From assembly GCA_025928545.1 (NCBI GenBank), contig JAICJH010000011.1, positions 1-64,000 of the forward strand: a DNA stretch of 64,000 nt, read 5' to 3'. A model generated the notes under the pieces. That model was not told where the DNA came from. It saw only the letters and a list, made by a program, of their open reading frames with translations, and made no database searches. This document shows positions 1 to 64,000 of the stretch, one piece after another. Source of the DNA: Bryobacteraceae bacterium (GTDB lineage Bacteria > Acidobacteriota > Terriglobia > Bryobacterales > Bryobacteraceae). Made by a program: the position numbers and the translations under genes. Numbering within the stretch: position 1 is the stretch's first letter; each line of letters begins with the position of its first letter.

Positions 1-1139
1 CGCGAAGAAATACGGGATCGCTGGCGGTCATGGTGGCATCGAGCGCGCCGGTGGATCAGTATGTAGTGGAGCATCCGGAGTATCTGTTCGATCGTTCGCC
101 GGAACATGCGTATGTGAATCCGGACAATCTTGAAGTGCTGCTCAATCATCTGAAGTGCGCGGCGTTTGAATTGCCGCTCGCGGCGGGCGAGAAATTCGGA
201 CCGCACGAGACCGGGGAGTTGTGCGCGTTTCTGGCGGAAGCGGGATTGCTGCATTTATCCGGCGGGGGCACAGCAGGCGAAGCGTGGCACTGGACTTCGG
301 ACAGCTATCCGGCAAATGCGGTGAGCCTGCGTTCAATTTCGAGCGATAACTTCGTGGTGGTGGATACGACGGGCGAGGCGAAGATTATCGGCGAGGTTTC
401 TTATACGGCCGCGCTGACTACGCTGCATGAGAAAGCGATCTATCTGCACGAAGCGAAGCAGTTCCATGTGGAGCGGTTCGATTTCAAAGAGCGCAAGGCT
501 TATGTGAAGCGGGTGGATTCGGATTACTATACCGACGCAATCGATTACACGCAGGTAAAGCCGCTGCGGGAGTTCGATAAGGGGCCGATTCGGGACGGCG
601 TGGAGCGCGTGCACGGCGATGTGCGGGTGAATCGGCAGATTGTCGGGTTCAAGAAGATTCGCTTTTACACGATGGAGAATGTGGGGGCGGGGAATTTGTC
701 GATGCCGGAACAGGAGATGCATACGACTGCGTTCTGGCTGCATTTTCCGGCGGCGTTTCTGGCGGGGCTGGGGGATTTTACGCCTTCCGAACGGCAATGC
801 GGGTTGAGTGGTTTGGGGAATGCGTTCCAGACTGTGGCGTCACTGCTGCTGATGTGCGATCCGCGGGACCTGGGTGTGGCGATGACGGAGGATTTGTCGG
901 GCGGGTTGATGGCATGGGAGCCCGATCTTTACCTGTACGACAGCTATTCGGGAGGCGTGGGACTGAGTGCGCCGCTCTATCGGTTGAGCGATCGGTTGTT
1001 GCGGCAGTCGCGGGAACTGATTGAGGGGTGTGGATGCGAGGCTGGGTGTCCCGCTTGCGTGGGACCGGTGGGGGAGATTGGGGAGCGGGGAAAGGAAGTG
1101 GCTTTGGCGGTTTTGGCGCGGCTGACGGTCACGGGGTGA
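1..1139 (+). CDS. DEAD/DEAH-box helicase, C-terminal part with DUF1998 zinc domain (5' cut by window)
   Basis: The frame is open from base 3 to the stop at 1137-1139, so the gene starts outside the window; the first internal ATG at 30 is not the start. The visible first residues (GSLAV-VASS-P-DQY) match the end of the second RecA lobe of YprA/MrfA-type helicases. The remainder is the DUF1998 (MrfA zinc-binding) domain, ending in a CxC-x3-C-x2-C cluster about 30 residues before the C terminus, as expected for the zinc site. Family members are superfamily 2 DNA helicases; MrfA takes part in mitomycin-type DNA damage repair. Whether this copy is a repair helicase or part of a defence cassette depends on upstream DNA that is not shown. 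Confidence 0.85.
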   Translation, partial: RRNTGSLAVMVASSAPVDQYVVEHPEYLFDRSPEHAYVNPDNLEVLLNHLKCAAFELPLAAGEKFGPHETGELCAFLAEAGLLHLSGGGTAGEAWHWTSDSYPANAVSLRSISSDNFVVVDTTGEAKIIGEVSYTAALTTLHEKAIYLHEAKQFHVERFDFKERKAYVKRVDSDYYTDAIDYTQVKPLREFDKGPIRDGVERVHGDVRVNRQIVGFKKIRFYTMENVGAGNLSMPEQEMHTTAFWLHFPAAFLAGLGDFTPSERQCGLSGLGNAFQTVASLLLMCDPRDLGVAMTEDLSGGLMAWEPDLYLYDSYSGGVGLSAPLYRLSDRLLRQSRELIEGCGCEAGCPACVGPVGEIGERGKEVALAVLARLTVTG

Positions 1140-1152
1140 CCGTATTCAGAGT

Positions 1153-1479
1153 ATGAAAAGCTCAAATGTAAAACGCGTTACCGTGACGCTTCCGAGCGAT
1201 TTGGTAAGGGATATCGATCGCCAGGAAAAGAATCGCAGTAAGTTCATCGCCGAGGCTGTTCGCTGCGAACTGGACCGCCGGCAACGCGCGGAATTACGAC
1301 GTTCATTAGCGAACCCTCATCCTGAGACGGCAGAATTTGGCGACCTTGGTTTCGCTGAATGGGCTCGCGGGTTAACCGATGAGGATGCAGAATCGCTGGT
1401 CAACCTATCGCTCGGCACAGCCGTGCGTTGGATTCCGGGAAAGGGCTGGACAGAACCTGGACGGAAGGCATGCCGGTGA
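1153..1479 (+). CDS. Ribbon-helix-helix (CopG/MetJ-type) DNA-binding protein, orphan antitoxin-like
   Basis: 108 residues. The N-terminal part (KRVTVTLPSDLVRDID, then a helix with RSKFIAEAV) is a typical RHH/CopG fold that dimerises to bind operator DNA. The C-terminal tail is acidic (DEDAESL) and ends near WIPGKGW, resembling the toxin-binding tail of MazE-like antitoxins. No toxin gene follows: only 82 bases separate its stop from the end of the convergent dsbD gene, and no MazF/PemK-like protein can be read there. It lies 13 bases after the helicase stop, so it may be cotranscribed. It could be a lone regulator or the remnant of a toxin-antitoxin pair. Confidence 0.75.
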   Translation: MKSSNVKRVTVTLPSDLVRDIDRQEKNRSKFIAEAVRCELDRRQRAELRRSLANPHPETAEFGDLGFAEWARGLTDEDAESLVNLSLGTAVRWIPGKGWTEPGRKACR

Positions 1480-1561
1480 TTCCTGGTCTTGGCCTGATAG
1501 TTTTGGTGAACTGGAACAGGTAGTCGGGATGGGCAATCGGACCTGCCGATCCAATAAGCGG

Positions 1562-3814
1562 TCAGCCCGCGTTTTGGGCTTTCGTTATCGCGGCTCGGAT
1601 TTCTTCCGGTTTCGCGAGGCCGTTGAAGCGCTCCACCGTGTTGCCATTCTTATCGAAGACAATCGTGACAGGTAATTCATCCAGCGAGCCCATTCCGGTG
1701 GAGAGGCCGAGGGTGTACTCGATCGGGTGGGTCTTCAGGAATTTCGTTACGATCGGGGCGCCTTCATCGTCCACTGCGATTCCTACTATTTCAACACCGC
1801 TCGCGGAAAGATCTTTGTGCATGCGGTTGAACTCGGGAATTTCGGAGCGGCAGGGAATGCACCACGTTGCCCAATAGTTCAGGACGACGACTTTGCCTTT
1901 CCAGTCCGCCGGTGAGATGGGCGCGCCGCCGATGGTGTGGAAGGGCAGACCATCCAGACCGGCGTTAGCAGGGGCGTCGGCAACCGCGGTGCGTGTGTTC
2001 AGGAACGCAAGGTATTCGGAAGCATCGCGGGTGAGACCTTTGGCAAAAGTGGCGACGACTTTCTGGTTCTGGTCGTAGAGGACGTAGAAAGGAATGGCTA
2101 CGGTTTTAAAGGTTTCTTCTTCGAGCTTCTGGTTTGCGACGGAAGCGGCGTCGGTACCGTCGGTATAAAGATCGACGAGAATCATGTTCTTCATGACGCC
2201 GGCGATTTCCGGCTTCGTGAACATGTTGGCCTTCATCCAGTGACAGTTGGTGCAGGCGTAGCCGGTGAAATTGACGAGCACGTATTTGTTGCCGGATTTG
2301 GCTTGTGCGAAGGCGCCTGTTAGATCGTTTTCCACCCAGGAGAGATCTCCGCTGGCGGCGCTGCCCGTTCCGCTTGTTGGCGGCGGGATGTAGGCTTCCA
2401 TCTCGCCGAGGCGCGCGCCCAGCATGCCGGGGATCAGCGTGAAAGCGCCGACCACCAGAAACATTCCAATCAGCAGCCGCGAAACGCCCAACTCGTGATC
2501 CGCCGAGATGCCGGGGAGACGTACGAAGCCGAGGAGATACAAGCCGGCCATGCCGAACAGGACGATCCACGCGGCGAGGAACCGTTCCCGCGTCAGGAAG
2601 CCGGTTTGCAGAACCGCATCGAGGCTGTAGAGATACTTCATCATCGCGGCGAGCACGATGAAGCCCATGACGACTTTCACGCGCGACAGCCATTCGCCGG
2701 AGCGTGGCATCTTCGCAAGCCAGCTGGGGAAGAGCGCGAGCAGGAAGAATGGCAGCGCAAGCCCGCCTGAAAAAGTGGCCATCCCGATGACCGGACGAAG
2801 CTTGCCGCCCTGCACTGACGCCGCGAGCAGCGTCCCCATGAAAGGTCCGACGCAGGCGAACGACGCGAGCGCAAACGTCAGGCCCATTAAGAGCGATCCG
2901 ACATAGCCGCCGGCGTTCGACGCGGCGTTCATTTTGGTGAGGATGCCCGACGGAATCGTGATTTCAAATGCGCCCAAGAGACTAAGACCAAACACGAAAA
3001 AAATCAGCGCAATAAAGCCGTTCACCCAGGGATTGGAGCCCAGCTGAACGACACCGGAAGGGCCAAGCGCCAGCGTCGTGACGATGCCGAGACTGGTAAA
3101 TAAAACGATTATCCCGAGACAAAAAGTCAGCGCCTGAGCGAAGCCCCCGCGTTGTCCGGTGAAGTAAGACATCGTGATCGGGATCATCGGGAAAACGCAG
3201 GGAGTGAAGATAGCTGCCAGACCGAAGCCGAAGGCGAGCGCGAGAAACGCGAAAATTCCACTGTCTGTGGCGGGCGCGGAACTTGCCGGCGGTGCCGGCT
3301 TCGCTTCGACATAGCCCGCGGGGATGACGATATTCGCGGCCGGTGTTCCGGCGGCAATCTTCAGCGCCGCATTGATATCGCGGGTGCGAGGCGGAATACA
3401 TTGGGTCCCGCTACAGGTCTGGTAGCGCGGCTGGAATCCAAGCGTGATATCGCCCGGCTCGGCGTCCTTTTTCAATTCGATACGCGCGAGGAAAACCTGC
3501 GTACCTTCATAAGTTTCGGTGTCCGACTGGAAGTTCGCGTCGTATTTTCGGACTGGCGGCGGTTCGAAAAAAGTAACTTTCGCGATTGCGGTGTCGTTCA
3601 GGTTTTTGATTGTCGTGGGAATGGGACCGGGTGGCGTCGAAATTGAATACATGTGCCAATCGGAATCGATTTGGGCAGTGAGTTTTGCCAGCACGGTTGC
3701 GCCGGGAGCGGCGGTCGCCTGATCCAGAGTCATGGTCCACTTGACGTGGTTGAAGGATTCGCTTTGCGCAAATGCGCAGGCTGCGAACGACAGAAAGAGT
3801 AGCAATCGCCGCAT
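1562..3814 (-). CDS. DsbD-type thiol:disulfide interchange protein fused to an extra TlpA-like thioredoxin domain
   Basis: I place the start at 3814, where a clear signal peptide (MRRLLLFLSFAACAFA) begins; the upstream in-frame extension overlaps plsX and looks non-coding. The 750 residues carry: an N-terminal DsbD-alpha domain (about 20-165) with Cys134 and Cys139; a CcdA/DsbD-like membrane core (about 185-465) with TPCVFPMIP (Cys206) and FACVGP (Cys321); a first thioredoxin domain with CTNC at 521-524; and a second, TlpA/ResA-like thioredoxin domain with WCIPC at 652-655. DsbD passes electrons from cytosolic thioredoxin through the membrane to periplasmic thiol proteins. The fourth module suggests the reductant is handed directly to a covalently attached partner. 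It starts 4 bases after the plsX stop, so it is operonic. Confidence 0.9.
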   Translation of the reverse strand: MRRLLLFLSFAACAFAQSESFNHVKWTMTLDQATAAPGATVLAKLTAQIDSDWHMYSISTPPGPIPTTIKNLNDTAIAKVTFFEPPPVRKYDANFQSDTETYEGTQVFLARIELKKDAEPGDITLGFQPRYQTCSGTQCIPPRTRDINAALKIAAGTPAANIVIPAGYVEAKPAPPASSAPATDSGIFAFLALAFGFGLAAIFTPCVFPMIPITMSYFTGQRGGFAQALTFCLGIIVLFTSLGIVTTLALGPSGVVQLGSNPWVNGFIALIFFVFGLSLLGAFEITIPSGILTKMNAASNAGGYVGSLLMGLTFALASFACVGPFMGTLLAASVQGGKLRPVIGMATFSGGLALPFFLLALFPSWLAKMPRSGEWLSRVKVVMGFIVLAAMMKYLYSLDAVLQTGFLTRERFLAAWIVLFGMAGLYLLGFVRLPGISADHELGVSRLLIGMFLVVGAFTLIPGMLGARLGEMEAYIPPPTSGTGSAASGDLSWVENDLTGAFAQAKSGNKYVLVNFTGYACTNCHWMKANMFTKPEIAGVMKNMILVDLYTDGTDAASVANQKLEEETFKTVAIPFYVLYDQNQKVVATFAKGLTRDASEYLAFLNTRTAVADAPANAGLDGLPFHTIGGAPISPADWKGKVVVLNYWATWCIPCRSEIPEFNRMHKDLSASGVEIVGIAVDDEGAPIVTKFLKTHPIEYTLGLSTGMGSLDELPVTIVFDKNGNTVERFNGLAKPEEIRAAITKAQNAG

Positions 3815-3818
3815 GGTA

Positions 3819-4829
3819 TTACCCCGCTTTAGCGTATCCGCGTAATTCGTCTTCGATGCGCTGGTTGACTTTGTTTGAGAAGAATTCCGCTGAGATCCTG
3901 ATGGCGTTCTTGATGGCATTGCTGTCGGACCGGCCGTGGCAAATGATGCAGACACCCTTGACGCCGAGCAGCGGCGCACCGCCGAATTCCGAATAATCCA
4001 CGCGCTTTTTGAAATCCCGGTAGGCGGACTTCGAAAGCACGTAGCCGATTTTACTGGAAAGCGTGGCTTCGAGAGATTCGCGCAGCATCTTACGAATCAT
4101 GTCGACCAGGCCCTCGCTGACCTTCAGCGCTACGTTGCCCACGAAGCCGTCGCAAACAATGACGTCGGCGGCGCCGGAAAAAATATCGCGGCCTTCCACG
4201 TTGCCGATGAAGTGGAGGTCCATGATCTTGAGTAGGGGAGTGGTTTCGCGGGTGAGAGCGTTGCCCTTGTGCTCCTCCTCGCCGATTGAAAGCAGGCCGA
4301 CGCGGGGGCGGCGAACTTTAAGGACGTGGCGCGAATAAACTTCGCCCATCAGGCCGAAGTGAGCCAGCATTTGCGGCTCGCAATCCACGTTGGCGCCAAC
4401 ATCGACTACCACGACGGGAGTTCCTTTAATCGTCGGGAAAACGCCGGTGAGGGCGGGACGGTCCACACCCGGCAACTTCCCTAACACCATTTTCGCAATT
4501 GCCATGCAGGCGCCGGTGTTACCGGCGGAGAGGAAACCGTCGGCTTTGCCTGTGGCGACCAGACGCGCGCAGACGTGCATCGAGCTTTCACGTTTGGAGC
4601 GCGCGGCTTTGGCCGCATGGTCGTCCATCGTGATGCGCTCGGGCGCGTGTACGATTTCGATGGGAAGATGCTTGTAGGACGGGTGGGAATCGAGTTCATG
4701 CTGCACGGTGGCCTTGTCGCCGACCAGCAGAACCCGGTGCCCAAATTGTTTGGCCGCGTGGATTGCGCCTTCGACTTCAGGTACCGGAGCTTTATCGCCC
4801 CCCATCGCGTCTACGGCAATGGTTACCAT
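3819..4829 (-). CDS. plsX: Phosphate acyltransferase PlsX
   Basis: 336 residues, full length for the family. It begins [15 protein letters not shown], the hallmark PlsX N terminus, and contains the conserved blocks [20 protein letters not shown] and [12 protein letters not shown], ending [19 protein letters not shown]. PlsX converts acyl-ACP and phosphate into acyl-phosphate, the acyl donor for PlsY in membrane phospholipid synthesis; it is a peripheral membrane enzyme. It sits 30 bases downstream of rpmF, the widespread rpmF-plsX order. The usual next gene, fabH, is absent and is replaced by the dsbD fusion. Confidence 0.97.
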
Positions 4830-4859
4830 TCGTTCAGGTTAACGCTGTAGAGCGGCGAA

Positions 4860-5042
4860 CTATTCCGCAGCTGTTTCGATGACTTCGCGGCCTTTGTACT
4901 GTCCGCATTTCGGGCAGACACGGTGCGGCTGCTTGGGTTCATGGCAGTTGGGGCACTCGGAGCCGGCCGGCTTGGCGAGGCGATCGTGGGCACGGCGGGT
5001 CTGGGTGCGTTGGTGGGAATGTCTGCGTTTCGGATTCGGCAT
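4860..5042 (-). CDS. rpmF: 50S ribosomal protein L32
   Basis: 60 residues starting MPNPKRRHS, followed by the basic RTQTRRAHD stretch typical of L32. Two CxxC pairs (CPNC and CPKC) form the zinc ribbon, so this is the zinc-dependent (C+) paralogue. L32 is a structural protein of the large subunit near the peptidyl-transferase side. The gene lies between the DUF177 gene (39 bases upstream) and plsX (30 bases downstream), the usual bacterial arrangement. Confidence 0.97.
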
Positions 5043-5081
5043 TGCTTTTCTCGTTCTTCTCTAAAATTCTTAAATTCTGTG

Positions 5082-5618
5082 CTACTGAACTTTCAGGTCT
5101 TTCAGCGCGCTCCACCGATCGTCGAGCGCCTGTCCCCGGACCGCATCGCAACCGCAGACTACCTCATTGCGGTTCGCGCCACACACCGGACATATCCCTT
5201 TGCAGGCCTCGCTGCAGACGCGCTGCATGGGGAGTTGTAACAATAACTGCTCCCTCAGAATATCTTCCAGCACCAGGCCGGGTAATTCGTAAAACCCCAT
5301 TTCCGCTTCGCCTTCATCGATGGCGACTTCTTCCGTCTTTATATCCGGATCGACCGGCTTATAAAACAAATCGAACTGCGCGGCAACCGGAAAAGCAGCG
5401 CGCCCCAGGCAGCGGTCACACTCCGTTTCGAGCGTGGTTTCTACTTTCCCATGTACCCGGACTTCCTCACCCGTATGCGGCAATAACTCCGCCACACCTT
5501 CGGTTTTCAGAGGAGCGACCTGACAAACCCCGGCATCCGAAAAATCAATCTCTCCGGGTTGCCACGTTTCCGCAAACGCAATCTTGCGGACTTCCATCTC
5601 CTGAATACTCAGCAACAT
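5082..5618 (-). CDS. DUF177/YceD family protein
   Basis: 178 residues from the ATG at 5618. This start gives MLLSIQEMEVRKIAF, the normal N terminus of the family; the longer upstream frame has no recognisable sequence. A later ATG at 5597 has AGGAG directly abutting it, too close to be used well. The domain carries the conserved CDRCLG motif (LETECDRCL) and a C-terminal cysteine group (CSEACKGICPVCG), suggesting a metal-bound or structural knuckle. YceD-family proteins are encoded next to rpmF and have been linked to 23S rRNA/large-subunit maturation in plants and bacteria. It is the first gene of the yceD-rpmF-plsX-dsbD unit. Confidence 0.85.
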   Translation of the reverse strand: MLLSIQEMEVRKIAFAETWQPGEIDFSDAGVCQVAPLKTEGVAELLPHTGEEVRVHGKVETTLETECDRCLGRAAFPVAAQFDLFYKPVDPDIKTEEVAIDEGEAEMGFYELPGLVLEDILREQLLLQLPMQRVCSEACKGICPVCGANRNEVVCGCDAVRGQALDDRWSALKDLKVQ

Positions 5619-5880
5619 GGCAATAGAACGGGGGAAACATCCAATTGTATCACGCCGAAGGTGGAAAACGCTTAATTTCGGCCAACCCGCGCCGGGACCC
5701 GGTGCCAACCCGGTGGCGCGTTCGGCCCGTGTTTCGAATAGGTTCCAATCCCGCAAGGATAATTGAAGACACGGTCAGCCGCCGGGGGGATATCATCGGA
5801 GTGGCGGTCCCCGGCGGTTCGGGGGGACGCGCCGTTCGGGAGATCCTGCTATCAGCGTAATTAATCGTGCATTGACGTTC

Positions 5881-6339
5881 ATGGCCAAGATGGGCCTGGG
5901 AGTAAAAGACGACCCGAAAAAGGTCGTGGATGTGGCGGGGCGGACATGGGGCGAGCCGGCGGGCGATCTGGCGCTTTCGGTGTTGCTCAAGGTCAAAGAA
6001 GACCCCGACGAGCTTTCGGCTGTTTCCGCGGCGATCCAGAATCGTGGCACCGTCCCGCAGCGGCTGCCGACCAGCGGTTGGCTGCATTTTTTTCAAGTCT
6101 CAGTGATCGATAATGCAGGCGCTGCCGCTCCCCTGACGTCGTACGGCCGAGAGCTGTTGAAACCGGAACGAAGGCAGACGCTGCCGGATATCGTGCTCGC
6201 ACCCGGTGAGGCGATTGAGGCGGATATTCCGGTCGGTTCGATTTATCAGATGCGAAAGGGAGAATACAGTTTGCAGGTTTCGTGCGAGCTCCCGGGCGGC
6301 GGGCGCGTCGTTTCGAATGAAATTCGGGTCAAGGCCTGA
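5881..6339 (+). CDS. Hypothetical protein with beta-rich, sandwich-like pattern
   Basis: About 152 residues from the ATG at 5881; a TTG at 5872 in the same frame is an alternative start, and neither has a convincing ribosome binding site. There is no signal peptide or membrane segment. The sequence alternates short beta-like strands (GDLALSVLLKVKED, WLHFFQVSVID, GEYSLQVSCEL), with a late I-x-V-GSIYQMRKGEY block, resembling an Ig-like or intermolecular-interaction domain such as those used in extracytoplasmic protease-inhibitor-like proteins. I do not recognise the family. It is transcribed divergently from the yceD operon and convergently with the VOC gene that ends 6 bases away. Confidence 0.6.
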   Translation: MAKMGLGVKDDPKKVVDVAGRTWGEPAGDLALSVLLKVKEDPDELSAVSAAIQNRGTVPQRLPTSGWLHFFQVSVIDNAGAAAPLTSYGRELLKPERRQTLPDIVLAPGEAIEADIPVGSIYQMRKGEYSLQVSCELPGGGRVVSNEIRVKA

Positions 6340-6345
6340 TGGCCG

Positions 6346-6720
6346 TCACACCTTTTTCGCGAAAATAACAATATTGCCGGCGGGCTCGAAGACGCCGATT
6401 TCCCTCATCCCGTAGAAAGTGGTCCTGTCTTTCATCGCGATGGGATAGCCATCGAGACGCTTGACTGTGTCGTCGAAATCGTCGATTTCGATAAACAGGG
6501 AAGCCACACGCGACTCACCCGCCGGAGCGAAAGCAGGTTCGTCTTTGCGCACGCTGGCCGCGGATTGCAGCATCAGTTCCACACCATCGCGCACCAGAAT
6601 GACGAAGCCGATATTGTCGCCCTCCGGGACCTGGCCGACGTTCTGGAAGCCCATGCGGTCCACCCAGAACGGCAGGCAGGGTTCAATAGCTTCGACGACC
6701 AGTACGGGAGTGATTTTCAT
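6346..6720 (-). CDS. VOC (glyoxalase/bleomycin-resistance fold) protein
   Basis: 124 residues from the ATG at 6720; a GGAGG sequence 8 bases upstream on the minus strand decides this start over the in-frame ATG at 6756. The sequence begins MKITPVLVVEAIEPCLPFW-DRMGF and ends GNIVIFAKKV, the paired beta-alpha-beta-beta-beta pattern of one VOC domain pair. The family includes metal-dependent lyases, dioxygenases and drug-binding proteins. Here the metal positions are not obvious, so a substrate cannot be named. It is divergent from a second VOC gene, with only 27 bases between the start codons. Confidence 0.8.
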   Translation of the reverse strand: MKITPVLVVEAIEPCLPFWVDRMGFQNVGQVPEGDNIGFVILVRDGVELMLQSAASVRKDEPAFAPAGESRVASLFIEIDDFDDTVKRLDGYPIAMKDRTTFYGMREIGVFEPAGNIVIFAKKV

Positions 6721-6728
6721 GGCAATAT

Positions 6729-6733
6729 CCTCC
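6729..6733 (-). promoter_or_regulatory. Ribosome binding site fixing the VOC start at 6720
   Basis: CCTCC on the plus strand reads GGAGG on the minus strand, 8 bases before the ATG at 6720. It lies downstream of the alternative ATG at 6756, so the longer protein is unlikely. Confidence 0.7.
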
Positions 6734-6747
6734 ACGATAATGTATTC

Positions 6748-7119
6748 ATGCTGCAAAACGCAAAGATCATGACTTTCGTGGGCACGCGCGACGCCGCCCG
6801 AGCCAGGGGCTTTTACCGGGACATGCTGGGGCTCACGCTGGTGGAGGAGAATTCTTTCGCACTAGTGTTCGATGCGAATGGCATCATGCTGCGGGTGACG
6901 AACGTGCATGAGTTGATTCCGGCGCAGTTTACGGTGCTTGGCTGGGAGGTTCCGGATGTTACGTCGGCGGTGCAGGACCTTGTGGCGAGAGGCGTCGTGT
7001 TCGCGCGTTATCCCGGAATGACGCAGGACGACGATGGCGTGTGGACTTCGCCTGGCGGTGCGCGGATTGCCTGGTTTCAGGATCCGGATGGCAACGTGCT
7101 CAGCCTGACGCAGTTCTAA
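6748..7119 (+). CDS. VOC family protein, glyoxalase-like
   Basis: 123 residues from the ATG at 6748, giving MLQNAKIMTFVGTRDAARARGFYRDMLGL, a standard VOC N terminus. An ATG at 6769 is an alternative. The C-terminal half reads GGARIAWFQDPDGNVLSL, the conserved DPDGN turn of the fold. No ribosome binding site is visible, so translation may be leaderless. The family catalyses isomerisation or ring-opening of small molecules or binds them; substrate unknown. The intergenic region shared with the divergent VOC gene is 27 bases, so the two promoters must overlap. Confidence 0.85.
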   Translation: MLQNAKIMTFVGTRDAARARGFYRDMLGLTLVEENSFALVFDANGIMLRVTNVHELIPAQFTVLGWEVPDVTSAVQDLVARGVVFARYPGMTQDDDGVWTSPGGARIAWFQDPDGNVLSLTQF

Positions 7120-7131
7120 CGGCGCTCATCT

Positions 7132-7911
7132 CTACTGCGGCACGACTGTCAGCGTGCTATCGACGCTGAATAGCTTGTAATCGTAATAGTGCTGGTGGGC
7201 TTCCGTTTTCGCGCGCATCCCGGCGATAAACTTCAAATCCGCCAGCATGGTTAGATTGCCTGCCAGCCAATCGTCGCCGATTTTGATCATTTCTGCGCTG
7301 ATGCTGCTGCCCGGCTGGAAGCCGTTGGTTTCCCGGACGAACAGGCTGGTGTCATTGATAATGAGCCCATCCTCCCGATCGAACCAGTAAACGCGGCGGG
7401 TTGCGAGCGCTTCTTCTTCCTGTTTGTTGGCCGCCTTATGACCCGGTTTGGGCTCGGACTCCATCCGCCACGTGGGACGACCGCGCACCGTCTCTTCACC
7501 GGTGACTTTGTTATCGAACAGGCGGAGGAGAAGATCGAGGGGGCCCATGGAGACGGTTCGATGCAGGCTCAGGAATCGATTCTTTTGCCGCTCGATGCGG
7601 GCCTTCTCCATGTCGGCGTCTACCTTCTTCTGCGTTTTCGCGTCGAGAGGCTTGCCTTCGATGAGGACCAGCTTTGTGTATTCCGAGCCTTCCAGCATGA
7701 TGTGATCGTATGTTTTCGAGGAGGGCGGGCCAGGCTTACCGGTTTTGTCGAGTTGCGACTCGATATGGTCTTCACGATAGGTGTACTTGTGGCCTCTCGC
7801 CTCCTGCGCCTTGCCGGCCGCAATTGCGCGGGCGATGAGTTCGGCCGGGGATGGCGGGACCTGCTGGGCCAGCAGGGCACATGGAATGAGTGCAACGATC
7901 CAGGAACGCAT
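7132..7911 (-). CDS. Secreted protein of unknown function
   Basis: 259 residues with a cleavable signal peptide (MRSWIVALIPCALLAQ). The mature part is mainly polar, with a central region rich in charged residues (KKVDADMEKARIERQKN) and a C-terminal half of beta-strand-like segments (RVYWFDREDGLIIND, WLAGNLTMLADLKFIAG). This layout resembles Acidobacteriota periplasmic proteins with a LolA/LolB-like beta sheet, but I see no lipobox or diagnostic motif and do not assign a function. It ends 12 bases from the convergent VOC gene and is divergent from the carbonic-anhydrase-like gene. Confidence 0.75.
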   Translation of the reverse strand: MRSWIVALIPCALLAQQVPPSPAELIARAIAAGKAQEARGHKYTYREDHIESQLDKTGKPGPPSSKTYDHIMLEGSEYTKLVLIEGKPLDAKTQKKVDADMEKARIERQKNRFLSLHRTVSMGPLDLLLRLFDNKVTGEETVRGRPTWRMESEPKPGHKAANKQEEEALATRRVYWFDREDGLIINDTSLFVRETNGFQPGSSISAEMIKIGDDWLAGNLTMLADLKFIAGMRAKTEAHQHYYDYKLFSVDSTLTVVPQ

Positions 7912-7994
7912 GTGTGGCTATGACGCGGAGTCCTCGCCACGGGTTTCCGGTGAAAAAGACCGACGATCAGGTGCTAACGTGAGAAACACCCGCC

Positions 7995-8444
7995 ATGGAA
8001 AAGGTATTTCATTTCGATGCGCCGCGCGAGAAGTATAGCTGCGATGCCGCTGTCGTCTGGTGTTTCGACAACCGGTTCCAGCAGGGTCTCGCGAAATACC
8101 TCAAGCGGCTTGGAATTCTGAATACCGATCCGATTAAGATCGCAGGCGGAGCGAAATCGTTGGTTTCGCCGGAGCATGAGACGGATCGCGAGTTCGTGCT
8201 GGAGCAGATCCGAAAATCGATCCGGCTCCATGGTACGAGCCGGGTCATTCTGATGCTGCATTCCGACTGTGGCGCGTATGGCGGATTAGCCGGTGGTTTT
8301 CAGGGCGATGCGAAAGCGGAGGCAGGCCATCATGAGGCCGAATTGAGACGCGCGGCGGAATTCCTGAAGGGCGAACTGCCCGGGCTGGAAGTGCAGGCGT
8401 ATTTTGTCGACTTTGAGGGCGTTTGGGCGGTGAACCCCGCTTAG
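7995..8444 (+). CDS. Short beta-carbonic-anhydrase-like protein
   Basis: 149 residues, cytosolic (no signal). It contains the two signature motifs of beta-class carbonic anhydrases: CFDNR (Cys23, Asp25, Arg27) and HSDC (His89, Cys92), giving the Cys-His-Cys zinc set and the Asp-Arg dyad. The usual family length is nearer 200 residues, so the C-terminal helices are reduced. The expected reaction is interconversion of CO2 and bicarbonate, but compact relatives are often not demonstrated to be active. It is followed after 13 bases by the CPXCG gene and then by the cyclase operon, all on the plus strand. Confidence 0.75.
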
Positions 8445-8457
8445 CGGGCGGAGCACG

Positions 8458-8631
8458 ATGGAGCACTTTTTCACTTGCCCGTACTGTAGTGAGCGCATTT
8501 CAATGGTGCTGGATATGTCGGTTGGCGGACAGGTTTATGTGGAAGACTGCGAGGTCTGTTGCCGCCCGATTGAGGTGCGTTACAGCGTCGTAAACGATCG
8601 GATTCGCGATTTCGAAGCTGCTGCCATGTAA
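8458..8631 (+). CDS. CPXCG-type cysteine-rich small protein
   Basis: 57 residues. The start ATG at 8458 has GGCGGAG about 6 bases upstream. The protein begins [16 protein letters not shown] and has a second cysteine cluster ([12 protein letters not shown]), so a CPYC pair and a CxxCC group can form one zinc ribbon. This matches the Cys_rich_CPXG family of small bacterial proteins, whose role is not established; zinc-ribbon nucleic-acid or protein binding is likely. It sits 13 bases after the carbonic-anhydrase-like gene and 54 bases before the cyclase. Confidence 0.85.
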
Positions 8632-8658
8632 CGGTGGTGCGTTTTCCGCCATTCAGTG

Positions 8659-8664
8659 TAAAAT
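8659..8664 (+). promoter_or_regulatory. Candidate -10 element upstream of the cyclase gene
   Basis: TAAAAT lies 22 bases before the cyclase ATG at 8686. No good -35 hexamer is visible at 16-18 bases, so this is a weak candidate for a separate cyclase-operon promoter. Confidence 0.25.
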
Positions 8665-8685
8665 TCGAAGTACGGCTCAATACAA

Positions 8686-10557
8686 ATGACGCAGCGTCTC
8701 AAGAAGAATCTGATCATCTCCGCAATCGCAGTCGCTGCGGCTCTTGCCACCATGGGCCTCAGCAAGTTCCGCTTTTTCGAACTGCTGAAGCTGAAGGCGC
8801 AGGATGTGCATTTCGTTTTACGGGGCACGCTGCCGGTCAAGGACATTGTCTTAATCGGTATCGACAACGAGACGCTTTCGAACCCGGACTTTCTGGATCC
8901 ATCGCTGTTCTGGCATAAACACTATGCCGATGCCATCGGTGGAGCGGCGGAAGGTGGAGCGAAAGCCTTCGTCCTCGATGTCACGTTCGCGATTCCGGTT
9001 GAGCCCTATGAAAAAGATCCCAACCCGCATATGGACAGCGATCTCGCCAGCACGTTTGTCAGCACGCTGCCGATCATGCCCGTCGTGTGCGCCTTTGTTC
9101 CGGAAGCCATGGGGGCGCAACGGGAAGGCCTCGGCGCGGTTCCCCTGAATATGATCGCCGGCGCCATGGGGATGTCCGCCTACGCTAATCTGACGGACGA
9201 TCCGGATGCTTTTGTTCGTACCCAAGAGCTGATTGAAGCGCCGGATCCAAAAGACCAGTCGCGACCGCTGACCCGCAGCATGGCCTTGCGGGCGGCGGAG
9301 AAGTTTCTGGGCGTCGAAGCGAATTTCAGGAATGGCGAGCTTTATCTCGGAGACCGGCGCATCCCGGCGAACCGAGATCGCCAACTCACCATTAATTATG
9401 CCGGACCACCCGGAACCGTTCCCCGCATTCCGCTGTATAAATTCAACGAAGCCGCGAAGAAGCACGATATCGCGACGCTCGAAAAATGGGTGAAAGGCAA
9501 AGTGGTCCTGCTGGGTCCGGATAACAGCGGTGACCGTCACAACACGCCTTTCTATACTGCTTTCGCCGGCGAGAAATACACAACGCCAGGGGTGGAAGTG
9601 CATGCCAACACTTTGCGGACTCTGCTGACGGGCGACTATCTGCAGCCAGTGCCGGACTGGGCGCGGGTGCTTGGGCTGCTTCTCTCCGCCGGAATCAGCG
9701 TGGCGATGGCGGCGTCTTTCAAGCCGTCACAAACGGCCGCGTGGGCACTGATCGCGCTGGTCCTGGGTCTGGTTTCGACACACGTGCTGTTCAGGGCCGG
9801 CTGGCTGCTATCGACATCTGAAGTGACAATTGCCTACACGATTGCGTTGCTCGGCGGTATGATCTTCCGCTTCGCGACGGCCGAAAAGAAGAGCAGCTTC
9901 TTCCGCGGCGCGGTGGCATTGTTTGTCGGCAAGCAGGTCGCGAGTTCGCTCGAACAATCCGAGAAGATCGCGCTGACGGGTAAACGGCAGACGGTCACGA
10001 TCCTGTTCACGGATATCCGCGGGTTCACGGCGTTTTGCGAATCCAAGGATCCGGCAGTCGTTGTCGATCTGCTCAACACTTATATGCAGGTGATGGTATC
10101 GGCCATCGTGAAGTATCACGGCCACGTCAACAAATTCATCGGCGACGGTATTCTGGCGGTGTTTTCGGATGACGACGAGGGTGCACAGCCCGGCGATCAC
10201 GCGTACCGTTCGATGGCCTGCGCGACTGAGATGGTGACAGCGGATGCCGCCGGGTTCAAGACCGGCGCGGGCATCCATTCGGGCGAAGTGGTTATCGGCA
10301 ACGTGGGATCGTCCGACAAGATGGAGTTTACAGTTCTGGGAAATACGGTGAATCTCGCCTCGCGACTGGAAAGCCTGAATAAGGAGCAGAAAACAAAACT
10401 GCTGCTCAGTCAGGAAACGCTTGAAATGAGCGGGGGGAGAATTGACACATCGTATGTGGGCGAAGTGCCGGTCAGAGGGAAAACGGAGCCGATGAAGTTA
10501 TATACGGTCAAATCGCTCGTGGAACCGAAGCCCCAAACCCAGGAGGCGCATGCATGA
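8686..10557 (+). CDS. CHASE2-domain class III adenylate cyclase
   Basis: 623 residues. A first membrane helix (about 8-25) is followed by a large extracytoplasmic CHASE2 sensor (about 30-325), two to three more membrane helices (about 330-405), and a cytosolic class III nucleotide cyclase domain (about 430-600). The metal-binding aspartates are Asp443 in FTDIRGF and Asp487 in GDG, and the transition-state block GNTVNLASRLES is intact. The Lys in NKFIGDG, where guanylate cyclases have Glu, favours ATP and cAMP as product; the second specificity position is Glu (MEFTVLG) rather than the usual Asp. The gene overlaps the next gene by 8 bases, so the two are translationally coupled. Confidence 0.95.
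   Translation: MTQRLKKNLIISAIAVAAALATMGLSKFRFFELLKLKAQDVHFVLRGTLPVKDIVLIGIDNETLSNPDFLDPSLFWHKHYADAIGGAAEGGAKAFVLDVTFAIPVEPYEKDPNPHMDSDLASTFVSTLPIMPVVCAFVPEAMGAQREGLGAVPLNMIAGAMGMSAYANLTDDPDAFVRTQELIEAPDPKDQSRPLTRSMALRAAEKFLGVEANFRNGELYLGDRRIPANRDRQLTINYAGPPGTVPRIPLYKFNEAAKKHDIATLEKWVKGKVVLLGPDNSGDRHNTPFYTAFAGEKYTTPGVEVHANTLRTLLTGDYLQPVPDWARVLGLLLSAGISVAMAASFKPSQTAAWALIALVLGLVSTHVLFRAGWLLSTSEVTIAYTIALLGGMIFRFATAEKKSSFFRGAVALFVGKQVASSLEQSEKIALTGKRQTVTILFTDIRGFTAFCESKDPAVVVDLLNTYMQVMVSAIVKYHGHVNKFIGDGILAVFSDDDEGAQPGDHAYRSMACATEMVTADAAGFKTGAGIHSGEVVIGNVGSSDKMEFTVLGNTVNLASRLESLNKEQKTKLLLSQETLEMSGGRIDTSYVGEVPVRGKTEPMKLYTVKSLVEPKPQTQEAHA
10541..10546 (+). promoter_or_regulatory. Strong ribosome binding site for the caspase-TPR gene, inside the cyclase 3' end
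   Basis: AGGAGG lies 3 bases before the ATG at 10550 and within the last codons of the cyclase. It supports the overlapping start at 10550 over the ATG at 10589. Confidence 0.6.
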
Positions 10558-13408
10558 TCGACGCTCACAAGAAGTCGGACTCAAAGGTATGAGGATCAGG
10601 GGCTTAGCGGCCTGGTTGTTCATCCCTGTACTGACAGTTTCAGCGGCAAATCCGCCTGCTCCGGCGGGGGGACAACCCGCCAAAGAGGAGCCCGTCGGCT
10701 TGTTATTGAGCGCCACGGGAAGCAAGGTTCTGCGCGCGAGCGCCGAAACTCCGCTTGCTGCCCGCGCCGGCGATGTCCTTTTTTCCGGCGACGAGCTGAA
10801 GACGGAAACCGGAGCTGCCAGCTTTCTTTATTGCCCTGCGAAGACATCGGAATCCATCGATCAGGGCGGCGATCTGGTTTTCGATGCGAAGCAAATCAAG
10901 GTAAAGGCCGGCAAGATCGCAATGCCGAAACCGGTGAACTCGTGCTTCCTGCCTCAGGTTGTGCGCGTCGCCGTGGCAAGTCAGCAGCATTACGGAGTCA
11001 GCATGACTCGCGGGCTGACCAAACCCGAGGGCGACGTCCTGGCTGTGAGTGCCTTGCCCGCCAATGTTCAGGCAGACCTGGCTCCCTTTGAAGCGGTTCT
11101 GCGCACGGAGCCCGATAACGTCGGCGCGCTCGTGAACGAAGCTGCTGTTTACGATCAGAACAAACTCGAAGCCAACGCGCTGGCAACGTATCGCAAGATC
11201 GCGTTGCAGTGGAAAGACGCGGTGTGGGTGCGCGGACGCATTTTCGAGCTGGAGGAATCGCTGGCCACGGCAGCCGCGCTGAAAGCGGCCGAGATCGCGC
11301 CGGACGCAAAGACCTACGCTTTGCTGATCGGCGTTTCCAAATATCAGAAACTCCCGCAGGATCTTTGGCTGAAATACGCGGATGCGGACGCGAAGAGCTT
11401 CAGCGAGCAGCTGGCCAGTCTGCGAGGCGGTGGCGTGCCGCCGGAGAACATGGTTGTGCTGACGAATGAGCAGGCGACCACTGCCGCCGTTCGCAATGCC
11501 TTTCAGTCCTTTCTGAAGACACGGGCGGGTTCCAAAGACACGGTCTTTGTGATGGTCGCGGGCCACGGCACGGTGGACAGCCGCGGCGCATTCATTCTGA
11601 CTTACGACAGCGATCCGGAAGATCTTGCCACCACAGCTCTTCCGATGGCGGAACTACAGGCGCTGGTCGATGATGAGTTGAGCAAAGTCGGACGGGTTGT
11701 TTTTCTAGCCGACGTCTGCCGCGCGGCGACGATCGGCAGTCTGAAGACCGATGCTCTGGGCAGCGCGGTTGAAAAACTCGGTGAAGCGCCGGGTGAAATG
11801 CTGGGCCTGATGTCGGCGCGACCCAAGGAAGTTGCCGTAGAAGGCGCGGATTTCGGAGGCGGTCACGGTGCGTTCAGCGATTCCGTGCTCAAGGCTCTGG
11901 GCGGCGCCGCGGACAGTAACAAGAATCAATCGGTGGATGCCGGTGAGTTGATCGATTACGTCCGTACCAACGTGCCGAAGACGACCAACAATAAACAGCA
12001 TCCGCGCGACTTCGGTAATCTGGCCAACGATACGAAGCTGTCGGATCTATCGAAGTCGCCGGTTCCGATGACTCGGCTGAAGACCTTCTACGACTCCCGC
12101 AGCGGAGAGCCGCTTTTGGTGGCGCAGGCCGCCGGAACGATTCAGATTTCACCGCAGGCGCAGGCGGATATCGACGCTTTTCAGGCGGCTATTCGCGCCC
12201 GCAACATTCTGCCCGATGCTGCCGGCAGCGCGTGGAGTTACGTGGATCGCATGCGCGCGGAACTCAGCCCGGAGCGGATGTTCCTCCAGGAGAATGCCCT
12301 GCGAATCGCCCTTGAAGACGCCGCGCAGCAGGTGCTGCTGAAATATCTCTCGGGAGGCGCCACGCCGCAGGCCAAGGTCGATTTCGACAATGGCGCGAAG
12401 TATATGGAGGCTGCTGTCCGCCTCACTCCGGAATCGCTTTATCTCCAGGCGCGGGATTCTTTCTTTTCCGGGCGCTCGCTGGTATTTGACAAGCAGTACG
12501 CGCAGGCATCGAACCTGCTGGAACAATCGGTGCGTACCGATCCGGCCGAGGCCTATGGCTACAACGCTCTCGGTATTTCCTATCTGGAGCAGGCGCGCTA
12601 TCAGGATGCCGTGCCGGCATTTCGCGACGCCACGCGCCGCGCGCCGAACTGGTCGTATCCGTTGCTGGGCCTTGCCCTGGCCTATGAGCAATCGGGCAAC
12701 AATCTCGCGGCGGTCCGAACCTATCAACAGGCGATTAAGCAGACGCCGCAGTACGGCTTCTGGCCGTACAATCTCGGCATGCTTTATCAGAAGATGAACC
12801 GGCGCAGCGACGCTGAGGCGTCTTACCGGCAGGCGATGGTATTGATGCCGAACTCCGGCATGCCGCTGAACGCGCTTGGATCTCTGAAAGCCGCGCAAGG
12901 GAAGACTACCGAAGCGGAGAAATTCTATCGGGACGCGCTGCTGAAAGATCCAACCCTGATTGAAGCCCGCCACAATCTGGGTGTCCTGCTCGCCAACATC
13001 AAAACGCGGCAGCCCGAAGCGATCGCTCTGTGGCAGCAGAATCTCCAGACGAACCCGGATTATCTGGTTTCGAGAATCAGCCTGGCAGAATTGCTGGCGC
13101 AGCGCGGAGAAAATGCGGGAGCGATTGAGCAGTACCGCCTGATTGTGAATGCCAAGCCGGAGTTTGTCGCGGCAAGGGTTGCGCTGGGTGAGCTTTATGT
13201 GAAGTCCAGCCAGGCTCAGGCGGGCGTGGATGAGCTTCGCGCAGCATCCCGGCTCGATGCCGAGAATTCCTCCATCTTTGAGCGGATTGGCGATGTGGAA
13301 AAATCGCTCAATCATGTTCAGGAAGCGCGCGATGCGTACGCAACGGCCCTGAAGCTTGCCGCCGAAAAACCGGATCAGAAGAGGGTTCGTACTAAGATGG
13401 CTTTCTAG
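10550..13408 (+). CDS. Secreted or membrane-anchored FecR-like, caspase-fold (C14) and TPR protein
   Basis: 952 residues. A hydrophobic export segment at about 15-33 follows a polar N terminus; the start at 10550 is backed by AGGAGG, with 10589 as an alternative. Residues about 45-125 resemble the FecR-type beta domain. Residues about 253-500 are a caspase/metacaspase-like p20 domain: the strand YALLIGVSKY, catalytic His339 in VAGHG and Cys390 in LADVCRA form the expected dyad. Residues about 600-945 contain around eight TPR units, e.g. AYGYNALGISYLEQARYQDA. C14 proteases cleave after basic or acidic residues; the substrate is unknown. It lies between a cyclase and an MBL hydrolase in one tight operon. 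Confidence 0.9.
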   Translation: MHDRRSQEVGLKGMRIRGLAAWLFIPVLTVSAANPPAPAGGQPAKEEPVGLLLSATGSKVLRASAETPLAARAGDVLFSGDELKTETGAASFLYCPAKTSESIDQGGDLVFDAKQIKVKAGKIAMPKPVNSCFLPQVVRVAVASQQHYGVSMTRGLTKPEGDVLAVSALPANVQADLAPFEAVLRTEPDNVGALVNEAAVYDQNKLEANALATYRKIALQWKDAVWVRGRIFELEESLATAAALKAAEIAPDAKTYALLIGVSKYQKLPQDLWLKYADADAKSFSEQLASLRGGGVPPENMVVLTNEQATTAAVRNAFQSFLKTRAGSKDTVFVMVAGHGTVDSRGAFILTYDSDPEDLATTALPMAELQALVDDELSKVGRVVFLADVCRAATIGSLKTDALGSAVEKLGEAPGEMLGLMSARPKEVAVEGADFGGGHGAFSDSVLKALGGAADSNKNQSVDAGELIDYVRTNVPKTTNNKQHPRDFGNLANDTKLSDLSKSPVPMTRLKTFYDSRSGEPLLVAQAAGTIQISPQAQADIDAFQAAIRARNILPDAAGSAWSYVDRMRAELSPERMFLQENALRIALEDAAQQVLLKYLSGGATPQAKVDFDNGAKYMEAAVRLTPESLYLQARDSFFSGRSLVFDKQYAQASNLLEQSVRTDPAEAYGYNALGISYLEQARYQDAVPAFRDATRRAPNWSYPLLGLALAYEQSGNNLAAVRTYQQAIKQTPQYGFWPYNLGMLYQKMNRRSDAEASYRQAMVLMPNSGMPLNALGSLKAAQGKTTEAEKFYRDALLKDPTLIEARHNLGVLLANIKTRQPEAIALWQQNLQTNPDYLVSRISLAELLAQRGENAGAIEQYRLIVNAKPEFVAARVALGELYVKSSQAQAGVDELRAASRLDAENSSIFERIGDVEKSLNHVQEARDAYATALKLAAEKPDQKRVRTKMAF

Positions 13409-14239
13409 ATGCCCGACGCACAGATGCATGTCCGATTCTGGGGGGTCCGTGGTTCCACGCCGACACCGCTGGCTGAAAATCTCAAGTTCGGAGGCAATAC
13501 GTCATGCGTTGAGGTCTGCACGCCTTCGGGCGATTGCCTCATCTTCGATGCGGGTTCCGGCATACGCGCTCTTGGCAACAGGCTGCTGCAGGATGCGGCC
13601 GGTGAGCCCATTCAGGCCAATATTTTCCTCACTCATTTTCACTGGGACCATATTCAGGGTCTGCCGTTCTTCGCCCCGATCTATGGCGCGAAAAATGAAA
13701 TCACCTTTCACGGCGGGCGCACCAGAAGCTTGCAGGAAACCCTGGAAGGCCAGATGGCCCAGCCTTATTTCCCCGTGGATTTCGCGCAGGTAGCAGCGAA
13801 GCGAAATTTTCGCGAGATGGAATCGGACGCGGTTCTTGAGATCGGCGGGGCGTCCATCCGTACGTTCAGTCTGAATCATCCGCAGGGCGCGACGGGATAC
13901 CGGGTGGAATGCGGAAAGTCGGTTGTCGTTTATGCGACAGACTTTGAGCACGGTAATGCGGAACTGGACGCGCTGATGCTTGAACATGCGCAGGATGCGG
14001 ACATTCTAATCTGCGATACGCAGTATACGCCCAAGGAATACGACACGCATCGCAATTGGGGTCACAGCACGTGGCTTCATGCGGCGGCCGTAGCGCAAAA
14101 GGCAGGGGCTAAGCAGCTTGTGCTTTTCCACCACGATCCGACGCACGACGACCACACGATGGCCAGGATACAGACCGAAGCACGTGGCGAGTTCCGCAAT
14201 ACGGCCGCGGCGTGGGAAGGCCTGACGGCTTCGCTGTAG
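13409..14239 (+). CDS. Metallo-beta-lactamase-fold hydrolase, possible cyclic-nucleotide phosphodiesterase
   Basis: 276 residues, starting on the base after the caspase gene stop. It opens with FWGVRGSTPTP and FGGNTSCVEV, a PhnP/RNase Z-like N terminus, and has the zinc motif THFHWDH (His76, His78, Asp80, His81), then a late NHPQGATGYR, an Asp ligand in YATDFEH, and LVLFHHDPTHDD. There is no signal peptide. Relatives in this branch hydrolyse phosphodiesters, including cyclic phosphates. Its place after a cyclase makes cAMP breakdown an attractive but unproven role. A hairpin and the convergent tRNA nucleotidyltransferase gene follow. Confidence 0.9.
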   Translation: MPDAQMHVRFWGVRGSTPTPLAENLKFGGNTSCVEVCTPSGDCLIFDAGSGIRALGNRLLQDAAGEPIQANIFLTHFHWDHIQGLPFFAPIYGAKNEITFHGGRTRSLQETLEGQMAQPYFPVDFAQVAAKRNFREMESDAVLEIGGASIRTFSLNHPQGATGYRVECGKSVVVYATDFEHGNAELDALMLEHAQDADILICDTQYTPKEYDTHRNWGHSTWLHAAAVAQKAGAKQLVLFHHDPTHDDHTMARIQTEARGEFRNTAAAWEGLTASL

Positions 14240-14244
14240 TAGCT

Positions 14245-14261
14245 GGTTCGGAAACCGAACC
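14245..14261. terminator. Possible small hairpin between convergent genes
   Basis: GGTTCGG-AAA-CCGAACC is a perfect 7-bp stem with a 3-base loop, placed between the MBL gene stop and the convergent nucleotidyltransferase stop. There is no T-tract on either side, so intrinsic termination is uncertain. Confidence 0.4.
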
Positions 14262-14263
14262 CG

Positions 14264-15571
14264 TCAGACTCTGGCTGCCGGACGTCCGCGTCCCATCGCC
14301 ATGGGTGGAGGGGGCGGCGGCTCCGGTTCCGGCTCGACCTTCTTGGGGCGCGCGTTCAGGCGTGTGACAACCATCGCCTGATAAGCCTTTTCGAATTTCG
14401 GGGTGCCTGGCTTGTGTCCCGCTGCAACTACCTGGTCTTCAGTGACTTCCTGCGCGACGGGAAGATATTTCTGATAATAGGCGCGAATCCGATCCTGCAC
14501 CACACGAACGTCGGATTCATACGCCACCATCAGGACTTCCGCCGTTTCGGCGTCTTTCAGCACCTCCCAGACCTGGGAAGGTTTGTGGATCTTCGCCGAT
14601 TTGAGCGCCGACTCGCGCTTCTTCGCGGCGGCTTCGAGCTTCTGGAAGCCCTTCAGTTCATTGGGAGGCAGGGCAAGGGCTTTGAGCGCCGCCGCACGGT
14701 CCCGGGGCGACAGTTTCTCCAGTAACACCGCGAGAAATGCCAGCCAGCCCGCTTCGTTTCCCGCGGGAAAGATAGCGTGCGCCTGCTTCTCGAACCGGGT
14801 GAGACCGGGGAGATTCAGTTTATCGCCTTTCAACGCGGGACTCAGCAGCTTGAGCAGGTCGAGCCGGTCGAGATCTTCGATGGCTGCTACCGCGGATTCA
14901 TGCGAGGCCAGCGCCTTCAGGTCAGCGCGCAGGCAGGTCGGATCGGGATGCAGATAATCCCCCAGAACTGCATTATCCAGCTGGGATTGGGTGCGGGAGG
15001 CGATCTCAAATCCCATAACGTGTTTGAAGCGGATCAGGCGGAAAACGCGCGATGGATCGTCGAAAAACGCCATCGAGTTCGTGGTGCGCAGTTCCTTGGT
15101 GATGAGGTCCGCCTGACCGTTAGTGGGGTCGACCAATAAACCTTTGGCGCCACGATTCAGAAAAAGAGCGATCGCATTGATTGTAAAGTCGCGGCGAGAC
15201 AGGTCTTCGTGGATCGTCGCAGGGGCAATTTGAGGCTTACCACCGGGCTTGCTGTATTTTTCGGTTCGGGCATTGCTGACGGACGCGCGAATACCGCCGG
15301 GAAGTTCGAGTTCGACACCACGTTTGAAACTGTCCTCTTCGATCACGTGCCCGTGCAGGGAATGGGCGAGCGCTTTGCCGATTTTCGGGGCGTCGCGTTC
15401 AACGGTGAAATCCAGATCCCGGATGGGAGCGCCGCGCAACATATCGCGCATGGCGCCGCCGGCGAGCCAAACGGTAATGGCTGCGTCCGTTGCGATGCGC
15501 TGGATCTCCGCCACCGTGCGGTTTTGTGCGGCATCCAGGTGGCTCTCGAGCGCGAACATGTAATCGCTCAT
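14264..15571 (-). CDS. tRNA nucleotidyltransferase / poly(A) polymerase family (CCA-adding type)
   Basis: 435 residues. The class II nucleotidyltransferase head carries WLAGGAMRDMLRGAPIRDLDF, with the GG motif and the DxD metal site, then SRRDFTINAIA and DPSRVFRLIRF, the template-amino-acid region of CCA enzymes. The C-terminal half is helical and ends in a proline-rich tail (PEPEPPPPPPMAMGRG) that looks like an add-on. Family enzymes add or repair the CCA end of tRNAs or polyadenylate RNA in the cytosol; which activity this copy has cannot be told by eye. It starts 45 bases after the xerD-type gene and is probably cotranscribed with it. Confidence 0.88.
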   Translation of the reverse strand: MSDYMFALESHLDAAQNRTVAEIQRIATDAAITVWLAGGAMRDMLRGAPIRDLDFTVERDAPKIGKALAHSLHGHVIEEDSFKRGVELELPGGIRASVSNARTEKYSKPGGKPQIAPATIHEDLSRRDFTINAIALFLNRGAKGLLVDPTNGQADLITKELRTTNSMAFFDDPSRVFRLIRFKHVMGFEIASRTQSQLDNAVLGDYLHPDPTCLRADLKALASHESAVAAIEDLDRLDLLKLLSPALKGDKLNLPGLTRFEKQAHAIFPAGNEAGWLAFLAVLLEKLSPRDRAAALKALALPPNELKGFQKLEAAAKKRESALKSAKIHKPSQVWEVLKDAETAEVLMVAYESDVRVVQDRIRAYYQKYLPVAQEVTEDQVVAAGHKPGTPKFEKAYQAMVVTRLNARPKKVEPEPEPPPPPPMAMGRGRPAARV

Positions 15572-15616
15572 AACTTCTTCAGGCGCTCCTTTTTGGCGTC
15601 GAGGGGTGTCATGCGG

Positions 15617-16531
15617 TCAAGCCCTCGGGTGGTGCTGGTTCAGTGTATCCCGCAGACGCGAGCGCACCACATGGGTGTAAATTTCGGTAGTTGAAAGATC
15701 GGCGTGCCCCAGCATTTCCTGGAGACTGCGGAGGTCCGCGCCACCTTCGAGAAGATGGGTGGCGAAAGTATGGCGCAGGACGTGTGGCGAAAGGTGGTGA
15801 AAGATCCCGGCTTTCTTCCCGTTGGCTTTGATGGCCGCCCAAAAAGCCTGCCGGGTCATGCCATCCCCGCGAGCCGTGATGAAAAGAAAGGATGTTTGCG
15901 CTCCATGGAGCAGCGCCGGACGACCTTCTTCGAGATAACGCCGGACGGAGGCCAGCGCTGTGGCGTGAACAGGAACAATTCTTTGTTTGTTGCCTTTTCC
16001 CGTCACTCGCAGGAGTCCGAGACCCATGTCGAGGCTGGAGACCTGGAGCGTGATGAGCTCCGTGACGCGGATGCCGGTGGCATAGAGCAGCTCCAGCATC
16101 GACCGGTCGCGCAAACCGGTGGGTTTCGTTGTGTCAGGTGCAGCGATCAGGCTGTCGATCTGAGCGCGATTCAGGAACTTCGGAATTGTCGCCCACTGCT
16201 TGGGGCTGGAAAGCAGTTCGGTCGGATCTTCGCGGAGGATGTCTTCAGTCACCAGGAAGCTGAAAAAGTTGCGCAGGCTGCTGAGATGCCGGGCGATGGA
16301 TCGGCTCGTTAAGTCTTTTGAATACAGGTGATTAACGTACTTATTCAGAAGTTCAGGATCAGGGAAGGCTCCGCCGGTCAATGGCTCCGCAAAAGATCGC
16401 AGTCCTTCGAGGTCCCTCCCGTAGGCTTCCAGAGAGTTCCGCGAAAGGCCTTTTTCCATGCGGCAGAAGGTCAGAAAGTCTCTGATTCCGCTGGAGATTG
16501 GCGACTTGGCCGAATTGTCGTTACGCGCCAT
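15617..16531 (-). CDS. xerD: XerD-type tyrosine recombinase
   Basis: 304 residues, the usual XerC/XerD length. An N-terminal SAM-like core-binding domain (about 15-100) precedes the catalytic domain with Arg155 (TGIRVTEL), Lys179 (GKGNKQR), His250-x-x-Arg253 (HVLRHTFATHLLEGG), His276 (LGHADLS) and the nucleophile Tyr285 (TEIYTHV). XerC and XerD resolve chromosome dimers at dif near the replication terminus. The sequence fits XerD somewhat better than XerC, but this is not certain. No phage or integron context is seen, so a housekeeping role is likely. Confidence 0.9.
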   Translation of the reverse strand: MARNDNSAKSPISSGIRDFLTFCRMEKGLSRNSLEAYGRDLEGLRSFAEPLTGGAFPDPELLNKYVNHLYSKDLTSRSIARHLSSLRNFFSFLVTEDILREDPTELLSSPKQWATIPKFLNRAQIDSLIAAPDTTKPTGLRDRSMLELLYATGIRVTELITLQVSSLDMGLGLLRVTGKGNKQRIVPVHATALASVRRYLEEGRPALLHGAQTSFLFITARGDGMTRQAFWAAIKANGKKAGIFHHLSPHVLRHTFATHLLEGGADLRSLQEMLGHADLSTTEIYTHVVRSRLRDTLNQHHPRA

Positions 16532-16622
16532 TCACAAAATGTACCCTTCCGAGCAATGATACAATATTCCCGAAAATGTTTAAATCAATTCTAATGCGTA
16601 CGTAGCGTTCGCAGGAAGAGAT

Positions 16623-17117
16623 TTGACGCTTCGGGAGGCGATTGTGGCCGGTTCTACCGCCAAGAAAGTAGTGGTCCGTCGCTTTGACCGGGAGACTTTA
16701 ACCGGTTTTATTAATCCTTTCAGCTACTTACAGCCACAGGCTTTGGAGTTGCTGCGACCGGATGGAACGCTGGCGCTGCTGCCATACCGTGAAGTGCGCT
16801 CTGTGGCGTTCGTGAAAGATTTTGAAGGGGAACCGGAGCCGTCCCGGGTTTTTCTGAACCGGCCCAAGCAGGAAGGGCTTTGGGTACGCATGGTCTTTCT
16901 GGACGGGGAGGTGATGGACGGGATTCTGCCGAATAACCTGCTGACCTGGGAAGCGGCGGGCATAACGGTGACGCCTCCGGAGCCGGATTCCAATAACCAG
17001 AAGGTCTTCGTGCCCAGGGAGGCGCTGCGGAGCGTTCAGGTTCTTGGAGTAGTGGGGAGTCCGCTGAAGGCAAAACGCAAAAAAGCGCCGGTTGTTGATC
17101 AACCGACGCTTTTTTGA
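16623..17117 (+). CDS. Hypothetical protein (cytosolic, beta-rich)
   Basis: 164 residues. The start is a TTG at 16623 preceded by AGGAAGAG, which makes the unusual codon credible. The protein has KKVVVRRFDRETLTGFINP, then LLPYREVRSVAFVKDF and a later WVRMVFLDGEVMDGILPNN. Two similar beta modules are suggested, each with a strand, a turn and a G-x-hydrophobic pattern; this is reminiscent of Sm/PRC-barrel-type small barrels. No catalytic motif is visible. Related proteins seem confined to Acidobacteriota, as far as I can recall. The last codons double as the stem of a transcription terminator. Confidence 0.7.
   Translation: MTLREAIVAGSTAKKVVVRRFDRETLTGFINPFSYLQPQALELLRPDGTLALLPYREVRSVAFVKDFEGEPEPSRVFLNRPKQEGLWVRMVFLDGEVMDGILPNNLLTWEAAGITVTPPEPDSNNQKVFVPREALRSVQVLGVVGSPLKAKRKKAPVVDQPTLF
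17079..17115. terminator. Bidirectional intrinsic terminator overlapping the 3' end of the upstream coding sequence
   Basis: AAAAAAGCG-C-CGGTTG, a TTGAT loop, CAACCG-A-CGCTTTTTT: a 15-bp stem with one mismatch, an A-tract on one side and a T-tract on the other. It serves the plus-strand gene ending at 17117 and, read on the other strand, the minus-strand gene ending at 17141. It encodes the last residues of the plus-strand gene. Confidence 0.85.
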
Positions 17118-17140
17118 GGAAAACTCGGACAGAATACGGC

Positions 17141-17998
17141 CTACAGGGCCAACTCTTCGTTATAGGTCATGTCTTTCAGGTTGAACTTGGCTTTGGCGGT
17201 CATGCCACCAAGCTTCAGGTCGAACTCCACTTCCTTATCCGCGGCGCTGAGGGCCAGAACGTCCTTCGAGAAACTGAACAGGATCGTGGTGTTGTTGGCC
17301 ATGGAATTCACGAGGTCGGCATTCTGAGGCGCCTTTCCTTTGACCGTCAGAGTGGCGCCCCGCTTAAGCGCCGCTCCCGGATCCGGAGGAGCAGGAGGCG
17401 GGCCGGCGTTGTCGACGTTGGCCGCATCGGGGCCTCCGCCGCGGCGCCCGCCGCTGAAGCCCCCGCCAAACCCGCCGCTGCCACCGCGCGCACCACCGCG
17501 GCCCATCATGGCTGCGTTCAGGGTTGCCATCGGGATGCCGGTCACCGAGATAACATAGTGGTTCGCCAATGCTGGCGGAAGCGCCAGAGGGTGGGCTTCG
17601 AGGATCGGCTTGGCGCTCTGCCAGACGATATGCAAAGTTGCTGCCGGGGGGCTAAAATTGCCCGCGGGCGCGAGTCCGCCGCCGCCACCACCGCCGCTTC
17701 GGCTTCCGCCACCGCCGCCACCACCGCCGCTACGGCTTCCGCCGCCACCACCGTCTCCGCCTTCTTCTCCGCCGCCACCACGTCCGCCGCCGCGTCCGGC
17801 GGATTCGGCGTCAACTTTCTTGGCCCAGGGCGACTTCGTGCGGATCTCTTCCTTCTCCTGATCCGTCCATTCGGATGATTTCTTCTTGACCCAGAAGTCC
17901 GCGCCGAAGGCGTAAGATTCCAGGCAAGCCATCATGCCAGTGACAGCGGCCATGCGGAAGATGTCGCGGCGGCCGGTGCCCGATTGCGTATTTACCAT
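17141..17998 (-). CDS. Glycine-rich exported protein with twin-arginine-like signal, unknown function
   Basis: 285 residues. The N terminus has GRRDIFRMAAVTGMMACLESYAFG, a short twin-arginine-like signal. A conserved-looking block (FWVKKKSSEWTDQEKEEI) is followed by a low-complexity region of runs of glycine broken by SRS and RGG (about residues 68-110), then a folded-looking segment (LHIVWQSAKPILEAHPLAL), a second Gly/Arg-rich stretch, and a C-terminal beta domain (GATLTVKGKAP, EVEFDLKLGGMTAKAKFNLKDM). The SEWTDQE segment recalls the GWxTD-type proteins common in this phylum, but I cannot assign one. It is followed by a bidirectional terminator. Confidence 0.75.
   Translation of the reverse strand: MVNTQSGTGRRDIFRMAAVTGMMACLESYAFGADFWVKKKSSEWTDQEKEEIRTKSPWAKKVDAESAGRGGGRGGGGEEGGDGGGGGSRSGGGGGGGGSRSGGGGGGGLAPAGNFSPPAATLHIVWQSAKPILEAHPLALPPALANHYVISVTGIPMATLNAAMMGRGGARGGSGGFGGGFSGGRRGGGPDAANVDNAGPPPAPPDPGAALKRGATLTVKGKAPQNADLVNSMANNTTILFSFSKDVLALSAADKEVEFDLKLGGMTAKAKFNLKDMTYNEELAL
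17660..17800. repeat. Low-complexity CCG/CCA tract with internal tandem unit
   Basis: Within the glycine-rich gene, the plus strand is a run of ccgccgcca-type trinucleotides. The encoded protein repeats an 11-residue unit (SRS plus eight Gly) about twice. Such tracts change length by slippage. Confidence 0.7.
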
Positions 17999-18086
17999 TA
18001 CTTAATTACACTCCACGCAAACTGAAAAGTGCAGAAGTAAAAGTTAAGAGTTTGTCAAGGAGAGGGCGGAGTACCCTAAGAATTTG

Positions 18087-19919
18087 ATGATCAGCCGTTT
18101 CTATCTTCCCGCCGGCGTGTTGGCCGGTATTGCAATATTGGCTTCGTCCTGCTCGGGCCCGGAATCGATTCCGCCTGCATTTCGCGACAAGAAATTGCCG
18201 CTGGAGCGCCGGGTCAGCGATCTGACCGGGCGCATGCGTCCGGATGAAAAAGTCGCGTTGGTGCAGGAGGCTCAAAGCCTTTCCATGCGGGGGAACAGCC
18301 GTCTGGGTATTCCGGCTCTGCGGGTGGTGACGGCACCAATGGGGCTGACAGGAAAAGATCCGGACGGCCGTTCGCTGGCGGCTACGGCTTTCCCCGCGAA
18401 TATCGGGATGGCCGCAACGTGGAATCCCTCGCTCATGGAGCGGGTGGGAGTTGTCATTGCACAACAGGCTAAGGCGTGGGGGCGCGGTCAGGTTCTTGGG
18501 CCCCTCGCCGACGTCAGTCATTCCCCGCTGAGCGGTCGCGTGTTCGAAACTTACGGCGAGGATCCCTGGCTCGTTTCCCGAATGGCGGTCGCATGGATCT
18601 CCGGTGTACAGGGTGAGGGCGAGATTGCCACTGCGATTTACCGCGGAGGGCCAACCAATACGCGGGGCGCACGGGAATCCGATGTGCGTCCGATTGAAGC
18701 GGCAGTCAGCGAGGCGGGAGTTTGGGCCGTGATGCCGCAGGACGGTATTCCGGTACGGGGCTTTCTGAATGGCCAATTGGGTTTCCGAGGCTTTTCCGTG
18801 TTGAACACAGGCATGGAGTCGAACGCGGGAACGGGTCCACTGCTGGATGAACAGGTGCGCGGCATTCTCAGGGCGATGTTTGCCAGCGGCGCGTTCGATC
18901 GCGAGCCGACGGCTTCGAGGGAAGTGGAAACGGCGGAGCACCGGACCGTTGCGCGCGAGGCGGCAACGCAGAGCATGGTGCTGCTGAAAAACGAAGGCAG
19001 CCTGCTGCCGCTCGACAAGAGCAAGATTCATTCCGTGGCGGTCATCGGACCGAATGCAAACGTGAACCGGATGGCGGCCGGCAACTATACGGTGGGCGGG
19101 GCCAGGTATTCCGCGACTCCGCTGGACGCGCTCCGGGGTGCTTTGGGATCTGGCGTCGTGACACTGGCTAAGACACCGGCGGAGGCAGGTAAGGCGGAGG
19201 TCGCAATTGTTTTCGCTGGCACCGGCGCGGAGTCGGAAGGGGAGTCGCACGATCGCACTTCGCTGAATCTTCCCGCGGGACAGGATGAATTGATCGAGGC
19301 TGTCGTGCGCGCGAATCCACATACGATTGTGGTGGTGAACAGCGGATCCGCCATCGCTATGGCAAAGTGGATCGGGCGCGTGCCTGCTGTTGTGGAGGCC
19401 TGGTTTCCAGGGGAAGAAGGCGGCAACGGGATCGCGGACGTGCTGGCGGGTAAGGTGAATCCGTCTGGCCGCCTGCCGATTGGGTTTCCGGCTCGAATGG
19501 AAAACCCACAACAGGGGGACTTGTTTCCGTTCGGCTTTGGGCTTTCTTACACACAATTCGAATACAGGGATTTGCGGGTGACACCGCCGCACGTTTCCGA
19601 GGGGCAGCTTGCAGAGGTGAGCGTCACGATACGCAACACCGGAACGCGGACGGGAAAGGAAACCGCGCAGCTGTATCTCCATGCGACGCGATCGGACGCG
19701 TCCATCGAACGTGCCGTGCAGGATCTCCGCGGCTTCCAGCAAGTCGAACTGAAGCCGGGCGAATCGGCACGAGTGCGATTTACCGTGTCCGGGGCACTGA
19801 CCGCGTACTTTGACGAGAAGCGGCAGGATTGGATGCAGGATCAGGCGGAGTTTGAGATTCGGGTAGGATCTTCGTCACGCGATATCCGGGCAACCGGCGT
19901 GTTGTCGGTCAGCGAATAA
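18087..19919 (+). CDS. GH3-family (beta-glucosidase-like) lipoprotein lacking the catalytic nucleophile
   Basis: 610 residues from the ATG at 18087 (a TTG at 18084 also precedes it). A lipoprotein signal ends at LASSC (Cys22), so the protein is membrane-anchored outside the cytosol. Domains: GH3 N-terminal barrel (about 30-285), GH3 C-terminal sandwich (about 300-490, with LPAGQDELIEAVV and GRLPIGFP), and a fibronectin III-like domain (about 505-605). In active members the nucleophile lies in a VSDW block; here it reads GFSVLNTG, with Asn240 in the Asp position, and the KHF motif of the active site is also missing. It may be a binding or regulatory pseudoenzyme. Its 3' end overlaps the Kir gene. 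Confidence 0.88.
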   Translation: MISRFYLPAGVLAGIAILASSCSGPESIPPAFRDKKLPLERRVSDLTGRMRPDEKVALVQEAQSLSMRGNSRLGIPALRVVTAPMGLTGKDPDGRSLAATAFPANIGMAATWNPSLMERVGVVIAQQAKAWGRGQVLGPLADVSHSPLSGRVFETYGEDPWLVSRMAVAWISGVQGEGEIATAIYRGGPTNTRGARESDVRPIEAAVSEAGVWAVMPQDGIPVRGFLNGQLGFRGFSVLNTGMESNAGTGPLLDEQVRGILRAMFASGAFDREPTASREVETAEHRTVAREAATQSMVLLKNEGSLLPLDKSKIHSVAVIGPNANVNRMAAGNYTVGGARYSATPLDALRGALGSGVVTLAKTPAEAGKAEVAIVFAGTGAESEGESHDRTSLNLPAGQDELIEAVVRANPHTIVVVNSGSAIAMAKWIGRVPAVVEAWFPGEEGGNGIADVLAGKVNPSGRLPIGFPARMENPQQGDLFPFGFGLSYTQFEYRDLRVTPPHVSEGQLAEVSVTIRNTGTRTGKETAQLYLHATRSDASIERAVQDLRGFQQVELKPGESARVRFTVSGALTAYFDEKRQDWMQDQAEFEIRVGSSSRDIRATGVLSVSE

Positions 19920-20821
19920 TTTCCCAGGCGGTTGAGTTCGAGCAGAAGATCGCCGTTTGGCTGCACGACGAACGCGGTATCGAACTTCGCGCCCCAGACA
20001 ATCTCGTCATGCCGGTAAGACTGGCGGCTGTGGACAATCTGACTGAAGGTATCGTCGAAACCCTTGATCAGGATTATGATTTCAGCCTGCATGCGCTTCA
20101 GGTCTTCGGCCGTTTTACCCCAAAACGGGCTGGATTCGTCGATGGGATGAACGATGGTCCACGTCAGGGCAAACATCAAAATGCCGTCGCGTTCGAGCGT
20201 GAGGGGCTCAAATTTTCGTTCGGGTTTCTCGGGAGGTCCGCCGACCGTCATCAGCAATACGCGCGCTTCCATTTCCATCAGATTGTTGGAGCGCTGATTC
20301 GCGATGCGGAACATGAGTCCGTGTCCGTTCTGATAAGGCGCAATCAGTGCGCTCGCGCTGTATCCGATGGATGCGGAGGGCTTGGAAGCCCTGGCGACGA
20401 GCAGGCCTGTAATTACTGCGAAACCGAGCAATCCTGTGAGAGCTTCGACTGTGGAGCAAACGTTGGCTGCGATTCCCGCGGGCGCGAGGTTTCCGTAACC
20501 GACAGTGGTGAGCGTGTGGGCGCTGAAGAAGAAATCGTTCAGGAAGCGGCCCATGGCGGTGGGAGAGGCCGAACCGGAGATCTGGGCCGGATCCATGGAA
20601 AAATAGGCCAGCGCGAACAGTGTATTGACCGAGAGGTAAAAGCCAAGCACAAGGCTGATGAAGCCTGTCCAGGTCATGCGCACGATGGCGAGCCAGGGAT
20701 GAAAGGCGCTCCAGTCTGCGCCTTTGCGTTCCACGTTGAAAGATCCGTCTTTATTGACAGCGCGACGCAGGGGTGCGCCGAATTCGCGAGTCAGACCAGG
20801 ATCGAAGGCCGGCTTTTGCAT
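19841..20821 (-). CDS. Inward-rectifier potassium channel (KirBac type)
   Basis: 326 residues from the ATG at 20821; an upstream ATG at 20953 would overlap the preceding gene and adds a non-homologous stretch. A slide helix with FHPWLAIVRMTW leads into the first membrane helix (LGFYLSVNTLFALAYF), a pore helix, the selectivity filter TVGYG (about 106-110) and a second helix (GLLGFAVITGLLVARAS). The C-terminal half is the Kir cytoplasmic beta domain (MFRIANQRSNNLMEMEARVLL, TWTIVHPIDESSPFWG). Such channels conduct K+ and are gated by lipids or ligands. The last 79 bases are read in both directions, because the gene overlaps the convergent GH3 gene. Confidence 0.9.
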   Translation of the reverse strand: MQKPAFDPGLTREFGAPLRRAVNKDGSFNVERKGADWSAFHPWLAIVRMTWTGFISLVLGFYLSVNTLFALAYFSMDPAQISGSASPTAMGRFLNDFFFSAHTLTTVGYGNLAPAGIAANVCSTVEALTGLLGFAVITGLLVARASKPSASIGYSASALIAPYQNGHGLMFRIANQRSNNLMEMEARVLLMTVGGPPEKPERKFEPLTLERDGILMFALTWTIVHPIDESSPFWGKTAEDLKRMQAEIIILIKGFDDTFSQIVHSRQSYRHDEIVWGAKFDTAFVVQPNGDLLLELNRLGNYSLTDNTPVARISRDEDPTRISNSA

Positions 20822-20886
20822 CGTTACGGTCAGTTTAACTTGCGGGGCGGGCAATTTGCCGCAGACGTTCTGCCGGGAGTGTATGT

Positions 20887-23787
20887 TCAGGGTGTGTAGA
20901 TGAACCAGGGGTAGCGATCCACGGGCAACGAGGCGCGTTTCCGCGCCAGGCACCAGGTTTGCTCGCCGCGGTTCTCTGTGTCATAGCCGTTCAGTGCCAG
21001 GAATTTCAGGAGTTGTTTGTGCTCCGAGAATTCGTCGATGAAGGTCGTGAACAGAAGTTCCACTTCGAAGCCGGCCGCTTTCACTGCTTCGCCCAGTTCG
21101 TAGCAGGTGTATTCGCGGACATGGCCGATGTCCGTTCGCCGATCGGGGCCGGGGCGTTCATAGAGAAAAAAGATCTGAGGGTTATCGCGGCCATCCAAAG
21201 TTTTCGCGGCGCTCGTCACGCTGCCCACGTTGGGTGTAGAAACCAGGAGGTAACCGCCATCCGCGAGAACGCGGCGCGATTCGAGCAGCATCCACATCGG
21301 ATCGTACGTCATGTGTTCGATGATTTCGCCGGCAACCACCAGATCGAAATAGTTGTCGGGGTAGGGAAACTCATGGCGCTCAACATCGAAATGGTCGACG
21401 TAGCAAGTGAACTGGCCATCGGGAAAATCGAACGTCTTGCGGTCGATCTTGCCGGGAGGGCCGTAGTATGCGCCACGGACTTCGCTATAACCGCAGACGC
21501 GCTGGAGAAGCGGGGTGATCTGCATGTAGCAGCCGAGTTCCAGGACGCGTCCAGTGGATTGCGGCGGCGGAACCAGGGCAAGGGTTTTCGACAGGCGGGG
21601 AATATGTTTCGCGAGATATCGGTCGCCATCGTCATCCGGCATCTTCATGCTCCGGAGGGCTTGTTCGGCGCGCTGCAGGCGCTCGGGGTTGAACCGCTCC
21701 GCATCGGGTGGGACGGGCCATGCCGGGAGATTTCGATTGAGCCAGCGCAGAAGCGCACGAAGAACGCGGAAATAGAATTGCGAATCTGTAAAACCGCTGG
21801 TAAACACAAGATAGATGCACAGCAGGAGTGCGAGTGCACTGACGGCGTTGCCGATCCTGTTGCCAACAGGTGTTGTGAAGACGAGAGTGAGATCCTCGGT
21901 GCCGGGCGGGGCATCGATCACCATAAAGTCCATTGGATCCGCTTTGATGGGCAGTTCGGTCTTGCCGGAGTATGCGCGCCAGGCAGGATCGTACGTCACC
22001 TGCACCAGAACGGACTGGCCTGCCCGAACCGGCGCATGGACATGGAGGGAGTCGGTGCCGTCCCACTCGGTGGTGGCGGGGATATCCGGACCGTGTTCGA
22101 TGAAATCGCTGTAGGCACGGAGCAGGGGGAGATTCGTTGCGGGCTGCACCGGATGGAGCGCCGCGAGTTGCGCGCGGTCCAGCACGCGGGCGAGGCCTGG
22201 AGAGCGCCGCGGCACCCGATAGATGACATTGCCCTGGTGGTCGTCATAAAGCACCGGCATGGCGCGCGCGAATTTTTCGGGCACTTTGAAATCGTGGTAT
22301 GCGTCTTCCGAGTGCGCATCGGAGACAACAATGGCGTCGGCACCCAGGGATTGCAGCCAGCGGACTGAAAGTTCGGGATCCGGGCCGAGAATAATTTCCC
22401 AGGTGGCGGCAGACGGGTTGGGGTTGATCAGGCCCTGATCGGAGCCGCCGCCAACTTCGGCGTTATCGTGCCACGCGTCCCACCAAAAGCGGGTGGAACC
22501 CATGACAAATGTGCGAGCGTTGGGGAGGTGGGTTCCCATCCAGGAAGACATCCGGTACTCGACGCGATTGTGAAAGTCGGGTTCCGGCGGGTAGGCTTCC
22601 CAGGCGCGGCGGACGAAATGGCGCTCCGGCCAGAAAGCGAACAGGGCAATCAGAATGACCATGGCGTGGGCCACGCGGATGCCGAGTACCGTGTCGAATG
22701 GCTTATTCCATAAGCGGCGCAACAACTCGATGCCTAAGAGCAGCATCGCCATATCCAGTTCCGGGATCAACCGAAAGGGTTCCCCGATAATTCGGAAGTT
22801 GATGAAGTAATAGCCGAGCACGTTCAGGCTCATGAACGCGACACTTCCGAGTGCGAAGACAAAATAAGCCTCGTGCGGCTTTCGGTTTGCCCAGCGGACT
22901 GAAAGGGCCCCGAAGGCGACGGCAGCGACTATGGTGAGGACGACGGAATACTGGTTGCCGGGCTGCGAAACATAACGCAGATTGTAGAGCGTGATGCGCA
23001 GGTATGCGGGCGTCAGCCAGAATGCCGTCAGGGCATAGGCCAGCACTGGTATCGCGAGCGCGCGGAGGAGGATGGAGCGTTCACGGGCGGTTACCCAGAA
23101 ACTCCAGACCAGGATTGGGTAGAAGATAGCGAGTGCGGTGGCTCCGTAGAAATTCGTGAGGACGAGCAAGGCGCAGAAGATGGCGGCAAGCGCAAGTGAA
23201 CCATTGCGGCCGCGGCGCATGCCGAGAAACGCGAAGCCCAGCGCGAACGGGATCAGCGACAGCGAAGAAATGTGCGGACCTTCGCCGTAGCGGACCATGA
23301 CACCGAGGCGCTGCGGCATCAGGTAAGGCGCGTCATAACGTACGGCTTTAATGAACAGGAATGAAGGCGAGATCAGCATGCAGGCTATGGCGGAAAACCA
23401 TCCCTGTACGCGCGTACCGCCCATCGTGCGGACCATGAAACAGACGCCCGCGATTCCCAGACAAAACATGGTGGCGGTGAAGACGTGATAGGCCTTGACC
23501 GGGATAAAGAAGTTGGTCAGCAATGCGGTGCCGTAGCGAAGCACGGGCGGGTAAATGTAATCGAAGCGGGTCCCGCAGTACCAGAGCGGTTGCCAGCCGG
23601 GGTGTGGCCAATGCGCGGCGAGGAAGCGGCCATCGGAGATGAAGGTGCTTTCAATTGACGACCAGAGCTGAAGATATTTTGCCCGGAACAACGGGCGCAC
23701 CAACACGGCGGCGGAAAGAAAAACCAGCAGGAGATCGAGGAGCAGAAGCCGCCGGCTGTGGGGAGCCTTCAGCCCTGGACTAGTCAT
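20887..23787 (-). CDS. Polytopic membrane protein (glycosyltransferase/PTPS-related-like) fused to a SAM-dependent methyltransferase
   Basis: 966 residues. The first half is a multi-pass membrane region (about 15-400, many hydrophobic helices) with a first loop containing FISDGRFLAAHWPHPGWQPLWYCG and a periplasmic part after about 420 (TRFWWDAWHDNAEVGGGSDQG), similar to polytopic lipid-linked-sugar or PTPS-related membrane proteins. A further helix at about 664-685 precedes a class I methyltransferase (about 740-966) with motif I VLELGC (748-753), FDLVVAGEIIEHM and a Gly-rich post-motif block. Methylation of a surface glycan or lipid is a reasonable guess; the real substrate is unknown. It is followed by the Kir gene, 65 bases away. 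Confidence 0.8.
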   Translation of the reverse strand: MTSPGLKAPHSRRLLLLDLLLVFLSAAVLVRPLFRAKYLQLWSSIESTFISDGRFLAAHWPHPGWQPLWYCGTRFDYIYPPVLRYGTALLTNFFIPVKAYHVFTATMFCLGIAGVCFMVRTMGGTRVQGWFSAIACMLISPSFLFIKAVRYDAPYLMPQRLGVMVRYGEGPHISSLSLIPFALGFAFLGMRRGRNGSLALAAIFCALLVLTNFYGATALAIFYPILVWSFWVTARERSILLRALAIPVLAYALTAFWLTPAYLRITLYNLRYVSQPGNQYSVVLTIVAAVAFGALSVRWANRKPHEAYFVFALGSVAFMSLNVLGYYFINFRIIGEPFRLIPELDMAMLLLGIELLRRLWNKPFDTVLGIRVAHAMVILIALFAFWPERHFVRRAWEAYPPEPDFHNRVEYRMSSWMGTHLPNARTFVMGSTRFWWDAWHDNAEVGGGSDQGLINPNPSAATWEIILGPDPELSVRWLQSLGADAIVVSDAHSEDAYHDFKVPEKFARAMPVLYDDHQGNVIYRVPRRSPGLARVLDRAQLAALHPVQPATNLPLLRAYSDFIEHGPDIPATTEWDGTDSLHVHAPVRAGQSVLVQVTYDPAWRAYSGKTELPIKADPMDFMVIDAPPGTEDLTLVFTTPVGNRIGNAVSALALLLCIYLVFTSGFTDSQFYFRVLRALLRWLNRNLPAWPVPPDAERFNPERLQRAEQALRSMKMPDDDGDRYLAKHIPRLSKTLALVPPPQSTGRVLELGCYMQITPLLQRVCGYSEVRGAYYGPPGKIDRKTFDFPDGQFTCYVDHFDVERHEFPYPDNYFDLVVAGEIIEHMTYDPMWMLLESRRVLADGGYLLVSTPNVGSVTSAAKTLDGRDNPQIFFLYERPGPDRRTDIGHVREYTCYELGEAVKAAGFEVELLFTTFIDEFSEHKQLLKFLALNGYDTENRGEQTWCLARKRASLPVDRYPWFIYTP

Positions 23788-23845
23788 TGAGATGGGTCAT
23801 CAAAAGCAGGCACAAGGCCCTTCGGCCAGTGTAGCGTGTGGGGCG

Positions 23846-24742
23846 CTACTTGCCTGGGGAAGGTTGCGGAGCGGTCGGGTCCGGGCCGAAGAATGAGTCG
23901 CTGAGACTGATCTGCATTTGCCCAAGAATCGCTGCCACGGCTTTACGTGCCATTTGAGGTCTCAATTGCGTCAGGATGCTTTCTTTCACGTCCGCCAGAC
24001 TTTTCGTAGTGTGGGACTGAACCCGGATTATGTGGTAACCAAAATCGCTGCGCACGGGCTGACTGATGCTTCCCGGCTTGAGCGCGAAGGCGGCCTGTTC
24101 GAAAGGCGGCACCATTTTGCCGCGCCGGATTTCACCTAGATTGCCACCCCTGTTTCCCGAAGTAACTTCGTCGGATTCCTGTTGAGCGATTTTTGCGAAG
24201 TCTTCCCCGGCAATGAGGCGCCTCCGTATGGCCTGCGCTTTTGCGAGGGCCTGTGCGTCCGTTAATTCGGGCCTGCCTGGCTTCGCGGGCAGGGGCGAAC
24301 CTTTGACCCGGATCAGAATGTGCCTGGCCGTCACAGCTTCGTAGTCCGGTTTGTGCGCATCGTAATAGGCCTGGATTTCGGAATCCGGAACGTTTGCCGT
24401 ATCTACCAGGTTTTGGAACTCGGCATTATGCAGGGCGCTTTGGCGCTGGAATTCAAGCTGCGCCGCGACATTGGGCTTTTCTTCCAGATGCCGCCGTTGG
24501 GCTTCGTCCGCCAGGGCGAGCATGCTGGCCAGTCGTTCGGCGAACTCGCGGCGACCGGGACCCAGCGCGACGTCCTGTTGGCCCGGAGGCAGCAGAGTGC
24601 GGGCAAGCGAAAGGTATTGGGCCGCGGTCAGTTGGTGGTCGCCGTATTTGAAAACGACTTCATTCGGATCGGCCGGGCGCGTGACGGGCCCCTGAGCAGA
24701 CAGGATGACGGGGACAGCGAGCAGGAGAAGGCAGAGTTTCAT
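23846..24742 (-). CDS. Exported parvulin-type peptidyl-prolyl isomerase (SurA/PpiC-like)
   Basis: 298 residues from the ATG at 24742, which starts a signal peptide (MKLCLLLLAVPVILSAQ); the ATG further upstream yields no signal. An N-terminal chaperone-like helical part (VVFKYGDHQLTAAQYLSLA, about 25-130) precedes a rotamase/parvulin domain (about 135-255) with ARHILIRVKGS, GGNLGEI and GYHIIRVQ. Parvulins isomerise Xaa-Pro bonds and assist outer-membrane protein folding in the periplasm. It is divergent from the GGDEF-EAL sensor gene (223 bases between starts). Confidence 0.88.
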   Translation of the reverse strand: MKLCLLLLAVPVILSAQGPVTRPADPNEVVFKYGDHQLTAAQYLSLARTLLPPGQQDVALGPGRREFAERLASMLALADEAQRRHLEEKPNVAAQLEFQRQSALHNAEFQNLVDTANVPDSEIQAYYDAHKPDYEAVTARHILIRVKGSPLPAKPGRPELTDAQALAKAQAIRRRLIAGEDFAKIAQQESDEVTSGNRGGNLGEIRRGKMVPPFEQAAFALKPGSISQPVRSDFGYHIIRVQSHTTKSLADVKESILTQLRPQMARKAVAAILGQMQISLSDSFFGPDPTAPQPSPGK

Positions 24743-24965
24743 AGGCGGCAAATTATCGGGCCCCGGTGACGCCATTGAAATTATCCGACGAAAAGAAGAA
24801 GAAAACGTCACGTGCGGCTCTGCAGGGAACTTTAGCAGAAGGCCGGTGCCGGAGCCCGGCAGCGAAAAAAACAGGGAACAGCGGTCGATTCACGGCGATG
24901 GACCTCTATTCTTACCGGGCACTTTCTTATCGACCTATCTAAACTGTCCGACATTCCATGCCGAT

Positions 24966-27900
24966 ATGGAAAACCAGATGCCGTTACCGTGTCATTCACG
25001 CCGTGCAGCTCTGATGCTCGCGATCGCCTTGCTGGCGGGGAGCGTCGCGACGGCCCAGCGGTATAGTTTTCGCACCTATGGGTCGGCCGAAGGCTTATCC
25101 GATCTGAATCCGAATCACATTTTGCAGGACAGGGACGGATTTCTCTGGATCGCCACCACGAGCGGTGTATATCGCTTCGATGGACACCGCTTCCGGCGCT
25201 ACAGCGTAGACGAGGGACTCCAGTCGTCGCACACGCTGAGTTTGGCGGAAGCGGAGAACGGCGATGTTCTCGTGAGCAATACGGCGGGCGTGGCGCGATT
25301 GCGAAACGACCGGTTTGTTGCCGTGGATACGCGTGGACACGTGCCAGCGTTCGGAACCCAGGTACTCGCGCAGGCGGGCGAGACCACTTACGTAGCGTCA
25401 ACGACCGGACTGTTTTGGCGCGACGCGCACAATCGCTCCGGAATCGTGCCTTCGACCGAAGGGAAGCTGGTATCGTCCGTTTTGCCAGTCACGGCGGGGC
25501 CGGATATGGCGATCGCCGGTCCGGGCGAGCTGGTTGCGCACGACGTGGTTTGGTTCGGAATGAATGACTCGGTCTGTCTCTGGCGGACGAAAGCAGAGAC
25601 GATCCGCTGTTTCAGTGGCGAAGCGGGACTCCCGGCTGACAAATTCGGCGCCCTCGCCATCGATGGCGAAGGTACACTTTGGGCCAGAAGTTCCAGCCGG
25701 CTGCTGGCGCTTCCGCGCGGCGCGTCGAAATTCGAGCCGCGGGATTCGGGTCTGGCGGTATCGACCAGACGGGGTGCGTTGTCGCTGGACTCGAGCGGAA
25801 GAATCATGGTGCCGACGCAGGAAGGCCTGTCCCGATGGGTGGGGGGCAACTCCAGCGCCGTCAAATCGGGCAGCGAAAAATGGTCAACCATAGGCGCTTC
25901 CAGAGGGCTGGAATTATCGTCGGTTACTTACGCCATTGAAGACCGGGAGGGGTCGATCTGGATTGCCATGCTTGGCGCGGGGCTGACGCGTTGGCTGGGT
26001 TCCGGCGAATGGGAGAGCTGGACAACCCAGCAGGGTCTCAGCGGCGATTTGGTGTCGACGATCACGCGGAATAAAGATGGCAGGTTGCTGATCGGCACGA
26101 GTGCCGGCGTCGACATTCTCGACGGCCATGGCCCGAGGCTTCTCGCCGGAGCCCGGGCAGCCGCGTCGACATCCCGGATTCGGGCGCTTGCCACGGACGG
26201 CGCCCATTCGCTCTGGATGTTAATGGCGACCGGAAGTTTGGGCGAACTCGATACGCTTACAGGCAAGGAGCGGCAATTCGGCGCGTCGGTGGGTCTCCCC
26301 GCGTCTGGTCTTTTCTCCGTGCTTGTGGATCACGCAGGCGGTGTCTGGGCGGTGGGGCCCGGTGTGTTCCGAGGAGTCCGGGAAGTGAGGGCAGGCAGGG
26401 CTGAATCCTGGCGCTGGCAAAAAATGGCGATCGGGGAAACCGGGAAGGCGGCCGATTCGAGCCCGGGCGCACTCAATCCGGCAGCCAGCGAGGAAACCTC
26501 CACGATCATTGAGGACCATGAGAATCGCGTCTGGCTCGGCGGCACAAAGGGGCTTTCATACTGGAACGGGCAGCGCATCCAACGTTTGGGCGCCGATGCC
26601 GGAATGCCGGACGGAGCCGTCGGCTCAATGGCCGTAGCCCCGAATGGCGATATTGTCGTCGCGCTGAATGAAGTTGCGGATCTGTTCCGAATCTCATCGA
26701 GTTCCGACAGCCATGGCAGCGTCCACTTCGGAGTGAGGCGATTTCCGGGACCGCGCATCGCCGGCATTGGCGGCTCAGTCTTTATCGTGGCTTTCGACCA
26801 TGCGGGCAACCTGTGGCGAGCCGGCAGCATGGGAATAGACGAGTACATCCAGAACCGGTGGATTCACTATACGCGCGCCGATGGTCTGGTGTGGGACAGC
26901 GTCAGCAGAAATGCATTTGTCGCCGATGACGATGGTTCGGTATGGATCGGTACCGCGAAAGGACTTTCGCATCACTACCCGGTCGCGAAACAATCCGGCG
27001 GACGAGAGACTGCGGGGCGGGCTCTGATCGTGGGCGTGACGGCTGGTGGGCGCGAACTTGCCACTGCCGCGACGTCGAAAATCGACTATCATTCCGGCAA
27101 TATTGTTATCTCTTTCGCTTCTCCGGTGTTCGTTCATGAAAAAGACATTCGTTTCCGTTACAGTCTGAGCGGCCTGGATACAGGGTGGACACAGACCGAC
27201 GACTGGGAAGCCCGCTACTCCGGCGTGAAGCCGGGACATTATGTTTTCGAAGTAGAGTCGGGCGTCTGGGGTGGCCGTTGGGATGGTGAGCCGGCGCGGC
27301 TTCCGTTCGACGTGACAGGCCCCTTCTGGACGTCAGCCTGGTTTATACCCGCGTGCATCGGAGTTTTGACTATTCTTGCGTTCAGTGGCTGGAGAATCCG
27401 GGATGCCGCGCATCTGCGCAATGAAAGCCAACTCCGTGCGGCCGTCGCCCTGCGCACGGGCGAAGTGGAGGCGGCCCGACAGCAGGAAAAGTCCCGCAGC
27501 CTGATTCTTGAAAACCTGGTCTCAAACCAGCCGCTTCGGCGCGTGCTGGAAGGCATTGCCAGCCTGGTTACCGAAGATATCGCTCGCGGAGCGGCGGTGA
27601 TTCTGATCAGAGATTCGGAGGGCTGGCGCGCGGCTGCGGTGTCCGGTTGTCCGGCGGAGTGGAGCGCGGCGCTAGAAGCACCTGATGCGATCCCGGCAGA
27701 AGCTTGCGCGGGCGCATTTTTCTGTGGGGCGCCTTATGACGAGCCCTCCTGGAAAATTTTCCTGTCGCTTTGCGGCGCTACTCCTCCGGTCGCAATTGGC
27801 TCCATGCCGATCGGCGGCGCTGAGCGAGCCGCAGGCATTTTCCTGTTCCTGTATTCCACCCAACCCGAGCGGCGAACCTGTACGGATGTCCTTGAGTACG

Positions 27901-29303
27901 GAGCCAGAATGGCCCAGGTAGCTATTGAGCACCATCGCTTTTACGACGATCTTCAGTTCCAGGCCCGGCATGACAGTCTCACGGGGCTGCCTAACAGGTC
28001 CGCCTTCAGCGAAAGGCTGAAGCAGGCGTTGGGCATCGCCGAGGCACGGGGCGAACGGATGGCGGTACTGTTTATCGACATCGATCGCTTCATGGAAATC
28101 AACGACCGTTTCAGTCACCGCGCGGGTGATATCGTCCTGAGCACGTTGGCGAAACGCATGATAAGCGTGGTGCGTTCCAGCGACACGGTGGCACGAATTG
28201 GCGGCGATGAGTTTAATATTCTGCTGGAGAACATTGCCGGCCCCGATGCAGTCCACGACATATCGGGGGCGGTGTTGTCGGCGATCCGGGAGCCTCTTTT
28301 TATCGATGGCGTGCGGCTGGATGTGAGCGCGAGTATTGGCATAGCAGTCTTTCCGGATGACGCCGCTGAGCCAGAAACGTTGCAGCGCGAAGCCGACGCA
28401 GCCATGTACTGCGCGAAGAGTCTGGGTAAGAACCGGGTGCAGGCTTTTGGTAATCGGGACGGCGCGCTGGACAACGAGCATGTGGATGAAGCGCTGCGCG
28501 AAGCTCTCCAGGAGTCACTTTTTACGGTTCATTATCAGCCTAAAGTTACAACGTTGGGAGGGTTTGCGGGCTTTGAAGCCCTGTTGCGCCTGAATCACCC
28601 GAAACTCGGTAATGTGCCCCCCGACGTTTTCATTCCGGTCGCTGAAGCCAAAGGACTGATTGTGCCCATCGGCACATGGGTGCTCGGGGAGGTTTGCCGA
28701 CAGATCGCCGAATGGCGGGACCGCGGTTTTGGCGATATACAGGTTGCGATTAATGTCTCGCCGGTTCAAATTGCGAGGGCGGATTTCGCCGATATCGTCC
28801 GCGAGTGCCTCATCCGCAGAAACGTCCCGCCCCAATGTATTGAGCTGGAGTTGACCGAGAGCCGGACTCTCAACGGCGCGGACGAGGCGCGCGAACAGAT
28901 GAAAGTTCTGCGTGGAATCGGCGTGAGGATTTCAATCGACGATTTTGGCGCGGGATATTCTTCGCTCAGTTACCTGTATCGGCTTAACGTGGATGCGATT
29001 AAACTGGACAGGTCGTTTGTGCAATCGATTGACACCGATGAGGGCGCACGCCGCGTGGTGCAAGCCATGATCGGAGTCGCGGGTGCACTGGGGCTGACCG
29101 TGATTGCGGAGGGTGTGGAGACCGATGAGCAACGGGCCGCGCTGGTAGCGGAGGGCTGTCCGTTCATGCAGGGTTATTTCTTCTCGCGCCCGCAACCAGC
29201 CTCTTCATTCGAGGAACTTTTGGCCGGACGTCTGCAGCCCGGCGCCGATTTGCGCCGCTTATACGCCGCGGTGGAGGCTCAACCGGAGCTGGCATCGGTC
29301 TGA
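24966..29303 (+). CDS. Large two-component-propeller/Y_Y_Y sensor with GAF-like, GGDEF and EAL domains
   Basis: 1445 residues; start chosen at 24966 just before the signal-like MPLPCHSRRAALMLAIALLAG (24978 is an alternative; the reading frame continues upstream but is not convincing). Residues about 35-690 form repeated beta-propeller blades of Reg_prop type (e.g. DRDGFLWIATTSGVYRFDG), followed by a Y_Y_Y domain (about 695-780). A membrane helix (about 785-808) leads to a GAF-like segment, then a diguanylate cyclase domain with intact GGDEF (1079-1083) and an I-site RxxD five residues before it. The EAL domain follows (EALLR at about 1204, DDFGAGYSSL, IAEGVET). It likely senses an extracellular glycan cue and controls c-di-GMP. 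Confidence 0.9.
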   Translation: MENQMPLPCHSRRAALMLAIALLAGSVATAQRYSFRTYGSAEGLSDLNPNHILQDRDGFLWIATTSGVYRFDGHRFRRYSVDEGLQSSHTLSLAEAENGDVLVSNTAGVARLRNDRFVAVDTRGHVPAFGTQVLAQAGETTYVASTTGLFWRDAHNRSGIVPSTEGKLVSSVLPVTAGPDMAIAGPGELVAHDVVWFGMNDSVCLWRTKAETIRCFSGEAGLPADKFGALAIDGEGTLWARSSSRLLALPRGASKFEPRDSGLAVSTRRGALSLDSSGRIMVPTQEGLSRWVGGNSSAVKSGSEKWSTIGASRGLELSSVTYAIEDREGSIWIAMLGAGLTRWLGSGEWESWTTQQGLSGDLVSTITRNKDGRLLIGTSAGVDILDGHGPRLLAGARAAASTSRIRALATDGAHSLWMLMATGSLGELDTLTGKERQFGASVGLPASGLFSVLVDHAGGVWAVGPGVFRGVREVRAGRAESWRWQKMAIGETGKAADSSPGALNPAASEETSTIIEDHENRVWLGGTKGLSYWNGQRIQRLGADAGMPDGAVGSMAVAPNGDIVVALNEVADLFRISSSSDSHGSVHFGVRRFPGPRIAGIGGSVFIVAFDHAGNLWRAGSMGIDEYIQNRWIHYTRADGLVWDSVSRNAFVADDDGSVWIGTAKGLSHHYPVAKQSGGRETAGRALIVGVTAGGRELATAATSKIDYHSGNIVISFASPVFVHEKDIRFRYSLSGLDTGWTQTDDWEARYSGVKPGHYVFEVESGVWGGRWDGEPARLPFDVTGPFWTSAWFIPACIGVLTILAFSGWRIRDAAHLRNESQLRAAVALRTGEVEAARQQEKSRSLILENLVSNQPLRRVLEGIASLVTEDIARGAAVILIRDSEGWRAAAVSGCPAEWSAALEAPDAIPAEACAGAFFCGAPYDEPSWKIFLSLCGATPPVAIGSMPIGGAERAAGIFLFLYSTQPERRTCTDVLEYGARMAQVAIEHHRFYDDLQFQARHDSLTGLPNRSAFSERLKQALGIAEARGERMAVLFIDIDRFMEINDRFSHRAGDIVLSTLAKRMISVVRSSDTVARIGGDEFNILLENIAGPDAVHDISGAVLSAIREPLFIDGVRLDVSASIGIAVFPDDAAEPETLQREADAAMYCAKSLGKNRVQAFGNRDGALDNEHVDEALREALQESLFTVHYQPKVTTLGGFAGFEALLRLNHPKLGNVPPDVFIPVAEAKGLIVPIGTWVLGEVCRQIAEWRDRGFGDIQVAINVSPVQIARADFADIVRECLIRRNVPPQCIELELTESRTLNGADEAREQMKVLRGIGVRISIDDFGAGYSSLSYLYRLNVDAIKLDRSFVQSIDTDEGARRVVQAMIGVAGALGLTVIAEGVETDEQRAALVAEGCPFMQGYFFSRPQPASSFEELLAGRLQPGADLRRLYAAVEAQPELASV

Positions 29304-29397
29304 TCATGCTCGCGTTGAGCTCAATGCTGTGGCAAGGGAACGCAACTTGGTTTCGAGTGACTGAATGTTTCTCTTACTGAGACGGATGCGGAAACCA

Positions 29398-29431
29398 AAA
29401 GGCGCTCGGTCTTTTTTGACCGAGCGCCTTT
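29398..29431. terminator. Strong bidirectional intrinsic terminator
   Basis: AAGGCGCTCGGTC, a six-T loop, and GACCGAGCGCCTT make a perfect 13-bp stem (14 with the outer A-T). It lies between the sensor gene (stop at 29303) and the convergent TonB receptor gene (stop at 29457) and can serve both. Confidence 0.9.
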
Positions 29432-29456
29432 GTACTGGTGTGCTAAAGGTCTGAGT

Positions 29457-32400
29457 TTAGAATTCCAGCTTCAGGCCCAACTGCATGCGGCGCGGAGCCC
29501 GGTACGTCGTGATGGTTCCGAAAAGGGAGCTGGTGTTGTTTGTGCTCCCGAAGCCGTTGGGATTCGGATGGTTGAGAACGTTGAGAGCCTCACCGCGGAA
29601 CTGAAGCTTGTAGCGTTCTTTTATGGCGAACGTCTTCGCCAGGCTTGCGTCCCAGTTTTCGTAACCGGGGCCGCGCACGACGCCTCTCCCCGCGTTACCC
29701 GGACGAATGGCGCCCTGTGGCGTAGGCGTGAAGCAACCGATAGTAAACCATTGAGCGTTTGTGTGAGGCGCACTGGCGTTGGGATCGCAGGTCATATCCG
29801 GGCGTGAACTGGAAGCGCTGTTGCCGAGGAGGCCGAGGCCTGCCGGGTCCACACTCGAGGTGGTGACGGTAAAGGCGGATCCCGAGTAGAAACTCATGAT
29901 GCCGGAAACCTGCCAACCTTTCAGGAGATAGGCGGCGGGACCTTTTACAGCGGAGAACATGGGAATCGTATAAACGTAATTTAGATTGGCGACTCTCTGC
30001 CGGTCGAGGGTGGCCGGTCCATATTCACCGCCATGCCAGTTATAGCTGCTCTGGGGAGCGGTGCCGCTATCGGAAGAACTATCCGTCAGATTCTTCGACC
30101 ATGTGAACGCGAACGACACCAGACCCACATCGCGGAACTGCTTCCGCACGTTGCTTTGCAGCGAGTGGTAGTTGGAGTCGAAGGCGGACTGAATCGTATT
30201 GATGGCGTTATAGCCGAGGAAGGGGCGAACCGCGTTGATACGCGGATCATCCGCTGTCGTGAAGACTGTGTTGCCGCCCGCAGCGTGCAGACCGGCAGCG
30301 AGCGCGACACCCGGAGCCGCCTGGTTGATGTCGACGATACCAATCAGGTGGGTTCCTTTCGATCCCGCATAGGTCCCTTCAAGAACGACGCCGAGCGGCA
30401 ACTGGCGTTGCAGGCTGAAGCTCCAGTTCTGCATGTACGGAGTGCGGTTCGGCAACTGCGTGCCTTTGGCAAACACGGTGGAAACCGTACCCGGAACCAC
30501 GCCGGTCGAAATCTTATCGAACGGGGCGTTGCTGTATGTGACGCTCTGGACGAAGGGAGGATTCCGGAAGATCGTCGTTTCATAGAGGCCCATATTGGTA
30601 GCGTCATAGAAAACACCGTAGCCGGTCCGGATGGACGTCTTACCGCTGCCGGTCGGGTCCCAGGCGATACCGATTCGGGGCGCGAAGTTGTGCCAGTTGT
30701 CAGGTGCGATCTTTGAACCGAACGGTGAGTTCTTACCGGCGACAATGATGCCATTGGTGTAGGGCTGGGTTATCGAACTTGCGATGATGTTTCCCGAAGT
30801 GGGGTCGATTTTCGCCGCAGTGGCCGCGGAATAAGTGGCGGGATCGAAATTCGACAACAGGCCCTGCGTTTCGGTGGGCTGGCCGAAGAAACTCCAGCGG
30901 ACGCCGAGCGAAAGGGTCAGGCGCGGGCTGATCCGGAAATCATCCTGCGCGTAGGCTTCCGTCTGCCATGCCCAGATGTCCGGAGTCACGTCGGCGGATG
31001 GCTGGGTAAAGCTCGAGACATTGCCCAGCAGAAAGTTCGCGAAGGATTGGGTGAATGAACTTGTTCCCGTTGGCGCGCCCGTTGCGGCAAACGAGAACGA
31101 GCCCTGGCCGCTGGCGGCGTTTTCCGTCTTGTTGAAACGGTTGACGCTGACTCCAAACTTGAGAGAATGCCGACCCAACTGCCAGCTGATATCGTTGAAA
31201 ACCGTGTAGTTGCGATTGTATTCGTTGTATTTTCCGTAGCCGACAATCGATGTACCGCTGGTGATCGCAACGCTGGGCACTACATCTTCGGGATTCGCAT
31301 AAGGCAGCGGGACATTAATATCCGGACTGTTGACCTTTGCCGTGAGCCCCACGGGAACGGCGTGTATCGCGCCGGTTGTGTAGTTGAAGCCGAAGTCGTC
31401 GACAACCGTTGGCTTGACGATCTGCGTATAGTGGCCGACATACGCCCGCCCTGGAGTATTGGTGTTTGTGGTCGCGCCGTTGGGAATCGTCGATCCGGTG
31501 AACAAGCCGCCCGGTTCGGTGGTGGGGATACTGTCGCGCTCCCACTTGAACCAGAGCGACTGAGTCTGAGTAAACGAGTGATCGATTCGGGCAATCTGCT
31601 GATCGCTGTTGTAGAGATTGCGCAGGGGGAAAATGCCGCTGGTTGTGCTGGTGCCATTCAGGGGCAGCTTGCTGAAGATATCTTTGATGTACTGCGCCGC
31701 AATCGGATTGATCAGGCTGGGGGCGATCGTGGTGCTGGTTGTCGTACACGGGCTGTTATTGGTGAGGCAGACCGGAGTCGGGAAGGTGCCGCCGATCATA
31801 CCGGTCGTGGGGATGGTGGGCTGGAACGTCGTGTAGGTGATGATTCTGCGGGCCTCTTCCGAAAAAAAGAAGAACGTTTCGGCCGCTTTGCCGCTGCCGC
31901 GCTTGTGCATGGGAACGGGACCGCCCAAAGTGCCGCCGAAATCGTTCCAGCGCAGTGGCGGAACTTTCGCAACGCCGTTCACCACGTTGACCCGGTTCGC
32001 ATTATTGATCCAGTTATTGGCCGACAGATAATCGTTGCGGTTGAACTCGTAGAGATCGCCATGGAACTGACTGGTGCCGCTCTTGGTGACGACGCTGATC
32101 TGCCCGCCGCCGGCGCGCCCGGTATCCGCGGAGTACATGCTGCGCTGCACTTTGAATTCAGCGATGGAGTCGATGCTTGGAAAAGTCAGGAGGGTGAGGT
32201 TGCTGCCGCGGTCCACATTATCCGCGCCATCCACTGTCCAGTTGTTCGCAGAAGTGCGATTGCCGTTCACCGAGTACGGAACAGTGGCGCTCAGACCGGA
32301 GGGCGACGAAACGCCAAGATAAAGTTCATCCGTAGTGCTGGATGTGACGCCGGGCATCAGCGCGACCAGTTGTTCATAGTTACGCGTGCCCAGCGGGAGT

Positions 32401-32828
32401 TCGCGAACCTGTACGCCCGTGATTACGGTCGCAACCGCCACGGAGGAGAGCTCAACTTTCGTGGTTTCCTCGCGGACATCCACGCTCTCGGTGACCTGCC
32501 CGACTTCGAGAGTGATGTTCAGCTTGCGGTCGTCTTTTACGTTGAGGACAATGTCGGAGACCGTTGTTGCCTTGAAACCGGGTGCTTCAACTTTCACGCT
32601 GTAATTGCCGATCGGAATCGATGGCGCGGAAAATAAGCCGTTGGTGTCGGTTGTCAGTTCCCGTAATGTCAGGCCGCGGTCGACGTTGGTAACCGTAACC
32701 TTAGCCTTCGGGATGGCGCCCTGGGACTTATCCAGCACCGTCCCTTCAATAGTGCCGGAAATATCCTGTGCAATAACCGGAAATGCGGCCAATGCCGCCA
32801 GAAAAAGCGTCGTTCGTAATCTGTTCAT
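29457..32828 (-). CDS. TonB-dependent receptor with carboxypeptidase-regulatory-like N-terminal domain (Oar-like)
   Basis: 1123 residues. The signal peptide (about 1-20) is followed by a CarboxypepD_reg-like domain (about 24-105: GTIEGTVLDKSQGAIPKAKVTVTN), a plug domain (RNYEQLVALMPGV, YSVNGNRTSANNWTVDGADN) and a long beta-barrel ending in ...LGLKLEF with the terminal Phe needed for outer-membrane assembly. A purine-rich GGGGG sequence about 7 bases before the start serves as the ribosome binding site. Such receptors import or sense oligosaccharides, peptides or siderophores; the ligand cannot be inferred. It is a stand-alone gene. Confidence 0.92.
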   Translation of the reverse strand: MNRLRTTLFLAALAAFPVIAQDISGTIEGTVLDKSQGAIPKAKVTVTNVDRGLTLRELTTDTNGLFSAPSIPIGNYSVKVEAPGFKATTVSDIVLNVKDDRKLNITLEVGQVTESVDVREETTKVELSSVAVATVITGVQVRELPLGTRNYEQLVALMPGVTSSTTDELYLGVSSPSGLSATVPYSVNGNRTSANNWTVDGADNVDRGSNLTLLTFPSIDSIAEFKVQRSMYSADTGRAGGGQISVVTKSGTSQFHGDLYEFNRNDYLSANNWINNANRVNVVNGVAKVPPLRWNDFGGTLGGPVPMHKRGSGKAAETFFFFSEEARRIITYTTFQPTIPTTGMIGGTFPTPVCLTNNSPCTTTSTTIAPSLINPIAAQYIKDIFSKLPLNGTSTTSGIFPLRNLYNSDQQIARIDHSFTQTQSLWFKWERDSIPTTEPGGLFTGSTIPNGATTNTNTPGRAYVGHYTQIVKPTVVDDFGFNYTTGAIHAVPVGLTAKVNSPDINVPLPYANPEDVVPSVAITSGTSIVGYGKYNEYNRNYTVFNDISWQLGRHSLKFGVSVNRFNKTENAASGQGSFSFAATGAPTGTSSFTQSFANFLLGNVSSFTQPSADVTPDIWAWQTEAYAQDDFRISPRLTLSLGVRWSFFGQPTETQGLLSNFDPATYSAATAAKIDPTSGNIIASSITQPYTNGIIVAGKNSPFGSKIAPDNWHNFAPRIGIAWDPTGSGKTSIRTGYGVFYDATNMGLYETTIFRNPPFVQSVTYSNAPFDKISTGVVPGTVSTVFAKGTQLPNRTPYMQNWSFSLQRQLPLGVVLEGTYAGSKGTHLIGIVDINQAAPGVALAAGLHAAGGNTVFTTADDPRINAVRPFLGYNAINTIQSAFDSNYHSLQSNVRKQFRDVGLVSFAFTWSKNLTDSSSDSGTAPQSSYNWHGGEYGPATLDRQRVANLNYVYTIPMFSAVKGPAAYLLKGWQVSGIMSFYSGSAFTVTTSSVDPAGLGLLGNSASSSRPDMTCDPNASAPHTNAQWFTIGCFTPTPQGAIRPGNAGRGVVRGPGYENWDASLAKTFAIKERYKLQFRGEALNVLNHPNPNGFGSTNNTSSLFGTITTYRAPRRMQLGLKLEF

Positions 32829-33052
32829 CCATACCCCCTATTCCTGATTCAACTGCAACTAAATGGAAGTATAGCGCCGCCGCAACATGATTGAAAGATT
32901 TCGTACACAGCGGTAATGTTATTGGCCAGGCCAAAAACCCTCGATTTCCATCAAGCGACCTGCTCAACGGGCAGAACCGCGCCAAAGCCGAGGCCTGAAG
33001 ATTGCAATCAGTGCGCAAAGCGGTGTGGTAAAGGTTATATCGCGGCATCAAA

Positions 33053-33682
33053 ATGTTGATTGATTTCGAATTACCCCTTCGGGGGCTGGCGGCGGGCTTC
33101 ATGATCGCAGCTCCTATCGGACCCGTAAACGTCCTTTGTATACAACGTGTACTTGAAAAAGGCTGGAAAGCGGGTCTTGCTTCCGGTTTGGGGGCGGCTG
33201 CTGTGGATACATTCTATGGAGGGATCGCGGGGTTCAGTATCAGCCTGGTGATTCAGTTTCTGCTGCGGGAAGAATCGCGGATACGATTCATTGGCGGAAT
33301 TCTGTTGATTGGTATCGGAGTGGTTTATTACTTTAAGCGGCCGGGCACGCTCCGGGCGGGCAAGAGCAACTCAGCATCTCATTCGGATTTTGTCACGGCC
33401 GTGTTGCTGACCGCGACAAACCCCACTACAATACTTTCTTTCTTGGCGGTCCTTACGATGCTTGGTCTCGGATCGCAGCGGCCGCTGTGGCAAACCTCTC
33501 TGCTGGTGGGCGGAATTTTTCTGGGCTCGATGACCTGGTGGCTGATTTTGTCAGGCGGGACGAACATGCTGCGCGATAAAGTGACGGACAAAACTCTGCT
33601 ATGGCTCAATCGCGCAGGCGGGCTCGCGATTGGAATCTTCGGAGTCGTGAACCTCGTGGTGAGCCGCGTTCATAAGGCCTGA
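33053..33682 (+). CDS. LysE/RhtB family amino-acid exporter
   Basis: 209 residues, the usual length. It opens with AAPIGPVNVLCIQRVLEKG, the conserved LysE motif, has NPTTILSFLAV in the fifth helix, and shows about six membrane helices. LysE-type transporters export basic or neutral amino acids and related metabolites through the inner membrane. The substrate is not deducible. It is followed by zwf after 36 bases, and cotranscription is possible. Confidence 0.88.
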   Translation: MLIDFELPLRGLAAGFMIAAPIGPVNVLCIQRVLEKGWKAGLASGLGAAAVDTFYGGIAGFSISLVIQFLLREESRIRFIGGILLIGIGVVYYFKRPGTLRAGKSNSASHSDFVTAVLLTATNPTTILSFLAVLTMLGLGSQRPLWQTSLLVGGIFLGSMTWWLILSGGTNMLRDKVTDKTLLWLNRAGGLAIGIFGVVNLVVSRVHKA

Positions 33683-33718
33683 TCCCTTTGACAGGAATTT
33701 TGCGTTCAATCTGCTAAT

Positions 33719-35254
33719 GTGGCGTTAGTGCCAGCCGATTCTCCTCTGCATGATCCTCTGCGTTTTCATCGTAAAACTCCGCCGTGCGCCGTGGTTATCT
33801 TTGGCGCGAATGGCGATCTGACCAGACGCAAACTGATGCCGGCTCTTTACCGGCTGGCCTACGAGGGGCGACTCGCTCCAGGCTTCGCCGTCATAGGAAT
33901 CTCGCGTACGGCAATGACCGACGACGATTTCCGGAACCGCATGCACGATTCGGTTTCGAAATTCATGGAAGACGCTCCTTTCGACGAAGATCTGTGGCGG
34001 TCTTTCGCGCAGGGTTTGTTCTATTTGCCGGGCGATGTCGGCGATATGGTGTTGTACCAGAAAATTGCCGGCTCTCTGGCTGAAGTCGGGAAGCAGCGGC
34101 AGACGGCAGGCAATGTTCTGTTCTATCTTTCGACACAGCCGAGCCAGTATGGCGAAATTGCGGAGGGGCTTGGCGCGGCCGGTCTGGCTAAGGGAGAGGG
34201 TTGGCGGCGCATCATTATTGAGAAGCCTTTCGGCCATGATCTTCCGAGCGCGCGCGATCTGAATGCACGCATCCAGAAGCATTTTGAAGAAGATCAGATT
34301 TATCGCATCGACCATTATCTGGGCAAGGAAACCGTACAGAACATCATGGCGTTCCGGTTCGGCAACGGCATTTTCGAGCCGCTGTGGAACCGCCGGTACA
34401 TCGATCACGTTCAGATTACAGCGGCGGAATCGATCGGTGTGGAAGGGCGCGGCGCGTATTATCAGGAAGCCGGCGCGCTGCGGGATATGATCCAGAACCA
34501 TCTGCTGCAGGTGATGGCGACGATCGCAATGGAACCGAGCGCGACATTTTCGAGCGACGAGGTGCGGGATGAGCGAGCGAAACTGCTGCGGTCGGTCCGC
34601 ATCATGACGCTCGATGAGGTGGAAGGCAACGCCGTGGCAGGCCAGTACGGCGCCGGCCGCGTGGGCGGACAACAGGTCGTCGGCTTCCGCCAGGAGTCCG
34701 GCGTACGTCCCGATTCCCCGACCGATACATATGCGGCGGCCACCTTCATGGTGGATAACTGGCGCTGGGCGGACGTACCGTTCTACATACGAACCGGAAA
34801 ATATTTGCCCAAGCGGGTCAGCGAAATTGCCATCCATTTCAAATCGGCGCCGCTTTCTGTTTTCCGGAATTCCGACGCATCCGGCACTACAGCCCCGAAT
34901 CTGCTGATTCTGCGCATTCAGCCCGAAGAAGGAATTTCGCTGAAGTTCGTTTCGAAGCGCCCCGGGGCGGGTATGACGCTTCGGCCAGTGTCGATGGATT
35001 TCAACTACGGGGCCAGTTTTGGCGAGCGGTCGCCTTCAGCGTATGAGACGCTGCTGCTCGACGCTGTGATCGGCGACGCCACGCTGTACACACGGCAGGA
35101 CATGGTGGAAGCCAGTTGGCGCGCTGTCCAGCCGATTCTGGATTGCTGGGCGACGAAAAAATTTCCGTTTCCGAATTACGCGGCGGGTACCTGGGGCCCG
35201 GCGGCCGCCGACGCGATGTTGGCGCGTCGAGGGCATGTGTGGAGGACCCCGTAA
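33719..35254 (+). CDS. zwf: Glucose-6-phosphate 1-dehydrogenase
   Basis: 511 residues; the most upstream usable start is a GTG at 33719 (GTG at 33728 is an alternative; no ATG precedes the conserved N terminus). It has the NADP-binding FGANGDLTRRKLMPAL, the active-site DHYLGKE with catalytic His, and EKPFGHDL. It oxidises glucose 6-phosphate to 6-phosphogluconolactone, producing NADPH at the entry to the oxidative pentose phosphate and Entner-Doudoroff routes. opcA follows directly (start on the base after the stop) and pgl overlaps opcA, so this is one operon. Confidence 0.97.
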   Translation: MALVPADSPLHDPLRFHRKTPPCAVVIFGANGDLTRRKLMPALYRLAYEGRLAPGFAVIGISRTAMTDDDFRNRMHDSVSKFMEDAPFDEDLWRSFAQGLFYLPGDVGDMVLYQKIAGSLAEVGKQRQTAGNVLFYLSTQPSQYGEIAEGLGAAGLAKGEGWRRIIIEKPFGHDLPSARDLNARIQKHFEEDQIYRIDHYLGKETVQNIMAFRFGNGIFEPLWNRRYIDHVQITAAESIGVEGRGAYYQEAGALRDMIQNHLLQVMATIAMEPSATFSSDEVRDERAKLLRSVRIMTLDEVEGNAVAGQYGAGRVGGQQVVGFRQESGVRPDSPTDTYAAATFMVDNWRWADVPFYIRTGKYLPKRVSEIAIHFKSAPLSVFRNSDASGTTAPNLLILRIQPEEGISLKFVSKRPGAGMTLRPVSMDFNYGASFGERSPSAYETLLLDAVIGDATLYTRQDMVEASWRAVQPILDCWATKKFPFPNYAAGTWGPAAADAMLARRGHVWRTP

Positions 35255-36205
35255 ATGGTCACGACACAAGCTATTCGGCCGGACGACATCCTGAAGGAGC
35301 TGAGTTCCTACTGGAGAGATCTGGGTACGGGCGGCAGCACTCCGGATGCGGGCGATGGCGACGGTCTGCTGCGCGCATGCTCCATGACGCTGACTTGTTT
35401 TGCGGATGACGAAGAAGATGCACAGACGCTGGGCGAGATGCTGGCGTCGCTGATGCGCGAGCATCCCAGCCGTTTAATTGTCATCCGCCTGAAAGATGGC
35501 GAAGACGAACTGGCGGCGCGTGTGTCATCGCAGTGCTGGAAGCCTTTCGGGCAACAGCGCCAGATTTGTTGTGAGCAGGTGGAAGTCACGGCTTCGATTA
35601 ACCGGCTGGCGGATGTGGCTTCGATTGTCGCGCCTCTTGCGGCTCCCGACCTTCCGCGAGTCGTGCTGTTGCGGTCTTCCAGAATTGTTCGTGCCGGCGC
35701 GCTTCGCAAGGTGCTGGCGTTGGGAGACAAGATCGTTGTGGATTCCTGCCGCGCCGGCGCGCCGGGTTTCGGTGAAATTGGCGGTCTGCTGGATGCAGGG
35801 CACATAACCGGCGACCTGGCGTGGACGCGCCTCACGCCGATGCGCGCACTGCTGACACAATTGCTGGAGAACCGGCAACCTGAAGCCATCGCGATCGAGT
35901 ATTCCGGAAAAGAAGCCGGGCCTGAAGTGCGCTATCTGCAGGCGTGGCTGGAGACTTCTCTGCCGGATTCGATTGTTTCCCTGCGCGGAAATGCGACCGC
36001 GGATGGCGGCAGGCTGGCTGTGGTGCGAATCGATAAAGATATGGTGGTGCGGCTGTGCCGGGGCGGGGCAGAGTATGAGACAGGGTCCATGACGCAGCGC
36101 GCCAGCATGCCCGCGGGTACTGAAGATGAATTGTTGAATGAAGAACTGGGGATTGTGGTTCATGATCGCGCGGTCGAACGCGCGCTGAATCACATTACGG
36201 CATGA
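35255..36205 (+). CDS. opcA: Glucose-6-phosphate dehydrogenase assembly protein OpcA
   Basis: 316 residues with the OpcA pattern: an N-terminal helical segment followed by paired alpha/beta halves (RPSRLIVIRLKDG-like early block, PRVVLLRSSRIVRAG, DKIVVDSCRAG, and AIAIEYSGKEAGPEVRYLQAW). OpcA activates and stabilises G6PDH and is best known in cyanobacteria and actinobacteria. Its start abuts the zwf stop (35252-35254), and its stop overlaps the pgl start by 4 bases. The context strongly supports the assignment. Confidence 0.85.
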   Translation: MVTTQAIRPDDILKELSSYWRDLGTGGSTPDAGDGDGLLRACSMTLTCFADDEEDAQTLGEMLASLMREHPSRLIVIRLKDGEDELAARVSSQCWKPFGQQRQICCEQVEVTASINRLADVASIVAPLAAPDLPRVVLLRSSRIVRAGALRKVLALGDKIVVDSCRAGAPGFGEIGGLLDAGHITGDLAWTRLTPMRALLTQLLENRQPEAIAIEYSGKEAGPEVRYLQAWLETSLPDSIVSLRGNATADGGRLAVVRIDKDMVVRLCRGGAEYETGSMTQRASMPAGTEDELLNEELGIVVHDRAVERALNHITA

Positions 36206-36921
36206 GCACGGATTTATTTCGCTTTCCGGACGCACAGGCCGCGGCGATTGCATGCGGGGACCGGATACTCACGTTGCTGGACGATGCGCGACGGGAGCGG
36301 GGCATCGCCACGTTGGCAGTTTCAGGCGGATCTACGCCTCGACTCATGTTTCAATCCATGGCAGGCCGTGGCTTCGACTGGAGAGCTGTGGAGCTTTTTT
36401 GGGTGGATGAACGCATGGTGCCGCCCTCTGACGCGCAGAGTAATTATCGGATGACGCGCGAAGCGTTACTCGATTCCATCGGCTTGCCGGAAGCGCAGAT
36501 ACATCGTATAGCCGGCGAACTGGAGCCGCAGGAAGCAGCGGTTCGATACATTGCCGAGATCACTCAGGTCTTCGGACTGGCGGCTGGTGAACTTCCCGTC
36601 TTCGACGTGGTGCAGCGGGGGATGGGGCCGGATATGCATACGGCGAGCTTGTTTCCCGGCGAGCCTCTGATTTTGAATTGGACCGATATTGCCGCGGCGG
36701 TCTGGGTTCCGAAGATGGGGCAGCACAGAGTCACGCTGCTGCCGGGTGTGCTGGAACGTGCACGGCAGACGGTGTGCCTGGTGAGCGGCGAAGATAAGGC
36801 CGCGGGTTTGCGAAGTGTGTTACGCGAGCCTCCGGAGCCGCTGCTGCGGCCGATGCAGATTTCGTCCGAACGGATGGCCTGGTTTGTGGACGAAGCAGCC
36901 TGCTCGATGGCCGGGTGTTGA
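36202..36921 (+). CDS. pgl: 6-phosphogluconolactonase
   Basis: 239 residues, overlapping opcA by 4 bases (ATGA). Typical motifs: AVSGGSTPRLMFQ, FWVDERMVPPSDAQSNYRM, GMGPDMHTASLFPG and VTLLPGVLERAR. It hydrolyses 6-phosphogluconolactone made by zwf. The usual Gly after GMGPD is Met here, which is uncommon; the rest of the block is intact. Next, 8 bases away, a convergent J-protein gene ends. Confidence 0.93.
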   Translation: MSTDLFRFPDAQAAAIACGDRILTLLDDARRERGIATLAVSGGSTPRLMFQSMAGRGFDWRAVELFWVDERMVPPSDAQSNYRMTREALLDSIGLPEAQIHRIAGELEPQEAAVRYIAEITQVFGLAAGELPVFDVVQRGMGPDMHTASLFPGEPLILNWTDIAAAVWVPKMGQHRVTLLPGVLERARQTVCLVSGEDKAAGLRSVLREPPEPLLRPMQISSERMAWFVDEAACSMAGC

Positions 36922-36929
36922 CTGCCTGG

Positions 36930-37976
36930 CTATTTTCTGACCAGCGTCGCGCTGCCGTTGACGAGCCACTGCTGGCTGCCTAGTTCTGTCGCATTCCAGG
37001 CGATCTCCGCCGTGCTGGTGGGAATGAGCTTCAGCGTCATGCGGCCTTTCGCGCCACCCGGTCCCTGCCACGCGCATTTCAGAGCCGAGCCATTGGGCGT
37101 GCCGTCGAAGATGAAATCGACATCCGGAGAAATTGCGTGGTCCAGCACCTGATAGCGGGAGTGATACTGGCCATGGAGAGTCCCATTCCGCTCGGTGACG
37201 GTTACTTCGATGAACTCCGGCGGGTATTGAGATTTGCCTCCGGGCGAAGCTGAGCCGGCTTTCGCGAAAACCCACTGGCCCGCGAACTGAGTCGCGGCGA
37301 TGCCCTGATCTCCGGAGGTTGCAGCCGTCTGTGCCTGGCCCGAAGAAGCCGGCAATTCTGTGAGGGCCGCAGTGTTGACAACCGGTGGCGATGACGCAGC
37401 GTGCGTTTTGCCGTCCGACGTCTCATCCAGTATTTTCCGGGGCCGGCGCCCGAGTTGTTCAAGAGCCGAATCGCGCTCAGTTTCGGCAGTGCGCAATTGC
37501 TCCCGCAGGTGAGCAATTTGCTCGCCTGGATCTTCCGGACCTTCGCCGTTTCTGCCGGAGGAAGCGCCGCGGGTGTCCAGGCTTCGAACTTCCGAATTGT
37601 TACTGCTGGTAATCATGAACCAGATCAGCAGAACAGTGCCGAATACGATACCGGCAATGGCCCCGCCGCGAACGATCAGCTTTTTTAGGGTGACGTCGGA
37701 GCCGCTGAAAACGATAATTGGGGCGTTGCGCGAGGAGTTCAGCGAGTCGTCGTACGCGGTGCGGCGCGCGGGATCGGAGAGAACGGCATGGATCCGATTC
37801 AGCTTTCGCATCTGGCGCTCAGCCGTTTGTTTCAGGAGAGGGTCGGATTGCTGATCGGGATGCAGCAGACGCACGAGGGCGCGGAAGGCTTCGCGGATCT
37901 CGTCGGCCGAGGCGGTGTTTTCGACGCCGAGTTCCTCGTAATAGGTGATTTCACCAGGCCGTTGCGACGCTGACAT
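36930..37976 (-). CDS. Membrane-anchored DnaJ-domain protein
   Basis: 348 residues. A J domain occupies about 10-80 with the HPD tripeptide at 39-41, followed by a single membrane helix at about 105-124 (IAGIVFGTVLLIWFM). A coiled-coil-like segment (EQIAHLREQLRTAETERDSALEQL) follows, then a Ser/Ala/Gln linker and a C-terminal beta domain (QWVFAKAGS, TVTERNGTLHGQYHSRYQV, MTLKLIPTSTAEIAW). The J domain is N-terminal, so it faces the cytosol and recruits DnaK, with the beta domain probably outside. It may connect chaperone activity to envelope assembly. Function of the beta domain is unknown. Confidence 0.85.
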   Translation of the reverse strand: MSASQRPGEITYYEELGVENTASADEIREAFRALVRLLHPDQQSDPLLKQTAERQMRKLNRIHAVLSDPARRTAYDDSLNSSRNAPIIVFSGSDVTLKKLIVRGGAIAGIVFGTVLLIWFMITSSNNSEVRSLDTRGASSGRNGEGPEDPGEQIAHLREQLRTAETERDSALEQLGRRPRKILDETSDGKTHAASSPPVVNTAALTELPASSGQAQTAATSGDQGIAATQFAGQWVFAKAGSASPGGKSQYPPEFIEVTVTERNGTLHGQYHSRYQVLDHAISPDVDFIFDGTPNGSALKCAWQGPGGAKGRMTLKLIPTSTAEIAWNATELGSQQWLVNGSATLVRK

Positions 37977-38122
37977 CTCGTCTCAGGTTAACAAACCGTT
38001 GCATGGGGGAAGTGGCGGAAAACAGTTTGGTCGATCATGTTTTCCGGGTTTTAGAAGGAGCGTGGGATAAACTGGTAAGCACACCGGTTGTCAGGTCGGC
38101 AATCGGATGTTCATACCGAAAT

Positions 38123-38196
38123 TCCCCGGTCGTCTAATGGTAGGACAGCGGCCTTTGGAGCCGTGAATCGGAGTTCGAATCTCTGCCGGGGAGCCA
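38123..38196 (+). tRNA. tRNA-Gln (anticodon TTG)
   Basis: A 74-base gene including an encoded CCA. The acceptor TCCCCGG pairs with CCGGGGA, followed by a G discriminator and CCA. The D arm (GTC/GAC), anticodon stem GCGGC/GCCGT (one G-T pair), loop C-T-TTG-G-A and T arm are all present; the anticodon TTG reads CAA, so Gln. The U1-A72 pair is a glutamine identity feature. A 14-bp copy of its 3' end lies 122 bases downstream. Confidence 0.93.
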
Positions 38197-38197
38197 C
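38184..38197 (+). repeat. Direct repeat copy 1, within the tRNA-Gln 3' end
   Basis: TGCCGGGGAGCCAC covers the acceptor 3' strand and CCA of tRNA-Gln. An exact second copy lies at 38306-38319. Confidence 0.8.
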
Positions 38198-38515
38198 AAA
38201 GTGGGTCGTTAAGAACGTGGGACTTGTCGCGAAACGACTTCGACGCGGACGCGCAGGTATTTTCGTTTCGGGTGCGAATCCACCATGGGTCACCGGTTCC
38301 GGGATTGCCGGGGAGCCACGTCATTTCAACCGCTTTGGTCGCACTTTTACAATCCATTAATTCTACTTCCTTCAGCCGACCCTCCCCGATCTGGTAGCGC
38401 CAGTCCTGATCAGTAGCGTAAGTAGTTGGAAATGCGCACGCGGCTGTTCCAGGGTATTCAGGATGGGAACCAAGCCGCAACGCCAGGGCCCACCTGCGAT
38501 ATAGTTTCAAGTTGC
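38197..38515 (+). other. 319-base stretch after tRNA-Gln without a supported gene
   Basis: It holds a 14-bp copy of the tRNA 3' end and otherwise no convincing coding frame. A segment around 38268-38284 (GGGTGCGAATCC) resembles a degenerate T arm, but the stem fails to pair, so it is not a tRNA. The TATAGT at 38500-38505 could be the -10 element of the following gene. Confidence 0.6.
38306..38319 (+). repeat. Direct repeat copy 2 (tRNA 3'-end duplication)
   Basis: TGCCGGGGAGCCAC, identical to bases 38184-38197 of tRNA-Gln. The two copies are 122 bases apart, in the same orientation, the geometry of an attL/attR-like scar. Confidence 0.75.
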
Positions 38516-39166
38516 ATGCGACGCCCACAAATCATACTCATCTGCCTCTCGCTCTTCGCCGCTTACGCTGGCCTCAACGCCCAACCTCCCGCGCCACTCG
38601 GCATCTTTACGAATGAAGGACCCGTGGGTGCCGTGACTAAAGGTTCCCTGGCCGCTTTTGACGCCGCCAAAAACGAGTACCACATTACCGGCGGAGGCGC
38701 CAACATATGGGCCGCGACGGATGCCTTTTACTTTGTCTGGAAGAAAGTCAGCGGCGATGTCACGCTCCAGGCCGACGTCGCATGGTCCGGCGCCAGCCCC
38801 ACTGCACATCGTAAAGCCGTCCTTATGTTCCGCCAGAATCTCGACGCCGATTCCGCCTACGCCGACGCCGCTTCTCACGGCGACGGCAGCACCGCCCTCC
38901 AGTTCCGCGGCGCCGCCAAAGAGCAGAGCTACCAGATCTTCACTACCATTGAAGGCCCCGTGCGCATTCGCATCGTCAAGAAAGGCGCGCGCTACATGAT
39001 GTACGCCGGCAAGCCCGGCGAGTACCTCAACCCGGTCGGCCCGGCCGAATTCATCACGCTCAACGGCGAGTACTATGTTGGTATCGGTGTCTGTTCCCAC
39101 GACGCCGCGCGCCTTGAAACCGCGGTTTTCTCGAACGTGAAAATCGAACAGGGAAGCAATTACTAA
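38516..39166 (+). CDS. Secreted concanavalin A-like (DUF1349-type) protein
   Basis: 216 residues from the ATG at 38516, which opens a signal peptide (MRRPQIILICLSLFAAYAG); the longer frame back to 38426 has no signal. The mature part resembles a beta-sandwich of DUF1349/laminin-G-like type (DAFYFVWKKVSGDVTLQADV, HRKAVLMFRQNLDADSAYADAA, GPAEFITLNGEYYVGIGVCSHDA). Such domains bind glycans or are accessory to hydrolases. With TATAGT 10 bases before the ATG, the transcript may be leaderless. The stop overlaps the next start (TAATG). Confidence 0.75.
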   Translation: MRRPQIILICLSLFAAYAGLNAQPPAPLGIFTNEGPVGAVTKGSLAAFDAAKNEYHITGGGANIWAATDAFYFVWKKVSGDVTLQADVAWSGASPTAHRKAVLMFRQNLDADSAYADAASHGDGSTALQFRGAAKEQSYQIFTTIEGPVRIRIVKKGARYMMYAGKPGEYLNPVGPAEFITLNGEYYVGIGVCSHDAARLETAVFSNVKIEQGSNY

Positions 39167-40077
39167 TGAGAATTGCCATAATCATGGTTCTTACTGCCAC
39201 CGCCTCGCTCACTGCCGCCGACCGGCCCAAAATCCTTGGTCTCACCAACTTCGCCACGCGCGTCGATAACCTCGAAGCTGCGCGTAAGTTCTACACCGGT
39301 GTCGTCGGCATGGATGAGGCCTTCACCATCAGCGACGCCGCCGCGGGCGAACTCACGGTCTTCAAGATCAACGACCACCAGTACGTTGAAGTCTCGCCCA
39401 CTCTCAAGGGCGACGAAGATCGCATGATTCATTTCGGCTTTGAAACCAACGACGCGCGGGCCATGCGGGACTATCTCGCCAGTAAAGGCATCGCGGTCCC
39501 GGCGAAGGTTGATGCCGACGCGAACGGCAACCGCAGCTTCTTTATCAAAGACCCCGATGGTTACAGCGTGCAGTTCGTCCAGTACATGCCTGGCTCCGTC
39601 CACAGCAGGGACTTCGGCAAGCACCATTCGCCCAAACGAATCTCGGAAAAAATGATTCACGTTGGATTTCGCGTCATGGACCCTGCGAAGTCGGACGCTT
39701 TCTATAAGGACGTCCTTGGCTTCCGGCTCCTGTGGAAGGGCGGTCCCGCGACCCGCGCGGCCAATGACCCCGCGTGGATTTCCATGATGGTTACGGATGG
39801 CTATGACTGGGTCGAATACATGAACTCACCCACGCCGCAAACGCCGAAACAGCTCGGCGTCCTGAACCATTACGCACTCGATACGAAGGACATGGATAAG
39901 GTCTACGACACCGTTGTTTCGCGTGGCTACACGCCGGCGGCGAAGCCGGGCATTCAGGTGGATGGCCGCATGCTGCTGCAGCTTTACGACAACAACTTTA
40001 CGCGCACGGAGATGATGATTCGCAAGCCGGTCCGTGAGCCCTGCTGTTCGCCGAACCTGGACGATTACAAAGAGTAA
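39166..40077 (+). CDS. Exported two-domain VOC (glyoxalase-fold) protein
   Basis: 303 residues with a signal peptide (MRIAIIMVLTATASLTA) and two VOC domains: residues about 25-145 (LTNFATRVDNLEAARKFYTG, then DPDGYSVQFVQY) and about 160-290 (MIHVGFRVMDPAKSDAFYKDVLG, then QLYDNNFTRTEMM). Exported VOC proteins are unusual outside Acidobacteriota and Planctomycetota, where their substrates are unknown. Its start overlaps the previous stop, so both are expressed together. Confidence 0.82.
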   Translation: MRIAIIMVLTATASLTAADRPKILGLTNFATRVDNLEAARKFYTGVVGMDEAFTISDAAAGELTVFKINDHQYVEVSPTLKGDEDRMIHFGFETNDARAMRDYLASKGIAVPAKVDADANGNRSFFIKDPDGYSVQFVQYMPGSVHSRDFGKHHSPKRISEKMIHVGFRVMDPAKSDAFYKDVLGFRLLWKGGPATRAANDPAWISMMVTDGYDWVEYMNSPTPQTPKQLGVLNHYALDTKDMDKVYDTVVSRGYTPAAKPGIQVDGRMLLQLYDNNFTRTEMMIRKPVREPCCSPNLDDYKE

Positions 40078-40110
40078 GCTGACGACGGGGCGAGCGATGA
40101 ATCGCTCGCA

Positions 40111-41412
40111 TCAGTGATCGAGCGCGGAACCATCGAAGCTGTCGTACCGCACCGGGAATTCCCATTCGGGTACGTTTCGTTCGTTCTCGATCAGGTTGTC
40201 GTCGAGCTCGATCCCCAGGCCCGGCCCATCGAAGTTACCCTTGATGACGACATGACCGGCCGTCATGGTGAGCGGTTTCTTGATATAGCTCTGGCCGAGA
40301 TAACTACGGGCCACGCCGTCGTTCGGTGCGGCCTGGAGGCTCGGAAGCTCATGAGCGAGGAAATTCGGGATGGTAGCGGATACGTGCATTGACGCCACCG
40401 TGCCGACGATGCCTTCACGGGAATGCGGCAGCATCGCCGCGTAGTAAGCCTCCGCGAGCGTCGCGATCGCCTTCAGTTCGGTGATCCCGCCGCAATGCGT
40501 GATGTCGGGCTGCAGGAACTGGGCCGAACCCAGGCTGAGCAGATCGCGGAACTGCCACTTCGTCACCATCCGTTCGCCGGTCGCGAAGGGAATGGATGTC
40601 TTCTTCGCCATCTCCGCCATCAGCGGAAGATTCTGGGACTGGATCGGTTCCTCGAAGAACCAGGGCTGGAACTTTTCGAGAGCCTTGATGATTGTCATCG
40701 CCACCTGCGGCGAATGGTCGCCGTGCATCTCGATGCCGAGGTCGAACTTCGGCCCGACGAGTTCGCGGATCGCGCCAACCTTTTCGACGAAGCCCTCGAT
40801 GAAATCCGGATTCTCGCCGTAGCGCGAGGGACGGCCGCGGCTGTTGCTCACGCTGGTTTTCATCGACGTGTAGCCTTCGGCCATGACCTTTCGTGTCTCT
40901 TCGATGCTCTCCGCCTGACCGTACACCCGGATGCGGTCGCGCGTGGGTCCGCCGAGCAGTTCATAGATGGGAACACCGAGCGCTTTGCCTTTGATGTCCC
41001 ACATCGCGATGTCCACGGCCGAGAGGGCGCTCGTCAGGATGATGTCGCCACGGTAGAAGGCCTGGCGGTAGATGGCCTGCCAGTGGTTGGCGGGTTGACG
41101 GGGGTCTTTTCCGATCAGGTACGCATCGAGTTCCCTGATGGCGGCGACGACCGTCCCGATGCGGCCCTCGACGGTCCCTTCCCCAATGCCGATGATGCCG
41201 GCATCGGTGTGCATCTTGACGAAGACCGTGCGCAACGTGTTGACCGGGATGATCTCGAGTCTGGTGATCTTGATCGCCGACCGCGGATCGGCCAGCGCGC
41301 GTGATGTTGGCGGAGGGGCCTGCGCGCGGACGAGCCGCTCGCTTGCGAGCAGGCCCGTCATCCCTGCAGTCACGTTGTTGAACCATCGGCGTCGCGAAAC
41401 GGATCGAATCAT
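40111..41412 (-). CDS. Enolase-superfamily (mandelate racemase/galactonate dehydratase-like) enzyme with twin-arginine-like signal
   Basis: 433 residues from the ATG at 41412, fixed by GGAGGG on the minus strand 7 bases upstream. The N terminus SRRRWFNNVTAGMTGLLASE is a Tat-type signal, so the folded enzyme is probably exported. The C-terminal barrel has the metal ligands in GIEMHGDHS, FEEPI and ATGERM, and AMLPHSREGIVGT in the position of the catalytic His. Members dehydrate acid sugars or racemise substrates with Mg2+. The closest-looking family is D-galactonate dehydratase, but substrate assignment needs structure. It is convergent with the VOC gene. Confidence 0.85.
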   Translation of the reverse strand: MIRSVSRRRWFNNVTAGMTGLLASERLVRAQAPPPTSRALADPRSAIKITRLEIIPVNTLRTVFVKMHTDAGIIGIGEGTVEGRIGTVVAAIRELDAYLIGKDPRQPANHWQAIYRQAFYRGDIILTSALSAVDIAMWDIKGKALGVPIYELLGGPTRDRIRVYGQAESIEETRKVMAEGYTSMKTSVSNSRGRPSRYGENPDFIEGFVEKVGAIRELVGPKFDLGIEMHGDHSPQVAMTIIKALEKFQPWFFEEPIQSQNLPLMAEMAKKTSIPFATGERMVTKWQFRDLLSLGSAQFLQPDITHCGGITELKAIATLAEAYYAAMLPHSREGIVGTVASMHVSATIPNFLAHELPSLQAAPNDGVARSYLGQSYIKKPLTMTAGHVVIKGNFDGPGLGIELDDNLIENERNVPEWEFPVRYDSFDGSALDH

Positions 41413-41419
41413 TGCGCAG

Positions 41420-41425
41420 CCCTCC
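41420..41425 (-). promoter_or_regulatory. Ribosome binding site fixing the start at 41412
   Basis: CCCTCC on the plus strand reads GGAGGG on the minus strand, 7 bases before ATG 41412. It supports this start over the ATG at 41427. Confidence 0.7.
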
Positions 41426-41673
41426 ATTTGAATCTTGCCAAACGAATAACTCTAACAGGGTCCGGTGCCTGCCGGCTTTGCCTGTGACCTGGGGCAAGGA
41501 CCCTTGGTCGGAAAACGCATGACCATGGTTGCAAACGTATCGACGATGGGGGAGCCAGGCACAACAGTTGAGGGTGGAGGTGGTTTGTTAAACAACTGGC
41601 GCCTCAATACCAGGGAACGCGGAGTATCAGCCCGCCGATCATCTGGTTGTGTTATAAACTACGGCACACCCGT

Positions 41674-42972
41674 ATGCGTCGCTCTTGTTCCTTTCTTGCG
41701 GTTCTGTCCGCTCTTCTTGCGCCGGTCATCGCAGTCGCGCAGCAGCCAATGTCAACACCCGAAGCTCTTGGCTTCTCTTCGGCGCGCCTGAACACCCTGC
41801 ATGCTGCGATGCAGCGCGAAATCGACGATAAGGAACTGGCCGGCATTGTCACGCTGCTGATGAGACACGGCAAGGTGGTGGAAGAACGCGCCTACGGCGT
41901 GGCCGACCTGGCCACCAAAACGCCAATCGCGAAGGACGCAATCTTCCGCATCTATTCCATGACCAAGCCCGTGACCGGCGTGGCGATGATGATGCTGTAT
42001 GAAGAAGGCAAGTGGCATCCCACGGACCCGATCTCGAAGTTCATTCCCGAATTCGCCGATCTCCGGGTATTCAAGAGCGTCGATACCAACGGCAGGATCG
42101 TCACCGAAGCTCCTGCCCACGCGCCCACGATGGGCGAGTTGATGACCCACACGGCCGGCTTCACCTACGGCCTTTTCGGCGATTCCCCGGTCGACAAGCT
42201 GTACGTAAGCGCGAACGTATTGGGGGCTCCCGATCTGCACGATATGATGCGCCGCATCGCAGCTATGCCTCTGCTCTACCAGCCGGGCACGAAGTGGGTC
42301 TACAGCGTCTCCATGGACATCCAGGGCTACATCATTGAAAAGATCACGGGCAAATCGCTTACCGATTTTATGAATGAGCGCATCTTCAGACCGCTGAAGA
42401 TGACCGACACGGCTTTCTTCGTTCCTGAAGAAAAGCGTTCACGGTTCGCGACCCTCTATGCCGGCGACGCGAACGGCAGGCTCATCGCTTCGGGAAAGGA
42501 TCCGGCCGGCGCGCCGGCGGATTACGTGAGCCGACCCGGCGCGCCTTCGGGCGGAGGCGGACTCGTTTCCACGGCAAAAGACTACGCCCGCTTTGCGCAG
42601 ATGCTCCTCAATCACGGCACGCTCGAGGGCGCGCGCATTCTGGCGCCGGCGACCGTGGATCTGATGACGTCCAATCATCTGGCGCCGCGCCTTTTGACCG
42701 GTGAATTCTCCATCGGCAAGACCGTGATGCGTCCCGGACACGGATGGGGTTACGATTTCGCGGTGTTCACGGACCCGCTTGCGGCTGACGAAGTGGTGGG
42801 CAGGGGAACGTACTACTGGGAGGGTGCGGCCGATACCTGGTTCTGGATCGACCCCGCTAACGACCTGATCTTCATCGGGATGACGCAGCGCATGTTCGGC
42901 AATGGTCAGCCGCCCATGTCTTTCCGCAGCCGCGGACCCGTGTATGGCGCACTCGTGAATCCGAAGATGTAG
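41674..42972 (+). CDS. Exported serine hydrolase of the class C beta-lactamase/DD-peptidase family
   Basis: 432 residues from the ATG at 41674, which begins MRRSCSFLAVLSALL, a signal peptide; upstream in-frame TTG/GTG starts would extend it by 9. The active-site serine is Ser95 in SxxK (YSMTKP, with Lys98), and Tyr210 (KWVYSVSMD) is in the position of the YxN tyrosine, with HGWGYDF near the C-terminal third motif. Substrates of this family range from beta-lactams to esters and peptides; the lack of an obvious YxN Asn makes an esterase-like role possible. It is divergent from the dehydratase gene. Confidence 0.88.
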   Translation: MRRSCSFLAVLSALLAPVIAVAQQPMSTPEALGFSSARLNTLHAAMQREIDDKELAGIVTLLMRHGKVVEERAYGVADLATKTPIAKDAIFRIYSMTKPVTGVAMMMLYEEGKWHPTDPISKFIPEFADLRVFKSVDTNGRIVTEAPAHAPTMGELMTHTAGFTYGLFGDSPVDKLYVSANVLGAPDLHDMMRRIAAMPLLYQPGTKWVYSVSMDIQGYIIEKITGKSLTDFMNERIFRPLKMTDTAFFVPEEKRSRFATLYAGDANGRLIASGKDPAGAPADYVSRPGAPSGGGGLVSTAKDYARFAQMLLNHGTLEGARILAPATVDLMTSNHLAPRLLTGEFSIGKTVMRPGHGWGYDFAVFTDPLAADEVVGRGTYYWEGAADTWFWIDPANDLIFIGMTQRMFGNGQPPMSFRSRGPVYGALVNPKM

Positions 42973-43348
42973 GCGACCTCGTGTTTTCCGCTCGGCTATT
43001 ATGATCCAAATGCACGTGGGCGAGGTGGTTGGAACCGGACCTCATCGGGGGATTCGCTGGGGCAGCAACCTGTTTGCGCCTGCCAAACTGAAGAGACCTT
43101 TTCAAGACACTTAATCTGGTCGGTCATTGTGATGTTGCGGGTCACTTGGGATATACTACTTTGATCTGCGTGGCCGGAATAAGATGTGACGGGAGCGAGG
43201 GAAGTTTCTCGGAATTCCGATGGTGCTGGCGAAGATAAGAAAATGAACACCGTAGCCGACGGTTTTCACGAGAGGACGCCGGGCTCTGACAGATCAGCCA
43301 GCCAGGACAGGCGATGAAGCGTCGGCTTGATTTGAAAGGAACTTTTTT
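42973..43348 (+). other. 376-base stretch without a supported gene
   Basis: No recognisable coding sequence. A short frame from 43011 (37 codons) has no ribosome binding site or similarity I can see. TATACT at 43152-43157 is a candidate -10 element for the NHL gene, but I find no good -35. An AAAGGAA at about 43336 precedes the next start. Confidence 0.45.
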
Positions 43349-44623
43349 ATGAAACGTCTCTATACTGCTGTTTCAGTTGTGGCCGCTTTGTCTATGTTCG
43401 GCATTTTCCTGTCTGCCCAGCCTCCGGCGCCCGCTGGCGGGGGGCGTGGGGGCCGCGGCGGATCCGGTGGAGGCCGTGGCGGGCAGCCGACCGGGATTAT
43501 GGGTGGTGCTCCTGAACTGCCTTTCACAGATGCCGCTGCACCCCGATGCACAAGTCCGCAAATCTCGTGCCCGGGTTTTAACGTCGGCATCCCCCAGGGG
43601 GACTATAATGTTTCGCTGCGCTCCAAAGAGGATATCGCTCTCCCGAATCCTTATAACCGGGACGAAACCTGGATTAAGATACCGAAGGAAAAAGGGAAGC
43701 TCGGTGCGACCAGTGCCATCGATATCGATAAGGACGGCAAGTCCGTCTGGATCGCGCGCCGCTGCGAAAATAATGGTTGCCAGGGCAGCCATGTCGATCC
43801 CGTGATGAAGTTCGACGAGCATGGCACCTTTGTGCGTTCTTTCGGCGCCGACATGATCGTCTATCCACACGGCCTGTGGGTCGACCAGCAAGGTAACGTC
43901 TGGGTGGCCGACACGCAGTCCAACATCGGAGGCCGGGGCGGGGGTACGCCCGGTGCTACCCCGAACGGTAACCAGGTTCTCAAGTTCAGCCCCGAAGGCA
44001 AGCTGCTGATGACGCTGGGCACGCCGGGCGTTTACGGCCATGACCAGACCCACTTCAACCAGCCCTCCGACGTGGTTACCAACCCCAACGGCGACATCTT
44101 TGTGGCAGACGGCCATGAACTGACGGACATGCCATATCGCATCATGGTGTTCGACAAAACAGGCAAATACCTCAGGGAATGGCCGCTCTGCACCAAGCCG
44201 AGCGAGCAGCCCAGCGACTGCAGCCACAGCCTGGCGATGGATTCGCAGGGGCGTCTTTTTGTCGCCAATCGCGGCAACAGTTCCATCGATATCTATACTC
44301 AGGAGGGCAAGTTGCTGGAATCCTGGAAGCAGTTTGGCCGCCCGAGCGGTCTTTATATCGACCGCAACGACGTTTTGTATGTCGCCGATTCTGAATCGAG
44401 CGTCATGGGAGGCAACGCCTTCATCCGCGGTGCCCATGTCGGCGACGCTAAGACGGGTAAGGTCACGGCTTTCCTTCCTGATCCGGAAGGCAATCCGGCG
44501 CCCTGGTATCCGCTGAGGGGCACCACCGGCGCCGAAGGCGTGGTGGCGGACGCTGCCGGCCATATCTTTACGTCACAGGTGGCGCCTTTCGGCCAGGTGG
44601 CGCGCTACGAGCTCAAACAGTAA
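43349..44623 (+). CDS. Secreted NHL-repeat six-bladed beta-propeller protein
   Basis: 424 residues; AAAGGAA lies about 6 bases before the ATG. After the signal peptide (MKRLYTAVSVVAALSMFGIFLSA) comes a Gly/Arg-rich spacer (GGGRGGRGGSGGGRGG), a Cys pair (CTSPQISC) and NHL-type blades: PHGLWVDQQGNVWVADTQS, FNQPSDVVTNPNGDIFVADG, HSLAMDSQGRLFVANRG, RPSGLYIDRNDVLYVADSE. NHL propellers bind proteins or ligands and, in peptidylglycine lyases, act enzymatically. The G/R-rich linker is shared in style with the glycine-rich protein at 17141, though the sequences differ. Confidence 0.85.
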   Translation: MKRLYTAVSVVAALSMFGIFLSAQPPAPAGGGRGGRGGSGGGRGGQPTGIMGGAPELPFTDAAAPRCTSPQISCPGFNVGIPQGDYNVSLRSKEDIALPNPYNRDETWIKIPKEKGKLGATSAIDIDKDGKSVWIARRCENNGCQGSHVDPVMKFDEHGTFVRSFGADMIVYPHGLWVDQQGNVWVADTQSNIGGRGGGTPGATPNGNQVLKFSPEGKLLMTLGTPGVYGHDQTHFNQPSDVVTNPNGDIFVADGHELTDMPYRIMVFDKTGKYLREWPLCTKPSEQPSDCSHSLAMDSQGRLFVANRGNSSIDIYTQEGKLLESWKQFGRPSGLYIDRNDVLYVADSESSVMGGNAFIRGAHVGDAKTGKVTAFLPDPEGNPAPWYPLRGTTGAEGVVADAAGHIFTSQVAPFGQVARYELKQ

Positions 44624-44698
44624 GCTCTAATGGCCGGGTTGCAGCCGCCTTCGGGAAAAATCCGGGAGCTCGCGACGTTCGAAGATATAAATATTCCT

Positions 44699-44738
44699 GC
44701 GGAGCAGAAGCCCGAATGGTTCTGCTCCGCTTTTGTTT
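44699..44738 (+). terminator. Intrinsic terminator
   Basis: GCGGAGCAGAA and TTCTGCTCCGC form a perfect 11-bp stem with a 10-base loop, followed by TTTTGTTT. It ends the NHL gene transcript. Confidence 0.85.
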
Positions 44739-44786
44739 GGTACCTGACTTACCTGGATTCTCATCGTCTCATAATTAGAAATAGCT

Positions 44787-45668
44787 ATGACCACCATGAC
44801 GGAATCTACCCCCGATATCGCCATCCGGCGCGCGCGGCCCGAAGACGCACAACAGTGCGGCGTGATCTGTTACGAAGCTTTCCACAGCATTAACACCAGC
44901 CACGGGTTCCCTTCCGATTTCCCCGATGTATCGAGAGCCGTTGGTCTCTTATCGATGATGTTCAGCCACCCAGGCATCTGGTGTGTGATTGCCGAAAGAG
45001 CCGGGAAAATCGTTGGCAGCAATTGTCTGGATGAGCGTTCCGCCGTCTTCGGTGTCGGGCCGATCACGGTGGATCCGGGCGTTCAGAACCACGGCGTCGG
45101 CAGGCTTTTGATGCAGGCAGTTCTCGACCGCGCCCGTGAACGCGGCGCCGCCTCCGTTCGCTTGCTCCAGGCTGCCTTCCACAATCGCTCTCTGTCGCTC
45201 TATACAAAACTCGGCTTCGATTCCCGTGAGCCCATATCCACCATGCAGGGGGCGCCGCTCAGATCGAAGATAGCCAGAATTTCGGTGCGTTCTGCGACCC
45301 CCGCCGATCTGGAGGCAGCCAACCTCGTTTGTGAGCAGGTGCATGGGCACAATCGGTCCGCCGAACTTCGGGAGGCCATCGAACAGGGCACCGCTAAAGT
45401 TGCGGAGCGTCAGGGCCGGATTACCGGCTACACCTCGGCGATGGCGTTTTTCGGTCACACGGTGGGCGAATCGAACCTGGATCTGCAGGCGCTGATTGCG
45501 GAGTCGGAAGGTTTCGGCGGACCCGGCATTCTGGTTCCGACGAGGAATGCGCAATTGTTTCGCTGGTGTTTACAAAACGGACTTCGCGTCGTGCAGCCGA
45601 TGACGCTGATGACGACGGGGCTCTATAGTGAACCAGTCGGAGCTTACATGCCTTCGATTCTGTATTGA
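44787..45668 (+). CDS. GNAT-family N-acetyltransferase (likely double domain)
   Basis: 293 residues. The first domain (about 10-150) shows RRARPEDAQQCGVICYEAF, then VDPGVQNHGVGRLLMQAVLDRA, where the QxxGxG/A-type acetyl-CoA loop reads QNHGVG, and NRSLSLYTKLGF. The second half (about 165-290) begins VRSATPADLEAANLVCEQV and lacks a clear acetyl-CoA loop, so it may be a degenerate second GNAT domain. Acceptor unknown. No ribosome binding site is visible at the start. Confidence 0.82.
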   Translation: MTTMTESTPDIAIRRARPEDAQQCGVICYEAFHSINTSHGFPSDFPDVSRAVGLLSMMFSHPGIWCVIAERAGKIVGSNCLDERSAVFGVGPITVDPGVQNHGVGRLLMQAVLDRARERGAASVRLLQAAFHNRSLSLYTKLGFDSREPISTMQGAPLRSKIARISVRSATPADLEAANLVCEQVHGHNRSAELREAIEQGTAKVAERQGRITGYTSAMAFFGHTVGESNLDLQALIAESEGFGGPGILVPTRNAQLFRWCLQNGLRVVQPMTLMTTGLYSEPVGAYMPSILY

Positions 45669-45681
45669 TTTTCGAAAGCCG

Positions 45682-46017
45682 TCACGCTTCGCCCAGGGCC
45701 AGCCAGGCAATCATCGCCTTAAGCGCCTGATAAGCTCTCAAGCGCGCCGCGTCGTCTCCAGCCTGTTCCGCCGTTGCCACATGTTCTTCCATCTGCCGCA
45801 ATACAACCGGGCGCATGGCAAGAAGCGCGTCCGCCCCGGATGCGGCATACTTCACCAGCACGTAACGGATCAGGCACTCCACCGGAATGCCCGTGCCATG
45901 GCTCAGGTTTTGAAGAGTTGGCAGCGGATCGGCCGACGTGTAGCCCGCCACCTCCGCTTTGAAGTTTGCATGAGGGTCGTCAGCGGGCCATGTATCGCGG
46001 TAAGGGCGAAGTTCCAC
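45682..46017 (-). CDS. DUF6027-like small protein
   Basis: 111 residues, helical. The N terminus ELRPYRDTWPADDPHANFKAEVAGYT and the middle GIPVECLIRYVLVKYAASGADALL resemble the uncharacterised DUF6027 family. It has no signal, catalytic motif or known function. It begins with a pair of charged turns and ends EHVATAEQAGDDAARLRAYQALKAMIAWLAL. It is convergent with the GNAT gene (13 bases apart). Confidence 0.7.
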   Translation of the reverse strand: MELRPYRDTWPADDPHANFKAEVAGYTSADPLPTLQNLSHGTGIPVECLIRYVLVKYAASGADALLAMRPVVLRQMEEHVATAEQAGDDAARLRAYQALKAMIAWLALGEA

Positions 46018-46059
46018 AGCCCCAGTGTAAAGCCGGGCTACTGCTAAACGGGATCCCTG

Positions 46060-46443
46060 TTAACAGCCGTTTGGACAGAAGCGGTAACCGACCTTATGCA
46101 CAGTGACAAAGTGCTTCGGGGCCTCCGGCTCCACTTCGAGTTTTTGACGGAGACGCAGCACGTGGGCGTCAACGGTCCGGGTATTTGGCGACGCCAGATA
46201 ACTCCAGACGGATTCGAGAATCATGTCCCGCGTGAGGGGCCGCTCAGCATTCTGCAGAAAGAACGTCAGCAGTTCGAATTCCGCAGTCGTAAGGTTTATT
46301 TTCTTGCCCGCGCGAGTGGCCGTTGCTCTGTCCACATTCACTGTAATGTCGGCAAAGGAAACGATGTAATCGTCGTTGCCAACGTCGCTCGTCGGTGAAT
46401 TAGAAATGGCTGCGGTGGAATTGAAGGCTGTTGCTGGAGTCAT
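46060..46443 (-). CDS. Winged-helix OmpR-type DNA-binding protein without receiver domain
   Basis: 127 residues. After a Thr/Ser-rich N-terminal stretch of about 25 residues comes one Trans_reg_C winged helix: VNVDRATATRAGKKINLTTAEFELLTFFLQN, then NTRTVDAHVLRLRQKLEVEP and VHKVGYRFC. This is the DNA-binding half of OmpR/PhoB response regulators, but the phosphoacceptor domain is missing, and no kinase is nearby. It may be constitutively active, controlled by level or a partner. A short acidic N terminus replaces the receiver. It lies 42 bases from the DUF6027-like gene on the same strand. Confidence 0.85.
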   Translation of the reverse strand: MTPATAFNSTAAISNSPTSDVGNDDYIVSFADITVNVDRATATRAGKKINLTTAEFELLTFFLQNAERPLTRDMILESVWSYLASPNTRTVDAHVLRLRQKLEVEPEAPKHFVTVHKVGYRFCPNGC

Positions 46444-46576
46444 TAGAACAGGTTCCTACCCTGAATAATGATTTCGTGCGGTAATCCATTCCACGGCACG
46501 GCAAGTTTTACACAGCATTTACAATAGGCCCCGTGCCGCCTTCTATTGAACGGTCCGTTCTGATACGATGCTCCTC

Positions 46577-47428
46577 ATGAACCGCCGAAAATTCGTGCAA
46601 TCCGCCGCTGCCGGCCTGGCCACATCGTCGATGCTGTCGCAAACGGCGCTCGCCGCGCCAGCCGGGCGCCTGAACCAATCCGTCTGTTACTGGACTTACC
46701 AGAAGTGGTTTACTCTCGATCAGTTATGTCAGGAAGCCGTTCGAATCGGGCTGAAGGGGATCGACCTGGTTACTCCGGCCCAATACCCAACGGTACAGAA
46801 GTACGGACTGACTCCTGCGATGACGGCGTCAACGACCCCCAATGACATTTCAGTTGGTCTCAACCGCCTGGAGAATCATGACCGCGTGATTGCATCCATC
46901 AAGAGCGATATCGTGGCGGCAGCCGCGGCGAAGGTTCCCAACGTCATTACTTTTTCCGGTAACCGCAAAGGCCTGCCCGATGCCGAAGGTCTCGAGAATT
47001 GTCTCACCGGACTGAACAAGGTGAAGCCCTTCGCCGAGGAGCACGGTGTTACGGTCAACCTCGAGTTGCTGAACAGCAAGGTCGACCACAAGGATTATCA
47101 GGCCGACCATTCGGCTTGGGGCATCGAGTTGGTGAAACGCGTCAATTCACCGCGGATCAAGCTGTTGTTCGACATTTACCACATGCAGATCATGGAAGGC
47201 GACGTTATCCGCACGATTCAGGCGAATATTGCGTGGTTCGGTCACTTCCATACTGGCGGCAATCCGGGGCGGCACGAGATAACGGAAAAGGACGAATTGA
47301 ACTACGCGGCGATCGCCCGCGCGATTGCCGATACCGGGTATACCGGTTTTGTGGCGCATGAATTCAATCCCATCGGAACTCCGCCCATCAAAGGGCTGGA
47401 AGATGCTTTTGCAATCTGCACCGTCTAG
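46577..47428 (+). CDS. Exported TIM-barrel sugar isomerase/epimerase (hydroxypyruvate-isomerase-like)
   Basis: 283 residues from the ATG at 46577 (46568 is an alternative), starting MNRRKFVQSAAAGLATSSML, a Tat-type signal. The barrel is of the AP-endonuclease-2/xylose-isomerase-like family: GIDLVTPAQYPTVQKYG, NVITFSGNRKG, VNLELLNSKVDHKDYQ, LLFDIYHMQIMEGD, WFGHFHTGGNPGRHE and FVAHEFNPIG. These bind a divalent metal through Glu, Asp, His and Glu residues as seen here and isomerise ketoses or hydroxypyruvate. It ends 10 bases from the convergent oxidoreductase gene. Confidence 0.88.
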   Translation: MNRRKFVQSAAAGLATSSMLSQTALAAPAGRLNQSVCYWTYQKWFTLDQLCQEAVRIGLKGIDLVTPAQYPTVQKYGLTPAMTASTTPNDISVGLNRLENHDRVIASIKSDIVAAAAAKVPNVITFSGNRKGLPDAEGLENCLTGLNKVKPFAEEHGVTVNLELLNSKVDHKDYQADHSAWGIELVKRVNSPRIKLLFDIYHMQIMEGDVIRTIQANIAWFGHFHTGGNPGRHEITEKDELNYAAIARAIADTGYTGFVAHEFNPIGTPPIKGLEDAFAICTV

Positions 47429-47437
47429 CAATCACTA

Positions 47438-48769
47438 CTAAGCGAGGCCCGGCACCGACCAGCCCTTGCGATATTTGCGCCGCAGGAATGCATTTGCATC
47501 CCTGGAATTCGAAAACTTTGCCTGGCTGGCGTCCCACTGGAGAGTTGCGTTCGGAAAGCGCGTAGCCAGCGGTCCGAGCAGGACCGATTCCGTCAGCTGT
47601 CCCGCGTAAGCGAACGGAGCCGACGTCTTTCCGTAGCCCATTACCGCGTCCACAAATTCGAAGTAATGATTTGAGGTCTGTGCCTCGGGCATCACGAAGC
47701 CGGAAAAATCCCTCAGCGGTAAGAGGATCGGAGTCGCAACGTGGGGCAGCAGCAGCTGCCCTTTAGTACCGATAAAGATCGACCCTTGTCCCGGAAACTT
47801 CAGGGCTCCGAGAAGATTCCGCACGTTGTCCGGAGGTAAACGGTCGCCATCGTACCAGGTCACAGGAATGGTCTTCTCCTCCGTGTAAGCGGTACCGGGG
47901 AATACGTAGCGGATCAGAGTGTCGAGCGCCCAGCTCTCTCCATTCGGAGCGGCGCTTTCGCTGCGCACCGAAACGGGTGAGCCGAGTTGCAGGGAACTGA
48001 AAACAGGATCCAGAATGTGACAGCCCATGTCTCCGAATGTTGCTGTGCCGAAATCCAGCCTTTTGCGCCAGTTCCCGGGGTGATACACGTCTTTAACGAA
48101 GGGCCGGGCCGACGCGACGCCCAGCCATTGATCCCAGTTGAAGCCTGACGGTACAGGGTCTGCTACAGTCGGCAGTTTTTCCGTATCGCCCCATTTCTTC
48201 TCGCTCCAGGTGTGGACTTCTTTCACTTTGCCGATCGCGCCGGACTGGATGATTTTCACTGCCTGCTTGTATTCCCGGTTCGAATGGATCTGAATGCCCA
48301 TCTGGGTCGCCAGTTTTTTCTCGCTCGCCATCTTCATCAAAGTCCGGACTTCATGGATATCGTGCGCCAGCGGCTTTTGAACATAAACCGGTAGTCCCGC
48401 CCGCATGCAACTGATCGCCTGCGGGGCGTGCATATGGTCCGGGGTTGCCACGCATGCAGCGTCGAGTTGGTGGCGCTCCCGGCGCAGCATCTCGCGCCAG
48501 TCGCCATAGAGGCGCGCGTCCGGATATTTCTTCTTTACCCGATCCAGCCGGCTGGCATCGACGTCTGCCACACAAACAAGTTTCACCCTGGGATGTGCGG
48601 CGATACTGTCCAGTGTCGTGAAGGCCATTCCGCCGGCGCCGAAGCTGGCGAGATGCAGCGTTTCCGAAGGCGGTTTCGAAAACAGCTCCCGTACGAAAAA
48701 AGGAGCGCCAATCAAAGTGCCCCCGGCGTTCCGCAAAAACAATCGGCGATCTGTTATCACGTGCATCAT
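47438..48769 (-). CDS. Gfo/Idh/MocA-family oxidoreductase with export-like N terminus
   Basis: 443 residues from the ATG at 48769 (48766 also possible; the frame extends far upstream without family sequence). The N terminus has DRRLFLRNAGGTLIGAPFFV, a Tat-like signal, then the Rossmann core (LASFGAGGMAF, VKLVCVADVDASRL, ACVATPDHMHAPQAI, PVYVQKPLAHDIHE) and the C-terminal catalytic domain (WDQWLGVASARPF, GTATFGDMGCHILDP). The EKP motif of the family is read QKP here. Members use NAD(P) to oxidise sugars, and exported versions carry the cofactor bound. Confidence 0.87.
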   Translation of the reverse strand: MMHVITDRRLFLRNAGGTLIGAPFFVRELFSKPPSETLHLASFGAGGMAFTTLDSIAAHPRVKLVCVADVDASRLDRVKKKYPDARLYGDWREMLRRERHQLDAACVATPDHMHAPQAISCMRAGLPVYVQKPLAHDIHEVRTLMKMASEKKLATQMGIQIHSNREYKQAVKIIQSGAIGKVKEVHTWSEKKWGDTEKLPTVADPVPSGFNWDQWLGVASARPFVKDVYHPGNWRKRLDFGTATFGDMGCHILDPVFSSLQLGSPVSVRSESAAPNGESWALDTLIRYVFPGTAYTEEKTIPVTWYDGDRLPPDNVRNLLGALKFPGQGSIFIGTKGQLLLPHVATPILLPLRDFSGFVMPEAQTSNHYFEFVDAVMGYGKTSAPFAYAGQLTESVLLGPLATRFPNATLQWDASQAKFSNSRDANAFLRRKYRKGWSVPGLA

Positions 48770-48865
48770 TCTACTGCTTTCAGTTTGTCGATGACTTCGC
48801 CGTTCCAGCCGCGTCCCCGCCAGGTATACGATATGTGAGATAGCTGCCACAAGGAAGAACCCACC

Positions 48866-49492
48866 ATGAACTCCCGAACAACGCTTACCCTCATCGCTTT
48901 TGCCTCCCTGCTGACGGCCTGCGGCAGTAAAGATCTGACGAAAGAACAGGCCAAAAGCATGCTCAATGAGTACTTTGATAAGAATCCCACCACGCAACCG
49001 CTGTTGACGGGTATGGACAACATCGGCACCACGTCGGAGGCGGATTACTTCAAAACCCCTGGCGGGAAGTATCAGAAGGCACTTGAAGCCGACGGCCTCA
49101 TTACCCTCACGTCGAAGGGAAAGATCTTCAATCCTGCCGACAAAAAGCAGTGGTTCAATGCCATTGATATTGCGCTTACCGATAAGGGCAAGCAATTCAT
49201 TACCGGGAAACCCAATACTGTTCCGGCGCCGTCCGCCAACACGTGGCCTACGGTGTACGAAAACGCCGTATTCTGTGGGAAAGAAGTTGCCGATCTCTCC
49301 GATGTCACAACAAACGACGATTCGGCCAGCGTGGAGTATTCATGGCATGCGGCCAAGCTCAGTCCTTTCGGCGTTCATTTCCATGAAACCGATCCCGCTG
49401 AGAAGAGTACCTGCAATCCGGACCTGAAGATTAACGCCAATGCGTCATTCGAACGAAAGAACGACGCCTGGAAAATCACCGTCGCGCAATAG
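48866..49492 (+). CDS. Lipoprotein of unknown function
   Basis: 208 residues; the lipobox LLTACG ends the signal peptide, so the mature protein starts at Cys19. AAGGAAG lies about 7 bases before the ATG. The mature part is polar with repeated beta- and helix-like segments (KSMLNEYFDKN, YQKALEADGLITLTSKG, FNAIDIALTDKGKQFI) and two isolated Cys residues (FCGKEV, STCNPD) that might form a disulfide. No domain is recognised. A terminator-like hairpin follows. Confidence 0.8.
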   Translation: MNSRTTLTLIAFASLLTACGSKDLTKEQAKSMLNEYFDKNPTTQPLLTGMDNIGTTSEADYFKTPGGKYQKALEADGLITLTSKGKIFNPADKKQWFNAIDIALTDKGKQFITGKPNTVPAPSANTWPTVYENAVFCGKEVADLSDVTTNDDSASVEYSWHAAKLSPFGVHFHETDPAEKSTCNPDLKINANASFERKNDAWKITVAQ

Positions 49493-49525
49493 TCGCACGC
49501 GTCACATCACCGCTGAATCACCCCG

Positions 49526-49567
49526 CCCGGCCATTGGCACCGCAACCCGCGCCACTGGCCGGGTTTT
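49526..49567 (+). terminator. Probable intrinsic terminator after the lipoprotein gene
   Basis: CCCGGCCA pairs with TGGCCGGG (8 bp) around a 22-base loop, followed by TTTT. The long loop makes the call less certain than others here. Confidence 0.6.
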
Positions 49568-49666
49568 CAATTGTTTCGAGAGCACGCTGGCGCGCTTCGT
49601 GCAACAGAAGCAGGTGCGGAGGACGGCAAACAGCTTTCACACGGCTTGTGGCCGCCCTGTCATGCG

Positions 49667-49673
49667 AAAGGAG
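49667..49673 (+). promoter_or_regulatory. Ribosome binding site fixing the BON gene start
   Basis: AAAGGAG ends 9 bases before ATG 49683, within normal spacing. It supports that start over the ATG at 49662. Confidence 0.7.
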
Positions 49674-49682
49674 TGTATTCAG

Positions 49683-50087
49683 ATGCTCATTAGCAGAAAA
49701 AAGAACACCGCTGTGAGGCTTTTCACGCCCATGTTGCCGATTCTCTTCGGCATTATGGTGGTGACGAGTTATGGGCAGGCGCCCGCCCCGCAGCCGGATA
49801 ACACGAAAGTCAATCAACGCGATCGGTCGCCTTCGGAGCCTACAGCCGATCAACAAAAAATGAACAAGACCGACAGGGACCTGGCAAGTTCGATCAGGAA
49901 ATCCATCATGGATGACAAATCCCTCTCAACTTACGCACATAACGTCAAGGTCATCAGTCAGGATGGCACCGTAACCCTGAAAGGCCCTGTCAAATCGGAA
50001 GAGGAAAAGAAATCGGTGATGACGAAAGCAACAGAGGTTGCCGGCAGCGCCGCTAAAGTGCACGATGAGATGTCTGTGAAACCTTAG
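49683..50087 (+). CDS. Exported BON-domain protein
   Basis: 134 residues from the ATG at 49683 (AAAGGAG 9 bases upstream). A signal or anchor segment (PMLPILFGIMVVTSYG) leads to a proline-rich spacer and one BON domain (about 55-130): TDRDLASSIRKSIMDDKSLSTYAHNVKVISQDGTVTLKGPVKSEEEKK. BON domains bind phospholipid and appear in osmotic-stress periplasmic proteins such as OsmY. It precedes the stress-protein gene by 27 bases. Confidence 0.88.
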   Translation: MLISRKKNTAVRLFTPMLPILFGIMVVTSYGQAPAPQPDNTKVNQRDRSPSEPTADQQKMNKTDRDLASSIRKSIMDDKSLSTYAHNVKVISQDGTVTLKGPVKSEEEKKSVMTKATEVAGSAAKVHDEMSVKP

Positions 50088-50114
50088 TCCAATCAAAATA
50101 ACAGGAGAATTTAT

Positions 50115-50696
50115 ATGGCCGGAAAAAATACAGCAGTTTTCGGAATTTATAAAACCCGCAATCAGGCCGAAGCCGCCGTCGACAGGATTGCCGCCGCCGG
50201 TTTCACTTACAACGATATTTCTGTGCTGCTTCCCGACAGCCAGAGTTCGAAGGAATTTGCTCACGAGAAGAATACGAAGGCGCCGGAGGGCACAACCACG
50301 GGCGCAGCCGCCGGTGGCGCAGTCGGGGGTACCCTCGGCCTGCTGGCGGGCATCGGTGCACTCGCCATTCCAGGTCTCGGACCGTTCATCGCCGCAGGAC
50401 CCATCATGGGGGCGCTGGCCGGGCTGGGTGTCGGGGGCGCGGTCGGCGGTATCGTGGGTGCTCTGGTCGGAATGGGGATCCCCGAATATGAAGCCAAGCG
50501 CTACGAAGGCCGCATCAAGGATGGGGGCGTATTGCTTTCCGTGCACTGCGCGACCTCTGACCAGATTGATCGCGCGAAGGACCTGTTGAAGCACACCGGT
50601 GCGGAAGACGTGTCCTCGGCGGGCGAGAAAGCAGCCAGTACTCACGGCGTCGTGACTGACGCTCGCGAGACAAACCGTCCCGAAGCTCGCTACTGA
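50115..50696 (+). CDS. General-stress-protein 17M/YflT-like membrane protein
   Basis: 193 residues. The N terminus (TAVFGIYKTRNQAEAAVDRIAAAGFTYNDISVLL) is a ferredoxin-like GSP17M domain, followed by a Gly/Ala-rich, glycine-zipper-like membrane region (GTTTGAAAGGAVGGTLGLLAGIGALAIPGLGPFIAAGP and GALAGLGVGGAVGG) and a C-terminal alpha/beta repeat (YEGRIKDGGVLLSVHCATS). The family is induced by general stress in Bacillus. It probably forms a stress module with the BON gene. The AGGAG at about 50103 is the ribosome binding site. Confidence 0.82.
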   Translation: MAGKNTAVFGIYKTRNQAEAAVDRIAAAGFTYNDISVLLPDSQSSKEFAHEKNTKAPEGTTTGAAAGGAVGGTLGLLAGIGALAIPGLGPFIAAGPIMGALAGLGVGGAVGGIVGALVGMGIPEYEAKRYEGRIKDGGVLLSVHCATSDQIDRAKDLLKHTGAEDVSSAGEKAASTHGVVTDARETNRPEARY

Positions 50697-50715
50697 CGTG
50701 CCTCGCTCCGGGTAA

Positions 50716-52911
50716 TCAGAAGCGCCATCTTAAGAGAACGGCTGCGTATGAGCGGGTCCTCACTCCCACGACCCGCTCATGCGCATTTGTTTCATTAGGC
50801 AACGCAAGTACCTCGGTAGTCTGTCCCGTATACCCATTGGCAAGCATGAAGTTGACCCCTGCGTCTAATCGTCCGTTCGCGAATGGGCGCGTAACCGCAC
50901 CACGGAATTCCCTCACAGGCGTGCTGACGAATCCATCGCCGAGCGGTTTGCGGCCGACTTCTTCAAATTCGCCGCGAGCCTGTAATTGCCATGGCAGGCG
51001 CTCGATACCGGCAACCACATCGAAAATCGTCCGTGGCGCTTCCGGAAGGGTTGCTCCAACCGCCAAATCGCGCGCGTCGGCTTTCGAGATAGACGATTGC
51101 AGCATCACCCGGTTGAACCGCCGCCGGGCCGTCACAGTGACATAACGATTCCGGCTTGGCCCCTCGTCAAACTGCAGGCCGGAATCGGGATCTATTTTCG
51201 CCACGGTTTGCTCTTGTGTGGTGCGCCCGCCTGTCACCGTGAAATCCGTTCCCCACAGCGTCTTCGACATCACCATTTGCCATGAATGCGCCCGGCTGAC
51301 TGGCGTCCCCCGCACAATACCACTTCCGATCCTCGGATCGTTGGCAATGAACGCCTGGCCAAAACTCAATGAAATCACCGGCAGGATCGATTTGCCCGGT
51401 GCAACCAGACTGACCGTTGCTTTCGGCGAGTCGACCGGCACCCAACGATGGAATGAATTCGCGGGATTTCCCCTGTCCTCGTTATCGAACTCGATCTGGT
51501 CCCGTCGCCAGCCAAGATGGTAATGGATCCAGCCGGCCATTCTCCCTTCGACCGCAGAGTAAAACGAAACGGAATTCAGCGTCACATTGTTGGACGTGAT
51601 TTGGCTGAACGGCCCATAGACAGTCCCGCTGCCTTCCGCATATCGATCCAGGTTTAAACGCCTGGGAGCTTCGCGCGAGTAATCGACGCCAGCCAGAATT
51701 GATAAATTCTCATCGAGCCGTTTCACATACTCGGCCTGGCTGGCGCCGGCGGTACGGAATTCGCTCTGGCGGATCAGGCCATCGCCGAAGTTCGAATAGA
51801 GCGACAGGTTATAGGTTCGAAAAAATCCGGACAGATGAAGATCGCCGCCTGCGCCAACATGCCAGATATCGTTGACAGCCACTTCGCCGGTGTGGGACTG
51901 ATCCTGCTGACGGCTGTCGATCGTGTCCGAAATGACTGGAGCATCGATTGGAATCAGGCCGGCGATCCCCGATTGCCCATAGTAACCGGCGCCGAACACA
52001 GTCAGAGTGTGCTTTCGAGCCGTGAAGACCCGATACCCATTCAATTTGAATTGCCGCCGGTGTTCCGGCGTGTTGAGAAAGCCATTTCCCCACGCGGTTT
52101 CAATGGCAATCCACGCATGTTTATCGGGATCGGACGGACCCCAGCCGGCAATCAGATCGACATCGTGCCCATCCACGCCCACGGAAAGAAATGGTTGTAT
52201 GCGCGGCGTGAAGCCGTAGGCCGCCGCGAGATTGACCGCATGATTCCCCTCGCGGATATTGAACGCTCCGCCATCGGTCTGCACTGTCTCCACCACCGCG
52301 GGAATGATCGCATTTGGATCGGCATAGCCGTTACCGTGCGCGTTGGCGGAGAGATTGTTGGGCACCAGGTAACTGCCCACCTGAAAGTACTGCGCGATGG
52401 ATTCGCCATGATCGCCGGCAACGCCAGGGGCAAAATACTGCGGCGCTTTGATTCCCCCGGATGCCGTCTCAACGGGAATACCCGGAATAGAGACCGGAAC
52501 TCCGGGCCTCCCGGCGCCGGAATCCAGCATATCGTTGCGGACGACAACATTCTGTCCCGGGTCCGGATTTAGAATGTCTCCGGCAAAGGCTCTGGCCGTC
52601 ACCGTAACCGAATCGTGAAACGCAATAGCGGCGGTGAAGGTGAGGTCGACATGCAGGCCTTCCGGCCTCACCGTCACACTTCTTTCCACCGGAGTGAAGC
52701 CTGGCAGCTCACTTCTCACTCTGTAGTCGTGCCCCTCTTCAACCTCCAGGCGGAACGTTCCGTCTGCGGCGCTGTGGGTGCTGTTACTTCCGCCTGCCGC
52801 CACGTTCGCTCCGGCCACGGGGCGGCCACCGGGATCGTATATTGTCCCCGTGATGACCGCCGCCGCAACCTGATAGCTCAGCAGAAGCCAGCAAAAGGCG
52901 ACGCGTTTCAT
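50716..52911 (-). CDS. TonB-dependent receptor with carboxypeptidase-regulatory-like domain
   Basis: 731 residues. A signal peptide (MKRVAFCWLLLSYQVAAA) is followed by a CarboxypepD_reg domain (ITGTIYDPGGRPVAGANVAAG), a plug-like region with VVRNDMLDSGAGRPGVPVSIPGIP and QTDGGAFNIREGNHAVNLAAAYG, and a beta-barrel ending in AAVLLRWRF with a terminal Phe. It is shorter than the receptor at 29457 and belongs to a different branch. It is the last gene of a three-gene unit, 23 bases after the TPR gene, suggesting a specific partner function. Confidence 0.88.
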   Translation of the reverse strand: MKRVAFCWLLLSYQVAAAVITGTIYDPGGRPVAGANVAAGGSNSTHSAADGTFRLEVEEGHDYRVRSELPGFTPVERSVTVRPEGLHVDLTFTAAIAFHDSVTVTARAFAGDILNPDPGQNVVVRNDMLDSGAGRPGVPVSIPGIPVETASGGIKAPQYFAPGVAGDHGESIAQYFQVGSYLVPNNLSANAHGNGYADPNAIIPAVVETVQTDGGAFNIREGNHAVNLAAAYGFTPRIQPFLSVGVDGHDVDLIAGWGPSDPDKHAWIAIETAWGNGFLNTPEHRRQFKLNGYRVFTARKHTLTVFGAGYYGQSGIAGLIPIDAPVISDTIDSRQQDQSHTGEVAVNDIWHVGAGGDLHLSGFFRTYNLSLYSNFGDGLIRQSEFRTAGASQAEYVKRLDENLSILAGVDYSREAPRRLNLDRYAEGSGTVYGPFSQITSNNVTLNSVSFYSAVEGRMAGWIHYHLGWRRDQIEFDNEDRGNPANSFHRWVPVDSPKATVSLVAPGKSILPVISLSFGQAFIANDPRIGSGIVRGTPVSRAHSWQMVMSKTLWGTDFTVTGGRTTQEQTVAKIDPDSGLQFDEGPSRNRYVTVTARRRFNRVMLQSSISKADARDLAVGATLPEAPRTIFDVVAGIERLPWQLQARGEFEEVGRKPLGDGFVSTPVREFRGAVTRPFANGRLDAGVNFMLANGYTGQTTEVLALPNETNAHERVVGVRTRSYAAVLLRWRF

Positions 52912-52934
52912 GATTTGGATCCTCGTGGGTTCGG

Positions 52935-54170
52935 TTAGTTGCTTGCGCGCAATCCGGAAGCAGCCATCGCACGAAGCAGCTCCATGGCGTCTCTCGAGTG
53001 CCGCGAGGCAGCGTCGTTCAGATACTTCGCCGCCTCATCGGCTCGCTTCAGATGCAGAGCGATCGATCCGGCATGAAACAAAAGCTTTGGATCTCTGACG
53101 CCCACACTCAGGGCCTTCTGCATGTGTTCGTCTGCCGCACGGTAATCTCCGGAGGCTGCCAGAGCCCACGCATACGCATCGAGAGTGAAAACATCATGCC
53201 GCCGTGCAATCTCACGCTGGGCCACTTCCAGGGCGCGCGACGCGTCGCCCGCGTGATCCACATAATAAAAGATCAATTCATGGTTGGAATTGTCCGTCAG
53301 GCCGGATTCCGCCAGCGACTGGGCTTCGAACTTCCGGAACGATGCCGCCGCTTCTTCGTCCTGCCCCGCGAGCGCCTGCGCCTCGGCCAACGCATACAGA
53401 TTCTCGGCATGGGGAGCTGCGGCGTACCGTTTTGCCAGTAATGTCACGGCATCGGCATATCGCGTCTGGGCGATCCGCACCTGGGCCAGTTGCGCCAGCG
53501 CGTAGTGATAGTCCGGAAACACACTGAGCGCAGTCACAGCGTAATTTTCGGCTCTCGTGAGATCGCCTTGTACGAGTTCCAGGTGTGCCATCTGTGTGTA
53601 CAGCCAGGCGCGGTCTTCGGTTTCCGAAAGGCCGGTGGAATCGTCTGCCATCTGCATCGCTTCAAGTGCGCCGGCCAGATTGCCATGCAGTTCGCGAAGG
53701 TAACCGGCCCGAACCAGCCCCGCGACGTTGCCGGGCCGTATATCCAGCATCCATTGCGCCGCGTTCACCGCCGCGGCATAATTCCCCAACTCCACGTTCG
53801 CATCCACCAGATAGCCATAAACCGAAAGATCGTCCGGAGACGTGTGGTTGAGCTTCGTCGCTGTCTCCAGAGCCTTCGCAAATTCGTGCCTGCCCAACTG
53901 GAGCCAGGTAACGGTCTTGAGCGCTTCGAAATTATCCGGCGCGAGCGCGAGAGATTTCTTCAGCGTCTCTTCGGCTTTTGTGTAATACGCGACGTCGGAG
54001 GTCTCGCGTGCCCGCCGCGCGTAAGCCATCGCCAGGCTGTTGTAGTAAGGTGCATGCTCCGGCTGGCCGGCTATTTTTGCAGTAGCCTGCTGGATCGCCA
54101 TCTCGGCCGGTGTGGCTGCGTATGCCCGGGCTGCCAACAGAATCGTGAGGAATGTCAGGGTCGTCTTCAT
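52935..54170 (-). CDS. Periplasmic TPR protein
   Basis: 411 residues with a signal peptide (MKTTLTFLTILLAARAYA). The rest is made of about eight to ten tetratricopeptide-like repeats (e.g. YYTKAEETLKKSLALAPDNFEAL, LETATKLNHTSPDDLSVYGYL, YADAVTLLAKRYAAAPHAENLYAL, RADEAAKYLNDAASRHSRDAMELL). TPR solenoids scaffold protein complexes. Flanked by the DUF4331 gene (61 bases) and the TonB receptor gene (24 bases) on the same strand, it may link the two outside the membrane. Confidence 0.87.
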   Translation of the reverse strand: MKTTLTFLTILLAARAYAATPAEMAIQQATAKIAGQPEHAPYYNSLAMAYARRARETSDVAYYTKAEETLKKSLALAPDNFEALKTVTWLQLGRHEFAKALETATKLNHTSPDDLSVYGYLVDANVELGNYAAAVNAAQWMLDIRPGNVAGLVRAGYLRELHGNLAGALEAMQMADDSTGLSETEDRAWLYTQMAHLELVQGDLTRAENYAVTALSVFPDYHYALAQLAQVRIAQTRYADAVTLLAKRYAAAPHAENLYALAEAQALAGQDEEAAASFRKFEAQSLAESGLTDNSNHELIFYYVDHAGDASRALEVAQREIARRHDVFTLDAYAWALAASGDYRAADEHMQKALSVGVRDPKLLFHAGSIALHLKRADEAAKYLNDAASRHSRDAMELLRAMAASGLRASN

Positions 54171-54231
54171 GTTTTTATCTCCTGATTGGCGGGGGCAGGC
54201 GGTCCTTGCCTGCCCCCGCGTTGCAGCGGTA

Positions 54232-55728
54232 TTAGTTGACGGGGCAGATGCCGTTCGGCTGCGGCGCGCAGCCCGCCTGTCCCGGGCCTTGATGAACGCT
54301 GTCCCGGCCGCTGTATGCCGCCGCCAGGAACGGGAACGTTTGCGATAACGGCGAACTGGATACGTTCACGCCATCGCCCAGCGGTGTCCCATACTTCGCC
54401 GGATCCGCAAGAATGCCGCCCACCGCGCGAAGCGCGATATCAAGCACGTCGTCGACCGGGCGACGGCCATTCGGAAATCCAGCCTGGTCTCCTGCGATAA
54501 AGCCAAGGCGCTTTTGGAACGCCGGCGCCGGCTGAATACCCGTATTGAGACGGAGCAGGTCAGCGATCGGCCCAGCGTCTTTCGGTCGGCAACCAGGGCA
54601 AATCGGCGCCATGTACTGAACCAAAGGCAGCAAATCAACCCGCGGAGCAGGTGGAACCGGCACTCCCAGACTAGCCAGAATCTGAGCTGCCAGGGGATTC
54701 AGGAAGAAATTGGCGAACTGCTTATCGTTCACCGGTTCGTCCATGCTGAAACGGTCCTTCGAGCCGGTGCCGATGATCGATTCGTTGATCAACGGATTAC
54801 CCATGCGCTGAACCTGAGCCCAGTTGCCTCCTCCGCCACCACGTTCGCCCAATACGCTTTGCCGGCGGCGCGAGGTAGTGGCATATGTCCCGATAACCGC
54901 GGCGGGGTCGCCTGCCGGATGGGTCTTACCATCGGCCGTGAGCATGGCGATCGGAATTTCCACCGCGATCGTATTCACGTTGAAGCCGGCCAGTGCGTTA
55001 GGTGCGTAATTGTTCCTGTCGTCTCCATCCACCAGCGCGCTGAGCACCGGTGCTGTGGCCGACTTCCTCATATTCAGTGAATCGAAAAAGCCGCCGAGAT
55101 CGATGAAGAACGGATCCGCCACCGTACCCGCAAACACGCGGACGCCGTTGTAAAGCGTATAAATACCCTTCTGCCGGAGCTGTCCGTACTGCGGCATAGT
55201 CCGGGGTCCGACATTGCTCGGAACCGCAAACAGTGTCTGATCGTCGGAGAGTACCTGTTTTCCTGACTTCGTCACCATCGTGACGCTGTAAGTCTGCCGC
55301 AGACTCAGACCTTCCGATCCCACGCCATCAAGGGCCGTGATCGGAGGGATACCCGCAAGGTTGCCGACGAATCCGGTGAACACGCCCGGGTTTCGGATCT
55401 CCGTCTTGAACCGAAACTGGAGCGTAATATCGGCGATCCCGTCATGATCGTTATCGACCTCCATTTCATAAAGCACGTTCGGATCGAACGGAAAATAGTT
55501 CGGCCCGTTCGAGGGCTCAAGAAACGGATCGACATTGAGAATCATGACGACTGTGTCGGGCTTTTCCGGACTCACGAACGCAAACCAGTCGGTGATGTCC
55601 GCTTTGTGGTCCAGTGCTGTTATGGGTGCTTCCCGATGGCTGGCAGCCACTGCGGGTGAAGTTGGAAACGCCAGCGCCGCGGTGGCAATGGCGAGTGCGG
55701 TGCGTGCAACGCTCTGTCTGACCTTCAT
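54232..55728 (-). CDS. Secreted DUF4331 protein
   Basis: 498 residues from the ATG at 55728, with AAAGGAG upstream; the frame to 55791 adds nothing recognisable. The signal peptide is followed at residues 30-35 by SHREAP, the mark of DUF4331 proteins, then ALDHKADITDWFAFVS, EVDNDHDGIADITLQFRF, SVDGDDRNNYAPNALAGF-like blocks and LGVPVPPAPRVDLLPLVQYMAP. The DNDHDGIAD segment is an EF-hand-like calcium loop. The function of DUF4331 is unestablished. It heads a three-gene minus-strand unit with TPR and TonB genes. Confidence 0.88.
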   Translation of the reverse strand: MKVRQSVARTALAIATAALAFPTSPAVAASHREAPITALDHKADITDWFAFVSPEKPDTVVMILNVDPFLEPSNGPNYFPFDPNVLYEMEVDNDHDGIADITLQFRFKTEIRNPGVFTGFVGNLAGIPPITALDGVGSEGLSLRQTYSVTMVTKSGKQVLSDDQTLFAVPSNVGPRTMPQYGQLRQKGIYTLYNGVRVFAGTVADPFFIDLGGFFDSLNMRKSATAPVLSALVDGDDRNNYAPNALAGFNVNTIAVEIPIAMLTADGKTHPAGDPAAVIGTYATTSRRRQSVLGERGGGGGNWAQVQRMGNPLINESIIGTGSKDRFSMDEPVNDKQFANFFLNPLAAQILASLGVPVPPAPRVDLLPLVQYMAPICPGCRPKDAGPIADLLRLNTGIQPAPAFQKRLGFIAGDQAGFPNGRRPVDDVLDIALRAVGGILADPAKYGTPLGDGVNVSSSPLSQTFPFLAAAYSGRDSVHQGPGQAGCAPQPNGICPVN

Positions 55729-55951
55729 GTTTAGTCTCCTTTGTGAAACAGGCCGGATTCGAATAATTCCGGGAGGGCTTTCAAGAAACACTACGAGCGT
55801 TCCCGATGACCCGGATTTAACTCCGGCACAATTTTTTCAACGGATCTGAACAGCGAAGATCAAAACGTTCGGTTCCGCTCTGATGGATTTAGGAGACAGA
55901 CGTGCAGGCGGACCTCACGTCGGAGGATACGTCCGGATCGGGAGTCCTCTC

Positions 55952-56362
55952 ATGGGTTTTACTAAAGCGCTCGGCCGCGCCGCATTTGGCGGCTTCTTTC
56001 TCTATAACGGGATCAATCATTTTCGCGATAGCGGGAATCTGGAAGGTTATGCCGCGTCGAAAGGCGTAGAATGCCCGCCGCTGGCCGTCAAAGGCTCCGG
56101 CGCCCTGCTCATCGCCTCAGGGTTGAGTCTGATGCTCGGTATCAGGCCGCGTCTCGGGGCCCTCGGAACAGTACTGTTTCTCGGAGCCGTATCCCCAAAG
56201 ATGCACGATTTCTGGAACCAGCATGATCCCGCGCAGAAGCAGAACGAGATGATTCACTTCTCGAAAAACATGGCCCTCTTAGGCGCAGCCGTCGCTCTGG
56301 CCGGCGATATTGACTGTGATGCCGAATGTAGTGCTGACTCCTGCGCAGTTGAGCGCTCCTGA
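55952..56362 (+). CDS. DoxX-family membrane protein
   Basis: 136 residues from the ATG at 55952, preceded by GGGAG about 8 bases upstream. Four hydrophobic segments are seen: LGRAAFGGFFLYNGINHF, the GSGALLIASGLSLMLGI helix, LGALGTVLFLGAV and FSKNMALLGAAVALAGDI. The pattern with YNGINHF and EMIHFSKNMALLGAAV is typical of DoxX/DoxD-like proteins, linked to redox balance in the membrane. The last residues carry three Cys (CDAECSADSC), an unusual tail. It is followed after 8 bases by the lipase maturation factor gene. Confidence 0.85.
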   Translation: MGFTKALGRAAFGGFFLYNGINHFRDSGNLEGYAASKGVECPPLAVKGSGALLIASGLSLMLGIRPRLGALGTVLFLGAVSPKMHDFWNQHDPAQKQNEMIHFSKNMALLGAAVALAGDIDCDAECSADSCAVERS

Positions 56363-56370
56363 CTTTCAGT

Positions 56371-57837
56371 GTGCCGATCTTTTCCATAGGCGATTATTCC
56401 CTGACCCGCCTCGTATTCCAGCGGAGTCTCGGAATCGTCTATTTCATCGCGTTCCTCTGCGCGCTGAATCAGTTCCGCCCGCTTCTCGGCGAACACGGCT
56501 TGCTTCCCGTTCCCGCCCTGGTGAAACGCATCTCATTTCGCGATTCACCCAGCCTGTTCTTTTTCGCACCGAATGATCGTGCTTTCGCAATGGCGGCGTG
56601 GCTTGGCCTGCTGTTGGCGTGTCTTGTAATCCTGGGCTTTGCGGATCGCTCTTCATCCTGGCTTAACGCGCTGATCTGGGGCGCGCTCTGGATTCTTTAT
56701 CTTTCTTTCGTGAACGTCGGCCAGACCTTCTACGCGTTTGGGTGGGAATCCATACTCCTGGAGGCTGGATTCTTTTCCATCTTTCTCGGCTCCAGGCAAA
56801 CCCAGACGCCGCTCATCGTTATTTACCTCCTGCGCTGGCTGGAGTTCCGCATCATGTTCGGCGCGGGACTGATCAAACTCCGCGGCGACCCCTGCTGGCG
56901 TGATCTTACCTGCCTCAACTACCACTACGAAACGCAGCCAATGCCCAACCCCCTCAGTTGGTACTTCCACACGGCTCCCGGCTGGACACAGCGCGCAGGG
57001 GTCGTATTCAATCACTTTGCCGAACTGGTGGTCCCCTTCTGCTATTTCCTGCCGCAGCCCATTGCCAGCATCGGTGCAATCCTCACAATTGTTTTCCAGG
57101 CCTTAATCTTTGCCAGCGGCAATCTCTCCTGGCTGAATTTCCTCACCATCGTACTCGCCATTCCCGCTATCGATGGCCGCTGGCTTGCGAGCATTCTTCC
57201 CATCCACCCGCTCCCCGTTCCGCAACCGCCTCCGCTGGTTTTTCGCGTGGCCGTTATCAGCCTCGCCGTTCTCATCTCATGGCTGAGTATCAACCCGGTT
57301 CGCAACATGCTGTCTCGCCGGCAAGTCATGAACACCAGCTACAACCCCTTTCATCTCGCAGGCACTTACGGAGCATTTGGCGGCATCACAAGGCAGCGGT
57401 TCGAAATTATCGTCGAAGGTACTTTGGATACCGAACTCACTTCCGCTTCCACCTGGCGCGAATACGAGTTTCGCGGCAAGCCTGGCGACCCGCAAAGGCT
57501 GCCCCCGCAGATTGCCCCGTACCACCTGCGTCTTGACTGGCTGATGTGGTTCGCGGCTATGTCGAGCTATCGCGACCATCCGTGGTTCGTAAACTTCATG
57601 GCCAAGCTTCTTCAGAACGATAAACCGGTGCTGAGTTTGCTCCGCACCAATCCATTTCCCGGCCCGCCTCCGAAATACGTCAGAGCGATTCTTTACGAGT
57701 ATCATTTCGCCGACCCCGAAACTCACGCCCGTACCGGCGCCTGGTGGGTCAGAACTCTGGTCGGCCGGTATTTTCCACCCATTTCTCTGGATGATCCGGA
57801 TTTTCGCCGCATCCTGTCGCAGCAGGGCTGGCTCTGA
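56371..57837 (+). CDS. Lipase maturation factor (LMF1-like) family membrane protein
   Basis: 488 residues; the start is a GTG at 56371, 8 bases after the DoxX stop. N-terminal half: several membrane helices (VFQRSLGIVYFIAFLCALNQF, LGLLLACLVILGFA, IWGALWILYLSFVNVGQTFYAFGWES). The C-terminal half includes FRIMFGAGLIKLRGDPCWRDLTCLNYHYETQPMPNPLSWYFH and, near the end, YEYHFADPETHARTGAWWVR, both typical of the LMF family. In vertebrates LMF1 is an ER membrane protein needed for folding of dimeric lipases; bacterial roles are undefined. It ends 3 bases before the oxidoreductase start. Confidence 0.9.
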   Translation: MPIFSIGDYSLTRLVFQRSLGIVYFIAFLCALNQFRPLLGEHGLLPVPALVKRISFRDSPSLFFFAPNDRAFAMAAWLGLLLACLVILGFADRSSSWLNALIWGALWILYLSFVNVGQTFYAFGWESILLEAGFFSIFLGSRQTQTPLIVIYLLRWLEFRIMFGAGLIKLRGDPCWRDLTCLNYHYETQPMPNPLSWYFHTAPGWTQRAGVVFNHFAELVVPFCYFLPQPIASIGAILTIVFQALIFASGNLSWLNFLTIVLAIPAIDGRWLASILPIHPLPVPQPPPLVFRVAVISLAVLISWLSINPVRNMLSRRQVMNTSYNPFHLAGTYGAFGGITRQRFEIIVEGTLDTELTSASTWREYEFRGKPGDPQRLPPQIAPYHLRLDWLMWFAAMSSYRDHPWFVNFMAKLLQNDKPVLSLLRTNPFPGPPPKYVRAILYEYHFADPETHARTGAWWVRTLVGRYFPPISLDDPDFRRILSQQGWL

Positions 57838-57839
57838 GG

Positions 57840-59231
57840 ATGCCGGTCGCTCGCTATCGCGAGGCCTTCGTCATTGGCTCCGGCCCCAACGGCCTCACCG
57901 CGGCCATCACTCTCGCTCGCGCCGGTCTCCCTGTCACGGTCCTCGAAGCACAGGCCACAATCGGCGGAGGTGCGCGATCGGCGGAGTTGACCCTGCCCGG
58001 TTTCATGCACGATATTTGTTCAGCCGTTCACCCGCTGGCTCTTGCCTCTCCCGCATTTCGTGAAATGCCGCTCGCCGATTTCGGACTGCAGTGGATTCAT
58101 CCTCCCGTGCCGCTGGCTCATCCACTAACCCTCAACCTTGCGGCCACGCTTGACGATCTCGATGACACCGCTCCGCTTTTTCGCGGTGCCATGCGCTATC
58201 TCAAAAAACACTGGGACGAGCTTGTCAAGGATGTCCTTGCGCCGCTGCACCTTCCGCGGCATCCTCGGGTTGCAGCTTGTTTTGGCATGCTTTCAGCCTT
58301 GCCGGCAAATCGAGTCGCCCGAGCAGTTTTCCGGACTTCTGCCGCGCGGGCGTTGTTCGCCGGCATCGCCGCGCATTCCGTCCTGCCGCTGGAAAAGCCC
58401 GGGTCCGCGGCCTTTGGATGGCTGCTGGGGCTCGCGGCCATGTCTGTTGGCTGGCCGATACCTCGCGGTGGTTCCCAGATGATCGCCAACGCGCTGGCTG
58501 CCTATTTGAATACTCTGGGCGGCCAGATCCATGCCGGACAGGAAATCAGATCGTTGGCTGAGCTTCCACCGGAGGCCCTGATCCTTTGTGATATCTCGCC
58601 TCGGCAGCTGTTGCGGATTGCCGGCGGCCTGCTGCCGGATCTTTATTCCCGAAAGCTCGAACGGTACCGCTACGGCCCCGGTGTATTCAAACTGGACTGG
58701 GCTCTCAGTGCCCCTATTCCGTGGCGAAATGCCGATTGCCGCAAAGCCGGCACCATCCACATTGGTGGTTCGCTGGAAGAAATTGCGGCTTCCGAGCGCG
58801 AGGCATGGGGCATGTCGCCTTCCAAACGCCCTTTCGTCTTGCTTGCACAGCCGAGTCTCTTCGACGCCAAGCGCGCGCCCGCAGGCAAGCACACCGCATG
58901 GGCTTATTGCCATGTCCCGAACGGTTCGGCAGAAGATATGACAGAGCCTATCGAGGCTCAGATCGAAAGGTTCGCCCCCGGATTTGCAGGCGTCATCATC
59001 GCCCGTCACAAAATGCCGCCGTCGGCTCTTCAGGCGCACAACGCCAACCTGATCGGAGGGGACATCGGCGGCGGCGCCGTGACCCTCGGTCAGCTGTTCC
59101 TGAGACCGACCTGCCACATGTATCGCACACCCTTGAACAACTTGTTCTTATGCTCCGCCTCTACTCCGCCAGGCGGAGGCGTACATGGGATGTGCGGTTA
59201 TCACGCTGCCCGGGTTGCACTCGCATCCTGA
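57840..59231 (+). CDS. Phytoene-desaturase-like FAD/NAD(P)-dependent oxidoreductase
   Basis: 463 residues. The Rossmann motif FVIGSGPNGLTAAITLARAG (about 10-29) is followed by the second FAD block LEAQATIGGGARSAEL, and the C-terminal GGGVHGMCGYHAARVAL. This places it in the PYROXD2/carotenoid-isomerase-like branch of amine-oxidase-fold proteins. No cyclase or carotenoid gene is near, so a role in pigment synthesis is not implied. The gene starts 3 bases after the LMF stop. Confidence 0.85.
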   Translation: MPVARYREAFVIGSGPNGLTAAITLARAGLPVTVLEAQATIGGGARSAELTLPGFMHDICSAVHPLALASPAFREMPLADFGLQWIHPPVPLAHPLTLNLAATLDDLDDTAPLFRGAMRYLKKHWDELVKDVLAPLHLPRHPRVAACFGMLSALPANRVARAVFRTSAARALFAGIAAHSVLPLEKPGSAAFGWLLGLAAMSVGWPIPRGGSQMIANALAAYLNTLGGQIHAGQEIRSLAELPPEALILCDISPRQLLRIAGGLLPDLYSRKLERYRYGPGVFKLDWALSAPIPWRNADCRKAGTIHIGGSLEEIAASEREAWGMSPSKRPFVLLAQPSLFDAKRAPAGKHTAWAYCHVPNGSAEDMTEPIEAQIERFAPGFAGVIIARHKMPPSALQAHNANLIGGDIGGGAVTLGQLFLRPTCHMYRTPLNNLFLCSASTPPGGGVHGMCGYHAARVALAS

Positions 59232-59279
59232 CCGCGCGCGCTTCCGGCGAACTGTATACTCGCCGAAGGGGGATTTGGC

Positions 59280-60308
59280 ATGAATCTGAACGTTCGGATG
59301 TTGTACTCGGGCTTTCTCTTAATGGCAGCCAACCTCTGTGCGCAGCAAACTCCGGCCAAACCGGCCCTAACCTGCACGCCGCTCACACAGGAACATGCGG
59401 ACGCCAGCGCCGGAACTCCGAACATCGGTCACGATGGGTCGCCGTTGCCTGGCATTCCCGCTCCCGATATCTCGCGCGGCTTCTCGGGAATTCCGCGCTC
59501 CGCTCAGCCCGCCCTCACCGCATCGCAGCGCCGGATTCAGGAATGCACTTATCACTTTGCGGAAGCCAACGCGGACATGCCTTACACACTGTTCGTTCCG
59601 TCAACCTACAACGCCGCGACGCCGTCGGCTCTGATCGTCGATCTTCACGGACTCAACATCACTCCGCTCCAGCAGATTCTCTTCGATGGCACAACGGATT
59701 TTGCCGAACGCTTCGGCTTTATCGTTCTGTCGCCAATGGGCTACAACGTGTCCGCCGGTTGGGGAGGCCGCGTCGGTGTTCCAGTCGCGACAGCCCAGCT
59801 CAAGCCCGGCACTGACGTCCGCTATTCAGCCAGCGAATTAGCCGAACTCGATGCCGTAACTGCGTTGAAATTAATACGCGCCACTTACAACATCGATAAG
59901 GACCGCATCTTTCTGATGGGCCATTCTCTCGGCGGTGCGGGCACTTATTATCTCGGCGGTAAATACAACGATGTCTGGGCCGGTCTGGCACCTGTCTCCG
60001 GAGCAACCGGCATCCCCGATGCCGCTGCGGCCGAACGCTACAAAGCCATTCCAATGCTGATCATGCACGGCGACAAGGATTCAATCGTGCCCGTGGTAAC
60101 CTCCCGCCGCACCGTCGCCGCTTTACAAGCCGTGGGTGCTCCCCATATCTATCTGGAATTTCCCGGCATGGATCACGAATTCTGGATCCGCCGCGGAGCC
60201 GTCCACATGGAAAAGGTCTTTCTGTTCTTCAGTCTGCTTTCGAAAAGCGCGAACCCCGGCTTCGTCACTCCGGATATGGCTCCGCCGCCGGTCTCGCGCG
60301 GCCGCTGA
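59280..60308 (+). CDS. Exported alpha/beta-hydrolase esterase (PHB depolymerase/LpqC-like)
   Basis: 342 residues with a signal peptide (MNLNVRMLYSGFLLMAANLCA). The catalytic set is visible: nucleophile Ser216 in GHSLGG, Asp267 in GDKDSIVP, His299 in GMDHEFW; the oxyanion block is DLHGLN. This resembles polyhydroxybutyrate depolymerase/feruloyl esterase (LpqC-type) enzymes. The first 90 residues, with several prolines and Cys32/Cys89, are an N-terminal extension. The neighbouring LMF gene may encode its folding partner. The gene lies 48 bases after the oxidoreductase gene. Confidence 0.87.
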   Translation: MNLNVRMLYSGFLLMAANLCAQQTPAKPALTCTPLTQEHADASAGTPNIGHDGSPLPGIPAPDISRGFSGIPRSAQPALTASQRRIQECTYHFAEANADMPYTLFVPSTYNAATPSALIVDLHGLNITPLQQILFDGTTDFAERFGFIVLSPMGYNVSAGWGGRVGVPVATAQLKPGTDVRYSASELAELDAVTALKLIRATYNIDKDRIFLMGHSLGGAGTYYLGGKYNDVWAGLAPVSGATGIPDAAAAERYKAIPMLIMHGDKDSIVPVVTSRRTVAALQAVGAPHIYLEFPGMDHEFWIRRGAVHMEKVFLFFSLLSKSANPGFVTPDMAPPPVSRGR

Positions 60309-60369
60309 CGCATCGAATCGCACTCCGCGGGGCCCACCTCTCGCGGTGCTGTTACCATCGGAATGAAGC

Positions 60370-61350
60370 ATGATCCAAACCCTCTTCGGCTCTGTAGAAC
60401 AAGAGCCAACGCTGCTTGAAAAACTGAAAAGCGGTGTCCAGAAAACCCGTGAAGGCCTGGTTTCCCGCATCGAAGACGTCGTCTCCGGCCGCAAGGCGAT
60501 TGACGCCGATCTTCTCGAAGAACTGGAGTACACCCTCATCAGTGCCGATATCGGCGTCGCTACCACCAATGAAATTCTCGAACGCATCCGCGAGCGAGTG
60601 GATCGCAAACTCGTCGGCGACTCCAGCGAGCTTCGCGGCCTGATTCGCGAATACCTGCTCGAAGTTCTGCAGACCAACGATCGTCCCCTTGCCTATGTGG
60701 AAAATCCTCCCGCCGTCATCATGCTGGTAGGCGTCAACGGGGCGGGGAAGACCACCACCATCGGCAAACTCGCCGCGCATCTGAAAGGTGAAGGCCACAG
60801 CGTACTGCTCTGCGCCGCCGATACTTTCCGCGCCGCCGCCATCGAGCAACTGGAAGTCTGGGGCGAGCGTACCGGCATCCAGGTGATCCGGCAAAATACC
60901 GGCGCCGATCCCAGCGCCGTCATGTTCGACGCGCTATCAGCCGCCAAATCCCGCCAGACGGATTACGTCATCATCGATACGGCTGGCCGTCTTCAGACCA
61001 AAACGAACCTCATGGCCGAGCTCGAGAAAATGCGCCGCACGGCCTCGCGCGTGATTCCCGATGCGCCTCACGAAGTCCTGCTGGTGCTCGATGCCACAAC
61101 TGGTCAGAACGGCCTCGAACAGGCCCGGAAATTCACCGAAGTATCCGGCGTCACCGGCATCGTCCTCACCAAACTTGACGGCACTGCCAAAGGCGGAGTT
61201 GTCGTCGCCATCGCGCGCGAGCTTGGCCTCCCCATCCGCTTCATCGGAGTCGGCGAAAAGATTGACGATCTGCTTCCCTTCGACCCGGAGGCTTTCATCG
61301 ATTCCTTATTTGCTGTCCAGGGAGCCGAGGCCGGCGGATCGCGGCCATGA
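60370..61350 (+). CDS. ftsY: Signal recognition particle receptor FtsY
   Basis: 326 residues, beginning at the NG domains and lacking the acidic A domain of E. coli FtsY. The P-loop is [15 protein letters not shown] (121-135); further GTPase motifs are DTAGR ([12 protein letters not shown]), DATTGQNG and [10 protein letters not shown], and the C terminus has [22 protein letters not shown]. FtsY docks the SRP-ribosome complex at the membrane. Its stop overlaps the ribD start by 4 bases (ATGA). Confidence 0.97.
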
Positions 61351-62459
61351 GTCGCGATTATATGGCCGAAGCCCTCGCTCTGGCCCGGCGCGGTACGGCA
61401 CTCACCAGCCCGAATCCCATGGTGGGCGCCATCATCGTGAAGGACGATGAAATTGTAGGGCGCGGCTTCCATACCTGGTCGGAACTGAAACACGCCGAAA
61501 TCCTGGCCCTCGAAGAAGCCGGCGATCGCGCCCGCGGCGCCACTATCTACGTCACGCTCGAACCCTGCGCCCACACTGGCCGAACCGGACCTTGCGCCGA
61601 TGCGCTCATTTCGGCGGGCATAAAAAAGGTTGTGGTTGCCTCGACAGATCCCAACCCGCTTGTCGCCGGTGAAGGTCTTCGCAGGCTTCGCGCTTCCGGC
61701 GTAACAGTTGAAATGGCGGATGAACACCGTGAAGCCGCGGAAAAGCTCAATGAAGCGTTCCTGCACTTCATGCGCACCGGCAGGCCTCTCGTAACCCTCA
61801 AGAGCGCCTTAACGCTGGATGGCAAGATTGCGGCGCCTTATGACAACACCGGCTGGATCACCAGCGAGCGAGCCCGTACCCACGTGCAGGTCCTCCGCCA
61901 TGCCTCCGATGCCATCATCACCGGAATCGGCACCGTTCTTTCCGACAACCCGTTGCTGACCGATCGCAGCGAGTTTCCCCGTGCCCGACCTTTGCTCCGC
62001 ATAGTCCTCGATTCCACTCTTCGGATCTCGCCCAACTCGAAACTAGTCCAAAGCGCCGCGGGTGACCTGCTCATCGCAACCACTTCCGCCGCCTCCCCCG
62101 AGCGCCGCAAACTCCTCGAAGCACGTGGCGTCGAAGTGCGCAGTTTCGATGGGCCCCACGGACGTGTCGATATCCGCGACGTGATATCGCTCCTCGGTGA
62201 ACGGCGTTGTCTCTCCGCCATGCTCGAAGCCGGCAGTATCGTGAACTGGGCTGCGCTCGAAAGCGGTGCGGTGGATAAAGTGTTTCTTTATTACGCGCCG
62301 AAAATTCTTGGCGGCCTCGAATCCCTGCCGATGGCAGGCGGAGCGGGCCGGCTCAGCCGTATCGACGCAATTCAACTTCACGGAACGACGCTTCATCCCA
62401 TTCCTCCCGATGAATTTGCCGTCGAAGCCTGGCTGGTGAAGGAAGCGAAAAAAATCTGA
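61347..62459 (+). CDS. ribD: Bifunctional riboflavin biosynthesis deaminase/reductase
   Basis: 370 residues. The deaminase domain (about 1-150) has SPNPMVGA and the zinc motif HAE...[11 protein letters not shown]. The reductase domain (about 150-370) opens with [16 protein letters not shown] and contains [20 protein letters not shown]. It carries out the deamination and reduction of the pyrimidine intermediate in riboflavin synthesis. It overlaps ftsY by 4 bases and ends 2 bases before ribE. Confidence 0.96.
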
Positions 62460-62461
62460 TC

Positions 62462-63064
62462 ATGTTTACGGGAATTGTGGAAGAACTGGGTACGGTCAGG
62501 CAGGCAGGTTCGCGGCTTTCCATCAGCTGCGCCGCGGTCCTCGAAGACATGACCATTGGCGCCAGCATTGCAGTCAATGGCGTTTGTTTAACGGCGGTGG
62601 AAGTCCGCGAGGATGGCTTCACGGCCGACCTCGCGCCGGAAACGCTCGACCGCAGCAACCTCGGCGATCTGAGAGCCGGCGACGGCGTCAATCTCGAGCG
62701 CCCCATCACTCTCGCGGCTCGTCTGAGCGGCCACATTATGCAGGGCCACGTCGATGGCACTGCCGTCCTCGAAGAGCTCCGTGAGCTGCACGATGGCAAC
62801 TGGGAATTGCGCGTCCGTATTCCGGAAGCGCTCGACCGCTACCTCGTCTTCAAGGGCTCCATTGCAATCGACGGTATCAGCCTCACTATCGCCGATATCA
62901 CTGACAGGCTGCTCCGGGTCGCCATCATCCCTCACACGTATTCGGCGACGAACATTGCAAAACGAAAACCAGGCGACCGCCTGAACATCGAGTGCGACAT
63001 GCTGGCCAAACACGTGGAAAAACTCCTGGCGCGCATTTCGCTGTCCGGCGCTACTTCAGACTGA
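62462..63064 (+). CDS. ribE: Riboflavin synthase, alpha subunit
   Basis: 200 residues starting MFTGIVEELGTV, the usual beginning, with two homologous lumazine-binding barrels (residues about 1-85 and 86-190): SIAVNGVCLTAVE, then GSIAIDGISLTIADI. It dismutates two molecules of 6,7-dimethyl-8-ribityllumazine into riboflavin and a pyrimidine. ribH and ribBA are not in the window. Its last 14 bases overlap the convergent SDR gene. Confidence 0.97.
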   Translation: MFTGIVEELGTVRQAGSRLSISCAAVLEDMTIGASIAVNGVCLTAVEVREDGFTADLAPETLDRSNLGDLRAGDGVNLERPITLAARLSGHIMQGHVDGTAVLEELRELHDGNWELRVRIPEALDRYLVFKGSIAIDGISLTIADITDRLLRVAIIPHTYSATNIAKRKPGDRLNIECDMLAKHVEKLLARISLSGATSD

Positions 63065-63758
63065 GTCCGCCATCCACCGCGACCAGTTGCCCGGTAATGA
63101 ACCGCGTGCTCCTCATAAAGAACACCACGGCCTCCGCCACCTCGCTCCCGCTGCCCGCGCGCTTCGCTGGTGTGGCGGCAATAAATCGCTCAATCCGCTC
63201 ATCCGTCTTATCGAACGGAATCACCCCTGGCGCGACCGTATTCACGCTGATCTTCGGCGCCCATGCTTTCGCCAGACATTTCGTCAGCATCACCACCCCG
63301 GCTTTGGACGCGCAATAATGCGCATGATCCTGCCACGGCCGCAGCGCGCCCAGCGAACTGATGTTCACGATATGGCCGCCGCCGCTCCCGAGCATCAACC
63401 GCGCCGCCGCCTGGCATGAAAAGAAAACGGACTTCAGATTCACATCGTGAATAAAATCCCAATCTTTCTCTTCAATCGCCAGTGGATCGAATTGTGTGAA
63501 CCGCGCTGCATTGTTGACTAACCCGTCGAGCCGGCCGAAGTGATGCGCCACCTCGTCCACCAGCGTGCGAATCTCCGCCACGCTCTCCAGATTGGCCTGA
63601 AAAACCGCGCCCCCGCATTCTTCCGCCGTAGCCCGAGCTTCGGTTTCAGAACCGTTGTAATGAATTGCCACCCGCGCTCCCTCGCCCGCCAGCGCCAGAG
63701 CGATCGACCGCCCAATTCGCTTCGCCCCGCCCGTAACCAGAATCACTTTGCCGTTCAT
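63051..63758 (-). CDS. Short-chain dehydrogenase/reductase, pteridine-reductase-like
   Basis: 235 residues. The N terminus MNGKVILVTGGAKRIGRSIALALAGEGA is the TGGxxRIG variant of the cofactor site typical of pteridine reductases and FolM-like enzymes. VNNAARF and NISSLGAL follow, with the catalytic YCASK (YxxxK) near the middle. It uses NADP(H) to reduce a small carbonyl or pteridine. The 14-base overlap with ribE is convergent. It lies 12 bases downstream of the partial membrane gene on the same strand. Confidence 0.85.
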   Translation of the reverse strand: MNGKVILVTGGAKRIGRSIALALAGEGARVAIHYNGSETEARATAEECGGAVFQANLESVAEIRTLVDEVAHHFGRLDGLVNNAARFTQFDPLAIEEKDWDFIHDVNLKSVFFSCQAAARLMLGSGGGHIVNISSLGALRPWQDHAHYCASKAGVVMLTKCLAKAWAPKISVNTVAPGVIPFDKTDERIERFIAATPAKRAGSGSEVAEAVVFFMRSTRFITGQLVAVDGGLSLK

Positions 63759-63770
63759 ACAAACGCCATC

Positions 63771-64000
63771 TTACGACGCCACCGGAGGCTCCGCCTTGAT
63801 CTCCCTGTCGGCGCCAGGTTCAACCGCCTGCTCGGGAGGCTCGCGTAATTTGCCCCGCCAATCGGCCCACCACCAGAACAAAGCGGTCGTAGAACTGATC
63901 ACTCCGGACCACGCGCCGATCGTTGGTGCCGTGTATTTCATCGTGGCAAGCCCACCGCACATCATCGAAATCATCATCATCGACCAGGTAAGCGATTCCA
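63771..64000 (-). CDS. C-terminal part of a membrane protein gene (5' end beyond window)
   Basis: The minus-strand frame is open to the window edge, beyond the first ATG at 63980, so this is the 3' part of a larger gene or a short one starting nearby. The visible residues include a Met-rich helix (SMMMISMMCGGLATMKY), a hydrophobic segment with tryptophans (GVISSTTALFWWWADW) and a polar tail (EPPEQAVEPGADREIKAEP). I do not recognise the family. It is followed by the SDR gene. Confidence 0.5.
   Translation of the reverse strand, partial: ESLTWSMMMISMMCGGLATMKYTAPTIGAWSGVISSTTALFWWWADWRGKLREPPEQAVEPGADREIKAEPPVAS

Follow-up and report, generated by a model that had tools for sequence, protein, structure and literature searches.

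A CHASE2 cyclase, a caspase-TPR protein and a phosphodiesterase-like hydrolase as a candidate trans-envelope signalling module in Bryobacteraceae

Three head-to-tail open reading frames on the plus strand at 8686-14239 of the window (the whole analysed stretch, 64,000 nucleotides of a Bryobacteraceae contig) encoded a CHASE2 class III nucleotidyl cyclase, a probably exported beta-domain/caspase/TPR protein and an MBL-fold hydrolase, in this order. We propose that they make up a single module for cyclic-nucleotide signalling across the envelope, with the exported caspase-TPR protein on its periplasmic side, and we give this reading a probability of about 55%. An earlier note, made by eye from the sequence, had listed the same three neighbours with intact motifs, and Pfam domains and alignments bore this out (Table 1). 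Co-transcription of the three genes and the functions given here to their products are predicted from gene order and domains; a promoter and terminator scan of the locus gave counts like those in shuffled sequences and was uninformative.

Table 1 Features of the three-gene locus
Feature	Position	Strand	Basis
CHASE2 class III nucleotidyl cyclase, 623 aa	8686..10557	+	ORF, Pfam, alignment
CHASE2 sensor domain, expected periplasmic	8737..9693	+	PF05226
Class III cyclase catalytic domain, expected cytoplasmic	9985..10512	+	PF00211
AGGAGG, ribosome-binding-site-like, within the end of the cyclase gene	10541..10546	+	Read from sequence
Beta-domain/caspase/TPR protein, probably exported, 952 aa (939 aa from ATG 10589)	10550..13408	+	ORF, Pfam, hydropathy
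Signal-peptide-like segment	10589..10651	+	Hydropathy only
N-terminal beta domain, conserved C95 and C132; not Pfam FecR	10679..10999	+	Alignment
Peptidase_C14 caspase domain; H339 at 11564-11566, C390 at 11717-11719	11312..12004	+	Pfam, alignment
TPR superhelix	12347..13384	+	Pfam, structure comparison
MBL-fold hydrolase, probable atypical class-II cyclic-nucleotide phosphodiesterase, 276 aa	13409..14239	+	Pfam, motif, predicted fold
THFHWDH metal-binding motif (residues 75-81)	13631..13651	+	Alignment; definition in PMC9293780

The 8-base overlap reported between the cyclase and caspase genes requires the first ATG (10550) as the caspase start, but an alternative in-frame ATG at 10589, directly ahead of the signal-peptide-like segment, would leave a 31-base gap, so the overlap holds for the first start and not for the second. 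With the first possible start taken as the caspase start (script rule), this junction was a 4-base overlap in 11 of the 13 relatives with both genes and a gap of 30 or 36 bases in the remaining two. The zero-base junction between the caspase and MBL genes had been given correctly, and it ranged from -1 to +7 in 15 relatives.

The first protein matched CHASE2 (PF05226, E 2.5e-29) and Guanylate_cyc (PF00211, E 3.8e-24) over their cut-offs, and D443, D487, N556 and R560, which we take to be the catalytic residues, were unchanged in 16/16 aligned rows, which places it among the class III nucleotidyl cyclases with CHASE2. The same alignment had GNTVN in 5 rows, the window's own included, and GDTVN in 11, and hydrophobic segments lay at residues 8-26 and about 328-398 of the cyclase. 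The host is a soil-type bacterium. Its genome encodes 8 cNMP-binding domains.

The MBL protein matched Lactamase_B_2 in Pfam (E 2.8e-21), no hydrophobic segment was found in it, and H76, H78, D80, H81, H157 and D178 were unchanged in all 19 aligned rows. Its THFHWDH fits the [T/S]HXHXDH motif which, together with PF12706, marks the atypical class-II phosphodiesterases. In a structure search, the predicted model (pLDDT 84) matched RNase Z (E 9e-18) and, as the second protein by fold, YhfI (E 1e-16); aligned by structure, it and YhfI were about 20% identical. The score against the NCBIfam model of cyclic nucleotide-degrading phosphodiesterases, NF041851, was 59.5 bits, below the curated cut-off of 400. 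By motif and predicted fold, the protein resembles the atypical class-II cyclic-nucleotide phosphodiesterases, and hydrolysis of a cyclic nucleotide is its predicted activity; YhfI itself favours cAMP and cGMP over cCMP and cUMP (PMC9117128). C-terminal extensions in three MBL relatives (L072, L076 and L077) look PilZ-like by eye; Pfam gave no PilZ in L072, and the assignment is not claimed.

Besides this genus, members of the MBL family directly adjoined a class III cyclase, without a caspase, in 8 of 76 distinct places (77 when L147 and L184, which are the same MBL, are counted apart); of the three background cyclases behind this count, two had also served as search anchors, and the cyclase profile, whose training set was CHASE2 cyclases of this type, may miss others. 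The two genes were on the same strand in 8/8 pairs, with the cyclase upstream in 7. On the MBL tree, the pairs occupied three distinct positions apart from the genus clade. One might instead take the MBL protein as an RNase Z-like or other phosphodiesterase which acts on something other than the cyclase product and lies here incidentally. We consider this improbable, given the repeated same-strand adjacency, the atypical class-II motif and one relative fused to receiver-like, cNMP-binding and GGDEF domains. The findings here suggest that the MBL family is the off-switch of some acidobacterial CHASE2 cyclases.

The middle protein belongs to peptidase C14, with a Peptidase_C14 match over the cut-off (PF00656, E 2.2e-15) and the His-Cys dyad H339 and C390 unchanged in 36/36 aligned rows, and Pfam also matched its TPRs. 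It scored 75.8 bits against the EACC1-associated caspase model NF047832, whose curated cut-off is 140. Its N-terminal domain had been called FecR-like, and this name was dropped: Pfam gave no FecR (PF04773) match in the protein, and hhalign, for which four FecR domains from this genome served as a thin reference alignment, returned a probability of 0.2 on a percent scale. The beta domain does carry the conserved cysteine pair C95/C132. A search at E 0.01 gave no solved relatives of the beta-domain and caspase part, and the best 50 Foldseek matches of the whole protein looked like TPR or other helical repeats, so nothing was learned from them on the beta or caspase domains.

The caspase protein has a signal-peptide-like start (44 of 47 compared), judged by hydropathy only, with a limit of 1.5 that was chosen after the values were known. 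The cyclase domain and the MBL protein are expected in the cytoplasm, unlike the caspase protein. This bears on the earlier proposal of the caspase as the output, in which the messenger would activate it for cell death or proteolysis. Gene order and conservation in the genus genomes would agree with such an output, bacterial caspase homologues have been discussed as cell-death proteins, and in a Trichodesmium caspase-CHASE2 protein the caspase is predicted to be cytoplasmic (PMC3501461). However, the signal-peptide-like start makes this role unlikely, Pfam gave the caspase protein no domain for cyclic-nucleotide binding, the conserved cysteine pair also speaks against it, and 14 of 46 caspase-TPR loci had no cyclase directly upstream (each with more than 1.5 kb there), with an outer-membrane barrel gene beside 7 of the 12 cyclase-less loci that had room on both sides. 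We thus regard the output role as improbable and infer that the caspase-TPR protein is periplasmic and belongs to the input, with an outer-membrane barrel on one side of it and CHASE2 on the other.

A lack of recurrent co-occurrence had been named as what would speak against the set, and a neighbourhood survey showed that the genes do recur together, so this objection falls away. The set was present, whole or partial, in all 19 genus genomes, with the three genes on one contig in 14 of them and the other five contig-broken or without a gene, while the flanks were mostly unlike (28 of 44 compared flank proteins had no match). In two cases (L060 and L064, whose contigs are also L125 and L105 as judged from length and range) the MBL gene was present though the gene caller had skipped it. 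All three genes were directly joined only in genomes of this genus. Of 46 loci, 28 combined cyclase and caspase-TPR genes, and 15 of these were outside the genus genomes; the count is 28 and not 26 since L111 and L119, where the script sorting had overextended the caspase ORF start, are cyclase-bearing, and it leaves out L104, whose upstream cyclase is a contig-cut piece only. A lone beta-domain gene lay directly 3' of a CHASE2 cyclase gene in L067, and two such genes in L068. In L112 the cyclase and the caspase protein were fused, which is not main evidence because it comes from one contig and may be a sequencing error. The earlier interpretation as a signalling set stands as far as the genes recur and the cyclase-MBL pairing occurs also without a caspase in other families; what is given up is the caspase as output.

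A Pycsar-like role in anti-phage defence is very improbable for this locus. The cyclase domain matched PycC models with a best E of 4.6e-25, but these cyclase-domain matches stood alone: none of the four scanned proteins was a Pycsar effector, and the MBL protein had no PADLOC match. The cyclase also has a CHASE2 sensor, and the set occurs, whole or partial, in each of the 19 genus genomes. The PADLOC matches were to generic cyclase and caspase models, and a defence reading was rejected.

Among the 36 loci with enough room, 21 had a barrel orthologue next to the caspase gene or the cyclase gene; this count is partly circular, as 7 of the 21 positives trained the model (14/29 without the model-training loci). 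The barrel orthologue of the present genome lies on another contig than the three genes. Possibly, though we think it unlikely, the caspase mainly serves the barrel in surface-protein maturation or clearance, and the cyclase operon only reports that step. This would fit the 7 cyclase-less loci with an adjacent barrel, three of which trained the model, and also four of the 13 small-caspase loci (L131, L135, L136 and L137), where the barrel gene comes directly after the small caspase gene. Against it, caspase-TPR and cyclase genes are kept together in the 15 loci outside the genus genomes, and L112 fuses their products.

In the signalling module that we prefer, the exported protein would act as a periplasmic scaffold and protease, probably between the barrel and CHASE2. 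A stimulus, possibly through caspase cleavage, would change the state of CHASE2, upon which the cytoplasmic cyclase would produce the messenger, cAMP or cGMP. Hydrolysis by the MBL enzyme would keep the background low and end the signal; readers of the messenger would be encoded outside the operon. A more specific version, in which a barrel cue leads periplasmic caspase-TPR proteolysis to switch the cyclase on or off and a dedicated MBL phosphodiesterase resets it, is offered tentatively. If true, the caspase would be a protease that signals ahead of a second messenger and not an executioner, for which it is probably in the wrong compartment. Many bacterial caspases have an unknown role, which is often guessed to be cell death; the caspase here has recurrent, testable partners, namely a CHASE2 cyclase, an outer-membrane barrel and, in this genus, a phosphodiesterase-like MBL protein. 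The locus also hints at what may bridge outer-membrane receptors and CHASE2 sensors.

The earlier note knew of no description of such a set. A cluster of CHASE2 adenylate cyclase, phosphodiesterase, FecR outer-membrane protein and TPR protein has been published for Campylobacterota (PMC9239204), although the section consulted mentions no caspase among the four genes and gives no phosphodiesterase class. The present locus shares with it the CHASE2 cyclase beside a phosphodiesterase, assigned here by motif and fold only, and a TPR protein; it differs in the caspase between the beta domain and the TPRs, in a beta domain that is not Pfam FecR and in a barrel that is not adjacent. In other Acidobacteriota (L250, L199, L245 and L246), a partner protein likewise has an N-terminal beta-type domain followed by TPRs, and its gene directly adjoins a CHASE2 cyclase gene in L245, L246 and L250. 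The same MBL family lies directly beside the partner in L250 and L199, and farther away on the L246 contig (L195). This group differs in having a true FecR and no caspase, and its MBL gene is divergent, as opposed to the last gene here: in L250, the FecR-TPR gene from which it diverges runs into the CHASE2 cyclase gene, and in L199 it diverges from one at the contig end, where the contig stops before any cyclase. In L245, FecR, TPR and a TonB barrel form a single protein adjoining the CHASE2 cyclase, with no MBL within the 8.1 kb examined. Given the FecR-TPR, CHASE2 cyclase and MBL genes of another acidobacterium and the published Campylobacterota cluster, the present locus is a caspase-bearing form of an already known cluster type.

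Among single components, Rv1339, YhfI and CpdA share with the MBL protein the [T/S]HXHXDH motif, PF12706 and the predicted fold (PMC9293780, PMC9117128), but the MBL gene here lies in a cyclase operon. In a LysM-FecR and CHASE2 histidine kinase operon (PMC5192318), the CHASE2 sensor likewise adjoins the gene of an exported partner of FecR type, with a histidine kinase and response regulator where the present locus has cyclase and phosphodiesterase. Metacaspases have been linked to CHASE2 in Trichodesmium or placed in operons with Lactamase_B genes, but the Trichodesmium case is a single fusion for which the consulted sections mention no cyclase, and they do not name the present gene set (PMC3501461). 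In Sinorhizobium meliloti, the CHASE2 cyclases CyaD1, CyaD2 and CyaK, acting with Clr, use the outer-membrane barrel NsrA for sensing (PMC13001267), and a FecR and a TPR protein are among the Clr targets (PMC13001267, PMC5498481); a caspase or MBL protein is not mentioned in the passages drawn on, and what the two systems have in common is a CHASE2 cyclase responding, here presumably, through an outer-membrane barrel.

The cyclase, caspase-TPR and MBL genes of the window lie head to tail in this order on the same strand, and the active-site residues of all three were conserved in every aligned row, which confirmed the earlier reading of their motifs as intact. The 8-base overlap described between the cyclase and caspase genes stands only if the caspase is read from its first ATG; the second in-frame ATG (10589), which agrees better with a signal-peptide-like segment, would instead give a 31-base gap. 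The window cyclase has the motif GNTVN, as do L057, L060, L062 and L064; 11 of the 16 rows aligned read GDTVN, with Asp in place of this Asn, a difference that might bear on the choice of substrate. A CPXCG cysteine-rich protein gene lies just 5' of the cyclase, preceded by a putative carbonic anhydrase gene, for whose protein the comparison of genus flanks gave no match.

Genes of the probable operon and its 5' neighbours in the window
Feature	Position	Strand	Basis
Putative carbonic anhydrase	7995-8444		PF20393
CPXCG cysteine-rich protein, 57 aa	8458-8631	+	PF14255, E 6e-18
CHASE2 class III cyclase, 623 aa	8686-10557	+	ORF and domain search
N-terminal beta domain, Peptidase_C14 and TPRs, 952 aa	10550-13408	+	ORF and domain search
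MBL hydrolase, 276 aa	13409-14239	+	ORF and domain search

The recurrence survey suggested by the earlier note found the trio together on one contig in 14 of 19 genus genomes (the window's own and 18 others), with the cyclase truncated by a contig end in one of them, G003. Of the 19 genomes, 18 showed the junction of caspase and MBL genes and 16 that of cyclase and caspase genes; three genomes (G011, G013 and G017) had all three genes on broken contigs, an orthologous cyclase was not found in G016, and the MBL was not found in G005. Two flanking genes per side were then compared for 10 genus loci together with the four flank genes of the window, and 28 of these 44 proteins, including the window's four, had no match among the others, while the largest shared group had four members, so the surroundings mostly change while the trio persists. 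That the three genes form a gene unit is near certain.

The MBL motif THFHWDH conforms to [T/S]HXHXDH, given as the signature of atypical class-II phosphodiesterases in the accessible text of PMC9293780. Its structure model (pLDDT 84) matched RNase Z (E 9e-18) and B. subtilis YhfI (E 1e-16), an enzyme with a strong preference for cAMP and cGMP over cCMP and cUMP according to the available part of PMC9117128. The NCBIfam model for such phosphodiesterases gave a score of 59.5 against a cut-off of 400, so the protein falls outside the family at that level. Judged from motif and model, the MBL protein is most likely a cyclic-nucleotide phosphodiesterase.

MBL genes were also found beside cyclases where the caspase was absent. 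Outside the genus loci there were 77 MBL places, 76 of them distinct, and at 8 of the 76 the immediate neighbour on the same strand was a class III cyclase gene: upstream with gaps of -4 to 13 in L197, L198, L200, L202, L211 and L222, as an FHA-cyclase with a gap of 24 in L120, and downstream in L205, where the overlap is due to an overextended ORF start. The cyclase profile found no directly adjacent cyclase at the other 68. As a background, 678 kb of flanking sequence distant from the MBL and caspase anchors contained 3 cyclases, two of which were themselves search anchors. When 89 MBL domains were placed on a tree, those of the genus operon grouped in one clade (100/100) and the other cyclase-adjacent rows took three separate positions; the well-supported branches require that cyclase adjacency was gained or lost three times or more. 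We put at about 0.8 the probability that the cyclase and the MBL protein are maker and remover of one messenger.

At two further places, L250 (the same place as L187) and L199, the MBL gene is divergent from a FecR-TPR gene; in L250 this FecR-TPR gene shares four bases with a CHASE2 cyclase gene, and in L199 it lies at a contig end. An MBL relative in L081 has a receiver domain. In L087 (4186-6396) a single protein combines MBL with cNMP-binding and GGDEF domains and a receiver-like one that scored below the cut-off; through it the removal of cyclic mononucleotides may be coupled to the synthesis of c-di-GMP. Between the MBL and FecR genes of L194 lies a 724-aa protein with a Stig1 match (2670-4844), whose start is similar in L189 and L190. 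L147 also has this acidobacterial gene set, and its MBL protein is identical to one in G247.

A scan with the beta-domain and caspase alignment, one genome per species, kept the best 80 of 112 relatives, and profiles placed both domains in one protein at 46 of these best 80 loci. A CHASE2 cyclase was directly upstream or fused at 28 of the 46 (26 sorted by script, to which L111 and L119 were added), 13 being genus loci and 15 outside the genus genomes; at 14, each with more than 1.5 kb upstream, no cyclase directly preceded the caspase-TPR gene, and four (L103, L104, L126, L156) were cut by contig ends. An MBL gene directly downstream was found at none of the 15. A second, small caspase takes its place four bases downstream in L107, L109 and L110, and in L112 and L117 an MBL gene lies on the opposite strand, 3.4 and 1.6 kb off, respectively. 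Of 297 genomes drawn evenly across the phylum, 10 had the caspase family (E 1e-40) and 50 the MBL family (E 1e-50).

The small caspase (about 270-330 aa, no TPR), a paralogue of the operon caspase, occurs apart from these three operons in 13 loci (L130-L141 and L143) and is also listed at G000:C67:46773-47540. On one contig only, L112 (5154-10733), the cyclase and the beta-domain/caspase/TPR protein share a single open frame of 1859 codons, with the former signal peptide retained mid-protein as a possible membrane span. In L067 a CHASE2 cyclase is followed by a beta-domain gene without caspase (231 aa). L068 (5295-11222), from a genome of the same class, has a CHASE2 cyclase followed by two such genes, and a caspase-TPR gene without beta domain divergent to the cyclase; here the components that the window joins in one protein are encoded separately.

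Hydropathy placed a signal-peptide-like hydrophobic segment just before the beta domain in 44 of 47 beta-domain caspase proteins, the window's included, at a limit (15-residue mean of at least 1.5) chosen after the values were known; the other three reached 1.37-1.45. Two beta-domain cysteines were conserved in 18 of 18 rows of the domain alignment, and in a larger alignment C95 was invariant and C132 present at 90% or more. Hydrophobic segments flank CHASE2 on both sides in the window cyclase, as expected for a membrane sensor, with a few more inside domains, and hydropathy found none in the window MBL protein. From these three patterns, one would expect an external caspase and an internal messenger. 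The caspase had been proposed as the output, and as a cytoplasmic output it is now very unlikely, since the segment in 44 of 47 relatives leads one to expect it outside; we lean slightly towards a periplasmic part of the input side.

The N-terminal domain had been called FecR-like, a name that did not survive the FecR tests. Among 119 genomes of the phylum, 31 had CHASE2, at 41 places in all, and of these places the window alone showed the beta-domain caspase protein. At least 9 of the 41, matched by eye, had Pfam FecR on the same strand no more than about 3.5 kb away, and a profile built chiefly from these hits added 5 among the 37 places fetched. FecR and TPR form one protein in L250, L199 and L246, and L245 has FecR, TPR and a TonB barrel in a single protein beside the cyclase. 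The beta-domain/caspase/TPR gene of the window occupies the same kind of place as the FecR-TPR genes.

Of 36 loci with enough room on either side, 21 had a gene for an outer-membrane barrel protein (about 1030-1190 aa; CarboxypepD_reg, plug and OMP beta-barrel in the three tested) no more than 1.5 kb from the caspase gene or the cyclase gene, or 14 of 29 without the seven that supplied the barrel model; the 21 comprised 14 of 24 loci with a cyclase and 7 of 12 without. A close barrel relative directly followed the small caspase at 4 of its 13 loci (L131, L135, L136, L137). In the window's genome a single strong match lies on contig C106 (1373 bits, 59% identity), and in the 9.5 kb covered there the caspase and cyclase profiles found no match, so we only infer the barrel as a partner in the window.

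No literature joining CHASE2, caspase and adenylate cyclase was found in a search mostly confined to journals outside subscription, and within the same coverage nothing in the passages and listings covered on CHASE2 with caspase, or with adenylate cyclase or metallo-beta-lactamase, named the gene set. As far as the available parts of these papers go, the outer-membrane barrel NsrA lets S. meliloti CHASE2 cyclases sense a plant protein, upon which they raise cAMP (PMC13001267), a FecR gene occurs together with a CHASE2 kinase (PMC5192318), and Lactamase_B is among the commonest enzymes of metacaspase operons, with a caspase-CHASE2 protein also on record (PMC3501461). Within this coverage, the new element of the gene set is the caspase.
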